A stretch of DNA of 64,000 bases from Litorivicinus sp. (GTDB lineage: Bacteria > Pseudomonadota > Gammaproteobacteria > Pseudomonadales > Litorivicinaceae): the NCBI GenBank assembly GCA_028339155.1, contig JAOLBK010000002.1, positions 51,366 to 115,365 of the forward strand, read 5' to 3'. Below, piece by piece: positions 1 to 64,000 of this stretch (position 1 is its first letter; every line of letters starts with the position of its first letter). The notes under the pieces were generated by a model. It had not been told where the DNA came from and did no database searches. It saw only the letters and a program-made list of their open reading frames with translations. The translations under genes were made by a program, and so were the position numbers.

Positions 1-1
1 T

Positions 2-631
2 CATCGAGATTCCAATGGCAATTCGGGCCTTTTGGAAGATGGAGCGGTGCAGTGGATGACAGCCGGTCGGGGAATATTGCATTCTGAAATGCCGGAGCAG
101 ACTGATGGGAGTCTTTGGGGCTTTCAAATTTGGTTGAACTTGCCGCAGCATTTGCAAATGTCTGAGCCTAGTTATCAGGACATTCCTGCCGCGGATGTCG
201 AAGAATTTTCTGAGGGTGGTGTTGAATTTAGGTTAGTTGCTGGCCCGTTGTTTGGGTATGTTGGCCCTGTCCAGACTCTATTGCCGGCGTTGATGGTTGA
301 TATCATGATAGAGCAAGGTCAAGTGGAATTGCCATTGCACGCAGACCATACGGTGATCCTATTCTGCTTTGAGGGAGCGCTTTCGGTGGCTGGGAAGGAG
401 ATTCGGGACGGTGAACTTGCTATTCTAACTGGGCAAGGCCCAGTTGGAATAGGAGCTGAGCGCGGCCGAGGCATCTTACTAAGTGCTGAGCCTCTTAATG
501 AACCGATAGCGCGCCACGGGCCATTCGTGCTGTCAACCGAATCTGAGCTCAAGCAGGCTTTTACGGATTATCAGTTGGGCCGGTTGGCTCCAAATCAGGC
601 GTCGTTTTTGGCGTCAAGTAACCTCGAGTAA
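2..631 (+). CDS. Pirin family protein, 5' end cut by window
   Basis: The reading frame is open from base 2, so the N-terminus lies outside the window; the first in-window start-like codon (TTG at 32) is internal. Residues just inside the edge read HRDSNGNSGLLEDG, then VQWMTAGRGILHSE, which matches the conserved metal-site region of pirins (cupin fold, Fe-binding His/Glu). The C-terminal half fits the pirin C-terminal cupin. Pirins are cytosolic; some act as quercetinases or redox-sensing cofactors, and the substrate here cannot be told. The 3' end overlaps the convergent MarR gene by 71 bp. It is probably unrelated to the flagellar genes. Confidence 0.88.
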   Translation, partial: HRDSNGNSGLLEDGAVQWMTAGRGILHSEMPEQTDGSLWGFQIWLNLPQHLQMSEPSYQDIPAADVEEFSEGGVEFRLVAGPLFGYVGPVQTLLPALMVDIMIEQGQVELPLHADHTVILFCFEGALSVAGKEIRDGELAILTGQGPVGIGAERGRGILLSAEPLNEPIARHGPFVLSTESELKQAFTDYQLGRLAPNQASFLASSNLE

Positions 632-1109
632 TCTCACCCGTATCTAATAGCGGTGCTGCATCGATGTGCCGCGCCCCCATCATCTCAGCGACTTGTTGAA
701 GAACGCAAACTAACTGGTGTTGCTCCCATTCGCGCAGTCCTTCAAATCGATGTAAAAAATTTTCCTGCAGTGGCTTAGGGGCTTTCAGTAGTAAGTCTTT
801 CCCAGCATCAGTAATGACTAAAAACACTTTACGGCGGTCGACGACCGAGCGTTGGCGCTCGAGTAATCCGCGACGCTCAAGTCGGTCAACGATGGAAGTC
901 ACCGTTGCTTGAGATAGATTGACCTCCGCGCTGATGACTCGAATGGGCTGTTCTTTCGTATTAGCAACTGTTTGGAGCACCAGGAGCTGTGGCGTGGTGA
1001 GGCCAAACTCTTTGCCCAGCCGATTTGAGTGCTGGTCTATTGCTCGTACGATGCGTCGGAGTGATACCAGCACCTCTGTTTCGAGATTATTTGCTTGCAC
1101 GAAAATCAT
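561..1109 (-). CDS. MarR family transcriptional regulator
   Basis: This 182-residue protein has the MarR winged-helix layout. An N-terminal dimerisation helix is followed by the recognition helix region (VNLSQATVTSIVDRLERRGL, about residues 65-84), the wing with DRRKVFLVITDAGK (about 92-105) and a C-terminal dimerisation helix. A 30-residue Pro/Thr-rich tail overlaps the end of the convergent pirin gene. It is divergent from the betaine transporter operon across about 270 bp that contains a perfect 11-bp inverted repeat, so control of that transporter or of itself is a reasonable inference. MarR proteins related to EctR control osmolyte genes in some marine bacteria, but assignment to that subgroup is not proven here. 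Confidence 0.88.
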   Translation of the reverse strand: MIFVQANNLETEVLVSLRRIVRAIDQHSNRLGKEFGLTTPQLLVLQTVANTKEQPIRVISAEVNLSQATVTSIVDRLERRGLLERQRSVVDRRKVFLVITDAGKDLLLKAPKPLQENFLHRFEGLREWEQHQLVCVLQQVAEMMGARHIDAAPLLDTGEITRGYLTPKTTPDLEPTGPTDNP

Positions 1110-1207
1110 CTTCTAAGTCATGGATTTGACTCACAGTGTGCCAGTACTTTGGAAGTTTGTAACTTGGTAAGTTTAGTGTTTTGCAACTCCGAATTTCTGT
1201 TTCGGTA

Positions 1208-1238
1208 CTTAAATTTTGCCTACAAAACAAAATTTAAG
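1208..1238. promoter_or_regulatory. Perfect inverted repeat, candidate operator between marR and proX
   Basis: The arms CTTAAATTTTG (1208-1218) and CAAAATTTAAG (1228-1238) are exact reverse complements separated by 9 bases. The site lies between the divergent marR and proX genes, where a MarR dimer would be expected to bind. A run of T follows the right arm (1241-1246), so a weak AT-rich terminator is an alternative reading. Confidence 0.45.
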
Positions 1239-1294
1239 GATTTTTTTATCAAATTTTTCAGAGATTTTAATTAACTTATTGTTTTTACTAAAAT

Positions 1295-1323
1295 TTGCTG
1301 AAACGCATATATTTAGCTAAACT
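1295..1323 (+). promoter_or_regulatory. Candidate sigma-70 promoter of the proX operon
   Basis: TTGCTG (1295-1300) and TAAACT (1318-1323) are spaced by 17 bases, each matching 4 of 6 consensus positions. A 10-bp palindrome TTTAGCTAAA (1312-1321) overlaps the -10 element and could be an operator half. The rest of the 1110-1381 intergenic stretch is AT-rich and holds no gene that I can see. Confidence 0.35.
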
Positions 1324-1381
1324 AATTAAAACCTTCGTGGGTGAAAAGAAAAGATAGAAATATTAATTTTTTGAGGATGAT

Positions 1382-2386
1382 ATGAAGCAATTATTAATTA
1401 GTATAGCTCTTACAGCAAGTGCTCTTCTTGCTGGCGGACAAGCCTTGGCCGCGGATTGCGGGAAGGTTGTTATTGGTGAAATGAATTGGGCCAGTGGCGA
1501 ATTTCTCGCCCGGCTGGATGGATTTATTTTGAAGGAAGGATACGGTTGTGAGGTTGAATATTTAACCGCAGGTACGATGCCTCAGGTTACATCAATGAAT
1601 GAAAAAGGATCGCCGGATTTTGCGTCAGAGCTTTGGGCTAACGCTGCCGCTGTTGCGATCGATGCCGCCGTTGGTGAGGGAAGGCTGGTTAAGCTAAATC
1701 CAGCGCCTATTTCTGGTGCCGGTGAGGGTTGGTTTGTTAGCGCTGCTGCTGCAGCTGCTTATCCGGAGCTTAAAACGATTGATGACATCATTAAGCGCCC
1801 TGATCTTTTTCCTCATCCTGAGGATCCAGGGAAGGGTGGCCTCCATACATGTCCTCCTGGTTGGGGCTGCCAGCTAGCAACAGCAAATTTGTTTCGTGCT
1901 CTTGATATGGAAGCAAAGGGATGGAAAATCATTGAAACTGGCTCAGGTGCTGGTCTAAATGGATCAATCTCCAAGGCTGGTGAGCGCAATGAAAATTGGA
2001 TCGGCTATCACTGGGCTCCAACATTACTGGTTGGAAAGTATAACTTGAAGCAGGTAGATCTTAATTCTGGATTTGATCAAGCGCATTGGGATAACTGCAT
2101 CTCGAAGGCTGTTGAGGAATGTGCGAATCCAAAGCGCAGCAATTGGACTGTGTCTGAAGTTGTGTCGCTTGCGCAAACAGATTTTGCAAAACGAGAGCCT
2201 GCGGCAGCAGATTATATAAAGGCACGGACGTTTGGCTTGGAGCTTCTTGGAAAGTACTTGACTTATATGGGTGACAATCAAGCCTCAGGTGAGGATACTG
2301 CGATAGAATTCTTGCTTAAAGAAGAGTCTGCGTGGAATGGATGGGTATCGGCTAGCGCCTTAACGAGAATCAAGGCAGCGCTGTAA
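1382..2386 (+). CDS. proX: Glycine betaine type ABC transporter, periplasmic substrate-binding protein
   Basis: The 334-residue protein starts with a typical signal peptide (MKQLLISIALTASALLAGG, cleavage near ALA/AD at residue 23-24). The mature part follows the OpuAC/ProX fold: an early strand VVIGEMNWASGEF, a Trp-rich ligand region and paired Cys residues (HTCPPGWGCQ, about 156-165) seen in several quaternary-amine binding proteins. It would capture betaine or a related compound in the periplasm and hand it to ProW/ProV encoded downstream. GAGGATGAT before ATG 1382 is a good ribosome site. A hairpin plus T-run follows the gene and would leave this subunit in excess over the permease. The exact ligand is not known. 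Confidence 0.88.
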   Translation: MKQLLISIALTASALLAGGQALAADCGKVVIGEMNWASGEFLARLDGFILKEGYGCEVEYLTAGTMPQVTSMNEKGSPDFASELWANAAAVAIDAAVGEGRLVKLNPAPISGAGEGWFVSAAAAAAYPELKTIDDIIKRPDLFPHPEDPGKGGLHTCPPGWGCQLATANLFRALDMEAKGWKIIETGSGAGLNGSISKAGERNENWIGYHWAPTLLVGKYNLKQVDLNSGFDQAHWDNCISKAVEECANPKRSNWTVSEVVSLAQTDFAKREPAAADYIKARTFGLELLGKYLTYMGDNQASGEDTAIEFLLKEESAWNGWVSASALTRIKAAL

Positions 2387-2414
2387 CTAAACAACTAGCA
2401 GAATTTAAAGTATC

Positions 2415-2444
2415 AAGACTCGAGGTTCGCCCCGGGTCTTTTTT
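2415..2444 (+). terminator. Attenuator-type hairpin between proX and proW
   Basis: The stem AAGACTCG (2415-2422) pairs with CGGGTCTT (2433-2440), with one G-T wobble, and is followed by a T run ending at 2444. This intrinsic terminator sits 13 bases before proW. Partial termination here would explain higher expression of the binding protein than of the membrane parts, a common arrangement for ABC importers. Confidence 0.65.
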
Positions 2445-2456
2445 ATGAGATGACAT

Positions 2457-3347
2457 ATGAATTGGTTGACAGACTTTCCAACGCTGGGTCGGGAAGATCT
2501 CCGTGATTTCAGGATGGCCATCGATCGGGGGTTTAAAGACTTTACCCGCTCCTACGGGGACAATATTGAGTCATTTTTTGATCCTTTGCTTTATTTTTTG
2601 ATTTGGCTAGAAAAACTGCTATTAGCCACTCCTTGGCCAGTATTTATTCTTGCTGTTTGTGGCCTTGCATGGATCGCAAGCCGGAGTAAAAGCATCGTTA
2701 TTGGCTCAGCCGTGAGCTTCTTTCTGATCGGATTCCTAGGTATGTGGGAAGACACAATGAGTACGGTTAGTATTATCATGGTGTGCACGATTGTTTGTAT
2801 CGGATTGGGGTTACCAATCGGTATTTTGATGTCCCGTTCTGATCGTACGCAGGCTGTGATCACTCCAGTACTTGACGTCATGCAGACGATCCCAAGTTTT
2901 GTATATCTGATTCCTGTGGTGATGCTGCTTGGGATCGGTAAAGTGCCTGGACTAATTTCCGTTGTGATTTATGCGATTCCTCCAATGATCCGATTAACTA
3001 ATTTAGGAATCCGCTTGGTCGACCGCGAGGTTCTTGAGGCAGCTGACGCGTTCGGTGCTAGTGCCTGGCAAAAGCTTATCGGAGTGCAAATTCCTTTGGC
3101 ACTTCCTAATATTTTTGCGGGCGTAAATCAGACTATCATGATGTCTTTGGCAATGGTGGTGATCGCGTCGATGATCGGAGTTACCGGTTTGGGACAACCT
3201 GTGTTGAGGGCGATCTCGAATCAGTACCTCGCTATGGGATTGTTGAATGGTCTTGCGCTTGTGGCGTTGGCGATTATCTTTGATCGCATTAGTCAATCTT
3301 ATGGAAAGCGCTTACAGAGTCATCGAACTGGAGGTCATGATGAGTAA
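2457..3347 (+). CDS. proW: Glycine betaine type ABC transporter permease
   Basis: The 296-residue polytopic membrane protein has the ProW/OpuAB layout. A cytoplasmic N-terminal stretch is followed by transmembrane segments from about residue 58 and the permease domain. The coupling-helix EAA-type motif lies around residues 195-215 (EAADAFGASAWQKLIGVQIP), just after the strongly conserved block MQTIPSFVYLIPVVMLLGIG. It forms the channel through the inner membrane for the solute delivered by ProX. Its end overlaps the start of proV by 8 bases, so the two are translationally coupled. Confidence 0.93.
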   Translation: MNWLTDFPTLGREDLRDFRMAIDRGFKDFTRSYGDNIESFFDPLLYFLIWLEKLLLATPWPVFILAVCGLAWIASRSKSIVIGSAVSFFLIGFLGMWEDTMSTVSIIMVCTIVCIGLGLPIGILMSRSDRTQAVITPVLDVMQTIPSFVYLIPVVMLLGIGKVPGLISVVIYAIPPMIRLTNLGIRLVDREVLEAADAFGASAWQKLIGVQIPLALPNIFAGVNQTIMMSLAMVVIASMIGVTGLGQPVLRAISNQYLAMGLLNGLALVALAIIFDRISQSYGKRLQSHRTGGHDE

Positions 3348-4383
3348 CGCCAAAATCGAAATTCGTCACCTCTACAAGATCTTTGGTCCTGATCCAGTTG
3401 CGATGATGGAGAAGGTTCGTGAAGGTGTCGGTAAAGACCAGATGATCGAAGAGTTTGGTCATGTCCTGGGCCTTAGCGACATCAATTTGAAAATACCCGA
3501 GAAGGGAATTCAAGTCGTTATGGGCCTGTCTGGATCTGGAAAGTCTACTTTGATTCGTCACATCAATCGATTGATTGAGCCAACTACTGGCGATGTTTTG
3601 GTCGAAGGAGAAAATGTCCTTGAAATGAATGAGCAGGCATTGCGAAACTTCAGGAGACACCGGGCATCGATGGTTTTTCAGAAGTTTGCTCTCCTACCTC
3701 ACCGAACGGTCATGGAAAATACGGTTTACGGGCTTGAGATTCAGGGATTAGCCGAAAAAGAAGCGCGCAAGCAGGCTGCACATTGGATCGACCGGGTCGG
3801 GCTATCTGGGTATGAGGAAAATTATCCGCAACAGCTGTCAGGCGGAATGCAGCAGCGGGTTGGGCTCGCAAGAGCGCTTGCTACGGATGCGGATATTCTT
3901 TTAATGGATGAAGCCTTTAGTGCATTGGACCCATTGATTCGTGCTGATATGCAAAATATCTTGTTAGATTTGCAGCAAGAGCTACACAAAACTATTGTAT
4001 TTATAACGCATGACCTCGAGGAGGCCTTGCGTATTGGCGACCAGATTGCAATTTTACGCGATGGCGAAGTTGTTCAGCAGGGCACGCCACAGCAAATCAT
4101 CTTGAAACCTAAAGATGATTACATCGCTGATTTTACGAAAGACATCAATCGGGGTCGAGTGATTCAGCTGAAGACGATTATGTCTCCAGTGAATGATTTA
4201 CTCGGCCCGGAATTATCGGGGGAAATGATGGTTGAGGATGCTGCTCAGGTGGTAACTGAGTCCCCGTCATCGCAGGCACGTGTTATTGATGATTCTGGCC
4301 GAGTGATTGGGGCCGTCAATATTACTAATTTGATCCGGGCTATGGCCCGGCCTGATATCGAAACTCGACTCGAAGAATTGTAG
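3340..4383 (+). CDS. proV: Glycine betaine type ABC transporter ATPase
   Basis: This is the cytoplasmic ATPase that powers uptake through ProW. Visible motifs are Walker A GLSGSGKST (about residues 63-71), signature LSGGMQQRVGLARAL (about 167-181), Walker B with ILLMDEAFSALD, the switch His in FITHDLEEALR, and a C-terminal regulatory region with a single short CBS-like segment. Start choice: two adjacent ATGs (3337 and 3340) exist, and GGAGG at 3330-3334 is better spaced for 3340, giving 347 residues. E. coli ProV is about 400, so the CBS part is shortened. The first 45 residues (KIFGPDP and following) are typical for ProV/OpuAA. Confidence 0.94.
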   Translation: MSNAKIEIRHLYKIFGPDPVAMMEKVREGVGKDQMIEEFGHVLGLSDINLKIPEKGIQVVMGLSGSGKSTLIRHINRLIEPTTGDVLVEGENVLEMNEQALRNFRRHRASMVFQKFALLPHRTVMENTVYGLEIQGLAEKEARKQAAHWIDRVGLSGYEENYPQQLSGGMQQRVGLARALATDADILLMDEAFSALDPLIRADMQNILLDLQQELHKTIVFITHDLEEALRIGDQIAILRDGEVVQQGTPQQIILKPKDDYIADFTKDINRGRVIQLKTIMSPVNDLLGPELSGEMMVEDAAQVVTESPSSQARVIDDSGRVIGAVNITNLIRAMARPDIETRLEEL

Positions 4384-4710
4384 ATGCCTAAAGATGCTCG
4401 GCTTGTATATTCAACGGAGTCGGGCCGTATTCGAACCAACCCTGAAAATACGTCACTAATTAATCCGGAAGATGCCGTCTGCTCAGTTCGACGAGAAAAG
4501 AAAGGTCGGGGCGGCAAAGAGGTGACCGTAGTTTTCGACGTTCCTGGCGGCGACATGGAATTGAAAAAGCTGGGTAAGGGGATCAAGAAGAAACTTGGCA
4601 CGGGCGGATCAGCGAAGGACGGTTGCATTGTGATACAGGGCAATCATGTTGATGCTATTTTAGCATTTTTAAAAGACATTGGGCATCAAGCTAAAAAGAC
4701 AGGTGGATGA
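4384..4710 (+). CDS. yciH: YciH/SUI1 family translation initiation-type protein
   Basis: The 108-residue protein belongs to the eIF1/SUI1-like YciH family. The C-terminal half has the conserved GRGGKEVTVV strand, the KKLGTGGSAKDG loop and the segment IVIQGNHVDAILAFLKDIGH. The bacterial proteins bind the small ribosomal subunit or RNA and influence start-site choice; the precise job is poorly known. ATG 4384 directly follows the proV stop codon and the end overlaps the flavin reductase gene by 4 bases (ATGA), so it is cotranscribed with the transporter. The pairing with an osmolyte importer is unusual and may only reflect operon packing. Confidence 0.88.
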   Translation: MPKDARLVYSTESGRIRTNPENTSLINPEDAVCSVRREKKGRGGKEVTVVFDVPGGDMELKKLGKGIKKKLGTGGSAKDGCIVIQGNHVDAILAFLKDIGHQAKKTGG

Positions 4711-5192
4711 CAGTTCCTATAGATATTTTTAAGCAGGCCATGGGATCATTCCCAACCGGTGTCACTGTGACGACAGCTTATAGCCGGGCTGGCAAAGTAA
4801 CTGGTATGACGGCTAGTGCATTTAGTTCGGTTTCACTTGATCCATTGCTGGTTATGATGTGTCCAGCCCGGGATTCGGAATGCTTTGGTTCTCTAACCGA
4901 GGCAGAGTATTTTAGCATCCATATTCTGGGCGGTGACCAAGAAGAACTTGCCTGGCAGTTTGCGAAGCCAGGTATTGAGAAAACCTTGGGATTAGAGATC
5001 AATAGGGGGCCGTGCGGCGCACCCAAAATTGAAGGATGTCTGGCTTTCCTAGAATGTCGTCATTATGCGCTTTACGAGGGTGGTGATCACGGAATTTTGT
5101 TGGGCGAGGTTATGCACATTGATCTTCCTGACCCTGATCGGCCACCATTGGTATACTGTAAAAGCGTTATTGGTTCGTTACCTGCATTTTAA
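4707..5192 (+). CDS. Flavin reductase-like domain protein
   Basis: The 161-residue protein fits the FMN-binding flavin reductase domain of HpaC-type enzymes. It has MGSFPTGVTVTTA near the N-terminus, GMTASAFSSVSLDPLLVMMC (about 33-52) for flavin binding, and a C-terminal ILLGEVMHIDL strand with a terminal Pro/Leu-Val-Tyr segment. Such enzymes supply reduced flavin to a partner monooxygenase, using NAD(P)H; no partner gene is seen here. It is the last gene of the proXWV-yciH unit. The following 138 bases are T-rich and show no clear gene. Confidence 0.85.
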   Translation: MTVPIDIFKQAMGSFPTGVTVTTAYSRAGKVTGMTASAFSSVSLDPLLVMMCPARDSECFGSLTEAEYFSIHILGGDQEELAWQFAKPGIEKTLGLEINRGPCGAPKIEGCLAFLECRHYALYEGGDHGILLGEVMHIDLPDPDRPPLVYCKSVIGSLPAF

Positions 5193-5330
5193 TGTTGACA
5201 ATTTTGGTTGGTTTTTTTTGACTCTAGTAATGATCACTTTTTTTCCCTTTGACTTTCAAATCCGAGGGTGTTTTTGCGCCGCGAAACGTAATTCTCTTTT
5301 ATTGAATAAAGAAAAAATTTGGTTCAGTGC

Positions 5331-6083
5331 ATGCTCCGAATAGGACAATTTTTAATACTCCTTTTAAGCTTTGAGGCACCTGCCTCTGATGGCAAAATTT
5401 TGCATTATGAAATTGATTGGGGTCCCGTAATATTGGCAGACCTCGAGATGGAATTATTGGCAGAAGACCCCATTCGATCGGTCAAAGTTAATATAGCTTC
5501 GCGTGGTGTGACTACTTGGATTAGCGAGTTTCAGTCCAAATTAGAGATTGTAATGCTCAAGGGTGGCGCCAGAATTCTGGATGGGACTGGTAAGTGGGGT
5601 GATTCTCTTAGCAATATTACGGTAAGTTGGCTACCTGATCAGTCCGAGCCTTTAGTTGATTTATATCGATCGAAGCCACGAAAGTACGCACTTACTCCGC
5701 TGCCTCCGGGCTCGACTGGGGGCACTGTTGATCCATTTACACCATTGTTTGAAATCAGCGCTAAATTAGCTCAGGGTGGAGCTTGTAAAGGTGATTATCG
5801 GGTGTTTGATGGTGTTCGTCGATACGACTTGGTGATTACAAATGGCGGCCAGGTAAGTTTGCCTGATGGCACGCCGTCAGTCGTGGGCGAGATAGGATTT
5901 GTTTGCGACGTTGAATTGACGAAAATCGGCGGGTTTTCTGCTCGGCGAGGTTTATTTAGCTCCAGTGAAGCAGAGATTACTCGAACGGTGTGGTTTGGAA
6001 ATTTGCGTAATCACTGGATTCCAGTTCGGGTAGAAGTAAATTCTCCATTTGGTGCGATCGTAGCGCGATTTATCGAGCCTTAA
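5331..6083 (+). CDS. DUF3108-like secreted protein
   Basis: The frame is open from TTG 5319, but ATG 5331 gives a clean signal peptide (MLRIGQFLILLLSFEAPASD) and a 250-residue product. The mature part is rich in beta strands. It includes YRVFDGVRRYDLVI (about residues 160-173) and a C-terminal RTVWFGNLRNHWIPVRVEV segment, matching the pattern of DUF3108 proteins, which are periplasmic or outer-membrane associated beta-sheet proteins of unknown function. The C-terminal VEVNSPFGAIVARF is typical of the family. No functional link with either neighbour is evident. Confidence 0.7.
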   Translation: MLRIGQFLILLLSFEAPASDGKILHYEIDWGPVILADLEMELLAEDPIRSVKVNIASRGVTTWISEFQSKLEIVMLKGGARILDGTGKWGDSLSNITVSWLPDQSEPLVDLYRSKPRKYALTPLPPGSTGGTVDPFTPLFEISAKLAQGGACKGDYRVFDGVRRYDLVITNGGQVSLPDGTPSVVGEIGFVCDVELTKIGGFSARRGLFSSSEAEITRTVWFGNLRNHWIPVRVEVNSPFGAIVARFIEP

Positions 6084-6464
6084 TATTCCCTGTCGAATCA
6101 AAATTGATGCAGTTTGATCCGCATCGCGAATTTTTTGCTTAGACAGTCAAAATTAAGAATCCTACTTAACTGGCTTGCATTATTTAAAAAACGGCCAGCT
6201 TATGTGACTGATGAATTGGCGTGGATGAAGGAAGTCGCATTTCTAGATGAACTCTATTCCTAATCAGTCCAGATAAATGTGATGGCGGCTGCCAATTTGA
6301 ACTCGCAATTTCCTAATTTGTTATCGGTAGAATATTTCAACGGTCACGGGCATGCCGCACATTCAAGTTACGAAAACTAAAAATAGCCAGCAGTGTTGAC
6401 CTTTTTCGGTTTTGAGAATTAAACGTGCAACGTATACTCTATGAGGAATATTGATTGGGAGTCT
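6084..6464. other. Intergenic stretch with no visible gene
   Basis: About 380 bases without a convincing reading frame on either strand. The only candidate signal is TATACT at 6433-6438, which could be the -10 element for the small-protein pair that follows; it would place the RNA start near 6445, downstream of the first in-frame ATG (6441). Confidence 0.5.
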
Positions 6465-6467
6465 ATG

Positions 6468-6686
6468 ATGTTTCGCTTCGGCGGTCCTAACTGCAAAGTA
6501 TGTCGTTTGATTCGTGTGTATCTGCTAGTTGCAGTGCCTGTTTTGATGATGATGTGGATTCGCCCTGAGTTCCAGATTCCGGCGGGTATTGACGGCCGCG
6601 CAGTCGTTGGTTATGGATTTGGCATCATCTTGGTGTTGGTGATTGTCTACCGTTATTATATAGACATATATCGTAAAAAGAGATGA
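6468..6686 (+). CDS. Small membrane protein with N-terminal CxxC
   Basis: This protein has no family that I recognise. From ATG 6468 it has 72 residues: a CKVC pair near residues 9-12, two transmembrane segments (about 17-33 and 47-64) and a basic tail RYYIDIYRKKR. The longer start at 6441 is less likely, because GGGAG at 6458-6462 fits the ATG pair at 6465/6468 and a possible -10 element sits just before 6441. The stop overlaps the next gene by 4 bases (ATGA), so the two are coupled. A redox or metal role for the Cys pair is only a guess. Confidence 0.6.
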   Translation: MFRFGGPNCKVCRLIRVYLLVAVPVLMMMWIRPEFQIPAGIDGRAVVGYGFGIILVLVIVYRYYIDIYRKKR

Positions 6687-6925
6687 TTTTGGAGAGGCCA
6701 AATTGTTGGAAGTGCGAATTTTTTCGTATTAGCTGGGATCGAAAATTCCCTTATAAATGCGAAGCGTTGGGTTTTAAGAGTCAGTCCTTGCCTTGTATTC
6801 AGGTGATGAGTATTGATGGTCGTCCATGTCAGGCCTTTCAGGTAAAGCCGCAAAGCGAGATGGACGAGCGCTCTGACGATTCGAGGCCTGGTATTAAAGG
6901 GCGAGAGACGGATCGCTATGTCTGA
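6683..6925 (+). CDS. Small four-cysteine conserved protein
   Basis: The 80-residue product has CWKCEFFRISWD at residues 8-19, followed by FPYKCEALGFKSQSLPC and GRPCQAF. This spacing is that of a short, widely conserved proteobacterial protein sometimes mislabelled as a uracil-DNA glycosylase. Five Cys residues suggest a zinc or iron-sulphur site, but no function is established. It overlaps the preceding membrane-protein gene by 4 bases, so the two may act together. About 650 bases downstream comes motA, with the minus-strand lipoprotein gene between them. Confidence 0.65.
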   Translation: MILERPNCWKCEFFRISWDRKFPYKCEALGFKSQSLPCIQVMSIDGRPCQAFQVKPQSEMDERSDDSRPGIKGRETDRYV

Positions 6926-6926
6926 T

Positions 6927-7436
6927 TTAATCTCTGACCATTAATATTGGTTGAGAGGCGTCAGACCTCTGACGACAGAAGACTGAGCCCTGATATATAT
7001 AGATAGAGCATGCAAACCGGTCACCATGCCACGAGTCTTCATTTAACCAGTAGTTCTCGACTGTAAGACCAGGAAAAACGTTGGGATTCAACGCCGGGCT
7101 GTCACAACTTTTTTCAATGATCTCTTTGAACTCTGATTTTGTCGGTAAGCGCCACTGCTCTCCTGATTTTTTGGAGAAATCTTGAAGGTAAGAATCTGCC
7201 TCGATTCTCGTCATTTCGAATGGTTCACCTAAGCATTTCTTGCCCTGAAATGATTGCCCAGCTTTACATCGGTACCAAACTGTTCCACTGATGTGTTGCG
7301 CAAGCCCCTGGGTCTCGTTGACCATGAAGCGGCCATAATCTTGAGGTGAAAAGGTCTCTGTGCAATTGGGCTGCTCGCCCCTTCGCTCGCAACCAATGAG
7401 CATTATCGTGGAGATGATTAGACACCAGAAACGCAT
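6927..7436 (-). CDS. DUF1566/Lcl-type lipoprotein
   Basis: The frame opens at 7463 but ATG 7436 has AAGGGGA just upstream and gives a lipoprotein signal MRFWCLIISTIMLIGC, with the acylated Cys at residue 16. The 169-residue product contains EQWRLPTKSEFKEII (about 113-127) and a later VENYWLNE...SVFCRQR region. This is the fold signature of the Lcl C-terminal/DUF1566 domain, related to formylglycine-generating-enzyme type lectin-like folds. It is probably anchored in the outer or inner membrane, facing the periplasm. The function is unknown; it is divergent from motA. Confidence 0.75.
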   Translation of the reverse strand: MRFWCLIISTIMLIGCERRGEQPNCTETFSPQDYGRFMVNETQGLAQHISGTVWYRCKAGQSFQGKKCLGEPFEMTRIEADSYLQDFSKKSGEQWRLPTKSEFKEIIEKSCDSPALNPNVFPGLTVENYWLNEDSWHGDRFACSIYIYQGSVFCRQRSDASQPILMVRD

Positions 7437-7520
7437 GCTTTCCCCTTGTTCACTAGAAATCATTTACTCTTCATGACTTGGATACTATATCGGACGATTT
7501 TCAAAAACGTTGATTTGCTG

Positions 7521-7547
7521 TAAATGTTTTGGTGAAGTTGCCGATAT
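7521..7547 (+). promoter_or_regulatory. Sigma-28 (FliA) type promoter of motAB
   Basis: TAAATGTT (7521-7528), an 11-base spacer, then GCCGATAT (7540-7547). This is close to the FliA consensus TAAAGTTT-N11-GCCGATAA. It lies 49 bases before motA, which makes the stator operon a late class gene set. Confidence 0.85.
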
Positions 7548-7595
7548 ATCAGCCTGAGTTAATCGGGATTAACTTTTTTGATTTTGGAGAAGTAG

Positions 7596-8354
7596 ATGGA
7601 TATTGCCAGTATCGTTGGGTTGATTGGTGCACTCGCTTTAATTGTGATGGCGATGGGCGATCCAGGCCCGTTCTTTGATATTCCTTCGATGTTGATTGTT
7701 GTTGGCGGTTCTATTAGCGCCACTCTTTACAGGTCGACGCTTCCTGAATTTATTGCTTTTACTGGTGTTATGGGCAAGGCATTCGGCGGTTACCCAGACC
7801 AGCCCGATGAACTTATAGTGCAACTCGCTGAACTTGGGACGATCGCGCGAAAAGACGGGATGATCGCTCTTGAGGGGCAGGAAATTAAAAATAGTTTTAT
7901 GGCCAAAGGTATTTCGATGTTGGTCGATGGAACAGACGGGAAATTGATACGGGGCTCGCTAGAGCGTGAGAATGATCAGATGAAAGTTCGCCATACTGCC
8001 GGTGCTGGATTTTTTGAGGCTTGGGCCGAAATTGCTCCGGCTATGGGAATGATCGGCACACTTGTTGGCCTGGTATTAATGCTCGGAAACATGTCCGATC
8101 CAAAGTCAATTGGACCAGCGATGGCAGTGGCATTGTTGACGACGCTTTATGGAGCGCTTTTGGCGAACGTTGTCTTGATTCCATGTGCGATGAAATTGAA
8201 GACCAAGTCGAGAATGGAGGCACTCAATAATGAACTTGTCATTGAGGGTGTGATGTTTATTAATGGCGGTGGAAATCCCCGCATTATGGGCGATATGTTG
8301 GGCTCCTTTTTGGATACTAAGCAACGAGCCCGCGCAGTTGCAGCGATGGGCTAA
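7596..8354 (+). CDS. motA: Flagellar motor stator protein MotA/PomA
   Basis: The 252-residue inner-membrane protein resembles PomA, the sodium-type MotA. An N-terminal helix (MDIASIVGLIGALALIVMAM) is followed by a second (FDIPSMLIVVGGSISATL), a cytoplasmic loop contacting FliG, and helices 3 and 4 around residues 146-170 and 180-200. APAMGMIGTLVGLVLML is the conserved TM3 block. Five copies surround a MotB dimer and rotate to drive torque. GGAGAAGTAG before the ATG is the ribosome site; motB follows after 3 bases. Sodium coupling is an inference from similarity to PomA and from the partner MotB. Confidence 0.94.
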   Translation: MDIASIVGLIGALALIVMAMGDPGPFFDIPSMLIVVGGSISATLYRSTLPEFIAFTGVMGKAFGGYPDQPDELIVQLAELGTIARKDGMIALEGQEIKNSFMAKGISMLVDGTDGKLIRGSLERENDQMKVRHTAGAGFFEAWAEIAPAMGMIGTLVGLVLMLGNMSDPKSIGPAMAVALLTTLYGALLANVVLIPCAMKLKTKSRMEALNNELVIEGVMFINGGGNPRIMGDMLGSFLDTKQRARAVAAMG

Positions 8355-8357
8355 CGG

Positions 8358-9578
8358 ATGGCTGAAGAAGAAAACTTAGACGAGGCAGAAGAGTCCGCTG
8401 AGGAGTCCGAGGCTGCCGAGGAGGCGGTTCTTGAAGAGGAGGAGCAGCAGAAGTGCGAAGAATGTGCTCCTTGCAAGTCTGGTGCTCCGGCATGGATGGC
8501 TACTTTTGCAGATATGGCAACGCTTTTGATGGCATTCTTCGTGTTGATCCTCTCATTTGCTGAAATGAACGTCCCGAAGTACAAGCAGATTACTGGTTCA
8601 TTAAAAGCTGCTTTTGGTGTTCAGCGACTTATTCCAATTGTTGAGCCACCGAAAGCGCAGAGTCTTATTGCTAAAGAGTTCTCGCCGGCAGTCACTAAAC
8701 CAACGCCTCAACAGACTGTCAAACAAGATACCACCGATGCTATGAAGCGTGAGATTGAGCCGCAGGTAGAGAATAAAACAGAAGATTTCAAGGAAAATGC
8801 GGATCTAAAAGCGGTTCAGCAGGTACTCGCTCAAGAAATTGCGGAAGGTCAGGTTGAGGTTAAGGTAGATGACGAGAAGATTGTTGTCGAATTGATTTCA
8901 CCCGCGAGTTCTGGTGGCGAAGGTGAAGCGGATAACGGAAAAAAAGACGCAGGTATCATCGATCAAAAGACATTGGAGTTGTTTGCCAAGGTAGCCGATG
9001 CACAAGCCACGATAGAATCGGAACTTGTTGTTAAAGATACCTCGCAAATGGCTGAGTCTCAGCAAAATCAAGGTGATAACGGGACTGCCGGCACTTCGGG
9101 AGAGGCTTCTGGTGGCGCATCTGACAAGAGTGTGGACGAGCAGCTTGAGAAGATACGAATGGAGTTGTCTCAAGATATTCAAAATGGCTTGGCAGAAGTT
9201 GAGCGTGAAGGTGACAAGATCATCGTTCGGCTCGCGGAGCAGGGTTCCTTTCGCTCTGGATTTGCGGACCTTCAGCCTGGGTTCGAGCCGTTGTTGAACC
9301 GGGTGGGCAAGGCCATTGCTCAAACAAACGGACAAGTCATGGTTGAGGGTCATACAGATAATGTGCCTGTCGCATTTAGCGAGCGATTCCAGTCGAATTG
9401 GGATTTGTCAGCAGGTCGTTCAGCTGCAGTGGCCGACTATCTCTTGGGTAATACAGATATGCAGCAGGGCCGCATCACGGTGGCTGGGTATGCGGATACG
9501 AAGCCATTGGAGTCTAATGATACTGCGGCAGGTCGGGCTAAAAACAGGCGGATTGAGATTATCGTCGATGGTGGCTAA
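8358..9578 (+). CDS. motB: Flagellar motor stator protein MotB/PomB, enlarged periplasmic linker
   Basis: The 406-residue partner of MotA. It starts with an acidic ~30-residue tail and KCEECAPCKSGAPAWM, then one membrane helix (about 46-68) with the ion-binding Asp52 in TFADMATLLMAFFVL. A long linker follows, and then the OmpA-type peptidoglycan-binding domain (VEGHTDNVPVAF, NWDLSAGRSAAVADYLL). Typical PomB/MotB is about 300-320 residues. The extra length comes from a linker that repeats a helix-strand unit (residues 150-185 and 263-300). The Cys-rich start and SFAEMNVPKYKQI are PomB-like, supporting sodium coupling. The end overlaps the Sel1 gene by 11 bases. Confidence 0.93.
   Translation: MAEEENLDEAEESAEESEAAEEAVLEEEEQQKCEECAPCKSGAPAWMATFADMATLLMAFFVLILSFAEMNVPKYKQITGSLKAAFGVQRLIPIVEPPKAQSLIAKEFSPAVTKPTPQQTVKQDTTDAMKREIEPQVENKTEDFKENADLKAVQQVLAQEIAEGQVEVKVDDEKIVVELISPASSGGEGEADNGKKDAGIIDQKTLELFAKVADAQATIESELVVKDTSQMAESQQNQGDNGTAGTSGEASGGASDKSVDEQLEKIRMELSQDIQNGLAEVEREGDKIIVRLAEQGSFRSGFADLQPGFEPLLNRVGKAIAQTNGQVMVEGHTDNVPVAFSERFQSNWDLSAGRSAAVADYLLGNTDMQQGRITVAGYADTKPLESNDTAAGRAKNRRIEIIVDGG
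8805..9257 (+). repeat. Internal duplication in the MotB linker
   Basis: Two diverged copies of a helix-plus-strand unit lie at 8805-8912 and 9144-9257. The first reads AVQQVLAQEIAEGQVEVKV then KIVVELISPAS. The second reads KIRMELSQDIQNGLAEVER then KIIVRLAEQGSF. The second copy is the usual segment that leads into the OmpA domain; the first is extra and is followed by a Gly/Ser/Asp-rich spacer. Confidence 0.65.
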
Positions 9579-10266
9579 GTATGCTGTTGCGTTGGCAGCC
9601 TTGTTACTTTCTTTTCCGGTACTGGCCAACGTCGCACCAGGTGCAAAGGCACTTGAGCGGGGGCGTCCTTTCACTGCTCTCCGGTCTTGGTTGCCGCTGG
9701 CACGAGAAGGTAATCCTAAAGCTCAAAATAATGTTGGTTTAATTTATGAGCGGGGTGCGGGAGTATCACAAAATTATAGTGAGGCCATGAAGTGGTACCG
9801 GCTTGCGGTTGCTCAAGGGCTTCCTGAAGCCCACCATAATATAGGTCTTCTTTATTATTCAGGTTATGGGACCGAAGTGAATGATAGGGAAGCTCTCCGA
9901 TATTTTCGATTTTCTGCCGACAAACAGTTGCCTGAATCGCAATATATGTTGGGTTTGATGGTGTATTACGGTCGAGGTACCGAGATAAATGCTGTTAGGG
10001 CAAAGAACTTATTTGAGTTTGCCGCTATTCAAGGGTATCCGGAAGCTCAGTATATGCTCGGCTTCTTATATCAGTCAGGTGACTTGGGCAATGTACGGCC
10101 TGATTTGGCTTATGTGTGGTCGAAAATATCGATGGATCAAGGCGTTGAGCTGGCTGCCGAGTTGAATTACCTTTCGACGCTAATTCTTGATGAAGAAGGG
10201 CAGCAACAGGGCATTGCGTTGGCTGACCTTTGCCGAAATTCTAATTACACCGATTGCCCCAAGTAA
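9568..10266 (+). CDS. Sel1-repeat periplasmic protein, possible MotX-like motor accessory
   Basis: The frame is open much earlier, but ATG 9568 (or GTG 9571) gives a signal peptide (VAKYAVALAALLLSFPVLA) and a 232-residue product overlapping motB by 11 bases. It then shows four to five Sel1/TPR-like repeats of about 36 residues, for example AQNNVGLIYERGAGV, AHHNIGLLYYSGYG, SQYMLGLMVYYGRGT and AQYMLGFLYQSGDLG. MotX of Vibrio, a T-ring protein needed to hold the PomAB stator, is also a small Sel1-type protein. Direct linkage to motAB makes a similar role plausible, but overall similarity to MotX is weak, so this is inference. Confidence 0.7.
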   Translation: MVAKYAVALAALLLSFPVLANVAPGAKALERGRPFTALRSWLPLAREGNPKAQNNVGLIYERGAGVSQNYSEAMKWYRLAVAQGLPEAHHNIGLLYYSGYGTEVNDREALRYFRFSADKQLPESQYMLGLMVYYGRGTEINAVRAKNLFEFAAIQGYPEAQYMLGFLYQSGDLGNVRPDLAYVWSKISMDQGVELAAELNYLSTLILDEEGQQQGIALADLCRNSNYTDCPK

Positions 10267-10278
10267 TTAAAAAAACGC

Positions 10279-10305
10279 TAAAGACTTTTCCCGTTTTCCC
10301 GATTA
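10279..10305 (+). promoter_or_regulatory. Sigma-28 type promoter of fliS
   Basis: TAAAGACT (10279-10286), 11 bases, then CCCGATTA (10298-10305). The -35 element is strong and the -10 matches 6 of 8 bases of GCCGATAA. It sits 44 bases before fliS. Confidence 0.7.
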
Positions 10306-10348
10306 AATATGCAACGGAAATAATCTCGAACAAAAAAGGGGCAAGTTC

Positions 10349-10765
10349 ATGGCATTTCGTAAAAAAGGTCTGGCGAGTTATGGTGAAGTCGGGGTTAAGG
10401 CGGGCACGGCTTACGCAGATAGTGTGCAGCTGATACAGATGCTGTTTGATGGTTTGATTGACTCTCTTTCTGTCGCCGAAGGCCAGATCCAGCGTAACGA
10501 AATTCAAGAAAAAGGCGATTCGTTGAGTAGGGCAATTCGAATAATATTGGGCCTCCAGGGTTCTTTAGATGTTGAAAAGGGTGGGGAGATTGCCGCTAAT
10601 TTAGCTGATCTTTATGATTATTGTACTCGCCGCCTTCTGCATGCCAACCTGAGAAACGATCTCGAGGCTGTGCAGGAAGTGAAGAAGCTGATGTCTGAAA
10701 TCAGAGAGGCTTGGTCCCAAGTTCCCGATCTTATACAAAAACAACCCCTAGTGAGCGTTGGTTAG
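10349..10765 (+). CDS. fliS: Flagellin export chaperone FliS
   Basis: The 138-residue all-helical protein matches FliS, with ASYGEVGVKAGTAYADSVQLIQMLFDGLIDSL near the N-terminus (the Tyr-rich flap and first helix) and LDVEKGGEIAANLADLYDYC followed by RRLLHANLRND. FliS binds the C-terminal helix of flagellin in the cytosol and keeps it unfolded until export; here its client would be the 1682-residue flagellin at 58553. It is placed after motAB rather than after fliD, as is more usual, and has its own sigma-28-like promoter. A terminator-like hairpin follows at 10823-10847. Confidence 0.9.
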   Translation: MAFRKKGLASYGEVGVKAGTAYADSVQLIQMLFDGLIDSLSVAEGQIQRNEIQEKGDSLSRAIRIILGLQGSLDVEKGGEIAANLADLYDYCTRRLLHANLRNDLEAVQEVKKLMSEIREAWSQVPDLIQKQPLVSVG

Positions 10766-10768
10766 ATT

Positions 10769-11059
10769 GTGATTGAAACAATAGAGTCAATTGCCAACTT
10801 AGCTGCTCACGGCTCTGAAATAAAAAGGCCTGCGACTGCAGGGCCTTTGTTTAAAGAGATTTATACTGGATTTATTGATGTTGAGAATCCAGCCGAATGG
10901 CAGCCGTTGTTGGCTGGAGAGACGCGTTCCCTCCTTGCGCATACGACCGATGTGCAGAGTCTAGCCCAATTTCGCTCGCTTCATCATGTCCCTGAAAAAT
11001 GGGGTACTCAGTATCATCATCAGGCGTATTTGCGCACTGCGGAAACCCTCGGAGTCTGA
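10769..11059 (+). CDS. Hypothetical 96-residue protein after fliS
   Basis: A small open frame starting with GTG 3 bases after the fliS stop. I recognise no family. It is not FliT-like by eye, since it lacks long helices with heptad patterning, and it contains several His and Trp residues. The start has no clear ribosome site, and a terminator-like hairpin (10823-10847) lies inside the frame, which argues for caution. It could be a real FliS partner translated by coupling, or just an open frame in the region between fliS and the regulator gene. Confidence 0.4.
   Translation: MIETIESIANLAAHGSEIKRPATAGPLFKEIYTGFIDVENPAEWQPLLAGETRSLLAHTTDVQSLAQFRSLHHVPEKWGTQYHHQAYLRTAETLGV
10823..10851 (+). terminator. 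Terminator-like hairpin downstream of fliS
   Basis: AAAGGCCTGC (10824-10833) pairs with GCAGGGCCTTT (10838-10848) around the loop GACT, with one bulged G, and a broken T run follows. It has the shape of an intrinsic terminator for the fliS transcript but lies inside the 96-residue open frame. Confidence 0.5.
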
Positions 11060-11088
11060 TCAGACTTTAAAAGTCGTGGCTGAAAACA

Positions 11089-11116
11089 TTGAGTCATGGC
11101 GTAAGAGTTCTATACT
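11089..11116 (+). promoter_or_regulatory. Sigma-70 type promoter of the FleQ-like regulator gene
   Basis: TTGAGT (11089-11094) and TATACT (11111-11116) with a 16-base spacer, 40 bases before the start codon at 11157. The master activator being driven by the housekeeping sigma factor fits the usual hierarchy. Confidence 0.55.
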
Positions 11117-11156
11117 ACCTTCTTAGTACTTTAATAATTTCAGAGGTTGCCTATTC

Positions 11157-12239
11157 ATGGCGCTTGAAATGATCATCGGTAAAAGCCGAGAGGTTAGTGA
11201 ATTGCGTGGCTTAATACGTCAGGCAGCAAAATCCGATGCGAGTGTTCTTATTCTCGGGGAAAGTGGAACCGGCAAGGAATTGGTGGCGAAGGCGTTGCAT
11301 GCTGGATCGGCCCGCTCAGCTAAACAATTTGTCCCAGTGAACTGTGGTGCGATTCCATCTGAGCTGCTTGAATCTGAGTTGTTTGGCCACAAAAAAGGTG
11401 CTTTTACGGGCGCGATTTCGGATCGAGTGGGCCGTTTTGAACTGGCTAGTAAGGGAACGCTATTTCTTGATGAAATTGGCGATATGCCGCTCGAAATGCA
11501 GGTTAAACTGCTTCGTGTTCTGCAAGAGCGCTCGGTAGACCCGGTTGGGTCAAGCCGGTCCGTTGCTATTGATGTGCGCGTGGTCGCAGCCACACATCGA
11601 AATCTCGAGATGCATATTGAAAAAGGGATGTTTCGTGAGGATCTCTTTTACCGTCTTAATGTCATCCCGATTGTTTTGCCCAGTTTAAGGGAGCGAAAGC
11701 AGGATATTCCTGAATTGATTAATCATTTCATAAACCAGCACAGGGTCGAGCATGGTCGACCAACATTTGATGCTGATTTATTTGAAGCGCTGTGCGAGTA
11801 CGAGTGGCCAGGAAATATCCGAGAACTCTTAAATCTTGTACACCGATTATGTTGTTTCTTTCCAAACCAAAAGATTGCGCTTTCCAAAATCCCAGCGAGT
11901 TTACTTCCGGGACCTATCGCTCCTTACGGAGCGAGACACTCATCGGCATTCATAGACGGAGCACCTCAGCAGTCAGAACTTGATTTATCACTATTTGAGC
12001 CAGAGGCAGCCAATCCAGTTGAGGATGTCATCATGCGGGCTCAGAGCAGCAATCCGGGGTCTGACAATAATCTTCCTGAGAGCGGATTGAATCTGAAAGA
12101 TCATTTAGCCGATATCGAGAAGAATCTAATCATCAAAGCGCTGCAAGAGTCCGATGGAAATGTGTCGCAATCGGCAAGACTTTTGAATTTGCAGCGGACT
12201 ACGCTTATTGAGAAAATAAATAAATACAAGCTCGCTTAA
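11157..12239 (+). CDS. FleQ/FlrA-like sigma-54 activator lacking the N-terminal domain
   Basis: The 360-residue protein begins directly with the AAA+ domain. Walker A GESGTGKE is at 34-41, the sigma-54 contact loop GAFTGA at 81-86, Walker B TLFLDEIGD follows, and the domain runs to about residue 240. A linker and a C-terminal Fis-type helix-turn-helix (VSQSARLLNLQRTTLIEKINKY, about 335-356) come next. That end is characteristic of FleQ/FlrA, the polar flagellar master regulator. FleQ is normally about 490 residues; the regulatory N-domain and the FleQ arm that carries the LFRS c-di-GMP switch are absent here. An in-frame stop at 11124-11126 excludes a longer start. It probably activates the sigma-54 promoters listed in this annotation. 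Confidence 0.85.
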   Translation: MALEMIIGKSREVSELRGLIRQAAKSDASVLILGESGTGKELVAKALHAGSARSAKQFVPVNCGAIPSELLESELFGHKKGAFTGAISDRVGRFELASKGTLFLDEIGDMPLEMQVKLLRVLQERSVDPVGSSRSVAIDVRVVAATHRNLEMHIEKGMFREDLFYRLNVIPIVLPSLRERKQDIPELINHFINQHRVEHGRPTFDADLFEALCEYEWPGNIRELLNLVHRLCCFFPNQKIALSKIPASLLPGPIAPYGARHSSAFIDGAPQQSELDLSLFEPEAANPVEDVIMRAQSSNPGSDNNLPESGLNLKDHLADIEKNLIIKALQESDGNVSQSARLLNLQRTTLIEKINKYKLA

Positions 12240-12333
12240 TCTGCCCGTCAGAATAACGTCAATTTTTTAAGCTCGCCTCCCGGATTGGGATTGCCGGGGC
12301 GTAAAGACAGGCGTGGCGCTATCTTGCCGCTTT

Positions 12334-12348
12334 TGGCATGCCACTTGC
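12334..12348 (+). promoter_or_regulatory. Sigma-54 promoter of the flrC-like/fliE operon
   Basis: TGGCATGCCACTTGC matches TGGCACG-N4-TTGC with correct -24 GG and -12 GC spacing. The RNA start would be near 12360, 27 bases before the regulator gene at 12387. It probably drives that gene together with fliEFGHIJKLMN. Confidence 0.85.
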
Positions 12349-12386
12349 TTTCCACTTGGCAGAACTTAACCAGGTGAGCAACGACG

Positions 12387-13814
12387 ATGTATTCAAACCC
12401 TTCTTCTAGATTATTGGGAATCGCTGATCCAGCATGGCCAGAGGCTTCGCCGATAGAAAAGTTGGCGATTGATCTCGGTTTTGAGGCAATCGTTTCGACA
12501 CAAGTATCTGGATTGATTTCCAAGCGAAATGGTCTGGGGATGGTCGTCATAAAGTTATCCAAGAATGAATCGCTAGCAAACATAATTGAGTCTATGAAGG
12601 TGTTTAGCGACGAGGTTCAGTTTGTGATCCGAGCAGATGCCTCAGACAGTCAAACCAGTAGTACTTTGGCACGCATTCCCGGGGTTGCTGTTGTTGGGGA
12701 TACAGATTTTTCAACGGATACATGGGCGCCTCTGCTCAATAAGTATCTTTTGCGGTCAGACAATGATCAGGAATCATCGGGGACTGATGAGAGCTCCGGC
12801 ATTGAATTTGTTTTTGTTGATCCGCGTTCTCAGCAATTACTGGCACTGGTAGAGCGTCTGGCTGGCACGAAAGCGGCAGTTTTACTGCAAGGCCCAACCG
12901 GATCTGGCAAAGAGGTTTTGGCGAAGACCTTGCACGAACTATCCGATCGAGCCCAGGGGCCTTTCGTGGCGCTGAATTGTGCGGCCATGCCTGAGCACTT
13001 GGTAGAAGACATGTTGTTCGGACATGAGAAGGGTGCGTTTACTGGTGCAATGCGAGAATTAGCAGGAATCTTTGAGCAGGCTCAGGGTGGCACCGTTTTC
13101 TTGGACGAAATTGGTGAGATGCCAGTTCAGCTTCAAGCCAAGCTCCTTCGGGTATTGCAAGAAAAAGAAGTAGTCCGTTTGGGTGGCAGGGAATCGATTT
13201 CATTGGATTTTCGATTGGTTGCCGCAACCAATCAGGATTTAAAGGCTGGGATTGCGAGTAAAACATTCCGTGAAGATTTGTATTACCGAATCAGCGCCTT
13301 CAAATTGCAGGTGCCGCCTTTGGCTGAAAGGCGCGGCGATATTGTACCCCTCGCTAATACGTTAGCCCGTAAACACGGTATAGAACGTCCTGATTTTACC
13401 GAGATGGCTCTCCGTGAACTATATGGCTACCACTGGCCAGGAAATGTTCGGGAGCTGGACAACGTCATTCAACGCGCCGTTGTTTTTTCAGACTACGCAC
13501 TGATTGATGTTGAACATATTTTCTTTGATGAGCCATCGATTCCACAAGATGACAATTTTTCGGGGGGCATTGTACGTGTACCCTTTGAGTCTCGGCTAAT
13601 TCGTGAGCCGGTAACAAATGGACAGGATATTATCCGACCGCGTGATTTGCAGTCTGCAGTTCGAGCTAGCGAACACGATGTGATTATGAACGCGATTCGT
13701 TCGACCAGAACACGTGAGGAGGCTGCCCAAAAGCTGGGAATTAGTCCACGTACTCTTCGTTACAAGATGGCCAAGCTCCGCGATGGCGGATCCAGCCTAT
13801 CTCATTGCGCTTGA
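12387..13814 (+). CDS. FlrC-like sigma-54 activator with degenerate receiver
   Basis: The 475-residue protein has three parts. The N-terminal ~120 residues follow a receiver-like alpha/beta pattern, but the acidic pocket is missing and the expected phospho-Asp position reads Lys (about residue 56, GMVVIKLS). The AAA+ domain has Walker A GPTGSGKE (169-176), GAFTGA (216-221) and VFLDEIGE. The C-terminal Fis-type helix-turn-helix is near residues 435-465 (REEAAQKLGISPRTLRYKM). FlrC/FleR normally receives phosphate from FlrB/FleS, and no such kinase gene is present here. It follows a sigma-54 promoter and sits 12 bases before fliE, so it is likely the class III activator made with the basal-body genes. 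Confidence 0.85.
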   Translation: MYSNPSSRLLGIADPAWPEASPIEKLAIDLGFEAIVSTQVSGLISKRNGLGMVVIKLSKNESLANIIESMKVFSDEVQFVIRADASDSQTSSTLARIPGVAVVGDTDFSTDTWAPLLNKYLLRSDNDQESSGTDESSGIEFVFVDPRSQQLLALVERLAGTKAAVLLQGPTGSGKEVLAKTLHELSDRAQGPFVALNCAAMPEHLVEDMLFGHEKGAFTGAMRELAGIFEQAQGGTVFLDEIGEMPVQLQAKLLRVLQEKEVVRLGGRESISLDFRLVAATNQDLKAGIASKTFREDLYYRISAFKLQVPPLAERRGDIVPLANTLARKHGIERPDFTEMALRELYGYHWPGNVRELDNVIQRAVVFSDYALIDVEHIFFDEPSIPQDDNFSGGIVRVPFESRLIREPVTNGQDIIRPRDLQSAVRASEHDVIMNAIRSTRTREEAAQKLGISPRTLRYKMAKLRDGGSSLSHCA

Positions 13815-13826
13815 GGGAGATGAATC

Positions 13827-14168
13827 ATGATTGATCCAACTGGAAGTGCGCACGCCCAAATGCTCATGGACCAAATCAGGGCATATCAAACGAAAGTCAG
13901 TGAGACGCGTGAGCCTGATGCGGCGATAGCCTCGACTGAAGTTCAAAAGCCAAAATTTAATGAAGCGGTTCGTGCATTGGTTGAGTCTGTCAACGATGCG
14001 CAGCTGGATTCAGCCGATATGAGGTCTGCGTTTGAACGTGGTGAGGACGTTCCACTAACAGATGTCGTAATTAGTATGCAAAAAGCATCTCTTTCCTTCG
14101 AAGCAACGCTTCAGGTCCGTAATAAGGTCCTAAGAGCTTACGAAGAAATCATGAATATGCCGGTATAA
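13827..14168 (+). CDS. fliE: Flagellar hook-basal body protein FliE
   Basis: The 113-residue FliE joins the MS ring to the rod. The family's C-terminal block is clear: DVVISMQKASLSFEATLQVRNKVLRAYEEIMNMPV. GAGGGAGATGAATC before the ATG is the ribosome site. Gene order and spacing (15 bases to fliF) are as in other polar flagellar clusters. Confidence 0.95.
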   Translation: MIDPTGSAHAQMLMDQIRAYQTKVSETREPDAAIASTEVQKPKFNEAVRALVESVNDAQLDSADMRSAFERGEDVPLTDVVISMQKASLSFEATLQVRNKVLRAYEEIMNMPV

Positions 14169-14183
14169 GGATAGTTACAGGTC

Positions 14184-16133
14184 ATGGCAACAACAACAGC
14201 AGACATGCAACAACTTCAGGCTCAAGGGCCGAGTGAAAAAGGTTCTAGTTTATTGGCACAAAAAGGGCAATCACAAGCTCTTGTGAGTGGCGCTAACGAA
14301 AATGCTGCACCAGGCGAGAAACGAGGCCTTCCTAGTATACGAGAGATGCTCGCACAGCCTGCCGTAAAAAAAGCGACGCCAGGCATTATGATTGGGATTC
14401 TGTTGCTATTTTTTGTGGCATCGTACATGGCTATGCAGGAGCCTGTATACCGTCCGATTTTCCCTGGGATGACCGATTCCGACCGCCAGACAGCAATGGA
14501 TGCGTTAAAGGAGGGTGGATTTTCTCCACAAGTTAATCGATCCACGGGTCAACTGGAGATTGATGGCGGTGGTTATCATGAGGCTCGAATTTATCTGGCT
14601 TCAAAGGGTATTCCGTCGGAGGGTTCGGCATCGGGGTTCGAGGCCCTGAATCAATCGGCCTCGATTACAACTTCACAGTTCATGGAGCAAGCTAATTACG
14701 CTGCCGCCGTTGAGCAAGAGCTGGCTAAATCGATCATCCGAATTTCAAGCATCAAGTATGCACGGGTACATCTTGCGCTCCCAAAACAGTCCGTATTTGT
14801 GCGTGACCGAACACCACCAAAAGCATCGGTGGTGGTAACCCGCTACGCTGGTCGGAATATTGACAATAATCAAGTTAACGCGATCATCAATTTGGTCGCA
14901 TCGAGTGTGCCTTACTTGAGCCCAACAGACATATCAGTAGTTGATAGCCTCGGCAACTTATTAAGTGACACAACCCAAGATAGTCCTCTGGGGATAACAA
15001 GCGCCCAATTGCAGCACAAGCAGCGTGTTGAGGAAACATATCGCAATCGAATTTTTCAGTTGCTTGGTCCTATTTATGGCAAAGATAATGTCCGCGCTCA
15101 GGTAGATGTGGACCTTGATTTTACTGAACGAGAAAGCACGTTTGAGACGTACGATCCTAATGATAAAGGGGAGAAAACCCGTTCGGAAGTTTTGTCACTC
15201 GATCGCACTGGAAGTGCAGATGCTGAGGGTATACCGGGAAGCACGACTAACCAGCCACCTGAGGAAACGGAGTTTTCTTTGGACGGCAAGGCCAGTCCTG
15301 AAACCTTTTTAAATATTGGTGAAACCGTGAGTTCCAGAACTACTCGGAACTATGAGATGGATCGAATTGTACGCACAGTCAAGGATGCTAACGGTGGAGT
15401 GAACCGCGTGTCCGTTTCTGTGGCAGTGAATAGGTTTGCTCCGGGCGAGTATCCACAACCGCCCGAGGGTGTTGAGCTTGTCGACTTTGATGGTCCTATA
15501 ATTTCCGAGATTTCGGAGCCGGAACTAACCCGGGTCAACAATTTAGTTCGAGGTGTTGTAAATTTTGATCCTGAGCGTGGTGACCAAGTGACGGTTGTTG
15601 CAACCCCATTTGACCCCCTTGCAGAGTTGGAGAATCTTATGCCTTGGTACGAAAACGTGATGCTTCTTAATGCAATTAAGGGCATTGTGGCAATGCTTGT
15701 CTTTGCCGTTATCGCCTTCGTCTTAATTCGACCTATTGCCTATAAGTTGCTCAATATTCCATTGCCATATGAGAGGAAAGCCGCAGAGCAGGCAGCCGCA
15801 ATCGCAATTGCCCAGCAGCAGCAGCAGGTAGGAGTTATTGCTGGTCCTGATGGACAGCCTTTGCCGCCTGGAGCAATCGGTGTTAATGATGAGGGTAAGC
15901 CGATCGGACCAGACGGTGAGCCAGTTCTTGATGAGGACAAAATTGAGATTCAAGAAGGTGAGTCGTTAGAAGAAATTAGAGCTAAGTTAAAGCCGAAAAA
16001 GACTTCCGTATCCGTTGACTTACTGGATACGGCAAATACATACGAAGATAAGGTGGCGTTAATTCGAATGCTGGTTCAGGAAGATTCTGGTCGCGTCGCT
16101 AATGTCTTAAAAAACATGGTCAGGAAACGTTAG
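14184..16133 (+). CDS. fliF: Flagellar MS-ring protein FliF, with long Gly/Pro-rich insert
   Basis: The 649-residue protein builds the MS ring in the inner membrane. Membrane helix 1 is at about 64-84 and helix 2 at about 495-520. Between them lie the ring-building motifs (YVTAAVEQELAKSIIRISSI-type region; SVVVTRYAGRNIDNNQVNAIINLVASSV). The C-terminal helix that binds FliG is present (VDLLDTANTYEDKVALIRML). It is longer than E. coli FliF (552). Much of the excess is a roughly 50-residue Gly/Pro/Asp-rich stretch after helix 2 (15820-15950), between the membrane and the FliG-binding tail. Confidence 0.96.
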   Translation: MATTTADMQQLQAQGPSEKGSSLLAQKGQSQALVSGANENAAPGEKRGLPSIREMLAQPAVKKATPGIMIGILLLFFVASYMAMQEPVYRPIFPGMTDSDRQTAMDALKEGGFSPQVNRSTGQLEIDGGGYHEARIYLASKGIPSEGSASGFEALNQSASITTSQFMEQANYAAAVEQELAKSIIRISSIKYARVHLALPKQSVFVRDRTPPKASVVVTRYAGRNIDNNQVNAIINLVASSVPYLSPTDISVVDSLGNLLSDTTQDSPLGITSAQLQHKQRVEETYRNRIFQLLGPIYGKDNVRAQVDVDLDFTERESTFETYDPNDKGEKTRSEVLSLDRTGSADAEGIPGSTTNQPPEETEFSLDGKASPETFLNIGETVSSRTTRNYEMDRIVRTVKDANGGVNRVSVSVAVNRFAPGEYPQPPEGVELVDFDGPIISEISEPELTRVNNLVRGVVNFDPERGDQVTVVATPFDPLAELENLMPWYENVMLLNAIKGIVAMLVFAVIAFVLIRPIAYKLLNIPLPYERKAAEQAAAIAIAQQQQQVGVIAGPDGQPLPPGAIGVNDEGKPIGPDGEPVLDEDKIEIQEGESLEEIRAKLKPKKTSVSVDLLDTANTYEDKVALIRMLVQEDSGRVANVLKNMVRKR

Positions 16134-16142
16134 AGGTCAATC

Positions 16143-17189
16143 ATGGCAGACTTAGTGGATATTGATACTTTACCAGAGGCCCTCCGCGATGAAATCGAAG
16201 GCCTTACGCATGCGGATAGGGCGGCCGTTCTGTTGCTCCTTCTTGGGGAAGAAGAGGCTGCCAATATTCTGAAATATATGAATCCAAAAGAGGTTCAGCG
16301 ATTGGGTGCTGCGATGGTGAGTGCAGCGGATTTGTCGCAGGAAGCGATCAATTATGTATTGGATGAATTTGTAGCGACACTAAAAGGCCAGAGCAGTTTG
16401 GGTCTAGGTGCGGCTGATTATGTTGAAAATGTGCTGATCAAAGCGCTTGGCGCAGATAAAGCGGCTTCTGTTTTGGGGCGGATTATGCCGGAGCAGGGAT
16501 CCAAGGGTCTTGAGATTCTTCGTTGGATGGATGCTCGCGCAATAGCAGACATGATTTCCAATGAACATCCTCAGGTAATAGCAATCATTATGTCTGTGCT
16601 GGAGTTTGAGGTAGCGGCTGATGTTTTGAGCTACTTGCCATCAGATGTTCGTCCCGAGATAGTCCAGCGTGTCGGGAAGCTTGAAACTGTGCAGCCGGCT
16701 GCAATGCAAGAGCTCGAAGCCATCATGAAAAAACAGTTTAGTAATAATTCATCGGCGCGATCGTCGACCGTGGGAGGCGTCAAGTCTGCGGCCAAAATCA
16801 TGAATTTTGCCAAGGTTGAGATGGAGACTCAGGTCATGGCTGGGCTGATGGGTATTGATGAAGAAATGGCCCTTCAAATTCAGGACCAGATGTTTACTTT
16901 TGATAACTTACTTGACGTAGATAATAAGGCTATTCAGATAGTAATGCGCAATGTCGACCAGGATCTGCTCATGACTGCTTTGAAAGGAGCCAGCGATCCA
17001 GTTAAAGAGAAGTTTTTTGAAAATATGTCGTCTCGAGCACGTGTAATGTTTCTCGATGATATGGAGGCAAAAGGGCCAATGCGCGTTACAGATGTCGAAG
17101 AAGCGCAAAAAAATATCATGCGGACTGCACGTAAGTTGTCCGATGCCGGCGAGCTAGTATTGTCAGGAAGTGGCGATGATTTCGTCTAA
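16143..17189 (+). CDS. fliG: Flagellar motor switch protein FliG
   Basis: The 348-residue rotor protein has the N-domain that binds FliF (ADRAAVLLLLLGEEEAANIL), the EHPQ motif (NEHPQVIAIIMSVLE, about 139-153) and the C-terminal torque helix region (DPVKEKFFENMSSRARVMFLDDME). It interacts with MotA and FliM to generate torque and switching. Its last 14 bases overlap fliH (ATG 17176). Confidence 0.96.
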   Translation: MADLVDIDTLPEALRDEIEGLTHADRAAVLLLLLGEEEAANILKYMNPKEVQRLGAAMVSAADLSQEAINYVLDEFVATLKGQSSLGLGAADYVENVLIKALGADKAASVLGRIMPEQGSKGLEILRWMDARAIADMISNEHPQVIAIIMSVLEFEVAADVLSYLPSDVRPEIVQRVGKLETVQPAAMQELEAIMKKQFSNNSSARSSTVGGVKSAAKIMNFAKVEMETQVMAGLMGIDEEMALQIQDQMFTFDNLLDVDNKAIQIVMRNVDQDLLMTALKGASDPVKEKFFENMSSRARVMFLDDMEAKGPMRVTDVEEAQKNIMRTARKLSDAGELVLSGSGDDFV

Positions 17190-18486
17190 ATCAGAATACG
17201 TTGCAAACGGCGTAGATCTTGAAAAATCCTTCGAGGGTGACGAAGTACTGAATCGTAAAGGCGATCGCCCTCTTGAAGATCCTCCCTGGAAGGTCTTGGA
17301 TACTGATCTAGCCTTTGAACCTATTGTCATAAAACGCGAGGATCTTGACGGGACTGAAAGTACTCAGGAGTTTATTGATTGTGAAGATAATAATGAAGAA
17401 GAAGCCTCTAAAGAGGCCGTGTCACAAGAGCTTGATGAGGGCGATCTAGATAAGCAGTCCAGTGAGCCTGAATGGGCTGAAGTGGAAGAGGTCGCAGAGC
17501 AAATAATCGGGATCTCAGAAGAAGAAGCTGAGTCTCGAATCGCTGAAGCAGTGGCAAAAGCCCAAGTGGATTTAACCGTCAAGTGTGAGGCTGATTTAGA
17601 GGTATTGCGCGCGGAGTTGACTGAAGTAAGAGAGGCAGTTGAACGCGTGCGGATCGATACCAGGACGGAGGTGGAGTCGGAATATCAAGAGCGACTGGAT
17701 GGGAGTCGTAAAACTTATGATGAGCTGACGAAAAAGCTTGCGCATGCAACAGAAAATTTATCTGAGTTTTTCGATCCGGTTTCTAAGCTAGCTGTTTACA
17801 TTGGTCAGCACCTTGTCCGAGGCGAGCTAACTGTTGGTCCGACAGCTATCGCGAGGCTTGTGCAGGGTTGCCTGGATGCTTTGGAGGGTTACCAGCCCAA
17901 AAAAGCACCGGTTTTAAAGATGCACCCCGACGATCTTTCAATGTTTTTATCAGGACTCGAAGGGCAACCGGAAGGAGTTCAAATGCGAGCAGATGAATCG
18001 ATGGCTCGAGGAGATGTCTCGCTTCGGATGGATGACACCGCTGTTGAAGATCTGATTGATCATCGACTTGAGAAACTTGCCAATCATGTTTTTGGTATGG
18101 GGCAGGGCATTACCGATGAATTGTTTCGCCAGCCTTTTGAAACTGATTCCAAGACGCTAGCAGCCGTCGAGGACATAGAAGCATTTGTTGATAACGAAGT
18201 CTTGGATGTAAACCCTGTGGCCGAAAAAAATGATGCAAATGAAGGTCAAATTGATACTGCTGAGATCGTCGTAGGTGAAGATGTTTTTGAAGAAGTGGCT
18301 GAGAGCTTTAATGCGCCTCCAGAACTTTTTTCTGAGAAATTTGAGACTGAATCGGTTGATTCGTTGGAGACGCTCCCAAGTGGTTCCCGCGAGATAGGTG
18401 AGCCATCAGTAACCGACCACGAAGACAATGAGCTTGATTCAAGCGAGAGGCCCTCATCGCCTGATGATTCTGAGAATGTTCAATGA
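17176..18486 (+). CDS. fliH: Flagellar assembly protein FliH with unusually long acidic ends
   Basis: AGGAAG before ATG 17176 fixes the start, giving 436 residues, far more than the usual 230-300. The FliH core is at about residues 110-300: a glutamate-rich coiled coil (EEAESRIAEAVAKAQ) followed by KLAVYIGQHLVRGELTVGPTAIARLVQ, as in FliH/YscL. Both a ~100-residue N-terminal and a ~130-residue C-terminal extension are acidic and look disordered. FliH links the FliI ATPase to the C-ring and export gate. The C-terminal tail is odd because in the family the FliI-contacting domain normally ends the protein. It overlaps fliI by 4 bases. Confidence 0.85.
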   Translation: MISSKSEYVANGVDLEKSFEGDEVLNRKGDRPLEDPPWKVLDTDLAFEPIVIKREDLDGTESTQEFIDCEDNNEEEASKEAVSQELDEGDLDKQSSEPEWAEVEEVAEQIIGISEEEAESRIAEAVAKAQVDLTVKCEADLEVLRAELTEVREAVERVRIDTRTEVESEYQERLDGSRKTYDELTKKLAHATENLSEFFDPVSKLAVYIGQHLVRGELTVGPTAIARLVQGCLDALEGYQPKKAPVLKMHPDDLSMFLSGLEGQPEGVQMRADESMARGDVSLRMDDTAVEDLIDHRLEKLANHVFGMGQGITDELFRQPFETDSKTLAAVEDIEAFVDNEVLDVNPVAEKNDANEGQIDTAEIVVGEDVFEEVAESFNAPPELFSEKFETESVDSLETLPSGSREIGEPSVTDHEDNELDSSERPSSPDDSENVQ

Positions 18487-19796
18487 ATTTTTCGAAGGTG
18501 GTGGATGATCTTTGCACTGGATATGTGCCGCCTCTGCCCGAGCAAACTGGGACTCTCGTAAGAGTTGTGGGAATGACACTTGAGGCACGGGGAATTTTGG
18601 CTCCAGTCGGAGCCTTATGTCGCGTGGAAAGCTCTGCGCATGAGGGATTTGACGCTGAAGTGGTTGGTTTTCATGATCAAGTATTGTCCCTAATGCCATT
18701 TACGGATCCATCAGGAGCACATCCCGGCGCACGTGTTCGCCTTATCAGTGCAACCGCAAAGGCTTCGGTGGGGAATGCGCAGATGGGCCGTGTTTTGGAT
18801 GGTTTGGGTCGTCCACTTGATGGCAGGCCCGCGCCCGCGACTGAAAAGTTACTTGGTCTACAGGGTTTAATGATCAATCCAATGGAGCGTGGCCCAATTC
18901 GAGCTCCATTGGACGTTGGTGTGAAAACAATTAATGGGTTATTGACCTTGGGCTGCGGACAGCGAATTGGCTTGATGGCTGGATCTGGTGTTGGCAAAAG
19001 TGTCCTTTTGGGGATGATGACAAAATACACCGAAGCAGATGTCGTTGTGATAGGCCTAATTGGTGAGCGAGGTCGTGAGGTGAAGGAATTCATCACCGAC
19101 ACGCTTGGTGAATCTGGCTTATCTAAGTCTATTGTGATTGCATCCCCAGCCAATGAATCCCCGGTTCTGCGTTTAAGAGCAACGATGCTTGCACACCTGA
19201 TTGCCGAGTATTGGAGAGATCAGGGAAAAAATGTTTTGTTGCTTATGGATTCGATGACTCGTGTTGCGCATGCTCAGCGTGAAATCGGTCTCGCGGTCGG
19301 AGAACCGCCAACAACTAAAGGGTATCCGCCATCGGTCTTTGCACTGTTACCTAAGCTCATAGAGCGTTCTGGTGTCGGTCGGCATGGGCATGGATCTATT
19401 ACAGCGATTTATACTGTTCTTGCAGAAGGCGACGATCGATCTGATCCGATTGTCGATATTACTAGGGCCTCACTGGATGGCCAGGTCATGCTTTCTCGGG
19501 ATCTTGCGGATGCAGCAATTTATCCTGCAATTGACCTTACAGGATCTGTTAGCCGAGTAATGAATCAGTTGGTCACTCCTGAGAAATTGCATCGTGCCAA
19601 CCACTTCCGTCGATTGTGGACTCTGTATCAACAAAACCGCGACTTAATTCAAGTAGGTGCTTATGAGAAAGGGACTAACCCAGAACTAGATGAAGCGATT
19701 CAAAAGCGGGCCGCGATGGAGCAGTTCATGCGCCAGGATTACGCGGAGCGGTTTGATTATGCTGCAACTGAGCGTCTTCTTATGGGGGTAGTCTGA
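18483..19796 (+). CDS. fliI: Flagellum-specific ATPase FliI
   Basis: The 437-residue F1-beta-like ATPase of the export apparatus. Walker A AGSGVGKS is at 166-173, and GLIGERGREVKEFI and the hydrophobic Walker B NVLLLMDSMTRVAHAQREIG are clear. It hydrolyses ATP to help release chaperones and deliver substrates, including the giant flagellin, to FlhA/FlhB. It overlaps fliH upstream and starts fliJ within its own stop codon (TGATG). Confidence 0.96.
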   Translation: MNFSKVVDDLCTGYVPPLPEQTGTLVRVVGMTLEARGILAPVGALCRVESSAHEGFDAEVVGFHDQVLSLMPFTDPSGAHPGARVRLISATAKASVGNAQMGRVLDGLGRPLDGRPAPATEKLLGLQGLMINPMERGPIRAPLDVGVKTINGLLTLGCGQRIGLMAGSGVGKSVLLGMMTKYTEADVVVIGLIGERGREVKEFITDTLGESGLSKSIVIASPANESPVLRLRATMLAHLIAEYWRDQGKNVLLLMDSMTRVAHAQREIGLAVGEPPTTKGYPPSVFALLPKLIERSGVGRHGHGSITAIYTVLAEGDDRSDPIVDITRASLDGQVMLSRDLADAAIYPAIDLTGSVSRVMNQLVTPEKLHRANHFRRLWTLYQQNRDLIQVGAYEKGTNPELDEAIQKRAAMEQFMRQDYAERFDYAATERLLMGVV

Positions 19797-20236
19797 TGTC
19801 GTGCTGGAGTATTTTGGCGCAAAAGGCGCGGGCTGAGAGGAATCGTATTGCAGAGGATTACACCACACTCCGAACGAGAATTGATGAGCAGCAGAGCTTA
19901 CTGGATCGCACTGTGCAGATCTCAATGCAATATCAGAGCAAAATTGAATTACTGCAAACAGGGTCTGCGCTGTTTGCGGACATACAGTTATATCGCAGCT
20001 CGCTTAAGCAGATGCAGCAAGCCAAATTTCAAATTGAAAGCCAGCTGAAAATACTGGTACTTGAGGGCGGGCGATTCCAGCGCAGATTGCAGATTGCTGA
20101 AGTAGAGCGTCAAAAATTTGAAAAATTAATTGATCGCGAGAAATTGAACTCCAAGCGCCTCGCTGAAAAACTTGACGCGCTTGATATGGACGACCTCGGG
20201 ATTCAGCTTTTTCAGCGAAAAAAAAAGTTGGCCTAG
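19796..20236 (+). CDS. fliJ: Flagellar export protein FliJ
   Basis: The 146-residue, almost wholly helical, coiled-coil protein matches FliJ by size, charge pattern and position after fliI. It carries LAQKARAERNRIAEDYTTLR and QQSLLDRTVQISMQYQSKI near the N-terminus, and a basic-rich second helix. FliJ is the rotor-like stalk of the FliI ring. Sequence conservation in this family is low, so the assignment rests partly on context. Confidence 0.85.
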   Translation: MSCWSILAQKARAERNRIAEDYTTLRTRIDEQQSLLDRTVQISMQYQSKIELLQTGSALFADIQLYRSSLKQMQQAKFQIESQLKILVLEGGRFQRRLQIAEVERQKFEKLIDREKLNSKRLAEKLDALDMDDLGIQLFQRKKKLA

Positions 20237-20237
20237 A

Positions 20238-20274
20238 CCTTGCAATCTAAGTGGGTAGATTTACTAGTGCAAGG
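20238..20274. repeat. Inverted repeat between fliJ and fliK
   Basis: CCTTGCA (20238-20244) and TGCAAGG (20268-20274) are exact reverse complements, and ATCTA (20245-20249) / TAGAT (20256-20260) can extend the inner stem on one side. The RNA hairpin would lie just before the fliK start at 20287. There is no T run, so processing or translation control is more likely than termination. Confidence 0.4.
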
Positions 20275-20286
20275 ATTTAAGAGCCC

Positions 20287-21582
20287 ATGTCTTTTACACC
20301 CAGCGTTACGATCAGCCTCACTTCGCAACCTGAAGGCTTGGCTGAAATTCATGAAAAATTCAATAAAACCAGTAATTTAGAGAATACTTCGAAAGACGCA
20401 GATTTTGGAAAGATGGTCGAAGAAGCGGCGCCCGCTAACGCTGACGAGGCTGGCAAGTTGTTGCCGAAAGGACCATTTTCATCCGGCGATACTCCAGTTT
20501 TATTGGACTTAGGCATCGATCATTTGAATGTTCGAAAGCAAGGTCAACTTACTCTCGTAACAGGTGGGCAAGAGATTTCTCCAGATTCTCTCGTTGGATT
20601 TATGCAGAGCCAAGGCCTATCCCGCGCTGAAATTGCAGAACTCCTCCTGCAGGAAGGTGAGAAATATACTTTGGACCACTCGTCTGCATTGAATCCACTA
20701 ACGTCGGATTGGCTGCGGTTCAAGTCACCTTCTGTCTCGCTCGATCTGACTAAGGTAGAGTCAGGTGACGTAGTTAATGAGGTTGTAAATAGTAACGCTC
20801 CGCAGAATTTGGCGGCTGCACTTTTGCAGCAGATTGAGGAGGATCAGCTGGCTCAGTCTCTGTCTCCCGTTGTTGAAGTCTTCAATATTCGCGGGTCGCT
20901 GCAGGCTGGACAGATTGCTGTGCATGCTGACTCATCTGAAGTAGATGGCGTAATCCGCTTGGCAGATTTATTATCTGTTCAAGGCAGAACGCTTGGGACG
21001 CAATCCGGCAGTTCGTCGAGTCAAAATCAGTCAAGTTCCGGGGGTTTTTTCGAGCAAGGCGGGCGACCTGGAACTGAACCAGCTAGTCAACAGCAGCCTC
21101 AGATGAAGGAATTCCGAGATTTTTTAGTCGATCACTTGCGTCGGGCAGAAAATTTACAGGCACTGTCAGACCGAATGGGGACTGTGATCGCTCAAAAAAT
21201 GCTGGTGCAGATTGGCCGTGGGCGCTGGTCCTTGGAAATGGCTTTGCATCCCTCAGAGCTTGGAAGTATTAAAGTGGAAATGGAAATGACTGAACGGGGT
21301 CTTGAGGCAAGTTTCCGGGCGTCACAGCACGCAACTCGTGATCTTTTGATGGAATCAATGCCTCGGCTTAAGCAATGGTTTGAAGAAGGTGGCATTAATG
21401 TTGCTTATACTGGCTTGATGCAGGATCCTGATTCACATGGTGGCGAAAAGCCGACAGATTCAGATGATGAGACTGTGTTAAATCCCGCTATTTCCGGGGT
21501 TGAAATGGAAGACGAATCAATGATTGATTCGGATCTGGGTCCTGAGGTTGATGGTTACCCGGGTTTTGATATACGAGTTTAA
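20287..21582 (+). CDS. fliK: Flagellar hook-length control protein FliK
   Basis: The 431-residue protein has a variable, Gln/Ser-rich middle and the conserved FliK C-domain near residues 315-385, with GRGRWSLEMALHPSELGSIKVE followed by LMESMPRLKQWFEEGGI. FliK is secreted during hook growth, measures hook length and triggers the FlhB switch to filament substrates. The length is ordinary even though the hook subunit it must measure is three times the usual size. A second FliK-like gene lies at 38898. Confidence 0.92.
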   Translation: MSFTPSVTISLTSQPEGLAEIHEKFNKTSNLENTSKDADFGKMVEEAAPANADEAGKLLPKGPFSSGDTPVLLDLGIDHLNVRKQGQLTLVTGGQEISPDSLVGFMQSQGLSRAEIAELLLQEGEKYTLDHSSALNPLTSDWLRFKSPSVSLDLTKVESGDVVNEVVNSNAPQNLAAALLQQIEEDQLAQSLSPVVEVFNIRGSLQAGQIAVHADSSEVDGVIRLADLLSVQGRTLGTQSGSSSSQNQSSSGGFFEQGGRPGTEPASQQQPQMKEFRDFLVDHLRRAENLQALSDRMGTVIAQKMLVQIGRGRWSLEMALHPSELGSIKVEMEMTERGLEASFRASQHATRDLLMESMPRLKQWFEEGGINVAYTGLMQDPDSHGGEKPTDSDDETVLNPAISGVEMEDESMIDSDLGPEVDGYPGFDIRV

Positions 21583-21594
21583 AGAGGATTCAGC

Positions 21595-22173
21595 ATGGCT
21601 GATGAACAGACTGAAGGACAAGAAGGCGGCAAGAAGGGCGGTCTATTAAAGATCATTTTAATGGTCGTGGGTATCGTATTGGTCGTTTCTTTGACGATTG
21701 GATTGACGCTCTTTTTTACCGGTTTTTTTGACCCTGGTGCTAAAGAAGTCGCCGAAGAGCAGATTCAGGCACTTGAATCGGATGTAAATAAAGCGGCGGA
21801 AGTAGCGGCTCAACAGCCAGCTAAGATCCAGCTAGAAGCTCCCGAAGTGGAGAAGTTTGAAGCTGTTTATTACGAACTTGATCGAGAGTTTTTAGCCAAC
21901 GTCTCGAGTTCTCGAAAAGTAATGCAAATTAAAATTGCGATCATGACCCACTATGATGAGCAGGTCATTGCAAATATTGAAAAGCATGTGTTTGCGATTC
22001 GGTCATCTGTTCTTGATATTATGCGACAGGTAACTGAGGCTGATATTGTTAGTCCTGATTTTAGAACAACGTTAGCAGGAGACATCCGTATTGCGATGAA
22101 TGCAACGCTGGAAGAAATGGAAGATTTCGGAGGGGTAGAGAAGGTCTACTTTGTCGAATTCATTGTTCAATAA
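21595..22173 (+). CDS. fliL: Flagellar basal body-associated protein FliL
   Basis: The 192-residue single-pass inner-membrane protein has a helix at about residues 18-42 and a periplasmic stomatin-like domain (YYELDREFLANVSSSRKVMQIKIAIMT). It ends with EDFGGVEKVYFVEFIVQ, as in FliL. It supports the stator units around the rotor. It lies 12 bases after fliK and 12 before fliM. Confidence 0.92.
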   Translation: MADEQTEGQEGGKKGGLLKIILMVVGIVLVVSLTIGLTLFFTGFFDPGAKEVAEEQIQALESDVNKAAEVAAQQPAKIQLEAPEVEKFEAVYYELDREFLANVSSSRKVMQIKIAIMTHYDEQVIANIEKHVFAIRSSVLDIMRQVTEADIVSPDFRTTLAGDIRIAMNATLEEMEDFGGVEKVYFVEFIVQ

Positions 22174-22185
22174 TAGGATTGATCC

Positions 22186-23181
22186 ATGGCTGAAAACCTG
22201 CTGACTTCAGAAGAACTGGAGGCCCTAAGTCAGGGGGTCGATTCGGGTGATATCGAAGTAGATACTGGTCTTAACGTCCAGGCCAAGGTTGTTAAACACG
22301 ATTTGACCGCTGAGAATTCTACGCTTGGTGTCAACCTGGCTTCGATTGATATGGTGAACGAACGGTTTGTTCGAATGTTTCGCCTAGGATTGCTTGAAGT
22401 TTTGCGAACAAGTCCGCGTGTTAATCTTTCTAAGGCGAAGATTATGAAATTCGGTGAGTATCTTCCCGAACTAAAGCCGCCACTCTCGGTGACCACGATT
22501 CGCACCAATCCAATTAGGGGTTCTTCGATGGTATTGATTGAACCTAATATCATTTTTTCGGCGCTTGATAATTTTTTTGGTGGTTTCGGACGTGGTATTG
22601 GATCTTTGCCGCCGGGGCGACTTTTCACTCCAACCGAAAGTCGAATTATTAAATTGATGCTTGATCAGTTGTTCGTGTCTCTGGAGGATGCTTGGGCCCC
22701 GCTGCTCCCATTAAAAATTGAAGCCATTGGCTCTGAAATTAACCCACAGTTTGCTCAAATTGTTGATGAGAATGATCTTGTGATCCTTTCTCGATTTGAG
22801 ATCGAGATTGGGCAAAATGTGAAGGGCTTCATCGACATCGTATACCCATATGCAGGATTGAAGCCTTTCCGCGATCTCCTTCGAAGTCGTCTGCGGACGG
22901 GTGAGGGTAATGAAGGGTCTGACTTTGTTTGGACCCAGAAAATGGAATTGGCGGCAGGCGATGCTGAGTTGAGTGCTAAGGTTGAACTCGCGAAGGTCAA
23001 GATCCCCGTTAGGGAGTTTGAATCACTTGAAGAAGGACAGGTTCTGTTTTTTAGAAAACCAGACTTTGCCCGTTTAATTATTAATGATGTACCTGTCTAT
23101 GAGGCAGCAGTTGGAAAGCATGGAACTAATGTTGGCATTCGGATTGAAAATCCAATAAAGCCGGAAGAAACAAATGATTAA
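22186..23181 (+). CDS. fliM: Flagellar motor switch protein FliM
   Basis: The 331-residue C-ring protein shows the N-terminal CheY-binding type helix LLTSEELEALSQG, the middle domain (RFVRMFRLGLLEVLR; GGFGRGIGSL, the conserved GG(F/Y)G motif) and a C-terminal FliN-like SpoA domain (KVELAKVKIPVREFESLEEGQVL). It receives phospho-CheY to switch rotation, although no cheY is in the window. It is followed by fliN after 27 bases. Confidence 0.95.
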   Translation: MAENLLTSEELEALSQGVDSGDIEVDTGLNVQAKVVKHDLTAENSTLGVNLASIDMVNERFVRMFRLGLLEVLRTSPRVNLSKAKIMKFGEYLPELKPPLSVTTIRTNPIRGSSMVLIEPNIIFSALDNFFGGFGRGIGSLPPGRLFTPTESRIIKLMLDQLFVSLEDAWAPLLPLKIEAIGSEINPQFAQIVDENDLVILSRFEIEIGQNVKGFIDIVYPYAGLKPFRDLLRSRLRTGEGNEGSDFVWTQKMELAAGDAELSAKVELAKVKIPVREFESLEEGQVLFFRKPDFARLIINDVPVYEAAVGKHGTNVGIRIENPIKPEETND

Positions 23182-23208
23182 TGAATTGGCGATGAATGGA
23201 GGTGGATT

Positions 23209-23565
23209 GTGAGTGATGTAGATGCGGAAGGTGTGGACGCTAAAATAGAAGGTGCTGAGCCGACGGAGAGCACCGAAAAGCCATCTGAAAAGTCATCTGA
23301 AAAGTTTAAGATGAACCAAGATGTAATCGAAAATATACCGGTAACACTGGCAATTGAGGTTGGTCGTGCTTCTCTAAAGATCCGCGATTTGATGCGCCTG
23401 ACACAGGGTAGTGTTGTGGAACTTGATCGATTGGCCGGGGAGCCGCTCGATATTGTTGTTAATGATACGGTCGTCGCTCAAGGTGAAGTCGTTTTAGTCA
23501 ATGATCGATACGGAGTTCGTCTCACCAAGGTGGTCTCAGCCGCAGATCGGATTAAAAACTTGTGA
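23209..23565 (+). CDS. fliN: Flagellar motor switch protein FliN
   Basis: The 118-residue protein has an acidic N-terminal tail and the SpoA domain (VTLAIEVGRASLKIRDLMRL, then GSVVELDRLAGEPLDIVVND and VLVNDRYGVRLTKVVSAADR). It forms the base of the C-ring with FliM and binds FliH. The start is GTG 23209, supported by GGAGGTGG just upstream. Confidence 0.95.
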   Translation: MSDVDAEGVDAKIEGAEPTESTEKPSEKSSEKFKMNQDVIENIPVTLAIEVGRASLKIRDLMRLTQGSVVELDRLAGEPLDIVVNDTVVAQGEVVLVNDRYGVRLTKVVSAADRIKNL

Positions 23566-23583
23566 GCACTATTTGGAGTTCGA

Positions 23584-23901
23584 GTGGAAAGCGTTGATTG
23601 GATATCATTTGGCCTGAGTTTTTTTCTTGTTATTTTACTCCTTGGAGCCACGCTCTGGGGGCTCAAGCGCTTTGGTCGGATGCAGATAAAAAAATCAGAT
23701 ACTGCGTCGCAATTGAGGGTCATTGAGTCAGTTTCCCTGGGTGCGAGGCAGCGAGTTGCCCTAATTGAGGCAGATAACCAGCGTATTTTAGTGGGTGTGA
23801 CGCCTAGCGCTATATCGCGCCTTGGACAGTGGGAAATGCCGCATTCACCAAACTTCCAAGATGCATTAAAAGAGGCTGAGTCAAAGCCGGCTGAGTCTTA
23901 A
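23584..23901 (+). CDS. fliO: Flagellar biosynthetic protein FliO
   Basis: The 105-residue protein has one membrane helix (about 8-27) followed by a short cytoplasmic domain with RVIESVSLGARQRVALIEADNQRILVGVTPSAISRLG, the FliO hallmark. It helps assemble the FliP ring. The start is GTG 23584. An unusually long gap of 311 bases separates it from fliP. Confidence 0.9.
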   Translation: MESVDWISFGLSFFLVILLLGATLWGLKRFGRMQIKKSDTASQLRVIESVSLGARQRVALIEADNQRILVGVTPSAISRLGQWEMPHSPNFQDALKEAESKPAES

Positions 23902-24023
23902 TTGAATTACTAGTCAAAAAAATATAATTTATCGTTGCGAAGTTACTTATTGAATAAGTATCTACCTGAGCGGCAACATTTTTCCTAATCCGAGTCATCC
24001 TCACGGAAAGGCTTTGCCTCTTC

Positions 24024-24038
24024 TGGCACTACTCTTGC
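24024..24038 (+). promoter_or_regulatory. Internal sigma-54 promoter ahead of fliP
   Basis: TGGCACTACTCTTGC matches TGGCACG-N4-TTGC at all but one base, with correct -24/-12 spacing. It lies in the fliO-fliP gap, which is otherwise AT-rich and has no gene. It would let fliPQR-flhB and the genes after them be made separately from the upstream operon. Confidence 0.8.
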
Positions 24039-24212
24039 AACACTATTTCTTAATTATGCATTATTGCAGAATGACTTATTTAAGTTATTGAAAATTAAGG
24101 AATTTAATTTTGTTTTTAATAGTGTCAGGTATTCGACAGCGTGGTGACGAGGTTGGAGTATTCGAATTTCTTCTTGAGGGCTATTCGGCCAATTGCAGCA
24201 ATGAGGTTCATT

Positions 24213-24941
24213 ATGCATAAGCTTTGGATTGTGTTGATTTTTATTGCGCCTCAGGCGCTCGGTAATGCATTGCCAATGGTAACAGTGACGGAGCAGGCCG
24301 GAGCGACTCAGTACAGTCTGACCTTGCAGTTGCTAGCCTTGATGACGTTACTGTCTGTGCTTCCGGCGATGTTATTGGGTTTGACGTCATTTGTTCGAAT
24401 AATTATCGTTTTGTCGCTCTTGAGACAGGCATTGGGAACCATGCAAACGCCTCCGAACACGGTATTGCTCGGGATTGCTTTGTTTCTTACTTTCTTTGTA
24501 ATGGGCCCTGTCTTCACCGATGTTTACAACAATGCGATTCTGCCATTTTTAAATGAGGAGATAGCAATCGAGGCGGCGATTGCCGCCGCAGAAATCCCGA
24601 TACGCGGATTCATGCTGAATCAGACTCGACAAGAAGATATTGCAATGTTTGTTGAAATTGCAAACATGGAGGCGATCTCGTCACCTGAAGCTGTACCCTT
24701 TCAAATTCTTGCCCCTGCTTTTATTACGTCTGAGCTGAAGAGTGCCTTTATTATTGCGTTCATGATCTACATCCCATTCGTGGTTATTGATCTGATCGTG
24801 GCTAGCGTGCTTATGTCGATGGGTATGATGATGTTATCTCCGATGATGATTTCAATGCCCTTTAAATTAATGCTTTTCGTGTTGGTGGATGGATGGTCTT
24901 TGATCATGGGCTCACTCGCGGCAAGCTTTGCAATGCCCTAA
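24213..24941 (+). CDS. fliP: Flagellar export gate protein FliP
   Basis: GAGG at 24203-24206 fits ATG 24213, giving 242 residues that start with a signal-like helix (MHKLWIVLIFIAPQALG), as in E. coli FliP. The core has TSFVRIIIVLSLLRQALGTMQTPPNTVL-type sequence, and FVVIDLIVASVLMSMGMMMLSP near residues 180-201. Five FliP copies with FliQ and FliR form the export channel. Confidence 0.95.
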   Translation: MHKLWIVLIFIAPQALGNALPMVTVTEQAGATQYSLTLQLLALMTLLSVLPAMLLGLTSFVRIIIVLSLLRQALGTMQTPPNTVLLGIALFLTFFVMGPVFTDVYNNAILPFLNEEIAIEAAIAAAEIPIRGFMLNQTRQEDIAMFVEIANMEAISSPEAVPFQILAPAFITSELKSAFIIAFMIYIPFVVIDLIVASVLMSMGMMMLSPMMISMPFKLMLFVLVDGWSLIMGSLAASFAMP

Positions 24942-24951
24942 GGAGATTGAT

Positions 24952-25221
24952 ATGGATCCGGCAATGGTTATTGAATTAGGCCGCGAAAGCTTGCTTGTCG
25001 CGGTTATTGTGGCTGCACCGATGCTTGGGATGGCCTTAGCCGTTGGATTGTTTATTGGGGTCATTCAGGCTGCAACATCAATCAATGAGATGACATTGAG
25101 TTTTATCCCGAAACTTGGTGCTTTGGTTTTGGTGATGATATTTATAGGGGGTTGGCAAATCTCTGTCGTGGTGGAGTTCATGCGGAAAATGTATGAGCGA
25201 ATCCCAACTATATTTTTTTAG
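24952..25221 (+). CDS. fliQ: Flagellar export gate protein FliQ
   Basis: The frame is open earlier, but AAGGAGATTGAT before ATG 24952 fixes an 89-residue FliQ. It has two membrane helices, and ATSINEMTLSFIPKLGALVL is the conserved connecting segment. It is a small lateral subunit of the export gate. It lies 10 bases after fliP. Confidence 0.95.
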   Translation: MDPAMVIELGRESLLVAVIVAAPMLGMALAVGLFIGVIQAATSINEMTLSFIPKLGALVLVMIFIGGWQISVVVEFMRKMYERIPTIFF

Positions 25222-25229
25222 AGGTTGAG

Positions 25230-26009
25230 ATGGAGCTTTTTGTAGCAGAGCTAGTCGATTTTTTTTACACAGCATTGTGGCCGTTTATACGTATCGGCGC
25301 GATGCTGATTGCTGTACCGATTTTGTCGATCAATGCTGTTTCGGTCCGGATGCGAGTGCTGCTAACTAGTTTACTAACGTTCATGATTTATCCCTTGAGC
25401 GAGTGGCCTGTAATTGATCCAGTCTCTGCGCGTGGGTTATTAGAAATAGTGAACCAAATTTTGATCGGAGTAGTGATGGGGTTCTTTCTCCAAATCGTTA
25501 CTGCAGCTGTTGTTGTTGGGGGGCAGGCGATGGCAAACTCGATGGGGCTATCCATGGCGAGTATGGTCGACCCTGGGCTGGGCACGGTACCTTTGGTCTC
25601 GCAATTCCTTCTCATTATCTCGACATTGATTTTTTTAGGAGTTGGTGGGCATATGCTGATCATTGGTATTTTGCTCCGAAGTTTTGAGACTATTCCAGTT
25701 GGTATGGCATTTATCGGCGAGACAGCATTCGGTGATTTGATTGAGTGGAGTGCAATGATTTTTTTGGGTGGGCTGTTGTTGGCACTCCCGGTAATGGTTG
25801 CTCTTTTGTTAGTTAATATCGGCGTCGGCGTGGTCACGCGTGCGGCTCCGAGTTTGAATATTTTTGCTGTTGGTTTTCCGGTATTTCTGCTCACTGGTTT
25901 CTCTGTTTTCATTCTTTCTATGGCAGGCATTGGCGCGCGCATCCAATGGTTATGGTTAGAGGGAATTGAACAAGTGAAAGATTTAGTTCAAGTGCCGGGA
26001 GTTCTCTGA
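25230..26009 (+). CDS. fliR: Flagellar export gate protein FliR
   Basis: The 259-residue polytopic protein matches FliR. It has a first helix with FIRIGAMLIAVPILS, the segment GFFLQIVTAAVVVGGQAMANSMGLSMASMVDP (about 84-115), and LLVNIGVGVVTRAAPSLNIFAVGFPV (about 193-218). It is the single-copy subunit of the FliPQR gate. The stop codon overlaps the flhB start (TGATG). Confidence 0.95.
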   Translation: MELFVAELVDFFYTALWPFIRIGAMLIAVPILSINAVSVRMRVLLTSLLTFMIYPLSEWPVIDPVSARGLLEIVNQILIGVVMGFFLQIVTAAVVVGGQAMANSMGLSMASMVDPGLGTVPLVSQFLLIISTLIFLGVGGHMLIIGILLRSFETIPVGMAFIGETAFGDLIEWSAMIFLGGLLLALPVMVALLLVNIGVGVVTRAAPSLNIFAVGFPVFLLTGFSVFILSMAGIGARIQWLWLEGIEQVKDLVQVPGVL

Positions 26010-27157
26010 TGGCCGAAGACGCACCAGAAGACGAGGAAAAAACTGAAGAGCCCTCGGCGAGGCGTCTCGAGAAAGCTCGAGAAGATGGTGATGTTCCGCG
26101 ATCCCAAGAACTTGGGGCAGCTGCGGTCATGATCTGCTCCATGTCAGCTCTCTACTTTTTCGGTGGGTGGTTGATTTCTCATCTATCGATATTATTTGCA
26201 TCAGGTTTTGTGATTGAGCGGCGAGATATCTATTCGGAGAATTTGGGACTCGTTCACTTTTCAGAGATCGCTCTCGAGAGCTTCATTCTGATTGTTCCTT
26301 TTCTATTGCTAACAGCTGTTGTAGCGGTTCTGGCGACATCAATGATGGGTGGTTTGAATTTCTCCTTAAAAGCCATTGCGCCAAAGGCTAGTAAATTTAA
26401 TATAATCAGTGGAATCAAACGTATGTTTGGTGTCAAGGCATTGGTCGAATTGACTAAGTCACTTCTCAAATTTACGTTAGTTGCAGCCGCGCTAGCCTAT
26501 TTTGTCTATGATTTTTCAGATGAATTGGTTTCCCTCGCGGCAATGTCGATTGAGCCTGCACTTGAAACTGCGGGCGACATGATTGGCCTGACAACGATAT
26601 TAGTTACTACGATGCTCGTTGTGATTGCAGCGATTGATGTTCCGTTTCAGAGTTATCAATTCGTTAAAAAAATGCGAATGACGAAGCAGGAGCTGAAGGA
26701 TGAATATAAAGATATAGAGGGTCGTCCTGAAGTCAAAGCGCAAATTCGGAGAAAGCAACGAGAGATGGCTGAGCAGCGGATGATGCAGGGCATCAAAGAT
26801 GCAGACGTCATAATTACGAACCCAGAGCACTTTTCGGTGGCCCTAGTATACGATCCTGAATCAGACGGGGCTCCAATTGTAGTCGCAAAAGGCATCGATC
26901 ATTTGGCACTTCGTATTCGTAATGAAGCGAAAGAGCATGGAATTGTTCAGGTTCAGATTCCACCACTGGCTCGAGCCATTTATTTCACGACAGAGATTGA
27001 TCAAACTATACCTGAAGACCTGTATTATGCAGTAGCACAAGTAATCGCTTACGTATTCAGCCTAGCCAGTTTGCGACGAGACGGGCAAACTGCAGGAAAG
27101 CCGAGTCCAGAGATTCCCGCTGGATTCCGTTTCGATGCGGATGGGAACCCCGAATAG
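26009..27157 (+). CDS. flhB: Flagellar export switch protein FlhB
   Basis: The 382-residue protein has the N-terminal TEEPSARRLEKAREDGDVPRSQEL signature, four membrane helices, and the cytoplasmic switch domain. The self-cleavage motif is NPEH at residues 271-274 rather than the commonest NPTH; the cleaved Asn-Pro bond is kept. VVAKGIDHLALRIRNEAKEHGI and the C-terminal PEDLYYAVAQVIAYVF complete the domain. It changes export specificity from hook to filament proteins together with FliK. Confidence 0.95.
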   Translation: MAEDAPEDEEKTEEPSARRLEKAREDGDVPRSQELGAAAVMICSMSALYFFGGWLISHLSILFASGFVIERRDIYSENLGLVHFSEIALESFILIVPFLLLTAVVAVLATSMMGGLNFSLKAIAPKASKFNIISGIKRMFGVKALVELTKSLLKFTLVAAALAYFVYDFSDELVSLAAMSIEPALETAGDMIGLTTILVTTMLVVIAAIDVPFQSYQFVKKMRMTKQELKDEYKDIEGRPEVKAQIRRKQREMAEQRMMQGIKDADVIITNPEHFSVALVYDPESDGAPIVVAKGIDHLALRIRNEAKEHGIVQVQIPPLARAIYFTTEIDQTIPEDLYYAVAQVIAYVFSLASLRRDGQTAGKPSPEIPAGFRFDADGNPE

Positions 27158-27163
27158 AACAAG

Positions 27164-28720
27164 GTGTCATTGCGTATGCAGGAAAGCGACCACATTCCCG
27201 CCCAGAAATTGCTTCAGGATAGCGGTGAAATATTTTTCAGGAATGCTGATATCATAAGATTTCAGCGCGTTTTTGATGCCGTGGTTGATGATGGGCGTCA
27301 TTTTTTGATGACGAGCGAGTTTGATGGCGTGGTCGATCACTATGGAAAAATGATGCTCAATCGCATCAAGATGCGTTCAGGGCTGGCTGTCGAAACGTTT
27401 ATGCCGGCAAGTACTGATGCCTTAGTGAATCGTTTCAATGAATTATTAGATAACCTTTCCGTTGATGAGGCCCGTGGTGCAGTGCCTAGCAATACGCCGG
27501 GTCGAATTATTGTGGTCAACGATCCAAGGGCTATTGACGGCGAGAGTTGGCCATTACTGTCACGGATGATCAATGATTTTCCAGGGCTCAATATGCGTCT
27601 GGTATTTCTATTGGACCGTATTCCAAGTGCTGTTGAGAAGGTTTTAGAGCGGTTTGGCTCTCGATTAATCCGCTGGGAAGTCAATCCGCCTTCTTCTGAT
27701 GAGCAGCTTCAACTTCGCAAAGAGGGAATGCAGGTTGGCCTCGAGTTCCAGGTTGAGCGGATTTTATCGAGAATCAATCAGACTCTATCAGAGCATCTTG
27801 AGCCTTCCCTATATGGCGAGAAGGCACCCTCGATGCAGGTAGATGTTGCTCATGCCTTATCTGAAGGAACGGATGCTGGGGAGCGCGAAGCCGAAGACAT
27901 TCGCGCTCTGTTTGAAGATGAACCACAGAAAAAATCAAAAAAGATTGGGTTTAGGCTTATTATGACATTGGCTTTGGTTCTCGGTATTGGAACCGGGATT
28001 GCTGGATTTGTGAGCCCTGAAGTTGGGCAACAATTAGATCGCATACTTCAGGCGGCTGGATTTAAGCAGACAGTATTTACTCGTCAGAATCGGGGTAGGT
28101 CGGTGGTTGACGCTGCTTACGATGCATCCCAGTCTGAGACACCGCAACCATTGCAGCCTGGGGTATCTCCAATGGTTTCGGTACCACCATTGGTGCCAAT
28201 CGATTCTCCAGTTGCGTCCGATTTGTCTTTGTCAGTCGGCGATTTGGAATCTTCTGCGCGCACGACATTGGCGGTCCAAATTGCCCAAGAAGAGTCAAAT
28301 CTAGTTGTTGAGCAATCGTCTCAGAATACAGAAAATTCCGCCGAAAGTATTGACCAAAACTTAGATGAAACAGTCTCGGCCAGTCCGGTTGGCGAAGAGC
28401 CGATTTTGGCAATTGAACCTGAGAATACGGATAGTTACCTAAATAGAATCAAAGATGCCAGCCCGGCTGATCAGTTTATTCAACACATTGTTCTGGCATC
28501 CCGAGCCCGAGCCATGGCTTGGCTTGCGACCCAAAGTAATTTGTCTCGCGCCGTGGTTGTGCCGATAGAAGTCAATAGTGCGACTAGATTCGCTGTGGTC
28601 AGTGGCGCTTTTACCAACCGAGAAGAGACGCGAGAATACATTCAAGGATTGGGCGCAGGTGCCGATTATTGGGTGAGGACAGCGGGATCGCTGCAACGAA
28701 TTTTGCGCGATGGAGATTAA
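27164..28720 (+). CDS. DamX-like membrane protein with degenerate ATPase domain and C-terminal SPOR domain
   Basis: The 518-residue product starts at GTG 27164 (an alternative ATG 27176 gives 514). Residues 1-215 look like the ATPase-derived cytoplasmic domain of DamX/ExeA-type proteins, but the P-loop position (about 46-66) has no GxGKS and the Walker B-like strand reads RIIVVNDP. A basic stretch and one membrane helix (about 262-283) follow, then a Pro/Ser/Glu-rich periplasmic linker, and a C-terminal SPOR-like domain (about 430-515: QHIVLASRARAMAWLATQSN, FAVVSGAFTNREETREYI). SPOR domains bind denuded glycan at division sites and new poles. The gene follows flhB by 6 bases, so a role in placing or anchoring the polar flagellum is a reasonable inference. 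Confidence 0.7.
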   Translation: MSLRMQESDHIPAQKLLQDSGEIFFRNADIIRFQRVFDAVVDDGRHFLMTSEFDGVVDHYGKMMLNRIKMRSGLAVETFMPASTDALVNRFNELLDNLSVDEARGAVPSNTPGRIIVVNDPRAIDGESWPLLSRMINDFPGLNMRLVFLLDRIPSAVEKVLERFGSRLIRWEVNPPSSDEQLQLRKEGMQVGLEFQVERILSRINQTLSEHLEPSLYGEKAPSMQVDVAHALSEGTDAGEREAEDIRALFEDEPQKKSKKIGFRLIMTLALVLGIGTGIAGFVSPEVGQQLDRILQAAGFKQTVFTRQNRGRSVVDAAYDASQSETPQPLQPGVSPMVSVPPLVPIDSPVASDLSLSVGDLESSARTTLAVQIAQEESNLVVEQSSQNTENSAESIDQNLDETVSASPVGEEPILAIEPENTDSYLNRIKDASPADQFIQHIVLASRARAMAWLATQSNLSRAVVVPIEVNSATRFAVVSGAFTNREETREYIQGLGAGADYWVRTAGSLQRILRDGD

Positions 28721-28722
28721 TG

Positions 28723-29163
28723 ATGGCAGATGACGAGCTTTTTCGCCAAGGACAACAGGGTCCTGATACCGCTGATGTTCAGGACGGGGATGCTGCTAAT
28801 AAAGGGTCCCCGCTGGATCTCATCCCAGGCGCTCCCGTCGATACTTTCAACGATCGTTTTGGGTCGATTGAATCAGGCAAGGATCGATTTTCGCTTATCA
28901 AATTGCAAAATCGGTCGACTGGCGGGCGTACGTCGGCTCATTTGAAGGCGGATATCGACGAAGTTGCGGCTCTGACTAAAATGAGCTGGGAGTTAAAGCC
29001 ATGGCGTCCAACAACCTTGAGTCGGGCGCTACTAACGCGAATGTCTAATGCCGAAGTGATGCTAAAGACTGTAGCCACTGCCGTTGACGAGTCGTCTCGG
29101 CAAGTAGCTGTTTTATATGATGAATTAGATGATCCAAGTAGTGATGAAACGGATGATGGTTAG
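28723..29163 (+). CDS. Hypothetical protein in the flhB-linked unknown module
   Basis: The frame is open earlier, but GGAG at 28712-28715 fits ATG 28723 (or 28720), giving 146 residues. I recognise no family. The N-terminal third is acidic and Gly/Gln-rich, the middle holds NDRFGSIESGKDRFSLIKL, the second half is helical with SWELKPWRPTTLSRALLTRM, and the tail is very acidic. There is no signal peptide or membrane helix. It overlaps the SPOR gene's stop region and is followed 13 bases later by the coiled-coil protein, so the three are probably one operon with flhB. Confidence 0.65.
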   Translation: MADDELFRQGQQGPDTADVQDGDAANKGSPLDLIPGAPVDTFNDRFGSIESGKDRFSLIKLQNRSTGGRTSAHLKADIDEVAALTKMSWELKPWRPTTLSRALLTRMSNAEVMLKTVATAVDESSRQVAVLYDELDDPSSDETDDG

Positions 29164-29176
29164 TAGGAGATAATAG

Positions 29177-30271
29177 ATGAGTGATAACGATGCTCCGGGA
29201 AAAAAAGGCCCCAGCAAAGATCAGCTTGATAACGAAGAATCTCTGGATGAAGAGTTAGAGGATGAGACTGCGTTTGAGATTGACGAAGAATTCGAGTTAG
29301 GTGATGAAGCGGCTCTTGCGATGGATGAAGTTGGTGAGCGAGCTTCATCACCTAATGATTCGCTCGGTGTTGCGACGGTTGATACGACGCTTTCGGAGGC
29401 CGTACGCTTGGCGGACGAGTTGGTAAAAACTCGAATTGAGAAAATCCATGAAGCCGGAGAGAAGAGTGTTTCTAAGGCCGTGGAGTCAATGGAAACTCTT
29501 ATTGGTTCGGTACTTGATTCGGCCGAGGCTGCGACTAGAGCATCTGCCACCGCGAATAGTTCAACTGGAAATCTCGTGAAGTCAGCGAGTAAATTGGACG
29601 AGTCAGCTGACCGGAGTTCAAAAATTTCAACCATCGTGTTGAGCGTTGGTGGGGCAATGCTGTTTGTGTCAGTGGCCGTATTTGGATTCATGGCCGCTCA
29701 ATTATCGAAGAGAACGGCTGAGCTTGAAAGTATGGTTCTTGCTGTTGGAAAGCGGGTTGTGGAAATGAATGTAGCCCTTGACCAATTTAGCCTTATTAAT
29801 GGTTCGATTGATCAGTTGCGATTGAGCCAGGAATCATTTCGAGATGCGCAAATCCAGTTGACTGAGAGACTTGGTGGACTGGATGAATTGATGAGAATCG
29901 TGCAAGTCGAAGTGCCTTCAAAAACAGCGGAATCTGTTGGCCGTCAAAGCGAGGCATTTACGTCGCAAGTAATGGATGTTGAGGCTCGTATAAAATCACA
30001 GCAGAAGGTCACCGCTGATCTTGCTAAATCCATGCAAGGATTGGCCGGGCAAATCTCCTCACTTAAGGGGCAAATTTCCGGTGTTGGTGAATTAAATAAA
30101 GATGTTGAAGCTTTAGTTACTTTGCAGCGAGAGCGCTACTACGAGCTGCTCCAAGCGCAACAGCCTGAGTCTCCAGGTGCTACTGGCGGCGAGATTGATA
30201 AGAAAGATTCGGTTATTGTTAGATATCCTAACCCTGAGTCGCCTTTACCGATGCCCGAAACTGGCAACTAA
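29177..30271 (+). CDS. Hypothetical single-pass membrane protein with acidic N-terminus and long coiled coil
   Basis: The 364-residue protein has a strongly acidic N-terminal 50 residues, a helical cytoplasmic segment (about 70-145), one membrane helix (about 150-175) and a long helical C-terminal region with heptad character (about 176-325), ending in a Pro-rich tail. I recognise no family. The shape (short cytoplasmic head, membrane helix, long periplasmic coiled coil) recalls scaffold or spacer proteins. Its stop overlaps the stop of the convergent gene at 30268 by 3 bases. It lies in the module after flhB; an accessory role in basal-body placement is a guess from context. Confidence 0.7.
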   Translation: MSDNDAPGKKGPSKDQLDNEESLDEELEDETAFEIDEEFELGDEAALAMDEVGERASSPNDSLGVATVDTTLSEAVRLADELVKTRIEKIHEAGEKSVSKAVESMETLIGSVLDSAEAATRASATANSSTGNLVKSASKLDESADRSSKISTIVLSVGGAMLFVSVAVFGFMAAQLSKRTAELESMVLAVGKRVVEMNVALDQFSLINGSIDQLRLSQESFRDAQIQLTERLGGLDELMRIVQVEVPSKTAESVGRQSEAFTSQVMDVEARIKSQQKVTADLAKSMQGLAGQISSLKGQISGVGELNKDVEALVTLQRERYYELLQAQQPESPGATGGEIDKKDSVIVRYPNPESPLPMPETGN

Positions 30272-30969
30272 GATTCTGGATCAGATTTCTCCGGGTTGAC
30301 GCTTGAGTCTCCCGGAGGAAGAGCGAGTGTTGTCTCTCCTTCTGTTATTTCTGATGCATCTTCGTCAGGATCAGTTTGTTCATTAATGTTTGAATTACCG
30401 ATGCTCATTGGCATTAGACTAGATGCCAATGAGATTTTTAATTCCAGGCCGGCTTGATTAAAAATCTCTCCAATCAGCTCATCTAATTCCTTGGCGAGGA
30501 CATCACGTTTCTCCGGCTTTGTCTCAACATTTTGTCCGAATTCATAAAGCGTAGATGCTTCAACAAATGGAATAAAAGATTCAACTGATCCGCGAAGCAT
30601 TGGTATTCTGAGCGTTGGTTTTGCAGGAGAGCGCTCCTGGTTTTTTGCGTCAAAACGGCCTTCCTCGACCAAGGCTTCGATGTGTCGGGTTAGGATAAAT
30701 TCATAGCGTCCACGAAGCGCGTCAACATCACCAACTTCTATGTTGCTGTCTTCAATTGTCTCACCGGTCATAGCCTTCCAAAGATTTTCTCCAGAAAGTT
30801 CCCCAAACGGATTTGGTCCGAAATTAACATGCTCGGCCAGTTTGTCGGTTGTGATTTTTGGGTGAATTCCGAGTAGCGTTTCGAATACACTAATTCGCTC
30901 TCCGAGATAAATAACGAAGATCGCTGCACCCCCAAGAACAATAATAAGAAGGCCAAGAATCCATTCCAT
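30268..30969 (-). CDS. Hypothetical membrane-anchored protein downstream of fliA
   Basis: The 233-residue product begins with a membrane helix (WILGLLIIVLGGAAIFVIYLG), followed by a soluble domain with KITTDKLAEHVNFGPNPFGEL, a helical middle (ALRGRYEFILTRHIEALVEEGRF) and an acidic, low-complexity C-terminal 40 residues. I recognise no family. It is the last gene of the flhA-flhF-flhG-fliA operon. It has the same single-helix plus acidic-tail style as the convergent gene at 29177, but no clear sequence match to it. Confidence 0.7.
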   Translation of the reverse strand: MEWILGLLIIVLGGAAIFVIYLGERISVFETLLGIHPKITTDKLAEHVNFGPNPFGELSGENLWKAMTGETIEDSNIEVGDVDALRGRYEFILTRHIEALVEEGRFDAKNQERSPAKPTLRIPMLRGSVESFIPFVEASTLYEFGQNVETKPEKRDVLAKELDELIGEIFNQAGLELKISLASSLMPMSIGNSNINEQTDPDEDASEITEGETTLALPPGDSSVNPEKSDPES

Positions 30970-30986
30970 TTAATTTTTCTCCCGCC

Positions 30987-31520
30987 CTAGAGCAAGTCAT
31001 CCGATTCATTGTCGTCGAGTGCTGCAATTTCAGCATCAACGTCGATGCCTTCATCGGCCAAATTTTGCCTAAGGAACTCGAGGGCGATCAGTGAGTTTTC
31101 GATTTTTAGTTCCATCCCCACGGCGTTTGATATTTTTTGTACATTGTTGATTGCTGTGGCTCCAGAGATTTGAACGCCTTGGTATTGCATTCCATATTTG
31201 AAGACTAAATCAGCATATTCTTCGGGCAGAAATGACCAAACTTCTCCGCTGGCAGTCATTAGCTTCATGTACTGGCCTGCCTTGGGCGGCTCGGGTGATT
31301 TTTTTCCTTGAGAGATGTTGAGCATTACCACGTCGCTGTATTCCGCTACTTTTGATGCGGCCTCAACAAATAATTTATCAATGTGTCCGCGTGCTCTAAG
31401 CGCAATTCGCATACGATATGCATTTTCTTTTCGGCTGTCGCCAGTGAGCGCAGCCGCTCTTTCAAACTCTTTTTTGGCGGTTTGTTTTAGGTCTTTTTCG
31501 CTTGGTCCAAATAGAGCCAT
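30987..31520 (-). CDS. Hypothetical soluble protein immediately downstream of fliA
   Basis: The 177-residue protein has no signal peptide or membrane helix. A helical, basic N-terminal part (LKQTAKKEFERAAALTGDSR, then RMRIALRARGHIDKLF) is followed by a mixed alpha/beta part with EVWSFLPEEYADLVFKYG and a very acidic tail. I recognise no family. It sits 17 bases after fliA and 17 before the membrane gene, where cheY and cheZ usually lie in polar clusters, but it shows no CheY or CheZ features. Confidence 0.7.
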   Translation of the reverse strand: MALFGPSEKDLKQTAKKEFERAAALTGDSRKENAYRMRIALRARGHIDKLFVEAASKVAEYSDVVMLNISQGKKSPEPPKAGQYMKLMTASGEVWSFLPEEYADLVFKYGMQYQGVQISGATAINNVQKISNAVGMELKIENSLIALEFLRQNLADEGIDVDAEIAALDDNESDDLL

Positions 31521-31537
31521 GTTTGAGATACCTTCGT

Positions 31538-32251
31538 CTAGTTTTCGTTTAAAGACATTATCCGTCTTAATTTCTTGACATTTGCCGATAGCAACTGACT
31601 GACCCTTGACTCGCTGATCTCGAGAACGGCGCCGATTTCCTTCAGATTCATGTCTTCTGTGTAGTAAAGCGCTATAACAACTTGGTCTCGTTCGGGCAGT
31701 TGACTGATGGCCTCAGCGAGTGATTCCATGTTCATTGCATTAAAAACTTTCTGCTCTGGTTCGGACCCATTCTGAGCTGGCGCATTGAGCATTTCTTCTT
31801 CAGCAGACTCTGAGTCTACCATCAACATTTGATGCGCGTGAGACCTCTCCTTTTGATAGTCGTGGCTTTTTTTCCCAATGAACGTGGCTAGTTCAGCCTG
31901 TGTTGGTGCGCGACCTAGTTCGGTGGCTAACTTTTGGGTTGCCTGATTTGTTTCCCTGATATGCGAAATAGCCGACCGAGGCAAAACAGAGATACGTCTA
32001 ACTTCATCAAGAATGGCTCCGCGGATTCGAGTCCTAGCAAAAATTTCAAAATCAACACCGCGTGTTGCATCAAAACTTCTCGAAGCCTCGATCAGGCCGA
32101 TCATTCCGACTTGAATGAGCTCGTCCACATCCATCACTTGAGGAATACGGCCCTTTAAGTGAAGAGCTGTTCTTTTTACTAACCCAACATGAGCCAATAT
32201 TGGATCTCGATTGTTTTGTTGTATTTGATTGTAAAGATTAAGATCAGCCAT
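31538..32251 (-). CDS. fliA: Flagellar sigma factor FliA (sigma-28)
   Basis: The 237-residue sigma-28 has region 2 (MDVDELIQVGMIGLIEASRSFD; FEIFARTRIRGAILDEVRR), region 3 (LATELGRAPTQAELA) and region 4 (MNLKEIGAVLEISESRVSQLLSANVKKLR). It directs late genes; candidate target promoters are visible ahead of motA, fliS, flgP and flgM. The antagonist FlgM is encoded at 41797. It overlaps flhG by 8 bases. Confidence 0.96.
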   Translation of the reverse strand: MADLNLYNQIQQNNRDPILAHVGLVKRTALHLKGRIPQVMDVDELIQVGMIGLIEASRSFDATRGVDFEIFARTRIRGAILDEVRRISVLPRSAISHIRETNQATQKLATELGRAPTQAELATFIGKKSHDYQKERSHAHQMLMVDSESAEEEMLNAPAQNGSEPEQKVFNAMNMESLAEAISQLPERDQVVIALYYTEDMNLKEIGAVLEISESRVSQLLSANVKKLRRIMSLNEN

Positions 32252-33068
32252 TCTGAACCTCCGGCTGCGTATTCAACATCCGTTCAATGAAAAATTGGAG
32301 CCCGCCAGAGGCGCCCTGCTGAGGCGGAAACGTCACTACCTCCTTTGCCAGTTTTCTAAAATCTCTGGCGGCAGAAGACCCGGGCGCATGCTTCATCACT
32401 GGAAGATATTTGCGAGCTGCTTCAGTAATCATCTCATCTGACTCAATGCTGTAGGTGTATCCAAGTTCGAGGTTTAGGAATTTCAAGCAGACAGCATTTA
32501 AACGCCGATGTAGAAGCTCTCCCGACCTTTGATCGGGAACTCCGTTTGGAATAAGGCTAAGCTGAGTGTAATTCTGCTCGGTAACAAGAACTTTAATAAT
32601 CCCATAAGCATCCGCAATGGAGGATGGTTCGTCACGAACAACAATCAGCGTTTGATGGCATGCTTTGAGAAATGTAATAACCGCGAGTGAGATGCCGGCC
32701 GCAGCGTCAACAATAAGATAGTCGAGAGGTTCTTTGAATTCCGAAAAGCTCTGAATCATTCCTTGGAGCTCGGCTTCACCGAGGTCTGCCATTTTTCCAA
32801 TTCCAGAGGCGCCAGGCACCACATAAATATCAGAAGGGCCCCGAACAACAATTTCGCTGAGAGTTTTTTCACCAGAAATGACGTGGCTAAAATTGTAGTC
32901 AACTTTAATACCTAAGGCGAGTTGTGCGTTTGCTAGCCCGAGATCTCCATCAAATAGCATCACGCGGTTACCAGCATCTGCTAACGCCACCGCCAAGTTT
33001 GCCGAAATTGTCGTTTTACCGACGCCTCCTTTACCACTCGCTATGCCAATAATTTTGAGGTCGCTCAT
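32244..33068 (-). CDS. flhG: Flagellar number regulator FlhG/FleN
   Basis: The 274-residue MinD-type ATPase has the deviant Walker A GKGGVGKTT (residues 11-19), DGDLGLANAQLALG and the conserved LIVDAAAGIS. In polar flagellates it limits flagellar number and, through FleQ/FlrA, lowers flagellar gene transcription. Here its usual regulator partner lacks the N-terminal domain. It follows flhF by 5 bases. Confidence 0.95.
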   Translation of the reverse strand: MSDLKIIGIASGKGGVGKTTISANLAVALADAGNRVMLFDGDLGLANAQLALGIKVDYNFSHVISGEKTLSEIVVRGPSDIYVVPGASGIGKMADLGEAELQGMIQSFSEFKEPLDYLIVDAAAGISLAVITFLKACHQTLIVVRDEPSSIADAYGIIKVLVTEQNYTQLSLIPNGVPDQRSGELLHRRLNAVCLKFLNLELGYTYSIESDEMITEAARKYLPVMKHAPGSSAARDFRKLAKEVVTFPPQQGASGGLQFFIERMLNTQPEVQNG

Positions 33069-33073
33069 ATTTT

Positions 33074-34378
33074 TTATCCGTTTAATGCTGATTCTTTGAT
33101 GCTCGACCGACTGCCACCTGTGCGGTCCGATTGGTGAGCACGGAGATCAGTTAAGTAATCAAGTGTAGTCACGCTATTAGGCGTTTGTCGACCTTCCATT
33201 GGTGTGGACTCGTTAGATATCCGGTCAGCCTCTGGTAGTTCAATTGTTTGTAAAATATTCGAAACAAATTCTCCGATTTCTAGACTAATTGCTGGGTCTG
33301 CGAAAGAACCACCATTGGAGTGCAACCACATTTGCAGATCAGGACTTTGTAGCAGCGCATCTAACAGAACCCAGCTATCAGTTGATTCATCAAGTTTGGA
33401 TACGTTTATGCTGTCCCAAACCATGCCATCCTGAAGTAATCGGTTCACGGATGACCGTGAAATTTCTGAGCCAACAACTAGGTGTAATAACGCTTCTGGA
33501 GCATATTCCTGAATTTTCTTATGGGTTGACGAAATGGCTACGCCACCGGTATCAATTAAAACGCAATTAAAACTATTGGCTTCAGACAGAATGGTCTGAA
33601 GCATTTCAGTGGAAGTTGCTCGAAAGCATTCGATGCCCCACTGAGAAGCCATCAACTGAATTTGGTTCCAGGCACCCAGCTTTTGGTCGGAGAAGCTAAT
33701 AACAGCCACTCGCTCTGCGCCCCATCGATCTGAAGCCATTCGAGCAAGTTTGCCGATCAAGGTAGTTTTCCCGGAGCCGGTTGGACCAAGAAACGCGTGA
33801 AGACCTTCTAGTTCGCAAGGATCCTCAGATGCTTGTGTAAGCCCTTCTTTGAGCACTGAATGTAATTGCTCTTCTGCTTGATCGGGATTCTGTGTACCTG
33901 CCAACGAATCAATTAATAATGTTTTGAGTCGGTTCGGTATGGCATGTTCGACCAAGCCTTGCTGCCAAAGTGAGAGGTCTTTGGGTTGAGCCATTTGCAT
34001 GTGCCACGCAGATGCTTTCCGAGTCTCTTGCATTTCTTGCTTGAGAATTTGGATTTCAGATTTGAATAAGTCAACAATCTCATCGGCGCGGACTGAATCT
34101 CTATTGGTTGTTTGAGGTGAGCTCGAGCCGTGAAGAACATCGTTGAACGCCGGCATGTTCCTTAATTTAGCACGAACAGGCTGGGGGTTTTCGTCCTCCA
34201 AAGCATCATCAGGTACGTCCAGAAGTAAAGTATCTGCCTTTAGATCAATCGCAACGATCATTTCAAATTTGTCTTGAACTTTGTTGCTTGACACCACTAA
34301 AGCCTCAGGCCCATATAAGCGAACCACTTCTTCCATGGCTTGCTTGTTGTCTTTACCGATTACGCGCTTCAGTTCCAT
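33074..34378 (-). CDS. flhF: Flagellar placement GTPase FlhF
   Basis: The 434-residue SRP-type GTPase has an N-terminal B domain with the start KRVIGKDNKQAMEEVVRLYGP and an NG domain with Walker A GPTGSGKTT at 198-206 and VLIDTGGVA. FlhF selects the cell pole for flagellar assembly and recruits FliF. The C-terminal ~60 residues are Thr/Ser-rich and variable. It lies between flhA and flhG, as in all polar clusters. Confidence 0.94.
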   Translation of the reverse strand: MELKRVIGKDNKQAMEEVVRLYGPEALVVSSNKVQDKFEMIVAIDLKADTLLLDVPDDALEDENPQPVRAKLRNMPAFNDVLHGSSSPQTTNRDSVRADEIVDLFKSEIQILKQEMQETRKASAWHMQMAQPKDLSLWQQGLVEHAIPNRLKTLLIDSLAGTQNPDQAEEQLHSVLKEGLTQASEDPCELEGLHAFLGPTGSGKTTLIGKLARMASDRWGAERVAVISFSDQKLGAWNQIQLMASQWGIECFRATSTEMLQTILSEANSFNCVLIDTGGVAISSTHKKIQEYAPEALLHLVVGSEISRSSVNRLLQDGMVWDSINVSKLDESTDSWVLLDALLQSPDLQMWLHSNGGSFADPAISLEIGEFVSNILQTIELPEADRISNESTPMEGRQTPNSVTTLDYLTDLRAHQSDRTGGSRSSIKESALNG

Positions 34379-34387
34379 GGGATATCC

Positions 34388-36499
34388 TTATACTGCTTGT
34401 TCGATTTGGGCTGAGACTGTGGCGACCACTTTCACTGCCTGATCTTCTGGGATTTCCGTATACGATAATACGGTTAAATCTGGAATTCGGGGACGGGCTA
34501 AATTGGCAAGCCAAGGCCTGACAGCAGGCGAGACCACCAAAATGGCTGGGTTACCTTGGTCTTCTATTTTATGTGCTTCTTCACGCATCGACCGGAAGAG
34601 GGCTTCAGCCAATTCTGGGTCAATAGTGAGTGTTTTTGTCTGATGTGATTGCTGAACCGCATTGTGAAGCATTTGCTCTAGCTGCGGATCGAGTGTCATA
34701 ACCGACATTTCTTGGGACATTTCAACCAAACTTTGCACGATCATTCGGCCTAGTTTTGGTCGAACCAAAGCTGTCAGTTCGTCGGGATCTTGTATTTTTC
34801 CACTTTCTTCGTTGAGTACGGCAAGAATAGTTCTCATATCACGAATCGGCACGCCGTCGCGCAATAGGTTCTGAAGAATCCGCGTAATCGCTGCAAGGCT
34901 AAGTTTGCTGGGAAGCAGATTTTCGATCAACTTTGGTGAGCGCTCTGCAGTTTTATCTAGCAATTGTTGAACTTCGTCATGGCCCAGTAGTTCGGGTGCC
35001 GCTGTGTACAATAGATTATTCAGATGAGTTGCGATGGCTGTTGGTGCGTCGACAACTGTATATCCAAGTGTTTTAGCGTAATCGCGTTGTGATGGGTCAA
35101 TCCAATACGCATCCAGTCCAAAAGCAGGTTCTTTGGTAGCAATGCCATCCATTGGCGTGGTGATGTGACCAGGATTAATGGCCAGTTCTTTTCCAACATA
35201 ACTGTCACCGCGCCCGCGAATTACACCGTTCACTAAAAGGTGGTAGGCGTTAGGATCGAGGTCAAGATTGTCGCGGATTCGGACTGGCTGAACCAAAAAT
35301 CCGAGTTCTGTCGATAATTTTTTGCGTACACCTTTTACACGGGTGAGCAGTTGACTGCCAGTCTCTGAGTTGACCATTGGGATCAGGCCATAACCAATCT
35401 CGAGACTGACTAAATCAGTTTGACTGACATCTTCCCATTTGATTTCTTGTTCATCAGATGGCTTGCGTTCTTTCTCAACCTGGGCAGCAGCTGATTCCTC
35501 AATATTTGTCTCAGCTCGAGTGCGACTTACGAGAAATCCAATTCCACCACAAATGAGTGCGAGTGTGATAAAAACGAGTGACGGCATTCCGGGAATTATG
35601 CCGAGAAGCAGCAAAATTCCTGCCGCTACGAATAGAGCCGTTGGATTAGCCAGTTGCGAGGTTGTTTGCTCTGTCATTGACTCGCTGGTCGTGACCCTTG
35701 TTACAACAATAGCCGTCGCCAGTGACAAAACGAGGGATGGGATTTGAGCAACGAGTCCATCCCCGATGGTTAAGAGGACGTAAATCTCACCGGCTTCACT
35801 GAATGACATATCGTACTGCCCCATCCCAATGAGTAGGCCGCCGATAATATTAATAATTAAGATTAAAAGTCCGGCCACCGCATCGCCGCGAACGAATTTG
35901 CTGGCACCATCCATAGATCCAAAAAAATCAGATTCTTGAGAAATTTCAGCGCGTCGAGTTTTAGCTTCTTCCTGATCGATTACACCACTATTGAGATCAG
36001 CATCAATAGCCATCTGTTTGCCGGGCATCGCGTCCAAAGTGAATCGAGCGATGACCTCCGATACGCGTCCGGCACCTTTGGTAACTACGATAAAGTTAAT
36101 GATCAATAAGATACCAAAAATGATGAACCCGACTAAATAGTTTCCGCTAATGACGAAGTTTCCAAAGGCCTCGATTACTTTACCCGCGGCGTCAGTCCCT
36201 TCATGGCCATTCACTAAGACAATGCGAGTTGACGCAACATTGAGAGAGAGCCTGAGCATCGTCGCGAATAGCAGAACGGCTGGAAAGGATGAAAAATCCA
36301 GTGGCTTGTCTGTATGAATGGCGATCATGATCACGATTAACCCGATCATGATGTTGAACGTGAACAAAATATCGAGCAGGAATGTGGGGAGCGGCAAAAT
36401 CAACATCGCGATGATCAAAATGACGAGCGCAGGAATCCCCAGCGATTTGAAATCTACATCGGGGATATACTGTCGGATATCTGACAGAGCGATTTGCAC
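34388..36499 (-). CDS. flhA: Flagellar export gate protein FlhA
   Basis: Open frame from TTG 36520, but GTG 36499 with GGAG eight bases upstream is the better start (703 residues). Seven to eight membrane helices fill the first ~320 residues and include the FHIPEP-region sequence LNVASTRIVLVNGHEGTDAAG and VIARFTLDAMPGKQMAIDADL. The cytoplasmic domain forms the nonameric docking ring for chaperone-substrate complexes such as FliS-flagellin and FlgN-FlgK. It is driven by a sigma-54 promoter at 36571-36585. Confidence 0.94.
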   Translation of the reverse strand: MQIALSDIRQYIPDVDFKSLGIPALVILIIAMLILPLPTFLLDILFTFNIMIGLIVIMIAIHTDKPLDFSSFPAVLLFATMLRLSLNVASTRIVLVNGHEGTDAAGKVIEAFGNFVISGNYLVGFIIFGILLIINFIVVTKGAGRVSEVIARFTLDAMPGKQMAIDADLNSGVIDQEEAKTRRAEISQESDFFGSMDGASKFVRGDAVAGLLILIINIIGGLLIGMGQYDMSFSEAGEIYVLLTIGDGLVAQIPSLVLSLATAIVVTRVTTSESMTEQTTSQLANPTALFVAAGILLLLGIIPGMPSLVFITLALICGGIGFLVSRTRAETNIEESAAAQVEKERKPSDEQEIKWEDVSQTDLVSLEIGYGLIPMVNSETGSQLLTRVKGVRKKLSTELGFLVQPVRIRDNLDLDPNAYHLLVNGVIRGRGDSYVGKELAINPGHITTPMDGIATKEPAFGLDAYWIDPSQRDYAKTLGYTVVDAPTAIATHLNNLLYTAAPELLGHDEVQQLLDKTAERSPKLIENLLPSKLSLAAITRILQNLLRDGVPIRDMRTILAVLNEESGKIQDPDELTALVRPKLGRMIVQSLVEMSQEMSVMTLDPQLEQMLHNAVQQSHQTKTLTIDPELAEALFRSMREEAHKIEDQGNPAILVVSPAVRPWLANLARPRIPDLTVLSYTEIPEDQAVKVVATVSAQIEQAV

Positions 36500-36570
36500 T
36501 ATAAAAACTCCATATTTCAATAACTAACGATCTTTTGGCTGTGGCCATTCAGATCCTGTGATGGATTATT

Positions 36571-36585
36571 GCAAGACCGATGCCA
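36571..36585 (-). promoter_or_regulatory. Sigma-54 promoter of the flhA-flhF-flhG-fliA operon
   Basis: On the minus strand TGGCATCGGTCTTGC (36585 down to 36571) matches TGGCACG-N4-TTGC with proper spacing. The RNA would start near 36559, about 60 bases before the flhA GTG. This makes FliA production depend on the sigma-54 activators. Confidence 0.83.
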
Positions 36586-36640
36586 GTTTTTGATTGAGCT
36601 TAATAAAAGCAACTTGATCACGGTAAGAGTGAATGGTGAG

Positions 36641-36667
36641 TAAACCTTTGGGGTTTTCTGCCGATAT
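36641..36667 (+). promoter_or_regulatory. Sigma-28 type promoter of flgP
   Basis: TAAACCTT (36641-36648), 11 bases, then GCCGATAT (36660-36667), close to the FliA consensus. It lies 84 bases before flgP and is back to back with the flhA promoter. Confidence 0.8.
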
Positions 36668-36751
36668 ATTTGATATTGCGATGCAAGGCTTGGCATTAAT
36701 CCTGCTTAGATTTCGCATGACAACAAAATTGACTGCATTAGGTGGGGAACA

Positions 36752-37255
36752 ATGAATCAGATAATGAGAAGACTAGGAGCTTTCATGGCAGCGGCAATGC
36801 TTGCCGGCTGTAGTGTAAACATGACGCCTCCGGGGCAAAATACTGCCGCTTATCCGGTGGAGCCACGTGTGGAAACGGTAGTTGAGACAAGGGCTGTTCC
36901 TGTTGTGGAGCGTCGTCGCGCCATCAGAGCGACTGGTTATGCGGTGATTAGCGTGCAGCCTTCTGAGGTCGACGCACAGCAGCGCTTACTCGCCATTCGG
37001 GCCTCTAAGCTTGACGCATATCGTGGTCTTACCGAACAGGTATACGGACAATATTTGGATTCGACGACAACGGTGGCTGATATGGCGGTGATTAGTGACA
37101 CATTCCGTACTCAGGTCGAAGGCGTGATCTATGGTGCGAAGGTTGTGAGTATTGCACCCGTGGGTGAAGATACTTATGAGACCACTATGTCACTGGATCA
37201 GGACGTTGTTGACGATCTCAGGGCCTTGTATCTCTCAACTGTTGCTCAGCGGTAA
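36752..37255 (+). CDS. flgP: Flagellar outer-membrane lipoprotein FlgP (LPP20 family)
   Basis: The 167-residue lipoprotein (lipobox MLAGC, Cys20) has an LPP20/FlgP domain: AIRATGYAVISVQPS, RLLAIRASKLDAYRGLTEQVYG, and VIYGAKVVSIAPVGEDTYETTMSL. In Vibrio and relatives FlgP forms a disk or ring under the outer membrane that supports the sheathed or high-torque polar motor. It is followed by flgT after 6 bases; flgO is not present between them. Confidence 0.85.
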   Translation: MNQIMRRLGAFMAAAMLAGCSVNMTPPGQNTAAYPVEPRVETVVETRAVPVVERRRAIRATGYAVISVQPSEVDAQQRLLAIRASKLDAYRGLTEQVYGQYLDSTTTVADMAVISDTFRTQVEGVIYGAKVVSIAPVGEDTYETTMSLDQDVVDDLRALYLSTVAQR

Positions 37256-37261
37256 AGGCTG

Positions 37262-38407
37262 ATGCGTTTCTTAGTTCATCTTGTTGCCGTTGTTGCACTC
37301 AGTTCGAGTTTGACAAAAATGGTTCAGGCTGCCAGCCACAGCGGGATCAAGCAGGAGGCGGTGTCTCTAATTGATCACGAGACGTTGATTGCGATTAAAG
37401 AAATTTTAGTTGCAGAGGCGCAGCAAGCTGAAAGTCAGGTAATTAATACTGCATGGCTGGACTCTGAGGGAAAGTTACATGAGAGTACCCTGGTCCAGTC
37501 TGGTATGCGTGTTCGAGGAATTCAGGTTAAAACCTATTTGGACGCGATTGAAAAACCGCGAGTCGAGATTGCCCTTGATGAGAAGCAAGGGACGCTCCCG
37601 GCATGTTTTGGAAAAGATGATCATCTGTCCCGAACAGTTCAATTATTGCCGGCCAGCATTAGTGGACGGTTTGATGTGGACCATCATCGCTTGGTGAATG
37701 ATGGTGTAAATTATGTCACGGGCCAAATGAGTGAGTACTTAGAAAGTAGCCCGAACTGGCACTTGAAGTCAGCCAGGCCATCACTTGATAATTATACGCG
37801 CCTTTACACAGGTATTACTGATTCAGTAGTTCAGTACGTGATGAATATTCATGTTACCAATGGTATACCGCCAAATGATCAAAAACCTCAGGAAATTCCT
37901 GGTTCTGATCCGGTTAGTCAGTTTTTGAACGGTCGACCCTCCGCATTTTCTGAATCATGGATTCGAATGGAAGTTGAATTGAGGCAGGTTGGCGATCAGG
38001 TAGTTGTTTGGAGAGATACTTCAGATTTTCAGGTTCCTGTGAGGGCTGTCAGCTATAGCGATATTGCAGTACCTAAATCTTTGCTTCTTGCCATACACTC
38101 AAAAACAGACGAATGGATTCAAATGCTATCTCAGTACGCTGAATGTGAGCCAGTCCATTTTCAAGTGGCTGCATTTGGAGGAGCAAAGGTCTCGATTGAT
38201 GGCGGTTCTGACTCGGGATTAAAGCCTGGAGATCGAATGCTGCTAATTGACAAAAATAAGATTCCTAGTCGGGTACTTGAGCCTGGGGCCTTGGCCGAAC
38301 TATCTTTAGTCCAAGTCATTTCGGTTCGGCCTGATTCGGCCATAATAAAATACACGGCTGGTGCACCATTGGCTGAGGCTGCTGGTAAAGTAGCGTTACC
38401 ATTTTAA
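37262..38407 (+). CDS. flgT: Flagellar H-ring protein FlgT
   Basis: The 381-residue secreted protein has a signal peptide (MRFLVHLVAVVALSSSLTKMVQA). It has three domains in the FlgT order: N-domain to about 110, a middle domain with LYTGITDSVVQYVMNIHV (about 180-197), and a C-domain with AAFGGAKVSIDGGSDSGLKPGDRMLLI (about 300-326). FlgT forms the H-ring around the LP ring and is needed for MotX/MotY attachment in Vibrio. Placement after flgP supports the call. Confidence 0.78.
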   Translation: MRFLVHLVAVVALSSSLTKMVQAASHSGIKQEAVSLIDHETLIAIKEILVAEAQQAESQVINTAWLDSEGKLHESTLVQSGMRVRGIQVKTYLDAIEKPRVEIALDEKQGTLPACFGKDDHLSRTVQLLPASISGRFDVDHHRLVNDGVNYVTGQMSEYLESSPNWHLKSARPSLDNYTRLYTGITDSVVQYVMNIHVTNGIPPNDQKPQEIPGSDPVSQFLNGRPSAFSESWIRMEVELRQVGDQVVVWRDTSDFQVPVRAVSYSDIAVPKSLLLAIHSKTDEWIQMLSQYAECEPVHFQVAAFGGAKVSIDGGSDSGLKPGDRMLLIDKNKIPSRVLEPGALAELSLVQVISVRPDSAIIKYTAGAPLAEAAGKVALPF

Positions 38408-38419
38408 TGAGGATTTAAG

Positions 38420-38896
38420 ATGCGCTGGGTCAGTATTCTTTTAAGTACATTGTTTTCGATACAAGTAGTGGCCGAAGACATGTCTGTTGACCAAGCTGTG
38501 ACGAGGCTCTTAAAAGATATTAAAGAAGTCGAGTTTGTGAATGTTCCTATTCCTGCGTTGCAGCCGAAATTAAAGAAAGGAAAAGCAAAACAGACTTTGC
38601 CATCAAATAAGATTAAAACAGCGGGTACCCATCGGGTCAGGCGTGGTGAAACTCTTGATATGGTCATTCGCCGGATTGCACCCAACTCTAAATTGCAAAA
38701 AAACGTATTACGCCAAGCCTTTGTAAAAGCAAATCCGCATGCCTTCCGGCGCAATAATCCGAATTGGCTGTACGCGGGGGCTGTACTTCAGGTGCCAGAC
38801 ATTGAACACCTTCGGCAAGTGGTATTTAAAGACGTGCCAGGTAAATTAAGGAAAGATATATCCGGAGAAAAAGCCGGATGGATCCGGTTTCCTTGA
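38420..38896 (+). CDS. Stand-alone FimV/HubP-type LysM protein
   Basis: The 158-residue secreted protein (signal peptide to about residue 19, VVA/ED) has a single LysM-like domain at about 71-135: THRVRRGETLDMVIRR, then LRQAFVKANPHAFRRNNPNW and LYAGAVLQVPD. That last block closely resembles the peptidoglycan-binding N-domain of FimV/HubP, the polar landmark proteins that in Vibrio hold FlhF/FlhG. Here it lacks the membrane helix and acidic repeat tail of HubP. It is in an operon with flgP and flgT, so a cell-wall binding role at the flagellar pole is inferred. Confidence 0.7.
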   Translation: MRWVSILLSTLFSIQVVAEDMSVDQAVTRLLKDIKEVEFVNVPIPALQPKLKKGKAKQTLPSNKIKTAGTHRVRRGETLDMVIRRIAPNSKLQKNVLRQAFVKANPHAFRRNNPNWLYAGAVLQVPDIEHLRQVVFKDVPGKLRKDISGEKAGWIRFP

Positions 38897-38897
38897 T

Positions 38898-40544
38898 ATG
38901 GACCCTTTGGCGCCCCCAGGAGTTCAGGCAGCGCCCATAGCCGCATCCGAAGCACACGTTCTTCGGCTCATTGTCTCTGATAATATTGTACCTAATTTGC
39001 TGAAATCGTCTGAGCGCGCTTTCTTGATTACTGTGGTTTCTGGGATTCCAGTTTTGGAGATGCGAACTCCAAATGGATTTCAGTCGTTTCCGATCCATTC
39101 CGGTGGGGAGTTGTTGAGGCTTCTTGAGAATAATCCGAGGATTCTATTAACTCTTGTCACCTCGACTAGTGAGGGGGTTATTAGTCTGAGGGGGCAAGTT
39201 CAGCAGCCGATACAGACACAAATTTTTTTACGAATTGAGCCACCAGAAAAATCGTTTCCAAATCCCCAGTCATTTATTATAGAGAAGACGAATCTTCCAC
39301 TTAGCCTTCAGTTGATTTCTCGAATCAGTCCGGACCGTGTGTCCAGTGTGTTAATGAGTGGGGCTTCATTTCCAACCGTTGGTCAGTCTGCTTTTAAGCG
39401 AGTAGAGTCTCATGCAACGATACCAGCAGAGCTGGCAAAATCCGTTGTTCAGTCGATCCAGGCTTTAGGAGGGGGAAAATCAATGCTGATTCCTGATGTA
39501 TCGCTGGCAATGCCCAGGCCGATTGCGCCCGATTCAATGCCAATGCAGATGCCAATTAAACAGCCGGTTGCTGCCGAGCTGGGTCTAAAAGCAGGGCAAG
39601 TTGTTCAAGCCTTGGTGTCGTCATCAGGCGAAAAGATGACGATCCAGTTGGGTAATCAACAGTTGCCAGTGCCGCAGGGATTGAAATTGCCAGATGGTCA
39701 GTTGGCAATGCGAGTAGTGCAAACTCCTCAAGGATTAGTTTTGAGTTCGCAGCTATCGGCGCAAGCGCAGACTGGACAAGCGTCTGCGGTCTCCGGGCTC
39801 TCGGCTGCGTTGGCGTCGGTTCTGGCTCGTTCCGGTCTCCGGCATCAAATTCAGGGTTTGTTTGCGCCTACCCAGGGTCTTGAGGTTTTGCTGAAATCGG
39901 CAGGTCTTCCTCTCGAGGCACAGGCGTTGGCTGCAGAACGACTGATATCCACACAATTGTCAGGCAAGAGTATTGCTCTAGCAATGGAATTTGGCAGTCT
40001 TTCGACGGAGAAAGCTTTGCTTGAGGGTGTGGCATTCCAGGGTGGTATGTTGAAACCTTGGCTTAGGCAGTTATTGAGATTGCTACCGCAACAGTCTCAG
40101 CTCTCGATGAAGGTGGGCGACGTATTGGGTGAGCTCGAGAGTTTTCAGTTGGATGCTCTACCTCAGCAGAATACTCGTGAGTCGGGCATGGTGGCCCTTT
40201 TGTTATTTCGGGATCAGCCGCCGGTTGAAGTTATGTTTGAACGCCGGGAGGAAATTGATGGGGAAACGACAAAGCGTATTTGGGTCATTAATTTGCACAC
40301 GTCACTTGATGATCTTGGTCGGGTTTGGCTTAAGTCTTCTTTTGATTCGAAGCAAGTAGAGCTAACATTTTGGGCAGAAAAATCAAGCACGGCTACATTA
40401 GCCAGACAATCTAAAATGGACTTGGAGGAGGCTCTTTCAGAGCACGGATTGACAGTGCGATCAATGCAGATTTTTGGTAGGTCTCGCCCAGGTCATGATG
40501 ACCGATTGAATGGTGATCTACCTCGAATGGATCTCAAAGCATGA
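38898..40544 (+). CDS. Second FliK-like hook-length control family protein
   Basis: The 548-residue protein ends in a FliK-type C-domain (about 440-530), including RIWVINLHTSLDDLGRVWLK followed by KMDLEEALSEHGLTVRSMQI. A Gln/Leu/Ala-rich middle contains AGQVVQALVSSSGEKMTIQLGN and LRLLPQQSQLSMKVG. It is separate from fliK at 20287. Its stop overlaps the next gene (FlhX) by 4 bases; this FliK-like/FlhX pairing is found in other gammaproteobacteria. It may modulate the switch or act on a different step; the role is not established. Confidence 0.72.
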   Translation: MDPLAPPGVQAAPIAASEAHVLRLIVSDNIVPNLLKSSERAFLITVVSGIPVLEMRTPNGFQSFPIHSGGELLRLLENNPRILLTLVTSTSEGVISLRGQVQQPIQTQIFLRIEPPEKSFPNPQSFIIEKTNLPLSLQLISRISPDRVSSVLMSGASFPTVGQSAFKRVESHATIPAELAKSVVQSIQALGGGKSMLIPDVSLAMPRPIAPDSMPMQMPIKQPVAAELGLKAGQVVQALVSSSGEKMTIQLGNQQLPVPQGLKLPDGQLAMRVVQTPQGLVLSSQLSAQAQTGQASAVSGLSAALASVLARSGLRHQIQGLFAPTQGLEVLLKSAGLPLEAQALAAERLISTQLSGKSIALAMEFGSLSTEKALLEGVAFQGGMLKPWLRQLLRLLPQQSQLSMKVGDVLGELESFQLDALPQQNTRESGMVALLLFRDQPPVEVMFERREEIDGETTKRIWVINLHTSLDDLGRVWLKSSFDSKQVELTFWAEKSSTATLARQSKMDLEEALSEHGLTVRSMQIFGRSRPGHDDRLNGDLPRMDLKA

Positions 40545-40810
40545 AGCGCCCCATTAAAGAAGCCATAGCACTTGAGTATGGGCAGCAGACCGCGCCAACC
40601 ATTCTTGCAAAGGGCTCTGAGGAGCTTGCGTTAGAGATTATTGCGGAGGCAAAAAAGCAGGGGATTTTTGTTGCCGAAGATGCGCAGTTGGTTGCTGCTC
40701 TGTCTCAGATCGGTCTCTCAGAAGAAATTCCTGAGGAGCTCTACCATGCAGTGGCTGTCATGTTGTCTTGGGCGTATTGGATGAAAGGCTTGAGCCCTCG
40801 CGATCAGTGA
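40541..40810 (+). CDS. FlhX: stand-alone FlhB C-terminal domain protein
   Basis: The 89-residue protein aligns with the cleaved C-terminal part of FlhB. It has KEAIALEYGQQTAPTILAKG (the strand after the NPTH site), ELALEIIAEAKKQGIFV and IPEELYHAVAVMLSWAYWM. It has no NPTH cleavage site and no membrane helices. FlhX-type proteins can substitute in part for the cleaved FlhB domain. It overlaps the FliK-like gene by 4 bases, and its end overlaps the convergent SH3-like gene by 7 bases. Confidence 0.85.
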   Translation: MKRPIKEAIALEYGQQTAPTILAKGSEELALEIIAEAKKQGIFVAEDAQLVAALSQIGLSEEIPEELYHAVAVMLSWAYWMKGLSPRDQ

Positions 40811-41370
40811 CGGCGTGCGTCGCGGGCAGGATGATATTCCGGTCTAACAGAGATCAGAGGCCGAGCATGTGCTGGCAGCGTTTGTGTTTGTAGAAAGAAA
40901 TCAATCGCACGAGTGATCCAGTGAGGCCTGAAAAGGCAAAGCATTAAGCCTGCGGCACCGAAAAGAAACAGGCCGAGAAAAACTCCTTTCATGCGAATCG
41001 TGATTGGTTGATCGGATGCTAAACTGATTAATCCGCGTGATATCCATGTTTCGCTGCTTATCTCTGAGAGATCAATCCGTGACCAAACCCCAAACTCGCA
41101 TACGATGACAACTTTATCAGGACGATTTTTTTGTGTTAATACGTTCGAAAACACTGTTGGCAGATCGCGTATATTTACGCGATCTGCGTTCACTTGAGCA
41201 TAGCGATGTACCGAATTCCCATGATCGCATGTAATGTTGGGCCGCGTGCTCCATTGTGATAAAGAAGTTTGCGCCAAGTTTGCAATCGCGACGATCAAAA
41301 ACATCGAAAAACCTGCCGCAGATATTTTCGGGAGTGCGTGAATAGATTTTTTGGTTAATTCTTTATGCAT
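40804..41370 (-). CDS. SH3-like domain membrane protein
   Basis: The frame opens at 41487 inside flgN, but ATG 41370 gives a protein of 188 residues that overlaps flgN by 8 bases. It has a first membrane helix (about 17-33), a periplasmic bacterial SH3-like domain (AQVNADRVNIRDLP, then VIVCEFGVWSRIDLSEI and WISRGLI), and a second membrane helix (about 127-146) followed by a basic tail. Bacterial SH3 domains often bind peptidoglycan. It is the last gene of the flgM-flgN operon; the function is unknown. Confidence 0.68.
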   Translation of the reverse strand: MHKELTKKSIHALPKISAAGFSMFLIVAIANLAQTSLSQWSTRPNITCDHGNSVHRYAQVNADRVNIRDLPTVFSNVLTQKNRPDKVVIVCEFGVWSRIDLSEISSETWISRGLISLASDQPITIRMKGVFLGLFLFGAAGLMLCLFRPHWITRAIDFFLQTQTLPAHARPLISVRPEYHPARDARRH

Positions 41371-41788
41371 CCCCGGAGAGTATCGAACGTCTTGCTGATT
41401 TGACAACACCAAGTTTAGTGTAGAGTTCAAGAGTACCGCTCGGATCGTGATTCTGCAGAGTTGCCAAAGCTCCTTTAATTGCATCAAGTTGTTTGGAAAT
41501 CAGAAGTTCGTTTCTCTGGTGCGCTCTTTTACATTTCTCCAGGAGGCCTATAATCTCACCCCAAAGCGGATCGTTAATAGTGGCTTGAAGACTATCTGAC
41601 TCACTTATTGTGACAGATTCACGGGACATGCCACTTTCAGAGAGGGCCTGGAGAAGATCGATTTTTTCTTGTTGTAACGACTCAAACGCATCCAATTTTT
41701 GGGTTTTTAATGCCTCAAACTCATCGGTGAGAAGCGAGTTTAGCCTCGAGGCATGTTGTAAAACGACCTTCAAATCGGGGGCGTGCAT
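41363..41788 (-). CDS. flgN: Export chaperone FlgN
   Basis: The 141-residue helical protein matches FlgN by pattern. An N-terminal helix (LQHASRLNSLLTDEFEALKTQ) is followed by a second helical hairpin (LLEKCKRAHQRNELLISKQLDA) and a C-terminal LYTKLGVVK. FlgN holds the hook-junction proteins FlgK and FlgL for export. Here FlgK is 1152 residues, about twice the usual size. It follows flgM by 8 bases. Confidence 0.85.
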   Translation of the reverse strand: MHAPDLKVVLQHASRLNSLLTDEFEALKTQKLDAFESLQQEKIDLLQALSESGMSRESVTISESDSLQATINDPLWGEIIGLLEKCKRAHQRNELLISKQLDAIKGALATLQNHDPSGTLELYTKLGVVKSARRSILSGDA

Positions 41789-41796
41789 AGACTTCC

Positions 41797-42090
41797 TTAT
41801 AGAAGCTGTTCGATTTCAGCGAAACCTTCTGCTATTTTACGCGCGTCTATTGGATAGTTGCCATCCGAAAGCGCTTGCTTAATGCGCTCCACTTTCTCTG
41901 AATCAAAGCCGGCCTTGTCCAGTTCAGTCTTAGCTTCGGCGCTCAACTCGACTCGGTCTGTATTTGACTCCGTGTCAGTGTTGGCTACCTTATTTGATCC
42001 AGGTTCAAGACGGACTCTATCACCCTTCGTTTCATCTGATTTAATCGGCGTAGGTACCCTACCGCCAACATTTGAAATTGAATCTACCAT
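41797..42090 (-). CDS. flgM: Anti-sigma-28 factor FlgM
   Basis: The 97-residue protein has a disordered N-terminal half and the FlgM C-domain (DRVELSAEAKTELDKAGF, then KVERIKQALSDGNYPIDARKIAEGF). It binds FliA until the hook is complete, then leaves through the hook. GAGGAGATGAA precedes the ATG. A FliA-type promoter at 42128-42154 suggests feedback control. Confidence 0.94.
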   Translation of the reverse strand: MVDSISNVGGRVPTPIKSDETKGDRVRLEPGSNKVANTDTESNTDRVELSAEAKTELDKAGFDSEKVERIKQALSDGNYPIDARKIAEGFAEIEQLL

Positions 42091-42127
42091 TTCATCTCCT
42101 CACTTCCGAATTCTACTTGCCAACATA

Positions 42128-42154
42128 GAATCGGATGTGTTTCGCAAAACTTTA
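42128..42154 (-). promoter_or_regulatory. Sigma-28 type promoter of flgM
   Basis: On the minus strand TAAAGTTT (42154-42147), an exact -35 match, is followed by 11 bases and TCCGATTC (42135-42128), 5 of 8 matches to GCCGATAA. It lies 38 bases before flgM. Confidence 0.75.
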
Positions 42155-42190
42155 ACACTTTTTGAAAGTTTATTTATGTCTTCGCAGAAT

Positions 42191-43255
42191 TCAATAGCTT
42201 ACGCCTTTGGCTTGGTGCCTTCCTGTGACGATACCGCGTATTTTTTCTCCTGATTCCGTGTTGACCAAAATAACCTGTTCATCAAGTTTGGCATTTGCTG
42301 TGGCGAGCGTGTCCAGCGTGATGGTCAGGGGGCCTTTTTTAAAGGTCAGAGTTACGCTTTCCCCCTTGCGGACCAGGTCGGCCGCCGTTAGATCGGACTG
42401 CGACAAAATAGTCCCGGCTCTAATCGTTCTCGTTGCCTCAAGACCAATGGCTTGATTGATTGCGGTGAGTCTTTTGGCGCCTATGGACTGGACCGACTGA
42501 AGTTTGCGGGCTAATAAATTGGCTGTAACTACCTGGCCGCGTACAATATTTTTGGTGCTTACTACAACGTATTCTGCTTGTTCTACGTCACTTTTTCGGA
42601 GTGGCTTTCCGGCTTCGATCAGCATTTTTGCCGTAATGATTCCGTTTGGCCATCGGGTTAGTGTTGATATTTCAGCATTAATCGCTTGTTCTAAATTGAG
42701 TTCCGTCAAAGGAATCTGCTCTCCTGCCTCATAGCTGCGCATTGGCACGAACACGCTAACCTCGGTTGAAATCATATCAGCAGTTAGTACTGTCCCGGTA
42801 ACGATTGATTGATTTAAGATCAGTCCAATGACTTCGTTGACTGATTCAAAATCACTGCTTTCGTTGCGCCGTTCGGCTAACTGAATATGCAGTTCGGTTA
42901 TTGGTTCCCCTTGTTCAATCAGTTGCCGGGCAACCACCATTTTTTGGATTTTTTGGATTTTTGCACGCAGGAATCGTTTCCAGGACGGATTGCTGCAACG
43001 GGCCTCAATCGTTCGGATATTATTTTTAAATGGAAACCTAAATGTGAGCTGCGTCTCACATGTCTGGACTGCAACGCGCTTGTTGGGTGCAGAAATTTGG
43101 ATTTCAGCTGGGTTGAAATTTGTTTGTTGAGTCATCCAGTCTGTTGCCGCCCAAACAAGTTCATCTCCGCCACCTGAAAAGGCATCCGCCGCAATGGTTT
43201 TTACAGGCGCAACTGCAACTAGCAACGCAATTAAAATTCGGACTGATATTTGCAT
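42191..43255 (-). CDS. flgA: P-ring assembly chaperone FlgA with three tandem SAF-like modules
   Basis: ATG 43255 starts a signal peptide (MQISVRILIALLVAVAPVKTIAA), giving 354 residues; FlgA is usually about 220-250. After the N-domain with its disulphide Cys pair (CETQLTFRFP, RCSNP), three similar units follow at about 106-163, 169-225 and 230-290. Each has a VxxxxxIxxG...lT.. opening (VVARQLIEQGEPIT, VPMRSYEAGEQIPLT, VVSTKNIVRGQVVT) and a closing GxxLxxxD element. The normal C-terminal part comes after that (VRKGESVTLTFKKGPLTITL). FlgA guides FlgI polymerisation into the P-ring. The gene is divergent from flgB. Confidence 0.88.
   Translation of the reverse strand: MQISVRILIALLVAVAPVKTIAADAFSGGGDELVWAATDWMTQQTNFNPAEIQISAPNKRVAVQTCETQLTFRFPFKNNIRTIEARCSNPSWKRFLRAKIQKIQKMVVARQLIEQGEPITELHIQLAERRNESSDFESVNEVIGLILNQSIVTGTVLTADMISTEVSVFVPMRSYEAGEQIPLTELNLEQAINAEISTLTRWPNGIITAKMLIEAGKPLRKSDVEQAEYVVVSTKNIVRGQVVTANLLARKLQSVQSIGAKRLTAINQAIGLEATRTIRAGTILSQSDLTAADLVRKGESVTLTFKKGPLTITLDTLATANAKLDEQVILVNTESGEKIRGIVTGRHQAKGVSY
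42386..42940 (-). repeat. Three tandem SAF-like modules in flgA
   Basis: Roughly 57-61-residue units of FlgA repeat three times, read on the minus strand from 42940 to 42386. The copies are diverged but keep the opening strand, the xGxxIT/VT turn and a closing AGxxLxxxD element. Ordinary FlgA has one such unit plus a related C-terminal part. Confidence 0.6.
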
Positions 43256-43379
43256 AATACCAGTATGAAACGAGTCTGTTGAAATGCAACCGTAAATCAC
43301 GGCCAAATGTTGCCGGCTCAAATCCTAAGAATTGCCGGTTTTCGCCGATCGTTCCGCTTTACCAAAGCGCTCAACAAAT

Positions 43380-43394
43380 TGGCACGTAGATTGC
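43380..43394 (+). promoter_or_regulatory. Sigma-54 promoter of the flgBCDEFGHIJKL operon
   Basis: TGGCACGTAGATTGC is an exact match to TGGCACG-N4-TTGC with correct spacing. The RNA would start near 43406, about 65 bases before flgB. Confidence 0.9.
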
Positions 43395-43470
43395 TTACTA
43401 ATTCATGGAAATGTCATTTCTCTGACGATTAATGAATCGGTCGCGGGAAGCATAACTTGAGAGGTCAGCA

Positions 43471-43854
43471 ATGAAATTGTTTGAAAATCCGTTCGGGATT
43501 CATGAGCGAGCGGTTGCGGTCCGAAATCAGCGCCTGGAATTACTGGCAGCGAATATTGCCAATGCAGATACGCCACATTTCAAAGCCCGTGACCTCGATT
43601 TCCAGAAGATTTTAACGGCAACGCAACCATCAGAAATGGCAGCTACAAACTCTAAGCACTTTGCGACGGGCGAACTCGAGAATCCTGGCGGTATTGTTTA
43701 CCGAATCCCGTACAACACTGCGGTCGATGGCAACACGGTTGAGATCAACGTAGAGCAAGCGAAGTACGGCCAAGCAGCGGCTGAGTATCAGGCAACGTTG
43801 CAATTTTTAGAAGGTCGAATTGCTGGTATTCGAAAAGCCTTAAAGGGCGAGTGA
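43471..43854 (+). CDS. flgB: Proximal rod protein FlgB
   Basis: The 127-residue rod protein has the N-terminal rod/hook motif (NQRLELLAANIANADTPHFKARDLDFQ) and a C-terminal helix (YQATLQFLEGRIAGIRKAL). It is of normal size, unlike the hook and filament proteins encoded later in the operon. It is followed by flgC after 13 bases. Confidence 0.95.
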   Translation: MKLFENPFGIHERAVAVRNQRLELLAANIANADTPHFKARDLDFQKILTATQPSEMAATNSKHFATGELENPGGIVYRIPYNTAVDGNTVEINVEQAKYGQAAAEYQATLQFLEGRIAGIRKALKGE

Positions 43855-43867
43855 ATGAGGTCTAGTA

Positions 43868-44290
43868 ATGATTAAAAATATTTTTGGGATTGCCGGTACG
43901 GCACTTAATGCACAAACCATTCGACTGAATACGACGGCGTCGAACATAGCAAACGCAGGTTCGATCGCTCCGTCAGAGGCTGAGGCGTTTCGTGCAAAGC
44001 GTCCGGTATTTCGTGCTCTGATTGATCAGCAAGACCTGAACGGGGGTTTTCCAACGCTTGGTGGCGTAAAAGTCAGCAGGGTCGAGGACAGTACCCTGCC
44101 GATTCAAAAGACACATGATCCGGGAAATCCTGCGGCGGATGATGATGGTTATGTGTATCTATCGAATGTGAATGAAGTGACGGAGATGGTTGAAATGGTC
44201 GCAGCTTCGCGTTCGTTTCAAAACAATGTGGAGGTCGTCAATACGGCCAAGCAGCTCATGATGAGAACACTGGAAATTTCTAAGGCGTAG
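43868..44290 (+). CDS. flgC: Proximal rod protein FlgC
   Basis: The 140-residue protein has the N-terminal motif ALNAQTIRLNTTASNIANAGS and the C-terminal VNEVTEMVEMVAASRSFQNNVEVVNTAKQLMMRTL helix typical of FlgC. Normal length; two bases before flgD. Confidence 0.95.
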   Translation: MIKNIFGIAGTALNAQTIRLNTTASNIANAGSIAPSEAEAFRAKRPVFRALIDQQDLNGGFPTLGGVKVSRVEDSTLPIQKTHDPGNPAADDDGYVYLSNVNEVTEMVEMVAASRSFQNNVEVVNTAKQLMMRTLEISKA

Positions 44291-44292
44291 TA

Positions 44293-45036
44293 ATGGACAC
44301 AGATATAGCTTTATCAAATGCTGGAATCCTGACAAAGCAGGAATTCGATGAGTCGCAGCTCGTAAGGAGTGCGTCTGACGATGGTTTGGACCGTAACGCT
44401 TTTCTGACCTTGTTAACCAGTCAGCTTCAAAATCAGAACCCATTGGATCCGATGAAGAACGAAGCTTTTGTGGCTCAGTTGGCTCAGTTTTCTCAACTTG
44501 AAGGCATCACCAATATGTCCACATCCCTGGAGGATGTCGCCGATGTGATCCGGTCTGACCGAATTATGAGTGGTGCAAATCTGGTTGGTAAAACCGTGTT
44601 TGGCCAAACTGGTCAAATCACTACCGATGGTGAGGTGGCCTCAGCGATGGAGTTTGAGCTGCCTTACGGAGCCGATCAAGTGGAAGTTGGGATATACGAT
44701 CCAGTGTCTGGGTCGCTGATTCGATCGATCGTTTCTGGCCCACAGACTTCTGGAACGTATTCCATGGCGTGGGATGGTCGCCGGGCTGATGGCGTGATGG
44801 TGCCTCCTGGATCCTATCTCGTTCGGGGCAATGTTTCGGTTGGTGGGAACAGTGAAAATGTCGTCCCGGCAACGTACTCGAGAGTCGAAACAGTCTCATG
44901 GAACGCACTTAGTTCCGACCTTAATTTAAATCTTGCCGGCGGTAAATCTATCCCGATGGCAAGTGTGACCCGTATTGGCGCTGAGGCTGAGAGATTAGCT
45001 TCAGAGTCGTCTAACTCATCAATCTTGGGAGAATAA
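44293..45036 (+). CDS. flgD: Hook cap/scaffold protein FlgD
   Basis: The 247-residue protein has the FlgD N-domain (RNAFLTLLTSQLQNQNPLDPM, then FVAQLAQFSQLEGI) and the C-terminal tudor/FN3-like region (GTYSMAWDGRRADGVMVPPGSYLVR). It caps the growing hook so that FlgE can polymerise. Its length is ordinary even though its FlgE partner is giant. Confidence 0.95.
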   Translation: MDTDIALSNAGILTKQEFDESQLVRSASDDGLDRNAFLTLLTSQLQNQNPLDPMKNEAFVAQLAQFSQLEGITNMSTSLEDVADVIRSDRIMSGANLVGKTVFGQTGQITTDGEVASAMEFELPYGADQVEVGIYDPVSGSLIRSIVSGPQTSGTYSMAWDGRRADGVMVPPGSYLVRGNVSVGGNSENVVPATYSRVETVSWNALSSDLNLNLAGGKSIPMASVTRIGAEAERLASESSNSSILGE

Positions 45037-45039
45037 GAG

Positions 45040-48000
45040 ATGTCATTCTTTACTTCGCTGACCGGCCTTAATGCAGCAACAACGCAGTTGTCCGTGACCT
45101 CGAACAATATTGCAAACGCCGGCACAACAGGTTTTAAACGCTCACGGTCAGACTTTGGCGACATCTTTGCGACGTCCCCACTCCAAAAGGCGTCCACAGT
45201 GGTTGGCCAGGGAACGGCGTTGAAGCAAGTGACACAAGAGTTTTCCCAGGGCAACATTGAATTGTCTGGAAATTCGTTGGACTTGGCAGTAACGGGAGAG
45301 GGTTTCTTTCCTTTGCGGTCTTCTGATGGCCAGGATTTGTTTACCCGAAACGGGTCCTTTTTATTGGACGAGCAAAATACCGTTGTGAACTCGGCGGGAC
45401 AGTATCTAAAGGTGGCATCGGTTGATTCCCTTGGTAAGGCTGACTTTAAAGCTGAGCTCGTACCACTAACGATAAATCCAGCGACTATTGGAGAGGCAAT
45501 TGCCTCGTCGGAAATTGATTTCAATATTAACTTCCCGGCTGAATCTTTGCCGTTGACAGTCGTCGACGAGAATGGCCTGGAAAAGATCAAAGACTTTAAT
45601 CCGAACGATGCGACTACGTATGCGAAGTCGGCAGCCATCACAATTTATGATGAAAATGGTAACGATTTCTTACTGACCTTTTATTATCGTCGTGTCCAAG
45701 TTGCCTCTGCTGCTGAGCCGAGCAACAAATGGCAAACGCATGTTGTTTTGGGTGGCCAGGAAATCCAACCAGCACTTGGCCAGGCGACTACGTCGGATGG
45801 AACTCCGCTATTTGTCGATAAGTATGGGGCAATTGTGCCTGAAGATGAGTTGCCAGTTGTTTTGAACGATAACCTTGTGTTCAGTAAGTTTAATTTGGAT
45901 GACTTGTCTGATCCGGATGTTTCGGTACCAGCAACCGCCATCAGTGGTCTTGTTGAAATGCCATATTTGAGTGATGAAGCTGGCGTTAATTTTGCGGCAG
46001 TGAATGCCTCCCAAACCCTTTCAATTGATGCTGATGAGCTTGCGAATATTTCGAAAAATGATGTGATCGAGCTTCAGATGACTGATGACGATGGTGTCTC
46101 ACTTGGAATTCTAACAACTCGGGCTGTGGCGTCTGCAAGGTTGACGCTTGTCGATAATGACCAGATTGAAGCGGGTGATGTCGTGTCCCTAACCCTGGTT
46201 GATGACAATGAGTTCACTCAGACGATTACGACTGCTGGTCTTGTAGCCGATCTCAATGCATCAGAAATCACGGCACTGAATGTTGTGGATGCTTTAAATG
46301 CCGCGCATTCAGCAAAAACCAATATTGATGTTACAAATATCGGCACGATTGCGTTTCCAGATTCAGTTGAGTTTGTCGTGACGGATTCGGATGGTGTGCG
46401 AGCCCGTCTCAGAACGCCGCCTGGGTTTGCGAATGGAGGCGCTGCGCAAACGATCGCTGACCTGGCTGCTGCATTAGATGCGCAGCAGTTTTCGGTAGAA
46501 AAGTCGATCGATTTGGCAAATCTTGATGTGGTGGCTAATGGCGAGCAAATCAGCTTTGAAGTTCAAGATGAAGACGGTAACGCGGTAACGCTGACCACCG
46601 GCGTGATTGCAGATGTGACTGATTTGGCCATGGCTGACGTGGTTACGTTGATGAATGCAGATGCCGAGGCCAATGGTTACGCGTATACGATTTCTTCGGT
46701 GAACAACACGCTGCTTGTCACTCATACCTCGGAGACTCCATTTATTGTGAGTGATGCTGAAGACAATGGCTTTAACTTAGTCGCTGATGCTACGTTCACA
46801 ATGAATTCCACTGGTGCTTCTGACCCTTATACCGTCGCTGTGAATGCTGGGAGTATCGAAATACTGAGTAATAATGACAAGTCGTTTCGAGTCAGTATTG
46901 GTGCTAATCATTCGGTCTTGGTGGGAACTACAACATTCTCAGAGAATATATCAGCCGTGACGCCTACTCTGATGACGACCGCCGATACCGATCTGGTTCC
47001 GTTTTACACTTTTAGTGTGCCTGAAGAGATGACGAGTACGGATGAGGATCCAATTTATATAAATCCTTCAATGATTCAGGTCACTCGACAAGATGGAACG
47101 AATTTCAATATGGCGTTGTCTTCAGATCATGATCTTGGAGGGGACGCTGCGCTCTTTCAGCACATTGGAATTTATGATTCAGAAGAGGAAACGATTGACT
47201 CGGGAGAACTGACTCAGTCTGCGACTGCCTTCACAAAAAATGGGTACGAGTTATCGACTGCATCAAGCGTTTCTCAGATTGTTGAAGCGCTTCAGCGCTC
47301 GGCAGCAGGAACTGATTTCTCGGTAATGATTGACCCCGCTAATGCAACAAGCATTAAAGTCTCGAATGAGACAGGTATTAATTTTCAGGTCGGTACATCG
47401 CGAGTTCCTGGCGCTACGACTAATTTAATTTCTGGTATTTTAGCGAATGGATCTCAAGCCACAATCACTGACACGATTCTCACTGCAGTCTCGACTGATG
47501 GCAGTTTGGCTCCGGATTTATCGGCAGCCTTCGATTTAACCATTGATGAAGATCCTGAGGATAAAATCGCGACCGATTCATTAACAATTGATCTGTCGGT
47601 ATTGAGTGATCCTGAAAACTCTGCGTTGTCGGGTAGTGAAGTTGCCACGTTGATGACGCAAGAGATTAATCGTCAGTTCGGAGATCAGCGCTATTTTGAT
47701 TTGTCGTCTGATGCGTCAAGACAGTTCAGAATGACTTTTGATCCACTCAACGAAGATCCTAAAATCATCGATATTTATCTTCCTGAGTCAGAGTTCTATA
47801 CCTCGGATACTTTGGCCACTGCAATTGAAGCAAAACTTCAGGCTGCGACAGGAACGCATATTGGGGTCAGGTACAGTAACAATGTAAAGGGGTTCGTCTT
47901 TTCCCCCGACAATGATGCGACAAAGTTGAGAATTACTAATGTTCCAGCCGAGGCCTCTCTTACCGGGTCTGCAGTGCCAAACGTATTATTTGGATTGGAC

Positions 48001-49383
48001 ACGTTATCGACCAATTTCTTACTTGGGTCGACTGGAACGTATCCTGCTGAGGTGATCTCTAACGGCGAGACCATACTCTCTGATGAGGGTGATGAACGGT
48101 TTGGCATCAAGGTAAACTTCTTGCCCAATACGGAAGAGGGTGGCACTGGTGGTTCCTTTACCATTGCAAGCGGTCAAACGGGCGATAATTCAGCAATTCG
48201 CATCGAAAATATCTCTGATGCGGCGAAACAATATTTTGGATTCGACCCTGACAATGCTTCGGCAGTTCTTGAGGTCATCGCTGAGAGCGGTGCTTCAGCA
48301 GTTCGCGGGGTTCAATCAACAGCTGCCAAGGTATTTGGCAAGCCTGTGAGCGTCGATCCAGACGAAACGTTCTTCATCGATGATCTGAGTAATCAGTTTA
48401 CTGTGACCGCAGACTCGGTCTCAGAAACATTTCGTTTGCCGGTTGGCAACTACAACCTCAATAGTTTCAAAAATGCTCTGCAAAATCGTATTAATGCAAT
48501 GGAAGATGCTCGAGGAAACTCAATTTCTGGGGTTCGCGTAGATTTTGATCAAACGAACGAAATATTTAACTTTACGTCAGGTACGACCGGCGATTCATCA
48601 TTCTTTCAGATTTCTGGGTCGGCTCGATTTGGCCTTCAAGGAATCGAATCAAATGTTGGTCAAACGTCAACATTCCGACCACCTGTCGCGGAGCAAACTG
48701 CAAATGGTAGGCCGGTATACGTGACCAAAGACGAAAATGGGGTGTTCCGGGAATACAGTACCGATACCACGACAGGGCTGTCCGAACTGCCAGGTAGCCG
48801 CGAGTTTAATAATGATCCCGAGTATCGGCCTTTGTTCTTAGATAAGGGCGAATTAACCTTTGATACGGCAGGTAATTTGATTTCGCCCCTTGGTGGAATT
48901 TCATTGGATAATGTTGTGATCGGTGGTTCTGGTAATACCCTTAATATCGATATTGCTTATATTGGATCAACGCAGTTCTCAGGTGACTTTTCGGTCAACT
49001 CCCAGGGCCAGAACGGCCAGCCAAATGGATCGCTTGTGGCGGTTGATATTGCTGATGACGGTCTCGTCACCGCTTCGTACTCAAATGGTACTCAGGATCT
49101 GAAAGGAAAAATCGTACTTGCCACTTTTTCGACACCCAATGGATTGCGTCAATTAGGTGACTCAACCTTCCTTGAGTCCAATGAATCCGGTACTCCATCG
49201 CTTGGTGAGCCTGGTGGTGCAGGCTTTGGCACGATCCGTGCAGGTGCTAGGGAAAGAGCGAATGTGGATTTGACGTCAGAACTGGTTGATTTGATTACCG
49301 CCCAGCGGAATTTCCAGGCCAATGCGAAAGCAATTGAAACGTCATCAACACTTACGTCAACGATTATTAACATTAGGAGCTAA
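45040..49383 (+). CDS. flgE: Giant flagellar hook protein FlgE (1447 residues)
   Basis: The protein has standard ends and a very large insert. The N-terminus (LTGLNAATTQLSVTSNNIAN, TGFKRSRSDFGDIF, then GNSLDLAVTGEGFFPL) is typical FlgE. An early D2-type segment is present (ITIYDENGNDFLLTFYYRR, about 195-213). From about residue 250 to 1265 there is roughly 1000 residues of beta-rich, Asp/Thr-rich sequence, including three to four diverged repeats of 55-65 residues (46021-46680). The ordinary C-terminus returns near residue 1268 (LTFDTAGNLISPLGGI; LVDLITAQRNFQANAKAIE). The usual length is 400-450. No frame break is seen. Surface-exposed hook domains are predicted to be greatly enlarged. Confidence 0.92.
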   Translation: MSFFTSLTGLNAATTQLSVTSNNIANAGTTGFKRSRSDFGDIFATSPLQKASTVVGQGTALKQVTQEFSQGNIELSGNSLDLAVTGEGFFPLRSSDGQDLFTRNGSFLLDEQNTVVNSAGQYLKVASVDSLGKADFKAELVPLTINPATIGEAIASSEIDFNINFPAESLPLTVVDENGLEKIKDFNPNDATTYAKSAAITIYDENGNDFLLTFYYRRVQVASAAEPSNKWQTHVVLGGQEIQPALGQATTSDGTPLFVDKYGAIVPEDELPVVLNDNLVFSKFNLDDLSDPDVSVPATAISGLVEMPYLSDEAGVNFAAVNASQTLSIDADELANISKNDVIELQMTDDDGVSLGILTTRAVASARLTLVDNDQIEAGDVVSLTLVDDNEFTQTITTAGLVADLNASEITALNVVDALNAAHSAKTNIDVTNIGTIAFPDSVEFVVTDSDGVRARLRTPPGFANGGAAQTIADLAAALDAQQFSVEKSIDLANLDVVANGEQISFEVQDEDGNAVTLTTGVIADVTDLAMADVVTLMNADAEANGYAYTISSVNNTLLVTHTSETPFIVSDAEDNGFNLVADATFTMNSTGASDPYTVAVNAGSIEILSNNDKSFRVSIGANHSVLVGTTTFSENISAVTPTLMTTADTDLVPFYTFSVPEEMTSTDEDPIYINPSMIQVTRQDGTNFNMALSSDHDLGGDAALFQHIGIYDSEEETIDSGELTQSATAFTKNGYELSTASSVSQIVEALQRSAAGTDFSVMIDPANATSIKVSNETGINFQVGTSRVPGATTNLISGILANGSQATITDTILTAVSTDGSLAPDLSAAFDLTIDEDPEDKIATDSLTIDLSVLSDPENSALSGSEVATLMTQEINRQFGDQRYFDLSSDASRQFRMTFDPLNEDPKIIDIYLPESEFYTSDTLATAIEAKLQAATGTHIGVRYSNNVKGFVFSPDNDATKLRITNVPAEASLTGSAVPNVLFGLDTLSTNFLLGSTGTYPAEVISNGETILSDEGDERFGIKVNFLPNTEEGGTGGSFTIASGQTGDNSAIRIENISDAAKQYFGFDPDNASAVLEVIAESGASAVRGVQSTAAKVFGKPVSVDPDETFFIDDLSNQFTVTADSVSETFRLPVGNYNLNSFKNALQNRINAMEDARGNSISGVRVDFDQTNEIFNFTSGTTGDSSFFQISGSARFGLQGIESNVGQTSTFRPPVAEQTANGRPVYVTKDENGVFREYSTDTTTGLSELPGSREFNNDPEYRPLFLDKGELTFDTAGNLISPLGGISLDNVVIGGSGNTLNIDIAYIGSTQFSGDFSVNSQGQNGQPNGSLVAVDIADDGLVTASYSNGTQDLKGKIVLATFSTPNGLRQLGDSTFLESNESGTPSLGEPGGAGFGTIRAGARERANVDLTSELVDLITAQRNFQANAKAIETSSTLTSTIINIRS
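46021..46680 (+). repeat. Diverged tandem repeats in the FlgE insert
   Basis: Three to four units share the pattern of a DxVxLxVTDxDG-type strand, a Thr/Arg strand and a short Ala/Leu helix, such as DVVSLTLVDDNEFTQTITTAG, DSVEFVVTDSDGVRARLRTP and EQISFEVQDEDGNAVTLTTG. Each unit is about 55-65 residues. They look like stacked beta domains within the hook surface insert. Confidence 0.6.
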
Positions 49384-49408
49384 TAGCGAAAGCTAGCGGG
49401 AACGAAAC

Positions 49409-50176
49409 ATGGATCGTCTGATATTTACAGCAACGAGTGCGATGGATGAATACCGACTCGATCGTATGAATCTGACTCATGAGCTTGCAAACGTATCGAC
49501 GGTTGGCTTCAAGCGGGCTTTCGAGGTGGCTAATCGCCCGGTCCGCGCAGAGGGCGATGGTTTTGATACTCGATTTCTGCCCCGTGCCCACACAACGTCT
49601 GTCGTTAACATGGAAAATGGCCCTCGAATGCTGACTGGAAAGCCGCTTGATGTGGCCATGGATGGTAAAACGGTGATGCCAGTTCGCGCTGAGAACGGTG
49701 AGGTGGCTTGGACACGACGTGGTGATTTGGCACTTGATCCGGAAGGATTCCTGCGAACTGGTGAAGGTAACATCGTTTTAGATGATTCCTTGAGCGAGAT
49801 TCAATTACCAGTCGGATCCTTTATTTACGAAGTTACTCAGACCGGGAGGATCATGATTACTGATCCGCAAAATCTTGCTGAGGGTTCTCAGGAAGTTGCT
49901 GCGATGGGTATTCGTGACACAACTGATATTCGAATGAGTCGTCGGCCTGATGGCTTATTTAGGCCTTCAGATAACACTGAGGATGGCTTCGATTTCGAAT
50001 CCGGGGTTGGTGTTGCAAGTTTGACGCCGGGGTCATTAGAGGGCTCGAATTCTAATCCGGTGCATACGTTGGTGAGATTTATCGATCATGCCCGGTCCTT
50101 CGAAATGCAAACAAAAATGATCAAAGAAATGAAAGAGAACGATGCAAGTGGCGCGGCCATGATGCGGTTGTCATAG
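49409..50176 (+). CDS. flgF: Proximal rod protein FlgF
   Basis: The 255-residue rod protein shows RLDRMNLTHELANVSTVGFKRAF at the N-terminus, KPLDVAMDGKTVMPVRAENGEVAWTRRG and the C-terminal VHTLVRFIDHARSFEMQTKMIK. Normal length. It lies 25 bases after flgE. Confidence 0.95.
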   Translation: MDRLIFTATSAMDEYRLDRMNLTHELANVSTVGFKRAFEVANRPVRAEGDGFDTRFLPRAHTTSVVNMENGPRMLTGKPLDVAMDGKTVMPVRAENGEVAWTRRGDLALDPEGFLRTGEGNIVLDDSLSEIQLPVGSFIYEVTQTGRIMITDPQNLAEGSQEVAAMGIRDTTDIRMSRRPDGLFRPSDNTEDGFDFESGVGVASLTPGSLEGSNSNPVHTLVRFIDHARSFEMQTKMIKEMKENDASGAAMMRLS

Positions 50177-50186
50177 GAGAAGATAG

Positions 50187-50972
50187 ATGGAAGCTTCACT
50201 TTGGGTATCGAAAACAGGGCTTGATGCGCAGCAAAAGCGTATGACTGTGATTTCCAACAATCTAGCGAACGTGAATACGGTTGGATTTAAACGAGACAGA
50301 GCAGTGTTCGAAGATCTGCTTTACCAAAATGTTCGTCAAGCAGGCGGAACCACCGGGGGGGACAATATTTCTCCGACTGGACTGATGCTAGGAACAGGGG
50401 TCCGGATGATCTCTACTGAGAAGCTCCACCTCCAGGGATCAATGATTCAGACGCAGAATGCACTCGACTTTGGAATCCAGGGCGAGGGCATGTTTCAAGT
50501 CCTTCAGCCGGATGGAACACTGGCATACACCAGGGACGGATCTTTTAAATTATCTGTCGACCGTGAACTTGTTACGGCAAATGGAATGCCATTACAGCCA
50601 TCGATTGTGATACCGCAGAATGCTGAAACGATTAGCGTAGGTGAGGATGGTGTTGTCTCAATACAGCCATACGGAAATGCCGAAGAGCAGGTCGTTGGTC
50701 AAATGCAGCTGGCTAGGTTCGTTAACTATGCTGGTTTAGAACCGATGGGCAAAAATCTTTATAAAGAAACCTCCGCATCAGGAACACCGACTGTTGTTCA
50801 GCCGGATCAGGATGGTGCTGGCAGGGTATCTCAGGGTGCATTGGAAGCCGCTAACGTAAATGTTGTTGAAGAAATGGTCAATATGATCGAAACGCAACGT
50901 GCCTATGAAATTAATTCGAAAGCGATCTCGTCAGTTGACTCGATGCTTAAATTTCTTAATCAAAATCTTTAA
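50187..50972 (+). CDS. flgG: Distal rod protein FlgG
   Basis: The 261-residue protein has KTGLDAQQKRMTVISNNLANVNTVGFKRDRAVFEDL, the FlgG-specific QTQNALDFGIQGEGMFQV and the C-terminal VVEEMVNMIETQRAYEINSKAI. It makes the distal rod. Normal length, so rod and hook subunits differ greatly in size here. Confidence 0.96.
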   Translation: MEASLWVSKTGLDAQQKRMTVISNNLANVNTVGFKRDRAVFEDLLYQNVRQAGGTTGGDNISPTGLMLGTGVRMISTEKLHLQGSMIQTQNALDFGIQGEGMFQVLQPDGTLAYTRDGSFKLSVDRELVTANGMPLQPSIVIPQNAETISVGEDGVVSIQPYGNAEEQVVGQMQLARFVNYAGLEPMGKNLYKETSASGTPTVVQPDQDGAGRVSQGALEAANVNVVEEMVNMIETQRAYEINSKAISSVDSMLKFLNQNL

Positions 50973-50983
50973 AGGATAGTCTG

Positions 50984-51652
50984 ATGCGTTTACTTCTTTT
51001 GTCGGTTTCGGTGTTGTGCATTTCAGGCTGTGCCCCGCAAAAAATTGCAGGACCATCCCCTGACTATGCTCCGGTTATTCCGCAGACCGCGAAGGTGGGA
51101 ACGGTGCCAACTGGTTCGGTCTACAACGCCGCTCATGCAGATGGTTGGTTTGGTGAGAAACGGGCTTTTCAAGTTGGTGACATCATTACGATATTGTTAG
51201 ACGAATCATTAGATGCTGATGCAAGCGCAAACAACACTGCGTCTCGCAAGACTAAAAATGATGTTTTATCGCCGCTGCAAATAGCGAAGTGGGGCAGCCC
51301 GGGTGGATTATTCTCTGAAGACTTTAAGCAAGAAAATGAAATTACATCTGATGGCTCAGGTACTTCGGATCAGAGTGCTAGTTTTACCGGCACGATGACT
51401 GCCCAAGTGGCAGAAGTTTATGCAAACGGAAATTTACTCATTCGTGGTGAGAAAATCGTGAATTTTTCGTCAGGATCAGAAGTTGTTCAAGTAAAGGGAA
51501 TCATTCGTCCCGAAGACATCCAGCCTGACAATACCGTCCAGTCCCGGAGACTGGCGGCAGCGCAAATTAGCTACACAGGGGTTGGGTCCAATGCAAACGC
51601 GCAGCGTGTGCCTTGGGGAACCAACTTGATTTTCAGCCTTTGGCCATTTTGA
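50984..51652 (+). CDS. flgH: Flagellar L-ring protein FlgH
   Basis: The 222-residue lipoprotein (lipobox CISGC, Cys16) contains the L-ring region: SVYNAAHADGWFGEKRAFQVGDIITILLDE, TGTMTAQVAEVYANGNLLIRGEK and the end GTNLIFSLWPF. It forms the outer-membrane bushing around the rod. Normal length. Confidence 0.95.
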   Translation: MRLLLLSVSVLCISGCAPQKIAGPSPDYAPVIPQTAKVGTVPTGSVYNAAHADGWFGEKRAFQVGDIITILLDESLDADASANNTASRKTKNDVLSPLQIAKWGSPGGLFSEDFKQENEITSDGSGTSDQSASFTGTMTAQVAEVYANGNLLIRGEKIVNFSSGSEVVQVKGIIRPEDIQPDNTVQSRRLAAAQISYTGVGSNANAQRVPWGTNLIFSLWPF

Positions 51653-51663
51653 GGTAGTCGATA

Positions 51664-52785
51664 ATGAATTGGTTATTACTTGCTTTGTCACTATTTGTTG
51701 GCACCGCCTCTGCTGATCGGATCAAGGACCTGACCTCTATTGCAGGAGTTCGGTCGAACCAACTGATTGGATATGGCTTGGTGGTCGGACTTGATGGTTC
51801 GGGTGATGGTGGCGATGTGCCATTTACGGGTCAATCACTGCGTTCTATTTTAGGAAAACTTGGCGTCAATGTTGATGGAGTGATCTCTGATTTTGATGTG
51901 GCGGGCGTTCAAGCGAACAACATTTCGGCTGATAATGTTGCGGCAGTATTGGTCACGGCTGAACTGCCTGCGTTTTCTAAGCCTGGACAGAAAATCGACG
52001 TGAATGTTTCTACTATTGGTGCAGCGAATTCACTGCGCGGAGGGATGTTGATCATGACGAGACTGCGTGGCGTTGATGGTGAGGTATATGCGATTGCCCA
52101 GGGAGCGATGACATCGACTGGTGTCGAGGTCAATGGTGCGGGCGACGAAATCACGATTGGTGTGCCGACGTCTGGGCGAATTCCAAACGGAGCCAGTGTT
52201 GAGAGAATGGTCGATACACCTTTCAATAAATCTGACTACGTTGTTTTAAATGTGAGTGCTGGCGATTTTACGACAGCCAAAGAAATCGTGGACAAGATCA
52301 ATCAGATCTTTGGCGCGGATACTGCCAACGCGATTGACGGAGTCTCGATCTCTGTCAGAGCGCCGGCGGACCCGAATCAACGAGTTTCTTTTCTTTCACT
52401 TGTTGAAAATTTAAACGTTGATCCGGGTGAGGCATCGGCCAAGATTGTGGTCAATAGTCGAACGGGTACCGTAGTGATTAGTCGAAATGTACGCGTGACC
52501 GCTGCAGCTGTAACGCATGGTCCGATTACAGTCACCGTTGATGCGACGAATGAAATTTCACAGGCAAATCCGTTTGCTAACGGCGGTAAGACGATGGCAC
52601 TTGAGAATAATGACGTGTCGATCGAAGAAGAGGCCAAAAAAATGTTCTTATTCCAGCCAGGTATCGATCTTAAAGATATTGTCGACGCGGTAAATCAAAC
52701 CGGTGTCACGCCTTCGTCTCTTATTTCTATTCTTGAGGCGCTGAAGGCATCGGGTAGTTTGCGCGCTGAGCTTGTGGTGATCTGA
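51664..52785 (+). CDS. flgI: Flagellar P-ring protein FlgI
   Basis: The 373-residue secreted protein (signal MNWLLLALSLFVGTASA) has RIKDLTSIAGVRSNQLIGYGLVVGLDGSGD and the C-terminal VDAVNQTGVTPSSLISILEALKASGSLRAELVVI. It builds the periplasmic P-ring with help of FlgA. Its last base is shared with the flgJ start (TGATG). Confidence 0.96.
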   Translation: MNWLLLALSLFVGTASADRIKDLTSIAGVRSNQLIGYGLVVGLDGSGDGGDVPFTGQSLRSILGKLGVNVDGVISDFDVAGVQANNISADNVAAVLVTAELPAFSKPGQKIDVNVSTIGAANSLRGGMLIMTRLRGVDGEVYAIAQGAMTSTGVEVNGAGDEITIGVPTSGRIPNGASVERMVDTPFNKSDYVVLNVSAGDFTTAKEIVDKINQIFGADTANAIDGVSISVRAPADPNQRVSFLSLVENLNVDPGEASAKIVVNSRTGTVVISRNVRVTAAAVTHGPITVTVDATNEISQANPFANGGKTMALENNDVSIEEEAKKMFLFQPGIDLKDIVDAVNQTGVTPSSLISILEALKASGSLRAELVVI

Positions 52786-53252
52786 TGAGTCTCGTGGAAG
52801 GACCAGCAACCGCATTCGACTTCGCCGCACTTGGTGAGCTGAAAGCTCAGGCTGCAAGAGATGGTTCAGATGATGCCGCAATTAAAAAAGCGGCCCAGCA
52901 ATTTGAAAGTATGTTCTTGCAGATGATGCTGAAGTCGATGCGTGCCGCGATACCTGATGGTGGATTACTGGAGTCGAAGGCAACAAAAACGTTTGAGCAG
53001 ATGTATGACCAGCAAATTGTGATGGCGATGTCAGAGAAAAGCACAACCGGTGTAGCACAAATGATTGAGAGCTTTATTCGTCGAACGCAGGCTGAGCCGG
53101 AAGACGGTAGTAAGCAACCATTTTTGCTGGATCAGAAATCAAAGGCTGCACTTAACTTAAATGGTAAATCGGACTTTTTACCAATTTCTGAAGGGATTAC
53201 CAAAGATTTTTTGTTGAACCATAATCAGTTTCTGCGTAAGGAAGAGAAATAA
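52785..53252 (+). CDS. flgJ: Single-domain FlgJ (rod-capping part only)
   Basis: The 155-residue protein has the FlgJ N-domain (IKKAAQQFESMFLQMMLKSMRAAIPDGGLLESKATKTFEQMYDQQI) but lacks the C-terminal peptidoglycan hydrolase domain present in Vibrio and enteric FlgJ (about 310 residues). The C-terminal 50 residues show no glucosaminidase motif. Another enzyme must open the cell wall. Its end shares a base with the flgK start. Confidence 0.9.
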   Translation: MSLVEGPATAFDFAALGELKAQAARDGSDDAAIKKAAQQFESMFLQMMLKSMRAAIPDGGLLESKATKTFEQMYDQQIVMAMSEKSTTGVAQMIESFIRRTQAEPEDGSKQPFLLDQKSKAALNLNGKSDFLPISEGITKDFLLNHNQFLRKEEK

Positions 53253-56200
53253 TGGCTGATCTTCTCTCAATTGGCTCAACCGGAATTAGTGTTTACCAGC
53301 GCGCTCTGGCAACGGTCTCGAACAATATTGCCAACCTGACTACTGAGGGGTATAGCCGGCAAACGACTGAGATACGTCAAAGCCAGCCGACTGAAGTTGG
53401 CAATGGATTTTTGGGAACGGGTGCCTATTTTGATCGAGTGTCCCGTCAGTACGATAGTTTTTTAGAGTCGTCTCTTCAGCAGGCAACCTCAGACCTTGAG
53501 TCGCAGGGAGCAACCGTCGAATATGCCAACCGTCTGTTGGATGTTCTGGGTGATGAAAAGATAGGGCTGACGTCCGCGATGAGCCAATTTTTTTCGTCAG
53601 CCAAGTCGTTGTCGACTGATCCAGTCTCACCTGCACTGAGAGGAATAATGCTGAGCGAGTCCGAGGCACTTGCGTCTCGGTTTCAAGGACTGGCCGTTCA
53701 GATCGAAGATCTGGGAGAGCAGTCGTTATCAGCGCTAGAAGCTGAGGTGCGTGCAGTGAATGCACTGACTGGCCAGATTGCGGAAGTGAACCGGCAAACC
53801 CTGAAGAAAACGTTGGTCATCGATCAGGCGCCTGAGTTATTAGATCGTCGTGATCAGTTGTTAAGAGATTTGTCTGAATATGTTCAGATCAAAACAACTT
53901 TTGATAAGCGTGGTGCGGTGACTGTTTCTTTATCTGAGTCTTCGCGGCAGGGACTAATCGTTTCTGGGATTAAGTCTCAGGCGCTCGCTGTGTCAAAAAC
54001 CAATGATGGCTCAAGTCGCTTGGATTATCGACTCCAGGGCGAACTAGGCAATGAATCGCTGACCGGAATTCCTAGCGGCAGTATTGCCGGATATTCTCGG
54101 TTTTATGAAGAAACACTGGTCCACGTGAATACTAGTTTAGATGAGCTGGCCTCGGTATTTGTGGATGCGGTGAACCAAGTTCAAACGACCGGACTCAACG
54201 CGAACGGAGATCTTGGGACTAATTTTTTCGAAGTTATTCCTTCGTTTTATGTGGATCAAGGAGCGTCGTCTGGAGATTTTGATGTCGAGATTTCGGTGTC
54301 CGATCCTGATGGCTATCAGCCACGTCAATTGATGGTTGCTTACGATGAGCCGAATGGTCGCTGGTACGCGGCGGATATTGATGGCGATGTGGTCGTATCT
54401 AATGCCGCTGGTATTTTAGAATTTGATGGGATTGTTATTGAGGTCAAGGGCACTCCATCGGTGGGTGATCAATTCATTTTAAACCCTGATGCAAGTGCTG
54501 CTCGTGGGATGCGGCTCGCACTTGAGATGGGTTCTGAAATTGCGACGGCTTCATTATTCCGAGTTACGCCGTCGACCACGAATTCAGGCATATCTGATCC
54601 GCAGGCATCATTTGTTGGTAAAGAGCAGGTTTCTGGTGCGCGTCTTGAGCTAAGCGAGCTCGGAGGTAGTCGAGCGGTTGAAGTTGAGCCTTCTCAGATA
54701 ACTCCGCTCACTGTAATTACTGCGGGACAAAAAAATATTGAGTTCACTATCGATTTGTCTTCTGGGTCTAGTGCGTCTTTGCAAATATTGACGACTGACG
54801 GGCGTCACTTGGTTGGTTCAGGAGCTGATTCTCCGAAACGACAGCAGATGGTGAATAGTTTGGAGCAGTTTGCGCCAAATGCGTCTTATGACAGCTCCTA
54901 TCTGAATCAGACCGGAATGTCTGCATACAAAGATTTTGAACTTTTGTATGGTCTGAAAGTCGATGCAGAACATGTGACTGATTTGATGCCAATCGATAGT
55001 GTGTATTTTGAGGCGCCGGTTGGAACAGACTTCGCAGGTGGCGGGCTTGATCTAACATTAGAGCCGGCATCACCACTTGATCGTTTGGGGCTTGAGAATT
55101 CTCTGTACCCGAAAACGTCGCTTGGCGTCGTGACTGCGGTCGACAACATTTTGTATTTAGGCGAGGGTGAATCGGCTAGCAAGATAGGAGCGATTGATGA
55201 AATCTATGAAGGAACTGCGCAAACATTAAGAGTTAAGTTTTCTGATGATGTTGAGCCTGACCTTATTAATGATGACCTCGCGGCGCGGATCGCCACGCTG
55301 TTGACGTTCAATAATGGAAAGAATTTAGAATCGGGTGATAGCGCCATTAAAAAGCGGGTGACGGCCGAAATTTTTACGGCTGATCGGCAAGTTAGATTGA
55401 GTCAGGGTCGAGATTTTATCTCCTCAGATCTCATAAGTGCTGGTCGCGTATCAACAACAGATTCAAGGTTTGTCGCCTCTTTAACGGGTCGCGGCATTGA
55501 GTATTCAACGGGCGCAGGGCGTGTCTTGATTGATGAGGGTGATATTGCTTTAAATGGAACTGAGTTAGGCTCATTAGTAATCAGTGATTCGGGAATTTTG
55601 TCAGCCAGCGATGTAAAAGCGTGGGTGGATTCTGCGAACACGGATATTGAGACGTTTGCGACAAATTTACTCGAGATACCGGTAGATTTACTCAGACTGA
55701 CTTCAGGGGTCGGCCTGCAGATTAATGGGCACAGTGTCACCTCATATGAGACCGGATCGTTGACGCGGTTTGATAGTGCCGATGACTTGGTGGCATCAAT
55801 CAATGCCGAAACCGGTACGACAGGTGTGTTTGCGAGTATTCTTCGTAACGGCAATGTAGCGCTTCAGAACAATGATCTCGGGGGCAACAATATTGTCCTG
55901 AGCGGCTCTTCAGCCGGCTTAGGAACGAATGCCTTGGGAATTTCGAGTAAAGCTTATATTGGAAGTATCTCGATGCGGCTGGAATCAGGGGATGGGGATC
56001 CTATCCGATTTGATCTTGGTCAGAGCGGGGAACCGTCTGATTTGAACATACTCGGCCTCGATACTCAGGTTCGTTTGTCTGGACAGATTGATGAAGACTT
56101 ATTGGTGTTCGTTGGTGGCAGCGGAACCGCAATGATTTCTGCTCACTCGGAGGGAAGTGATCTTTCTGTGGCAGATGGGCTGAGATCGCGTCGTATCGAG

Positions 56201-56710
56201 TTTGAGTTTACCGCCTCTGATCGTTACGTCATTCGTGATTTGACTACAAATACAGTACTCGCTGAGCGGACCTATCAAGGTGAAGTTAGTCTCGACTATC
56301 AGGGTATTGAGATCGTTTTAGATCAACAGGCGCGAATCGGTGATTCATTTATTGTCGATGGGAACAATCTTGGTCCTGGCGGATCGTTTGATGCTCAAGG
56401 TAATAATTCGAATGTACTCCGGATGATTGATATTGAGTCAAGACCCGTGTTGGCGGGCGATTTAACCCTGACCGAAGGCTATCTGAGCTTTGTGGGTGAT
56501 GTGGGTAACGTGGCCACGCAGTCAGAAATCGCCAGAGATGCACTTGAGATTGTCCGCAAGCAGGCCATTGAGGCCCGTGATCGTGTCGCTGGCGTCAATC
56601 TGGATAAAGAGGCTGCTGATTTGATTCGGTTTCAGCAGGCTTACCAGGCATCCGCCCAGGTAATGCAGGCGGCCAGTAAAATTTTTGACACGATTCTCCA
56701 GATTCGTTAG
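53252..56710 (+). CDS. flgK: Giant hook-filament junction protein FlgK (1152 residues)
   Basis: The ends are typical: N-terminus STGISVYQRALATVSNNIANLTTEGYSRQ, and C-terminus VNLDKEAADLIRFQQAYQASAQVMQAASKIFDTIL. The middle, from about residue 330 to 1080, is greatly extended with beta-rich, Asp/Ser-rich sequence. FlgK is usually 550-680. The early coiled-coil region (SLSALEAEVRAVNALTGQIAEVNRQ) is normal. The size matches the enlarged hook and flagellin, so the junction layer is predicted to be wide as well. FlgN (41363) would be its chaperone. Confidence 0.93.
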   Translation: MADLLSIGSTGISVYQRALATVSNNIANLTTEGYSRQTTEIRQSQPTEVGNGFLGTGAYFDRVSRQYDSFLESSLQQATSDLESQGATVEYANRLLDVLGDEKIGLTSAMSQFFSSAKSLSTDPVSPALRGIMLSESEALASRFQGLAVQIEDLGEQSLSALEAEVRAVNALTGQIAEVNRQTLKKTLVIDQAPELLDRRDQLLRDLSEYVQIKTTFDKRGAVTVSLSESSRQGLIVSGIKSQALAVSKTNDGSSRLDYRLQGELGNESLTGIPSGSIAGYSRFYEETLVHVNTSLDELASVFVDAVNQVQTTGLNANGDLGTNFFEVIPSFYVDQGASSGDFDVEISVSDPDGYQPRQLMVAYDEPNGRWYAADIDGDVVVSNAAGILEFDGIVIEVKGTPSVGDQFILNPDASAARGMRLALEMGSEIATASLFRVTPSTTNSGISDPQASFVGKEQVSGARLELSELGGSRAVEVEPSQITPLTVITAGQKNIEFTIDLSSGSSASLQILTTDGRHLVGSGADSPKRQQMVNSLEQFAPNASYDSSYLNQTGMSAYKDFELLYGLKVDAEHVTDLMPIDSVYFEAPVGTDFAGGGLDLTLEPASPLDRLGLENSLYPKTSLGVVTAVDNILYLGEGESASKIGAIDEIYEGTAQTLRVKFSDDVEPDLINDDLAARIATLLTFNNGKNLESGDSAIKKRVTAEIFTADRQVRLSQGRDFISSDLISAGRVSTTDSRFVASLTGRGIEYSTGAGRVLIDEGDIALNGTELGSLVISDSGILSASDVKAWVDSANTDIETFATNLLEIPVDLLRLTSGVGLQINGHSVTSYETGSLTRFDSADDLVASINAETGTTGVFASILRNGNVALQNNDLGGNNIVLSGSSAGLGTNALGISSKAYIGSISMRLESGDGDPIRFDLGQSGEPSDLNILGLDTQVRLSGQIDEDLLVFVGGSGTAMISAHSEGSDLSVADGLRSRRIEFEFTASDRYVIRDLTTNTVLAERTYQGEVSLDYQGIEIVLDQQARIGDSFIVDGNNLGPGGSFDAQGNNSNVLRMIDIESRPVLAGDLTLTEGYLSFVGDVGNVATQSEIARDALEIVRKQAIEARDRVAGVNLDKEAADLIRFQQAYQASAQVMQAASKIFDTILQIR

Positions 56711-56719
56711 GGATAGATC

Positions 56720-58309
56720 ATGACAATTTCAACCACACTTTTATTTAGTCGGGCTGTTGATTTGATGTCTAAGCAACAAACGGAGCTGGCCAGTATTCAA
56801 GAAAAGATTTCGACTGGGAAAGAACTTGTTCGTCCCTCTGATTCGCCAGAACTTGCGGTGAATGTCGCTCGAATCAAGTCATCGATCGATGAAATTGATT
56901 CTTACAAGGGATCGTTAAACACGGTCAATGACCGACTTCGGATCGAAGAAACATACTTGAGTGGTGCAAAAGATGCGCTGATCAACTTGAAGCAATTGGC
57001 GATCCAGGGCGCGAGTGCAACGACCTCTGGTAAAGATCGTGAGGTACTTGCGCTTGAAACGGATGAATTAATCTCTGCAATGAAGAATTTAGCCAATGGC
57101 ACCGATGCGAACGGCAATTATTTGTTTGCAGGTTCTCGAGTCAAGACGATGCCGTACAACGAAGATGTTGATGGCACGATTCGGTATCAAGGAGATAGCT
57201 TTAATCAGAGTATCGACTTTAATGCGAACCGGCGTTCGTCGTTGGGTCGGAATGGGCTCGATATTTTTAAGCCGGTCTTGTCCGGCCAAATCATGGAGCC
57301 AACACCATCGATTTATGAAGTTGATATGGCGGGAACTCATGAAGTCGGTGACTCGTTTACGCTTGAGGTCGATGGCCATAAATTTGTGGCGACTATTCAG
57401 CCAGGCCAGGCGAGGCAAAGCCTTCTTGATAATTTTGCTGTTCAAGTTAATGAATCGGTCTTGTCGGGTGGTTTGGTCGGAATCGAAGCGCGCGTGGTTG
57501 ATGAGCGGCTCCAGATTTATGGAGTTGATGGGTTTAATCACTCGGTGCTGGTTGATTCATCCAATGCTGAAGCTGAGCCCGTCAATGACATGATTGCGTC
57601 TATTGAGACGGACGAAGAGAGTGGAGTTAGTCAATTAACACTTGATGGAACAATGGAAATTGGTGACAAAATCGATTTATCGATCGGTTCGCGTTCATTT
57701 TCTTATGTGATTACGGGTGACGAAGGGTTGAACAACGATGAGTCTCCGAAGGCGGATGTGTTGCAAGCATTCACCAATGCCGTCAACGCATCTGGCCTTT
57801 TTTCTCAGTCGGCGACGATAGAGTTTGACCCGCTAAACCCGGGCCAGGTTCAGGTTAGTGCATTACGGGAAAATATTGGGTTAGTACAGTTTGAGTCTGA
57901 AGATCGCACAGCAATCAACGATCAATCGATTCAGGCCAATTTAGTTCAGCAACCGACACCACCGATCCCTGAGCGGGTCGAGTTTTTTGAGTCGTTGCAG
58001 GAATTCGCCTATTTTTTAAGGAATGGGACTCAGGGCCAAATTCAGTCCAAATTAGACCATTTTGACCAGATGCTCGACATTGTGACAATGTCGCTGGCGG
58101 ATATTGGTTCTGAGATGGGCTCGCTTGATGATGAGATCACGATCAACGAAGATCTAAAGTTGCAGTTGCAGACCACGCTTTCGAGTGAAGAAGACCTCGA
58201 TCTCGCGACTGCAATCACGAAGATGCAGTCAAAAATGATGTCACTGGAGGCTGCGCAGGCGTCGTTTGCCAAGATCTCACAGTTGTCCTTATTTGATTAC
58301 ATTCGATAG
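56720..58309 (+). CDS. flgL: Enlarged hook-filament junction protein FlgL
   Basis: The 529-residue protein starts with STTLLFSRAVDLMSKQQTELASIQEKISTGKELVRPSDSP and ends with MQSKMMSLEAAQASFAKISQLSLFDYIR, the usual helical ends of FlgL. The middle is longer than in most relatives (300-440) and contains two similar strand units (THEVGDSFTLEVDGHKFVAT and TMEIGDKIDLSIGSRSFSYVI). It joins FlgK to the filament. A hairpin follows its stop codon. Confidence 0.92.
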   Translation: MTISTTLLFSRAVDLMSKQQTELASIQEKISTGKELVRPSDSPELAVNVARIKSSIDEIDSYKGSLNTVNDRLRIEETYLSGAKDALINLKQLAIQGASATTSGKDREVLALETDELISAMKNLANGTDANGNYLFAGSRVKTMPYNEDVDGTIRYQGDSFNQSIDFNANRRSSLGRNGLDIFKPVLSGQIMEPTPSIYEVDMAGTHEVGDSFTLEVDGHKFVATIQPGQARQSLLDNFAVQVNESVLSGGLVGIEARVVDERLQIYGVDGFNHSVLVDSSNAEAEPVNDMIASIETDEESGVSQLTLDGTMEIGDKIDLSIGSRSFSYVITGDEGLNNDESPKADVLQAFTNAVNASGLFSQSATIEFDPLNPGQVQVSALRENIGLVQFESEDRTAINDQSIQANLVQQPTPPIPERVEFFESLQEFAYFLRNGTQGQIQSKLDHFDQMLDIVTMSLADIGSEMGSLDDEITINEDLKLQLQTTLSSEEDLDLATAITKMQSKMMSLEAAQASFAKISQLSLFDYIR

Positions 58310-58314
58310 CTAAG

Positions 58315-58348
58315 CGGCAAGCTTTGTCGGTCTTCCGACACCTTGCCG
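58315..58348 (+). terminator. Hairpin after flgL
   Basis: CGGCAAG (58315-58321) pairs with CTTGCCG (58342-58348), and TGTCGG (58325-58330) pairs with CCGACA (58335-58340) around the loop TCTT. It is a strong stem but has no T run. It may end the flg operon or protect its RNA. The 58310-58552 gap holds otherwise only the flagellin promoter. Confidence 0.55.
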
Positions 58349-58468
58349 GTCATGGCAATAACTCATGATTTTCATGCCAATCATCAATTATGCATCAATC
58401 TTCGAATGGCCCTGAAACCATTGCTATTCCTGCTCTTCAGCATATTTATTCAATTGAATTAGAGAAAC

Positions 58469-58483
58469 TGGCACAAATATCGC
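58469..58483 (+). promoter_or_regulatory. Sigma-54 type promoter of the flagellin gene
   Basis: TGGCACAAATATCGC keeps the -24 GG and -12 GC at the right distance and differs from TGGCACG-N4-TTGC at two positions. The RNA would start near 58495, 58 bases before ATG 58553. No FliA-type promoter is visible in this gap, as for some Vibrio major flagellins that also use sigma-54. Confidence 0.7.
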
Positions 58484-58552
58484 ATATAAAATTGTGAGGA
58501 AATTTTTTACCGGTGCGTATTGGTTACGTCCGGCAGATTTGGAGTTCAGATC

Positions 58553-61500
58553 ATGGCATTAACAGTAAACACCAACGTACTTGCATTAAACGCACAACGT
58601 CATTCGGCGGCGACACAGACCGAAATGGCTTCGGCCATGGAACGCCTTGCATCTGGTAAGCGCATCAATAGTGCGGTCGATGATGCGGCGGGTCTCGCGA
58701 TCAGTGCCCGGATGGAGGCCCAGATCTCTGGTCTTGCCCAGGCAGTACGAAACGCGGGTGATGCCATTTCTTTGGTCAATACGGCTGAGGGCTCCTTGCA
58801 AGAAACAACTTCGATTTTGCAGCGAATCCGGGAACTGTCAATCCAGTCAGCGGGTGGCGCGCCATCTAATTCTGATCGGGTCAATCTAAATAAGGAAGTG
58901 ATCCAGCTTCAAGAAGAGCTTCAACGAATTACAACCACGACTCGCTTTAATGGCGAACTTCTTCTGAACGGAACATTCCATGATAAGACCTTCCAGATCG
59001 GACAAACAAATAACGAAGAAATTACCGTTAATATTGGTGATCTTAGACCGACTAATATTGGTGCATACACTCAAAATACGCTGAGTAACGCCGGGTACAT
59101 TAATGTTGGTGATGCCGTTAAGGACATGACTAACGGGGTAAATAACCAAACACTGACACTAGCGGTTGGCAACGAAGTGCCGCGCATTGTTCAGATTAAT
59201 ATGAGTGACAGCGCTCGTGTAATCTCAGACAAACTCAATCAGTCCGGTGCACAAATAAATTCGCGTGCAACCACAACACTTGACGCCTACGTCACGGGTG
59301 AGGGTAGTTTTTCATTTTCCTTATCTTCTGATTCGGTATCGGGTGACTTGAGTGATGTGGTGACGGTTGGTGGTACCGCGGCATCCAAAGCGCACTCAAT
59401 GGCTGCAGGAATTAATGCGAAGTATTCAGACCACAATATTTCTGCGACTGTCGAGATTGATGATAATGGCGATGAGTTCGTTCGGATGTTTCAGAATCAG
59501 GGGTTCGATATTCAAATCGATGATTTTGTGACGGCCGGAACTACGGGATTAGACTTGGCGGGTAACGGTACGACTGAGCTGACTGGTGCATACAATGCAA
59601 CGGCGGCAATTGCTGGTGGACAACTGATTATTGATGCGCCTCAATCATTTTTAATTTCGTCAGACGATACTGAGAATACGATTTTAGTTGGGACCCGGGC
59701 CTCGATGGAGGTTCAGGCAGTGAGTTCTGTTCCGACTGATTATCAGGATTTGACGTTTGATGTGGCCGTTAACGGCGTCACGCAAACGATTAATCTTTCT
59801 GCACCACCACCAGATACTGAGATTTCAGCAACGAGTGCAGTTGTGCCAATGACGTTTGTAGGAACTGAACAAACCCAGGCCGCTTCCGGGCAGCAGGTCG
59901 GTGCCTTCCGCCCAGCAACTTATGCTGTGGGTCCGCTTACATTAAGAACTGGTGATGACGTTGGTGATAAAACGACACAGTTTTCACTGAACATAAACAG
60001 TCTGAGTCGTCAGGACTTTGACATTGCTCAAGCATTGACAGATTTGGGTGTTGGGACTGATGCGTCGCCATTTACGGTAGCAACGGGCGACGTCACTGTA
60101 ATGACTGCAACGAACCCGACTGCGACAAATAACATCACGATCACTGCGCATGATTATATAACGGGTGATAAAATAACTTATGACTCGGAAGGCGGAGCTG
60201 CGATTACAGGACTGACTGATGGTGAGGAATACTACGCAATCAGGGTAGATGCCAATACCATCAGGATTGCAGAAACGTTTGCTGAGGCGAATAACGAGAT
60301 TCCTGTTGTGCTGGGCGGAACAGGTAACTCAGCGCAAACCTTCACGAAGAACGCATATATATCAGCAACTGATTTAGTGTCTGCGATGCAGACTACGATT
60401 GATGAAAATGGTTTGTTGACTGGTGACCACGCGGTGACTGTCTCCGTTAATGACTCTGGTCAGATTGAAATGACCGTGGCAGGTGGTGCCGGAACGATTG
60501 ATTTTGCAGAACACTCAAACCAGCTTGCAGCCACTGTTAAGACTGTGGCGGCGGCTGATGTCACTGTTGCTGACGATACAGTGACCATTACGAATCACGG
60601 ATTTGTTACTGGTGACGAGGTGACGTACGGCGATGGGGGCGGTCTCGCTCTGGCGGGCTTGACTAATGCAACAAAGTATTACGTGATACGCCAAAGCGAT
60701 GACACCATTGAGCTTGCAGCTACGAAGCAAGATGCGTTTGCAGACACAGAAATTACCTTAACAGGTCCGGGTAATGATGCTCAGACTTTTACCAAGGCAG
60801 CGGCAGATGGTATGGCCGCGTTCTTGATTAAGAGTACGAAGGCAGACGATGGTGCCGCAATTGAGAGCGGGACTGGGGGCACGGTTATTCTTGGCGCGGC
60901 CGATAACTTGGCCAATGGAGACTCAACAACTCTGGGATTGGTAAAACCGTTTGGAGTTGATACAAAAATTGTTGCTGGAACCCAGGCGAATACGATTGGC
61001 ACCGGTGATGTTGTTATTAATGGAGCTGGAACTGGTGCCACGGAAGATGCGGTTACAATCACAGATCACGGGTATGCCTCGGGCCAGAAACTGACCTACG
61101 AGGCCAACGCAGGAACTGTATTGGCAGGACTTGCGGACGAAACTGATTATTATGTAATCAAGATTGATTCTGACACGATCCGGTTGGCGGAATCTTATGC
61201 CGATGCGATGGCAGGTAACGAAATCACGTTGACGGGCACTGGAAACAATGCGCAAAGTCTGACTAATTCGAATGATACATTTACAATTGCGATGAACGGC
61301 GGAGCGCCAACCACGGTTGATGTTGCCGACGACACGTATTACTCGATGGACCAGTTAGCGATCGCTGTCCAGGCAGCCATCGATGACAGTCCGTTTACAC
61401 AGCTTGGTAATTTTCCGGTAATTGTGAATGTCACAACGGACTCTAATGGTGATCAGGGAATTACGTTTGCCAGTGCCGATGGACACAGCATTGAACTCGG

Positions 61501-63601
61501 GGGCACAGAATTTTTATCTGACGCAGGCGCTCTTAATATCAATCCGGCGGCAACTGCACCTGATGTTGGTGCACTTACTGACCGGACGTATGGGGCAACT
61601 TTGAACACTGACACGATCGCCACGGGTGACGTCGCCACTCTCACGGATACTATTACAGAGAACGGTCACGGTCTGGTCACGGGTGACGTGGTTCAATACA
61701 GTGCAGAGGGCGGAACCGCGATCTCAGGGTTGACGGATGGCGAGTACTATTATGTCATTCGGGTTGATGCTAACGATTATCAGCTTGCGACGTCGGAGGC
61801 TAACGCAACCGCGAGCACGGCAATTACCTTGGCTGGTACGGGCAACAATGCGCAAACCTTCACAAATATTACCTCAGACAAAGAGACTAAGTTTGCTATT
61901 AGCGTCAATGGAAGTAGTTTTATTGACCTGGACATGGCCAACCAAATGACGCTTGCGGGCGCTGATGCGAGCGTTACGAGTGTTCAGTTTGTGGCGGCGC
62001 TACAGGCGACGATTGATGCAAGTGGTGCGTTTACTGACGACAACGCTGTGACCGTTTCTGTGACTGATCAGGGTTTGGTAAAGCTGGATATGGCTGGTGG
62101 TTCTGGGACGATTGTCCTTCGTGAGCACAGTGACACAATTGCTGCGGGTAACGATGGTCTGGTTGAAACACTGACTGGGCGTAATGCAAATGATGGAACG
62201 ACTAATCTGTCAACTGTGTCCAGTGGTGGTGCATCACAAGCATCAACGACCGGCTCACTAACTTTAGGCTCAGAAGCCAACGATGCGATTATAGCGGATG
62301 GCAATACGTCAGCCACCGCGACTTACGTCAAAACGTTCGGTGTGGCACCAATCACACTTGATGCATCTAACAATACTCTAGTAATTGAACTGAATGCCTC
62401 AGGTACAACAACAAGTCTGAGCATTGCAGCGGGTTCTTATACGACAATGGCCCAACTAGCGGCCGCGGCACAGGATGCGGTGGACGGCAGCGCACAGCTA
62501 TCGCCCCACGTAACAGTAGAAGCTATGCAGGACTCGGCCTCTCCGTATGGATGGGGTCTGAAGTTTACAGAGAACAGCGGAAGAGCAATTGCGTACAGCG
62601 GCACATTTGTGACAGATGCAAATGCGCTAAACGGAGCTGCCGGCACGGTGGCCGCCTCTCAAACAGGCGAAGACCCATTCGGTGTTGCGGCAAATCGTTC
62701 GGCAGTTGATGCTGGCATTTACTCCAATGGCGTTGATTTAAGCGTGGACAATACGGTCACGCTTGAGGTGATTGACAATGTGACCGGAACAATCAGTCAG
62801 CAGGTGCTGACACTCGATAGTTCAAGCGCGTCGGTATCGTTTTCTGATTATGCCGATTTGGTGACAAGTTCCGCGAACACCGCATTTATAACCGAAGGAT
62901 TTACTTTTGAGACTGGGGGCACTGATTCATCACTCACCCTGTCGATGGTGCCTGCTGGCGATTATACGGTGTCATTAACGGGAACGTCTGCTACTGAAGC
63001 GTTTGGGGCACCCGTGACCGGAACCGGAACACCGTCTAATATGGATGGTTACGTGTTCGATTCAATGGATGACGTGGTCTCTGAAATGAACGCTGAGTTT
63101 GCAGCGGCCGGGCTCGGTCTGGTTGTTTCTTACAGCCGTGGCGGAGATACGTTCACGTTCGCGGTAACTGAGGGACGCGCAGATGCATCAAACACACTTT
63201 CGTTTTCTGGTGAGGATCTCGCACGTATTGGGATGCTCGGGGATTTGACAGCGGTTGGTGGAGGCACTGAGCCGACCGAAACCGTGCGTTATGTGTCTCA
63301 GATTGATATTTCAACACGCGAGTCAGCGGTCTTATCTATGACGGTTGTGGATGCAGCATTGGAAACATTGGCCGGGACGAGAGCAGGCTTGGGTGCTGTG
63401 GCGAATCGATTGGAGTCGACAATTTCGAACCTAATGAACATCTCAGAGAATACATCTGAATCAATGTCCAGAGTAATGGATGCCGACTTTGCGGCAGAGT
63501 CGACCCGACTGGCGAGGGCTCAGATTCTTCAAGAGGCATCGGTTGCGATGCTGGCCCAGGCAAACTCCGCAGCACAGAGTGTGCTAAAGCTTTTGCAATA
63601 A
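58553..63601 (+). CDS. fliC: Giant flagellin (1682 residues)
   Basis: A GTG-led frame starts at 58520, but ATG 58553 gives the flagellin start ALTVNTNVLALNAQRHSAAT. The D0/D1 N-domain (to about residue 180, with MERLASGKRINSAVDDAAGL and LQRIRELSIQSAGG) and C-domain (about 1587-1682, with LGAVANRLESTISNLMNISEN and ILQEASVAMLAQANSAAQSVL) are intact. About 1400 residues of beta-rich, Thr/Asp/Ala/Gly-rich sequence lie between them, compared with 100-200 in ordinary flagellins. Four ~75-residue repeats with GLTDGxxYYVIxVDxxTIxLA-type cores occupy 527-600, 675-750, 832-906 and 1032-1106; such repeats are common in large bacterial adhesins. Giant flagellins that form thick filaments are known in some marine gammaproteobacteria. 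No frame break is seen. Confidence 0.93.
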   Translation: MALTVNTNVLALNAQRHSAATQTEMASAMERLASGKRINSAVDDAAGLAISARMEAQISGLAQAVRNAGDAISLVNTAEGSLQETTSILQRIRELSIQSAGGAPSNSDRVNLNKEVIQLQEELQRITTTTRFNGELLLNGTFHDKTFQIGQTNNEEITVNIGDLRPTNIGAYTQNTLSNAGYINVGDAVKDMTNGVNNQTLTLAVGNEVPRIVQINMSDSARVISDKLNQSGAQINSRATTTLDAYVTGEGSFSFSLSSDSVSGDLSDVVTVGGTAASKAHSMAAGINAKYSDHNISATVEIDDNGDEFVRMFQNQGFDIQIDDFVTAGTTGLDLAGNGTTELTGAYNATAAIAGGQLIIDAPQSFLISSDDTENTILVGTRASMEVQAVSSVPTDYQDLTFDVAVNGVTQTINLSAPPPDTEISATSAVVPMTFVGTEQTQAASGQQVGAFRPATYAVGPLTLRTGDDVGDKTTQFSLNINSLSRQDFDIAQALTDLGVGTDASPFTVATGDVTVMTATNPTATNNITITAHDYITGDKITYDSEGGAAITGLTDGEEYYAIRVDANTIRIAETFAEANNEIPVVLGGTGNSAQTFTKNAYISATDLVSAMQTTIDENGLLTGDHAVTVSVNDSGQIEMTVAGGAGTIDFAEHSNQLAATVKTVAAADVTVADDTVTITNHGFVTGDEVTYGDGGGLALAGLTNATKYYVIRQSDDTIELAATKQDAFADTEITLTGPGNDAQTFTKAAADGMAAFLIKSTKADDGAAIESGTGGTVILGAADNLANGDSTTLGLVKPFGVDTKIVAGTQANTIGTGDVVINGAGTGATEDAVTITDHGYASGQKLTYEANAGTVLAGLADETDYYVIKIDSDTIRLAESYADAMAGNEITLTGTGNNAQSLTNSNDTFTIAMNGGAPTTVDVADDTYYSMDQLAIAVQAAIDDSPFTQLGNFPVIVNVTTDSNGDQGITFASADGHSIELGGTEFLSDAGALNINPAATAPDVGALTDRTYGATLNTDTIATGDVATLTDTITENGHGLVTGDVVQYSAEGGTAISGLTDGEYYYVIRVDANDYQLATSEANATASTAITLAGTGNNAQTFTNITSDKETKFAISVNGSSFIDLDMANQMTLAGADASVTSVQFVAALQATIDASGAFTDDNAVTVSVTDQGLVKLDMAGGSGTIVLREHSDTIAAGNDGLVETLTGRNANDGTTNLSTVSSGGASQASTTGSLTLGSEANDAIIADGNTSATATYVKTFGVAPITLDASNNTLVIELNASGTTTSLSIAAGSYTTMAQLAAAAQDAVDGSAQLSPHVTVEAMQDSASPYGWGLKFTENSGRAIAYSGTFVTDANALNGAAGTVAASQTGEDPFGVAANRSAVDAGIYSNGVDLSVDNTVTLEVIDNVTGTISQQVLTLDSSSASVSFSDYADLVTSSANTAFITEGFTFETGGTDSSLTLSMVPAGDYTVSLTGTSATEAFGAPVTGTGTPSNMDGYVFDSMDDVVSEMNAEFAAAGLGLVVSYSRGGDTFTFAVTEGRADASNTLSFSGEDLARIGMLGDLTAVGGGTEPTETVRYVSQIDISTRESAVLSMTVVDAALETLAGTRAGLGAVANRLESTISNLMNISENTSESMSRVMDADFAAESTRLARAQILQEASVAMLAQANSAAQSVLKLLQ
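60131..61870 (+). repeat. Four adhesin-type repeats in the flagellin insert
   Basis: Copies lie at 60131-60352, 60575-60802, 61046-61270 and 61646-61870 (about 74-76 residues each). The shared core is HGxxTGDxVxY, then AGLTDxxxYYVI, then DTIxLAxSxADA and ITLTGTGNNAQTFT. The spacers between copies are not equal. A second module follows copies 1 and 4: VSAMQTTIDENGLLTGDHAV (from about 60374) and VAALQATIDASGAFTDDNAV (from about 61987), each leading to a GGAGTIDF/GGSGTIVL strand. Confidence 0.8.
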
Positions 63602-63639
63602 TGGTCGATGACCTGGATTAGCAGGGTGAAGGAATAGAA

Positions 63640-64000
63640 ATGGCGGTTGACTTTTTGGGTGCTCTTGGAGCCGGTGCGGATATTGACTCGAACAGTCTTG
63701 TTGAGTCTTTGGTGGCAGCCGAGCGAGCGCCGAAAGAAATCTTAATCAATCGAAAAATTGATCAAAGTGAAGCTGAAATTTCTGGGTACGGAATTTTGAT
63801 GGCGTCGCTTCAAAGTCTTGACACTGCTTTTCAGTCCCTCAACGACGCGAAAGATTTTGCGGAGTACTCGGTCTCCGTCGCTGATCAAGAAACGTCGTCA
63901 GGATCTGCCTCGTTCAGTCTTTCGGCAACCGCCGATGCAGTACCCGGAAGTACGACCGTTAAAGTGACGGCTCTAGCGAATGAAGATCGCTGGGGCTCAG
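63640..64000 (+). CDS. fliD: Filament cap protein FliD, 3' end cut by window
   Basis: ATG 63640 follows GTGAAGGAATAGAA and lies 38 bases after fliC. The visible ~120 residues read MAVDFLGALGAGADIDSNSL, then VESLVAAERAPKEILINRKI with a following helical stretch, the standard FliD N-terminus (GSGLDVNSLVxxLVxxE pattern). FliD caps the filament and folds incoming flagellin. Neither flaG nor fliS lies between fliC and fliD. The rest is outside the window. Confidence 0.93.
   Translation, partial: MAVDFLGALGAGADIDSNSLVESLVAAERAPKEILINRKIDQSEAEISGYGILMASLQSLDTAFQSLNDAKDFAEYSVSVADQETSSGSASFSLSATADAVPGSTTVKVTALANEDRWGS

What the first reader, a model, noticed from the sequence alone, without database searches (positions are those of the whole stretch)
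58553..63601. Giant 1682-residue flagellin
Normal D0/D1 ends enclose about 1400 inserted residues in one uninterrupted frame. Giant flagellins with thick filaments are known in a few marine gammaproteobacteria, but this is at the large end. The surface domain would dominate the filament and change hydrodynamics or adhesion.
Basis: partly seen in the sequence, partly recalled or inferred. Interest (0 to 1): 0.8.

Follow-up and report, generated by a model that had tools for sequence, protein, structure and literature searches.

The report
Giant flagellin carrying phage-tail modules
A marine bacterium encodes a 1,682-residue flagellin, over three times the size of the textbook one, whose middle holds four copies of a domain shared with phage tail proteins, and its hook and junction proteins are oversized too, which would give the cell an unusually thick and possibly sticky flagellum.

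Summary
Confirmed, and richer than reported. Window 58553-63601 is one open frame of 1682 aa with flagellin ends. It is no assembly error: full-length orthologs (1589-1667 aa) were read in six relatives, among them the isolate HIMB30 and three single-cell genomes, and whole-gene dN/dS is about 0.04-0.05. The host is an OM252/"Ca. Halomarinus" (Litorivicinaceae) bacterium.

New points. (1) The insert holds four copies of an about 85-residue beta module found in marine phage baseplate, tail-fibre and other virion proteins. In this family all 50 detected copies (10 of 25 genomes) lie in flagellin, hook (FlgE) or cap (FliD). (2) Hook (FlgE 1447 aa), FlgK (1152) and FlgL (529) are enlarged as well; across the order hook and flagellin length rise together (Spearman 0.66, 90 genomes), an open question in the 2018 giant-flagellin paper. 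(3) There are two large flagellins: this giant, with a conserved sigma54-like site, and an 858-aa partner with a sigma28-like site, so the giant is likely made first, next to the hook.

Giant flagellins are known; eight other large flagellins of the order that I compared share only the ends. Filament width, binding and expression are untested.

The parts
58553..63601 (+). flaA, giant flagellin, 1682 aa
58553..59083 (+). D0/D1 N-terminal part, residues 1-177
   Evidence: PF00669 5-141; flagellin structures match 1-177 and beyond
59084..60073 (+). first part of the insert, residues 178-507; residues up to 353 align with an ordinary 491-aa flagellin of the order (41% over 1-353)
60074..60352 (+). 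module M1, residues 508-600
60356..60541 (+). spacer repeat, residues 602-663, similar to 1142-1198
60542..60799 (+). module M2, residues 664-749
60992..61270 (+). module M3, residues 814-906
61271..61594 (+). spacer repeat, residues 907-1014, similar to 1273-1362
61613..61867 (+). module M4, residues 1021-1105; up to 61% identical to a viral-contig protein; structure predicted (pLDDT 96)
62369..62638 (+). spacer repeat, residues 1273-1362
62669..63334 (+). last part of the insert, residues 1373-1594, no relative found outside FlaA
63338..63595 (+). C-terminal D1/D0 part, residues 1596-1681
   Evidence: PF00700
58469..58484 (+). sigma54-like promoter site 84 nt before flaA (one mismatch)
45040..49383 (+). 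flgE, enlarged hook protein, 1447 aa
53252..56710 (+). flgK, enlarged junction protein, 1152 aa
56720..58309 (+). flgL, enlarged junction protein, 529 aa
63640..63999 (+). fliD, filament cap, runs past the window end; 471 aa in all, no module in this species
11157..12239 (+). sigma54-dependent activator
   Evidence: PF00158
12387..13814 (+). sigma54-dependent activator
   Evidence: PF00158
31538..32251 (-). FliA-type (sigma28) sigma factor; the name is my reading of a 237-aa sigma70-family protein in the flagellar cluster
   Evidence: PF04542, PF04539, PF04545

Best explanation
This is a conserved giant flagellin whose 1,454-residue insert holds four phage-virion-type beta modules and which would form a thick, likely surface-binding coat on a flagellum whose hook, FlgK and FlgL proteins are enlarged too. 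SHOWN: the frame, its orthologs and selection, the module repeats, their occurrence in phage virion proteins and in other flagellar axial proteins (FlgE, FliD) of the genus, the enlarged hook and junction genes, two large flagellin genes with different promoter-like sites. PREDICTED: the module fold. INFERRED: the D0/D1 ends polymerise as in other flagellins and the modules project outward as beads; sigma54 likely drives flaA before the hook is finished, so FlaA is likely laid down first, next to the giant hook, while sigma28-driven FlaB (858 aa) makes the outer part, as shown for the two flagellins of Shewanella putrefaciens (PMC6299084, passages). The modules likely give weak glycan or particle binding besides bulk, because their other homes are phage baseplates and tail fibres, PilY1-like pilus proteins and a giant adhesin-like frame. 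The module most likely moved between phage and flagellar genes by domain insertion; the direction is not settled.
For: Frame and ends; full-length orthologs in six relatives incl. an isolate and three single-cell genomes; dN/dS 0.041-0.052. Four module copies, 40-50% identical. PHROG baseplate wedge E 4e-34 and tail fibre E 1e-24; 46 and 90 of 50,697 phage records; 31 and 15 viral-contig loci, up to 61% identity. Module model pLDDT 96.2, 45 viral model matches at E 1e-3 or better. 50 of 50 copies found in 25 family genomes lie in FlaA (26), FlgE (14) or FliD (10) (with 17, 19); clean presence/absence at two different loops of FliD. Hook co-enlargement: Spearman 0.66 over 90 genomes, 0.69 over 31 family medians. 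sigma54-like site 84-88 nt before flaA in 9 of 11, sigma28-like site 82-96 nt before flaB in 7 of 8.
Confidence: 0.6

Rival explanations
1. The insert is purely mechanical: bulky beads make filament and hook thicker and stiffer for swimming, with no binding role; the module is used only because it folds well and tolerates insertion.
For: Flagellin and hook length rise together across the order, in families whose flagellins lack the module. The authors of PMC6248924 offer stiffness as one possible reason.
Against: In this genus the same module, not just any filler, recurs in flagellin, hook and cap, and its other homes are surface and virion proteins.
Confidence: 0.35
2. FlaA is a minor or silent flagellin and the filament is made mainly of the 858-aa FlaB.
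For: A second flagellin gene with a good sigma28-like site exists; in S. putrefaciens the FliA-dependent flagellin makes most of the filament (PMC6299084, passages). G008 has two flagellins of 851 and 887 aa and no FlaA.
Against: Strong purifying selection on all of FlaA and a conserved promoter-like site speak against silence; a minor, hook-proximal share would fit the best explanation too.
Confidence: 0.15
3. The giant frame is an assembly artefact or a decaying gene.
For: The window is from a draft of 34 contigs, 87.8% complete; repeats can mis-assemble; FlaA is split in G011.
Against: Same four-module order in an isolate and three single-cell genomes, a 1681-aa protein at 90% identity elsewhere, dN/dS about 0.04-0.05.
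Confidence: 0.02

Closest known systems
Giant flagellins of Bermanella marisrubri (1,020 aa) and Oleibacter marinus (1,190 aa), PMC6248924 (parts 1-3 of 4 read)
   Same: Flagellin ends around a very large surface insert in marine Oceanospirillales; filaments of at least 30 nm shown there
   Different: Their insert is described as tandem DE regions with a DX insert without homologs elsewhere; here the insert carries phage-type modules, the first and last parts of the insert show no similarity to each other, and there is a second large flagellin. Their sequences were not fetched by name.
FlaA/FlaB pair of Shewanella putrefaciens, PMC6299084 (passages)
   Same: One flagellin with a FliA-independent, one with a FliA-dependent promoter; the first sits next to the hook
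   Different: There the flagellins are not described as giant in the passages seen; here the order of assembly is only inferred from promoter-like sites
Module of marine T4-like phage baseplate wedge and tail-fibre proteins (PHROG 2885, 38233)
   Same: Same sequence family and predicted fold
   Different: Here it sits inside flagellin, hook and cap proteins of a bacterium
Ig-like domains of phage structural proteins (recalled; only a search listing seen)
   Same: A surface domain that turns up inserted in unrelated virion proteins
   Different: Another domain family; I recall no case of it spread over the axial proteins of one flagellum

Membership tests
Bacterial flagellin | Flagellin_N and Flagellin_C at the two ends | tested here: met
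   PF00669 5-141 and PF00700 1596-1681, both over the cut-off
Bacterial flagellin | Exported and polymerised into the filament | not testable with these tools
   needs EM or mass spectrometry
Giant flagellin (over 1000 aa, as in PMC6248924) | Length over 1000 aa | tested here: met
   1682 aa
Giant flagellin with tandem DE regions and DX insert (PMC6248924) | Two similar DE regions | tested here: inconclusive
   Residues 178-400 and 1373-1594 show no similarity (hhalign probability 0.4%, but the alignments are shallow); the published DE model was not available
Giant flagellin with tandem DE regions and DX insert (PMC6248924) | Insert similar to other large flagellins of the order | tested here: inconclusive
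   Eight flagellins of 976-1202 aa match FlaA only at 1-174 and 1569-1682, but they are unnamed and Bermanella's own was not fetched; a 491-aa one (L140) aligns over 1-353
Phage baseplate wedge / tail fibre module | Sequence match to phage virion families | tested here: met
   PHROG 2885 and 38233, four stretches each; phage records
Phage baseplate wedge / tail fibre module | Predicted fold shared with phage virion proteins | tested here: met
   45 viral models at E 1e-3 or better; best an uncharacterised phage protein E 1.4e-7 TM 0.90, next a baseplate wedge initiator E 1.3e-6 TM 0.88
Pfam E1_FCCH (PF16190) or End_beta_barrel (PF12195) | Score over the curated cut-off in FlaA | tested here: not met
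   Neither is listed for P0001 at E 10; End_beta_barrel is weak and under the cut-off in the relative P0003, and E1_FCCH is over it in P0044 and P0066
FCCH / phage endosialidase beta-barrel fold | Structural match standing clear of chance | tested here: inconclusive

The most novel reading that the evidence does not exclude
A phage virion surface domain has colonised the bacterial flagellum: the same mobile beta module has been inserted again and again into flagellin, hook and cap (and, in other lineages, FlgK) of marine bacteria, turning the outer flagellum into a thick, phage-tail-like adhesive fibre.
Probability: 0.4. Interest if true: 0.85.

Novelty: new variant of a known kind. Interest (0 to 1): 0.66.

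Why it matters
[quoted passage not shown] Here, and across the sampled order, hook protein length follows flagellin length, which makes that question answerable from genomes. The shared module gives a concrete account of how this giant flagellin grew, by insertion of domains that also occur in phage virions, and an isolate with the same four-module array (HIMB30) makes width, composition and binding directly testable. If FlaA is exported, the flagellar type III channel would be handling a 172-kDa flagellin.

Tried and rejected

Length correlation, rows dropped: of 145 genomes searched, 108 had PF00669 and 104 PF07559 matches; 92 were used, the rest lacking one of the two, having their flagellin row in the unlisted tail, or having the hook or flagellin gene cut or split (e.g. 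G001, G011, G045, G123, G134). One flagellin frame (G074, 1247) was too long by an upstream extension; the protein is 491 aa, corrected, which also leaves out the own family. Lengths are open-frame lengths and related species are not independent; hence the family medians. Exceptions: G072 (flagellin 1016, FlgE 698), G151 (509, 1054), G103 (320, 975).

Literature: searches listed no paper that by title or abstract start treats phage-type modules in flagellar proteins or enlarged hook proteins. Only that library was searched, and besides four papers only listings were seen: PMC6248924 (parts 1-3 of 4), PMC7018530 (one passage), PMC8269220 (12 of 34 places) and PMC6299084 (12 of 18 places).

Full report
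WHAT IS THERE. The frame at 58553-63601 codes for 1682 residues without a stop; 172 kDa, pI 4.05, no cysteine. Flagellin_N covers 5-141 and Flagellin_C 1596-1681. The gene sits in a flagellar cluster in the order flgD-flgE-flgF-flgG-flgH-flgI-flgJ-flgK-flgL-flaA-fliD; flgE, flgK, flgL, flaA and fliD are named by Pfam, the others by my reading of the translations. The window is part of contig C12 of a 1.88-Mb, 34-contig genome, 87.8% complete.

WHO IT IS. A relative protein is named Litorivicinus sp. (P0009). G001, in the same genus by the tool's kinship column, has a 105,536-base contig, the length of AGIG01000017.1 of 'Gamma proteobacterium HIMB30'; G014, G015 and G016 have contigs with the lengths of single-cell genomes 'uncultured Litoricola' AG-898-O07, AG-900-B21 and AG-905-C17. 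HIMB30 is an isolate of the OM252 clade, 'Ca. Halomarinus', in which 18 genomes have genes for flagellar biosynthesis and one strain, LSUCC0096, shows a possible polar flagellum by SEM (PMC8269220, 12 of 34 places seen). Those passages say nothing on flagellin size.

IT IS REAL AND CONSERVED. Of 25 genomes of the family 14 have a PF00669 match. Full-length FlaA was read in six besides this one: 1667 aa in G001, G014, G015 and G016, 1590 in G003, 1589 in G006. FlaA is cut by contig ends in G004, G009 and G021, split between two frames in G011, and absent in G008, which has two flagellins of 851 and 887 aa instead. A search with the insert found 42 proteins (only the 7995 best candidates scored): 38 flagellins, the longest 1681 aa at 90% identity, and four others. 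dN/dS for the whole gene is 0.041 (G014/G016), 0.043 (G003/G006) and 0.052 (G001/G016); in the last pair the pieces of the insert lie at 0.015-0.115 (one not estimable) and the ends at 0.023-0.025, so the insert is somewhat less constrained than the ends but clearly under purifying selection. One 62-codon piece reaches 0.41 in G014/G016. Synonymous change is saturated against the window's own gene.

THE SAME MODULE IS IN OTHER FLAGELLAR PROTEINS. A search of the 25 family genomes gave 50 matches in 10 genomes; all 50 fall in FlaA (26), FlgE (14) or FliD (10) frames (placed). Five FlgE frames outside the fetched stretches (G001:C9, G003:C14, G005, G007, G014:C41) and one at the edge of one (G006) were recognised by sharing contig and frame length with a FlgE match. 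In FliD the insertions are clean: one copy in one loop of G001, three in tandem in another loop of G014-16, none in G000, G003, G006, G008 and G011 (nine sequences). The protein database adds 12 FliD proteins of 741-833 aa; the six whose copies I printed have three or four. Outside the family: a flagellin of 1133 aa with nine copies (P0039); two partial flagellin C-terminal proteins with six matches each (P0066, P0068); three proteins whose C-terminal part matches FlgK at 25-28% identity (P0140, P0147, P0151); and a FlgE-like frame on a contig labelled SAR116 (L134). In a sample of 293 genomes of the order, 9 have matches, 4 of these in this genus; the others are a 9270-aa frame with nine copies, two PilY1-like proteins (recognised by eye), a 3566-aa frame, and one marginal hit. 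So in this genus the module is tied to the outer flagellum, while elsewhere it is found in surface and virion proteins.

THE HOOK IS ENLARGED TOO. FlgE is 1447 aa, FlgK 1152 and FlgL 529; FliD is 471. FlgK matches in 12 genomes of the genus lie in frames of 1152-1161 aa in 10, of 888 (G005) and 913 (G018) in two; one in the sister genus is 658. In the order, flagellin and FlgE frame lengths correlate: Spearman 0.67 over 92 genomes in 32 families, and, without the own family and with one corrected length, 0.66 over 90 genomes and 0.69 over 31 family medians; 7 of 8 genomes with flagellin frames of 1000 or more have FlgE frames of 1000 or more, against 4 of 82 others. Eight such large flagellins that I read (976-1202 aa) have no module match at E 1 and share only the ends with FlaA, while an ordinary 491-aa flagellin (L140) aligns with FlaA residues 1-353. 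The enlargement of the hook is thus more general than the module.

TWO FLAGELLINS, TWO PROMOTER-LIKE SITES. The second flagellin (858 aa, 88 kDa) starts 2.5 kb past the end of flaA. A sigma54-like site (TGGCA[C/T]-N5-TCGC) lies 84-88 nt before flaA in 9 of 11 genes; scores of 9 or more of 10, as in the window, came up in 3 of 950 base-shuffled upstream regions and of 8 or more in 30. A sigma28-like site with an 11-base gap lies 82-96 nt before flaB in 7 of 8 genes, scoring 11-14 of 16; 12 or more came up in 45 of 950 shuffles and 13 or more in 3. In the window the sigma54 pattern with at most one mismatch occurs 5 times against 1.5 expected. The window has two sigma54 activators and a sigma70-family factor that I read as FliA. 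In S. putrefaciens the FliA-independent flagellin sits next to the hook and the FliA-dependent one makes most of the filament (PMC6299084, 12 of 18 places seen). I infer the same order here.

HOW IT LIKELY WORKS. FlaA likely polymerises by its normal ends; the insert would stand out as beads and give a filament near 38 nm if packed as in Bermanella, with a wide range (27-51 nm; rough). Next to it sits an enlarged hook and junction. The modules likely give weak binding to glycans or particles. This last step rests on the company the module keeps and is the least certain; pure bulk is the main rival.

NOVELTY. Giant flagellins and thick filaments are known (PMC6248924, parts 1-3 read). What my searches of the library did not list is the phage-type module in flagellin, hook and cap, or the parallel growth of hook and flagellin; the 2018 authors ask whether other parts are correspondingly large. 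I rate it a new variant of a known kind.

Noticed in passing
L004:9276-9335 (contig C12, upstream of flaB, outside the window): A perfect tandem repeat, unit ATATCTCAC, 6.7 copies, lies about 180 bases before the start of flaB; a possible site of slippage.
   Followed up: no
L004:14835-19892 (contig C12, past flaB): Genes of a sugar pathway follow the flagellins: NeuB family, cytidylyltransferase, DegT aminotransferase and a Polysacc_synt_2 dehydratase, as expected for nonulosonic-acid glycosylation of flagellin.
   Followed up: partly
L051 (G003), L052 (G006), L049 (G011): Relatives carry further flagellar genes of ordinary size: G003 has FlgL-, FliD- and flagellin-like genes of 304, 536 and 273 aa on another contig; short flagellins also in G006 and G011. 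Possibly a second flagellar system.
   Followed up: no
L005 (C12:128109-133576): Two neighbouring genes of 816 and 823 aa share identical last 60 residues; function not looked up.
   Followed up: no
L057 (G072): A 9270-aa open frame in another family of the order holds nine module copies in tandem and looks like a giant adhesin.
   Followed up: partly
L134: A contig labelled SAR116 cluster single cell encodes a large FlgE-like frame with one module, 37-46% identical to the FlgE of this genus; either an independent insertion, transfer, or a mislabelled contig.
   Followed up: partly
window 60000-61430 (flaA residues 481-960): Between HIMB30 and the single-cell genomes this stretch has about half the four-fold-site divergence of the ends, as if exchanged as a cassette.
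   Followed up: partly
window 63585-63611: A sigma28-like site (13 of 16) overlaps the 3' end of flaA just before fliD.
   Followed up: no
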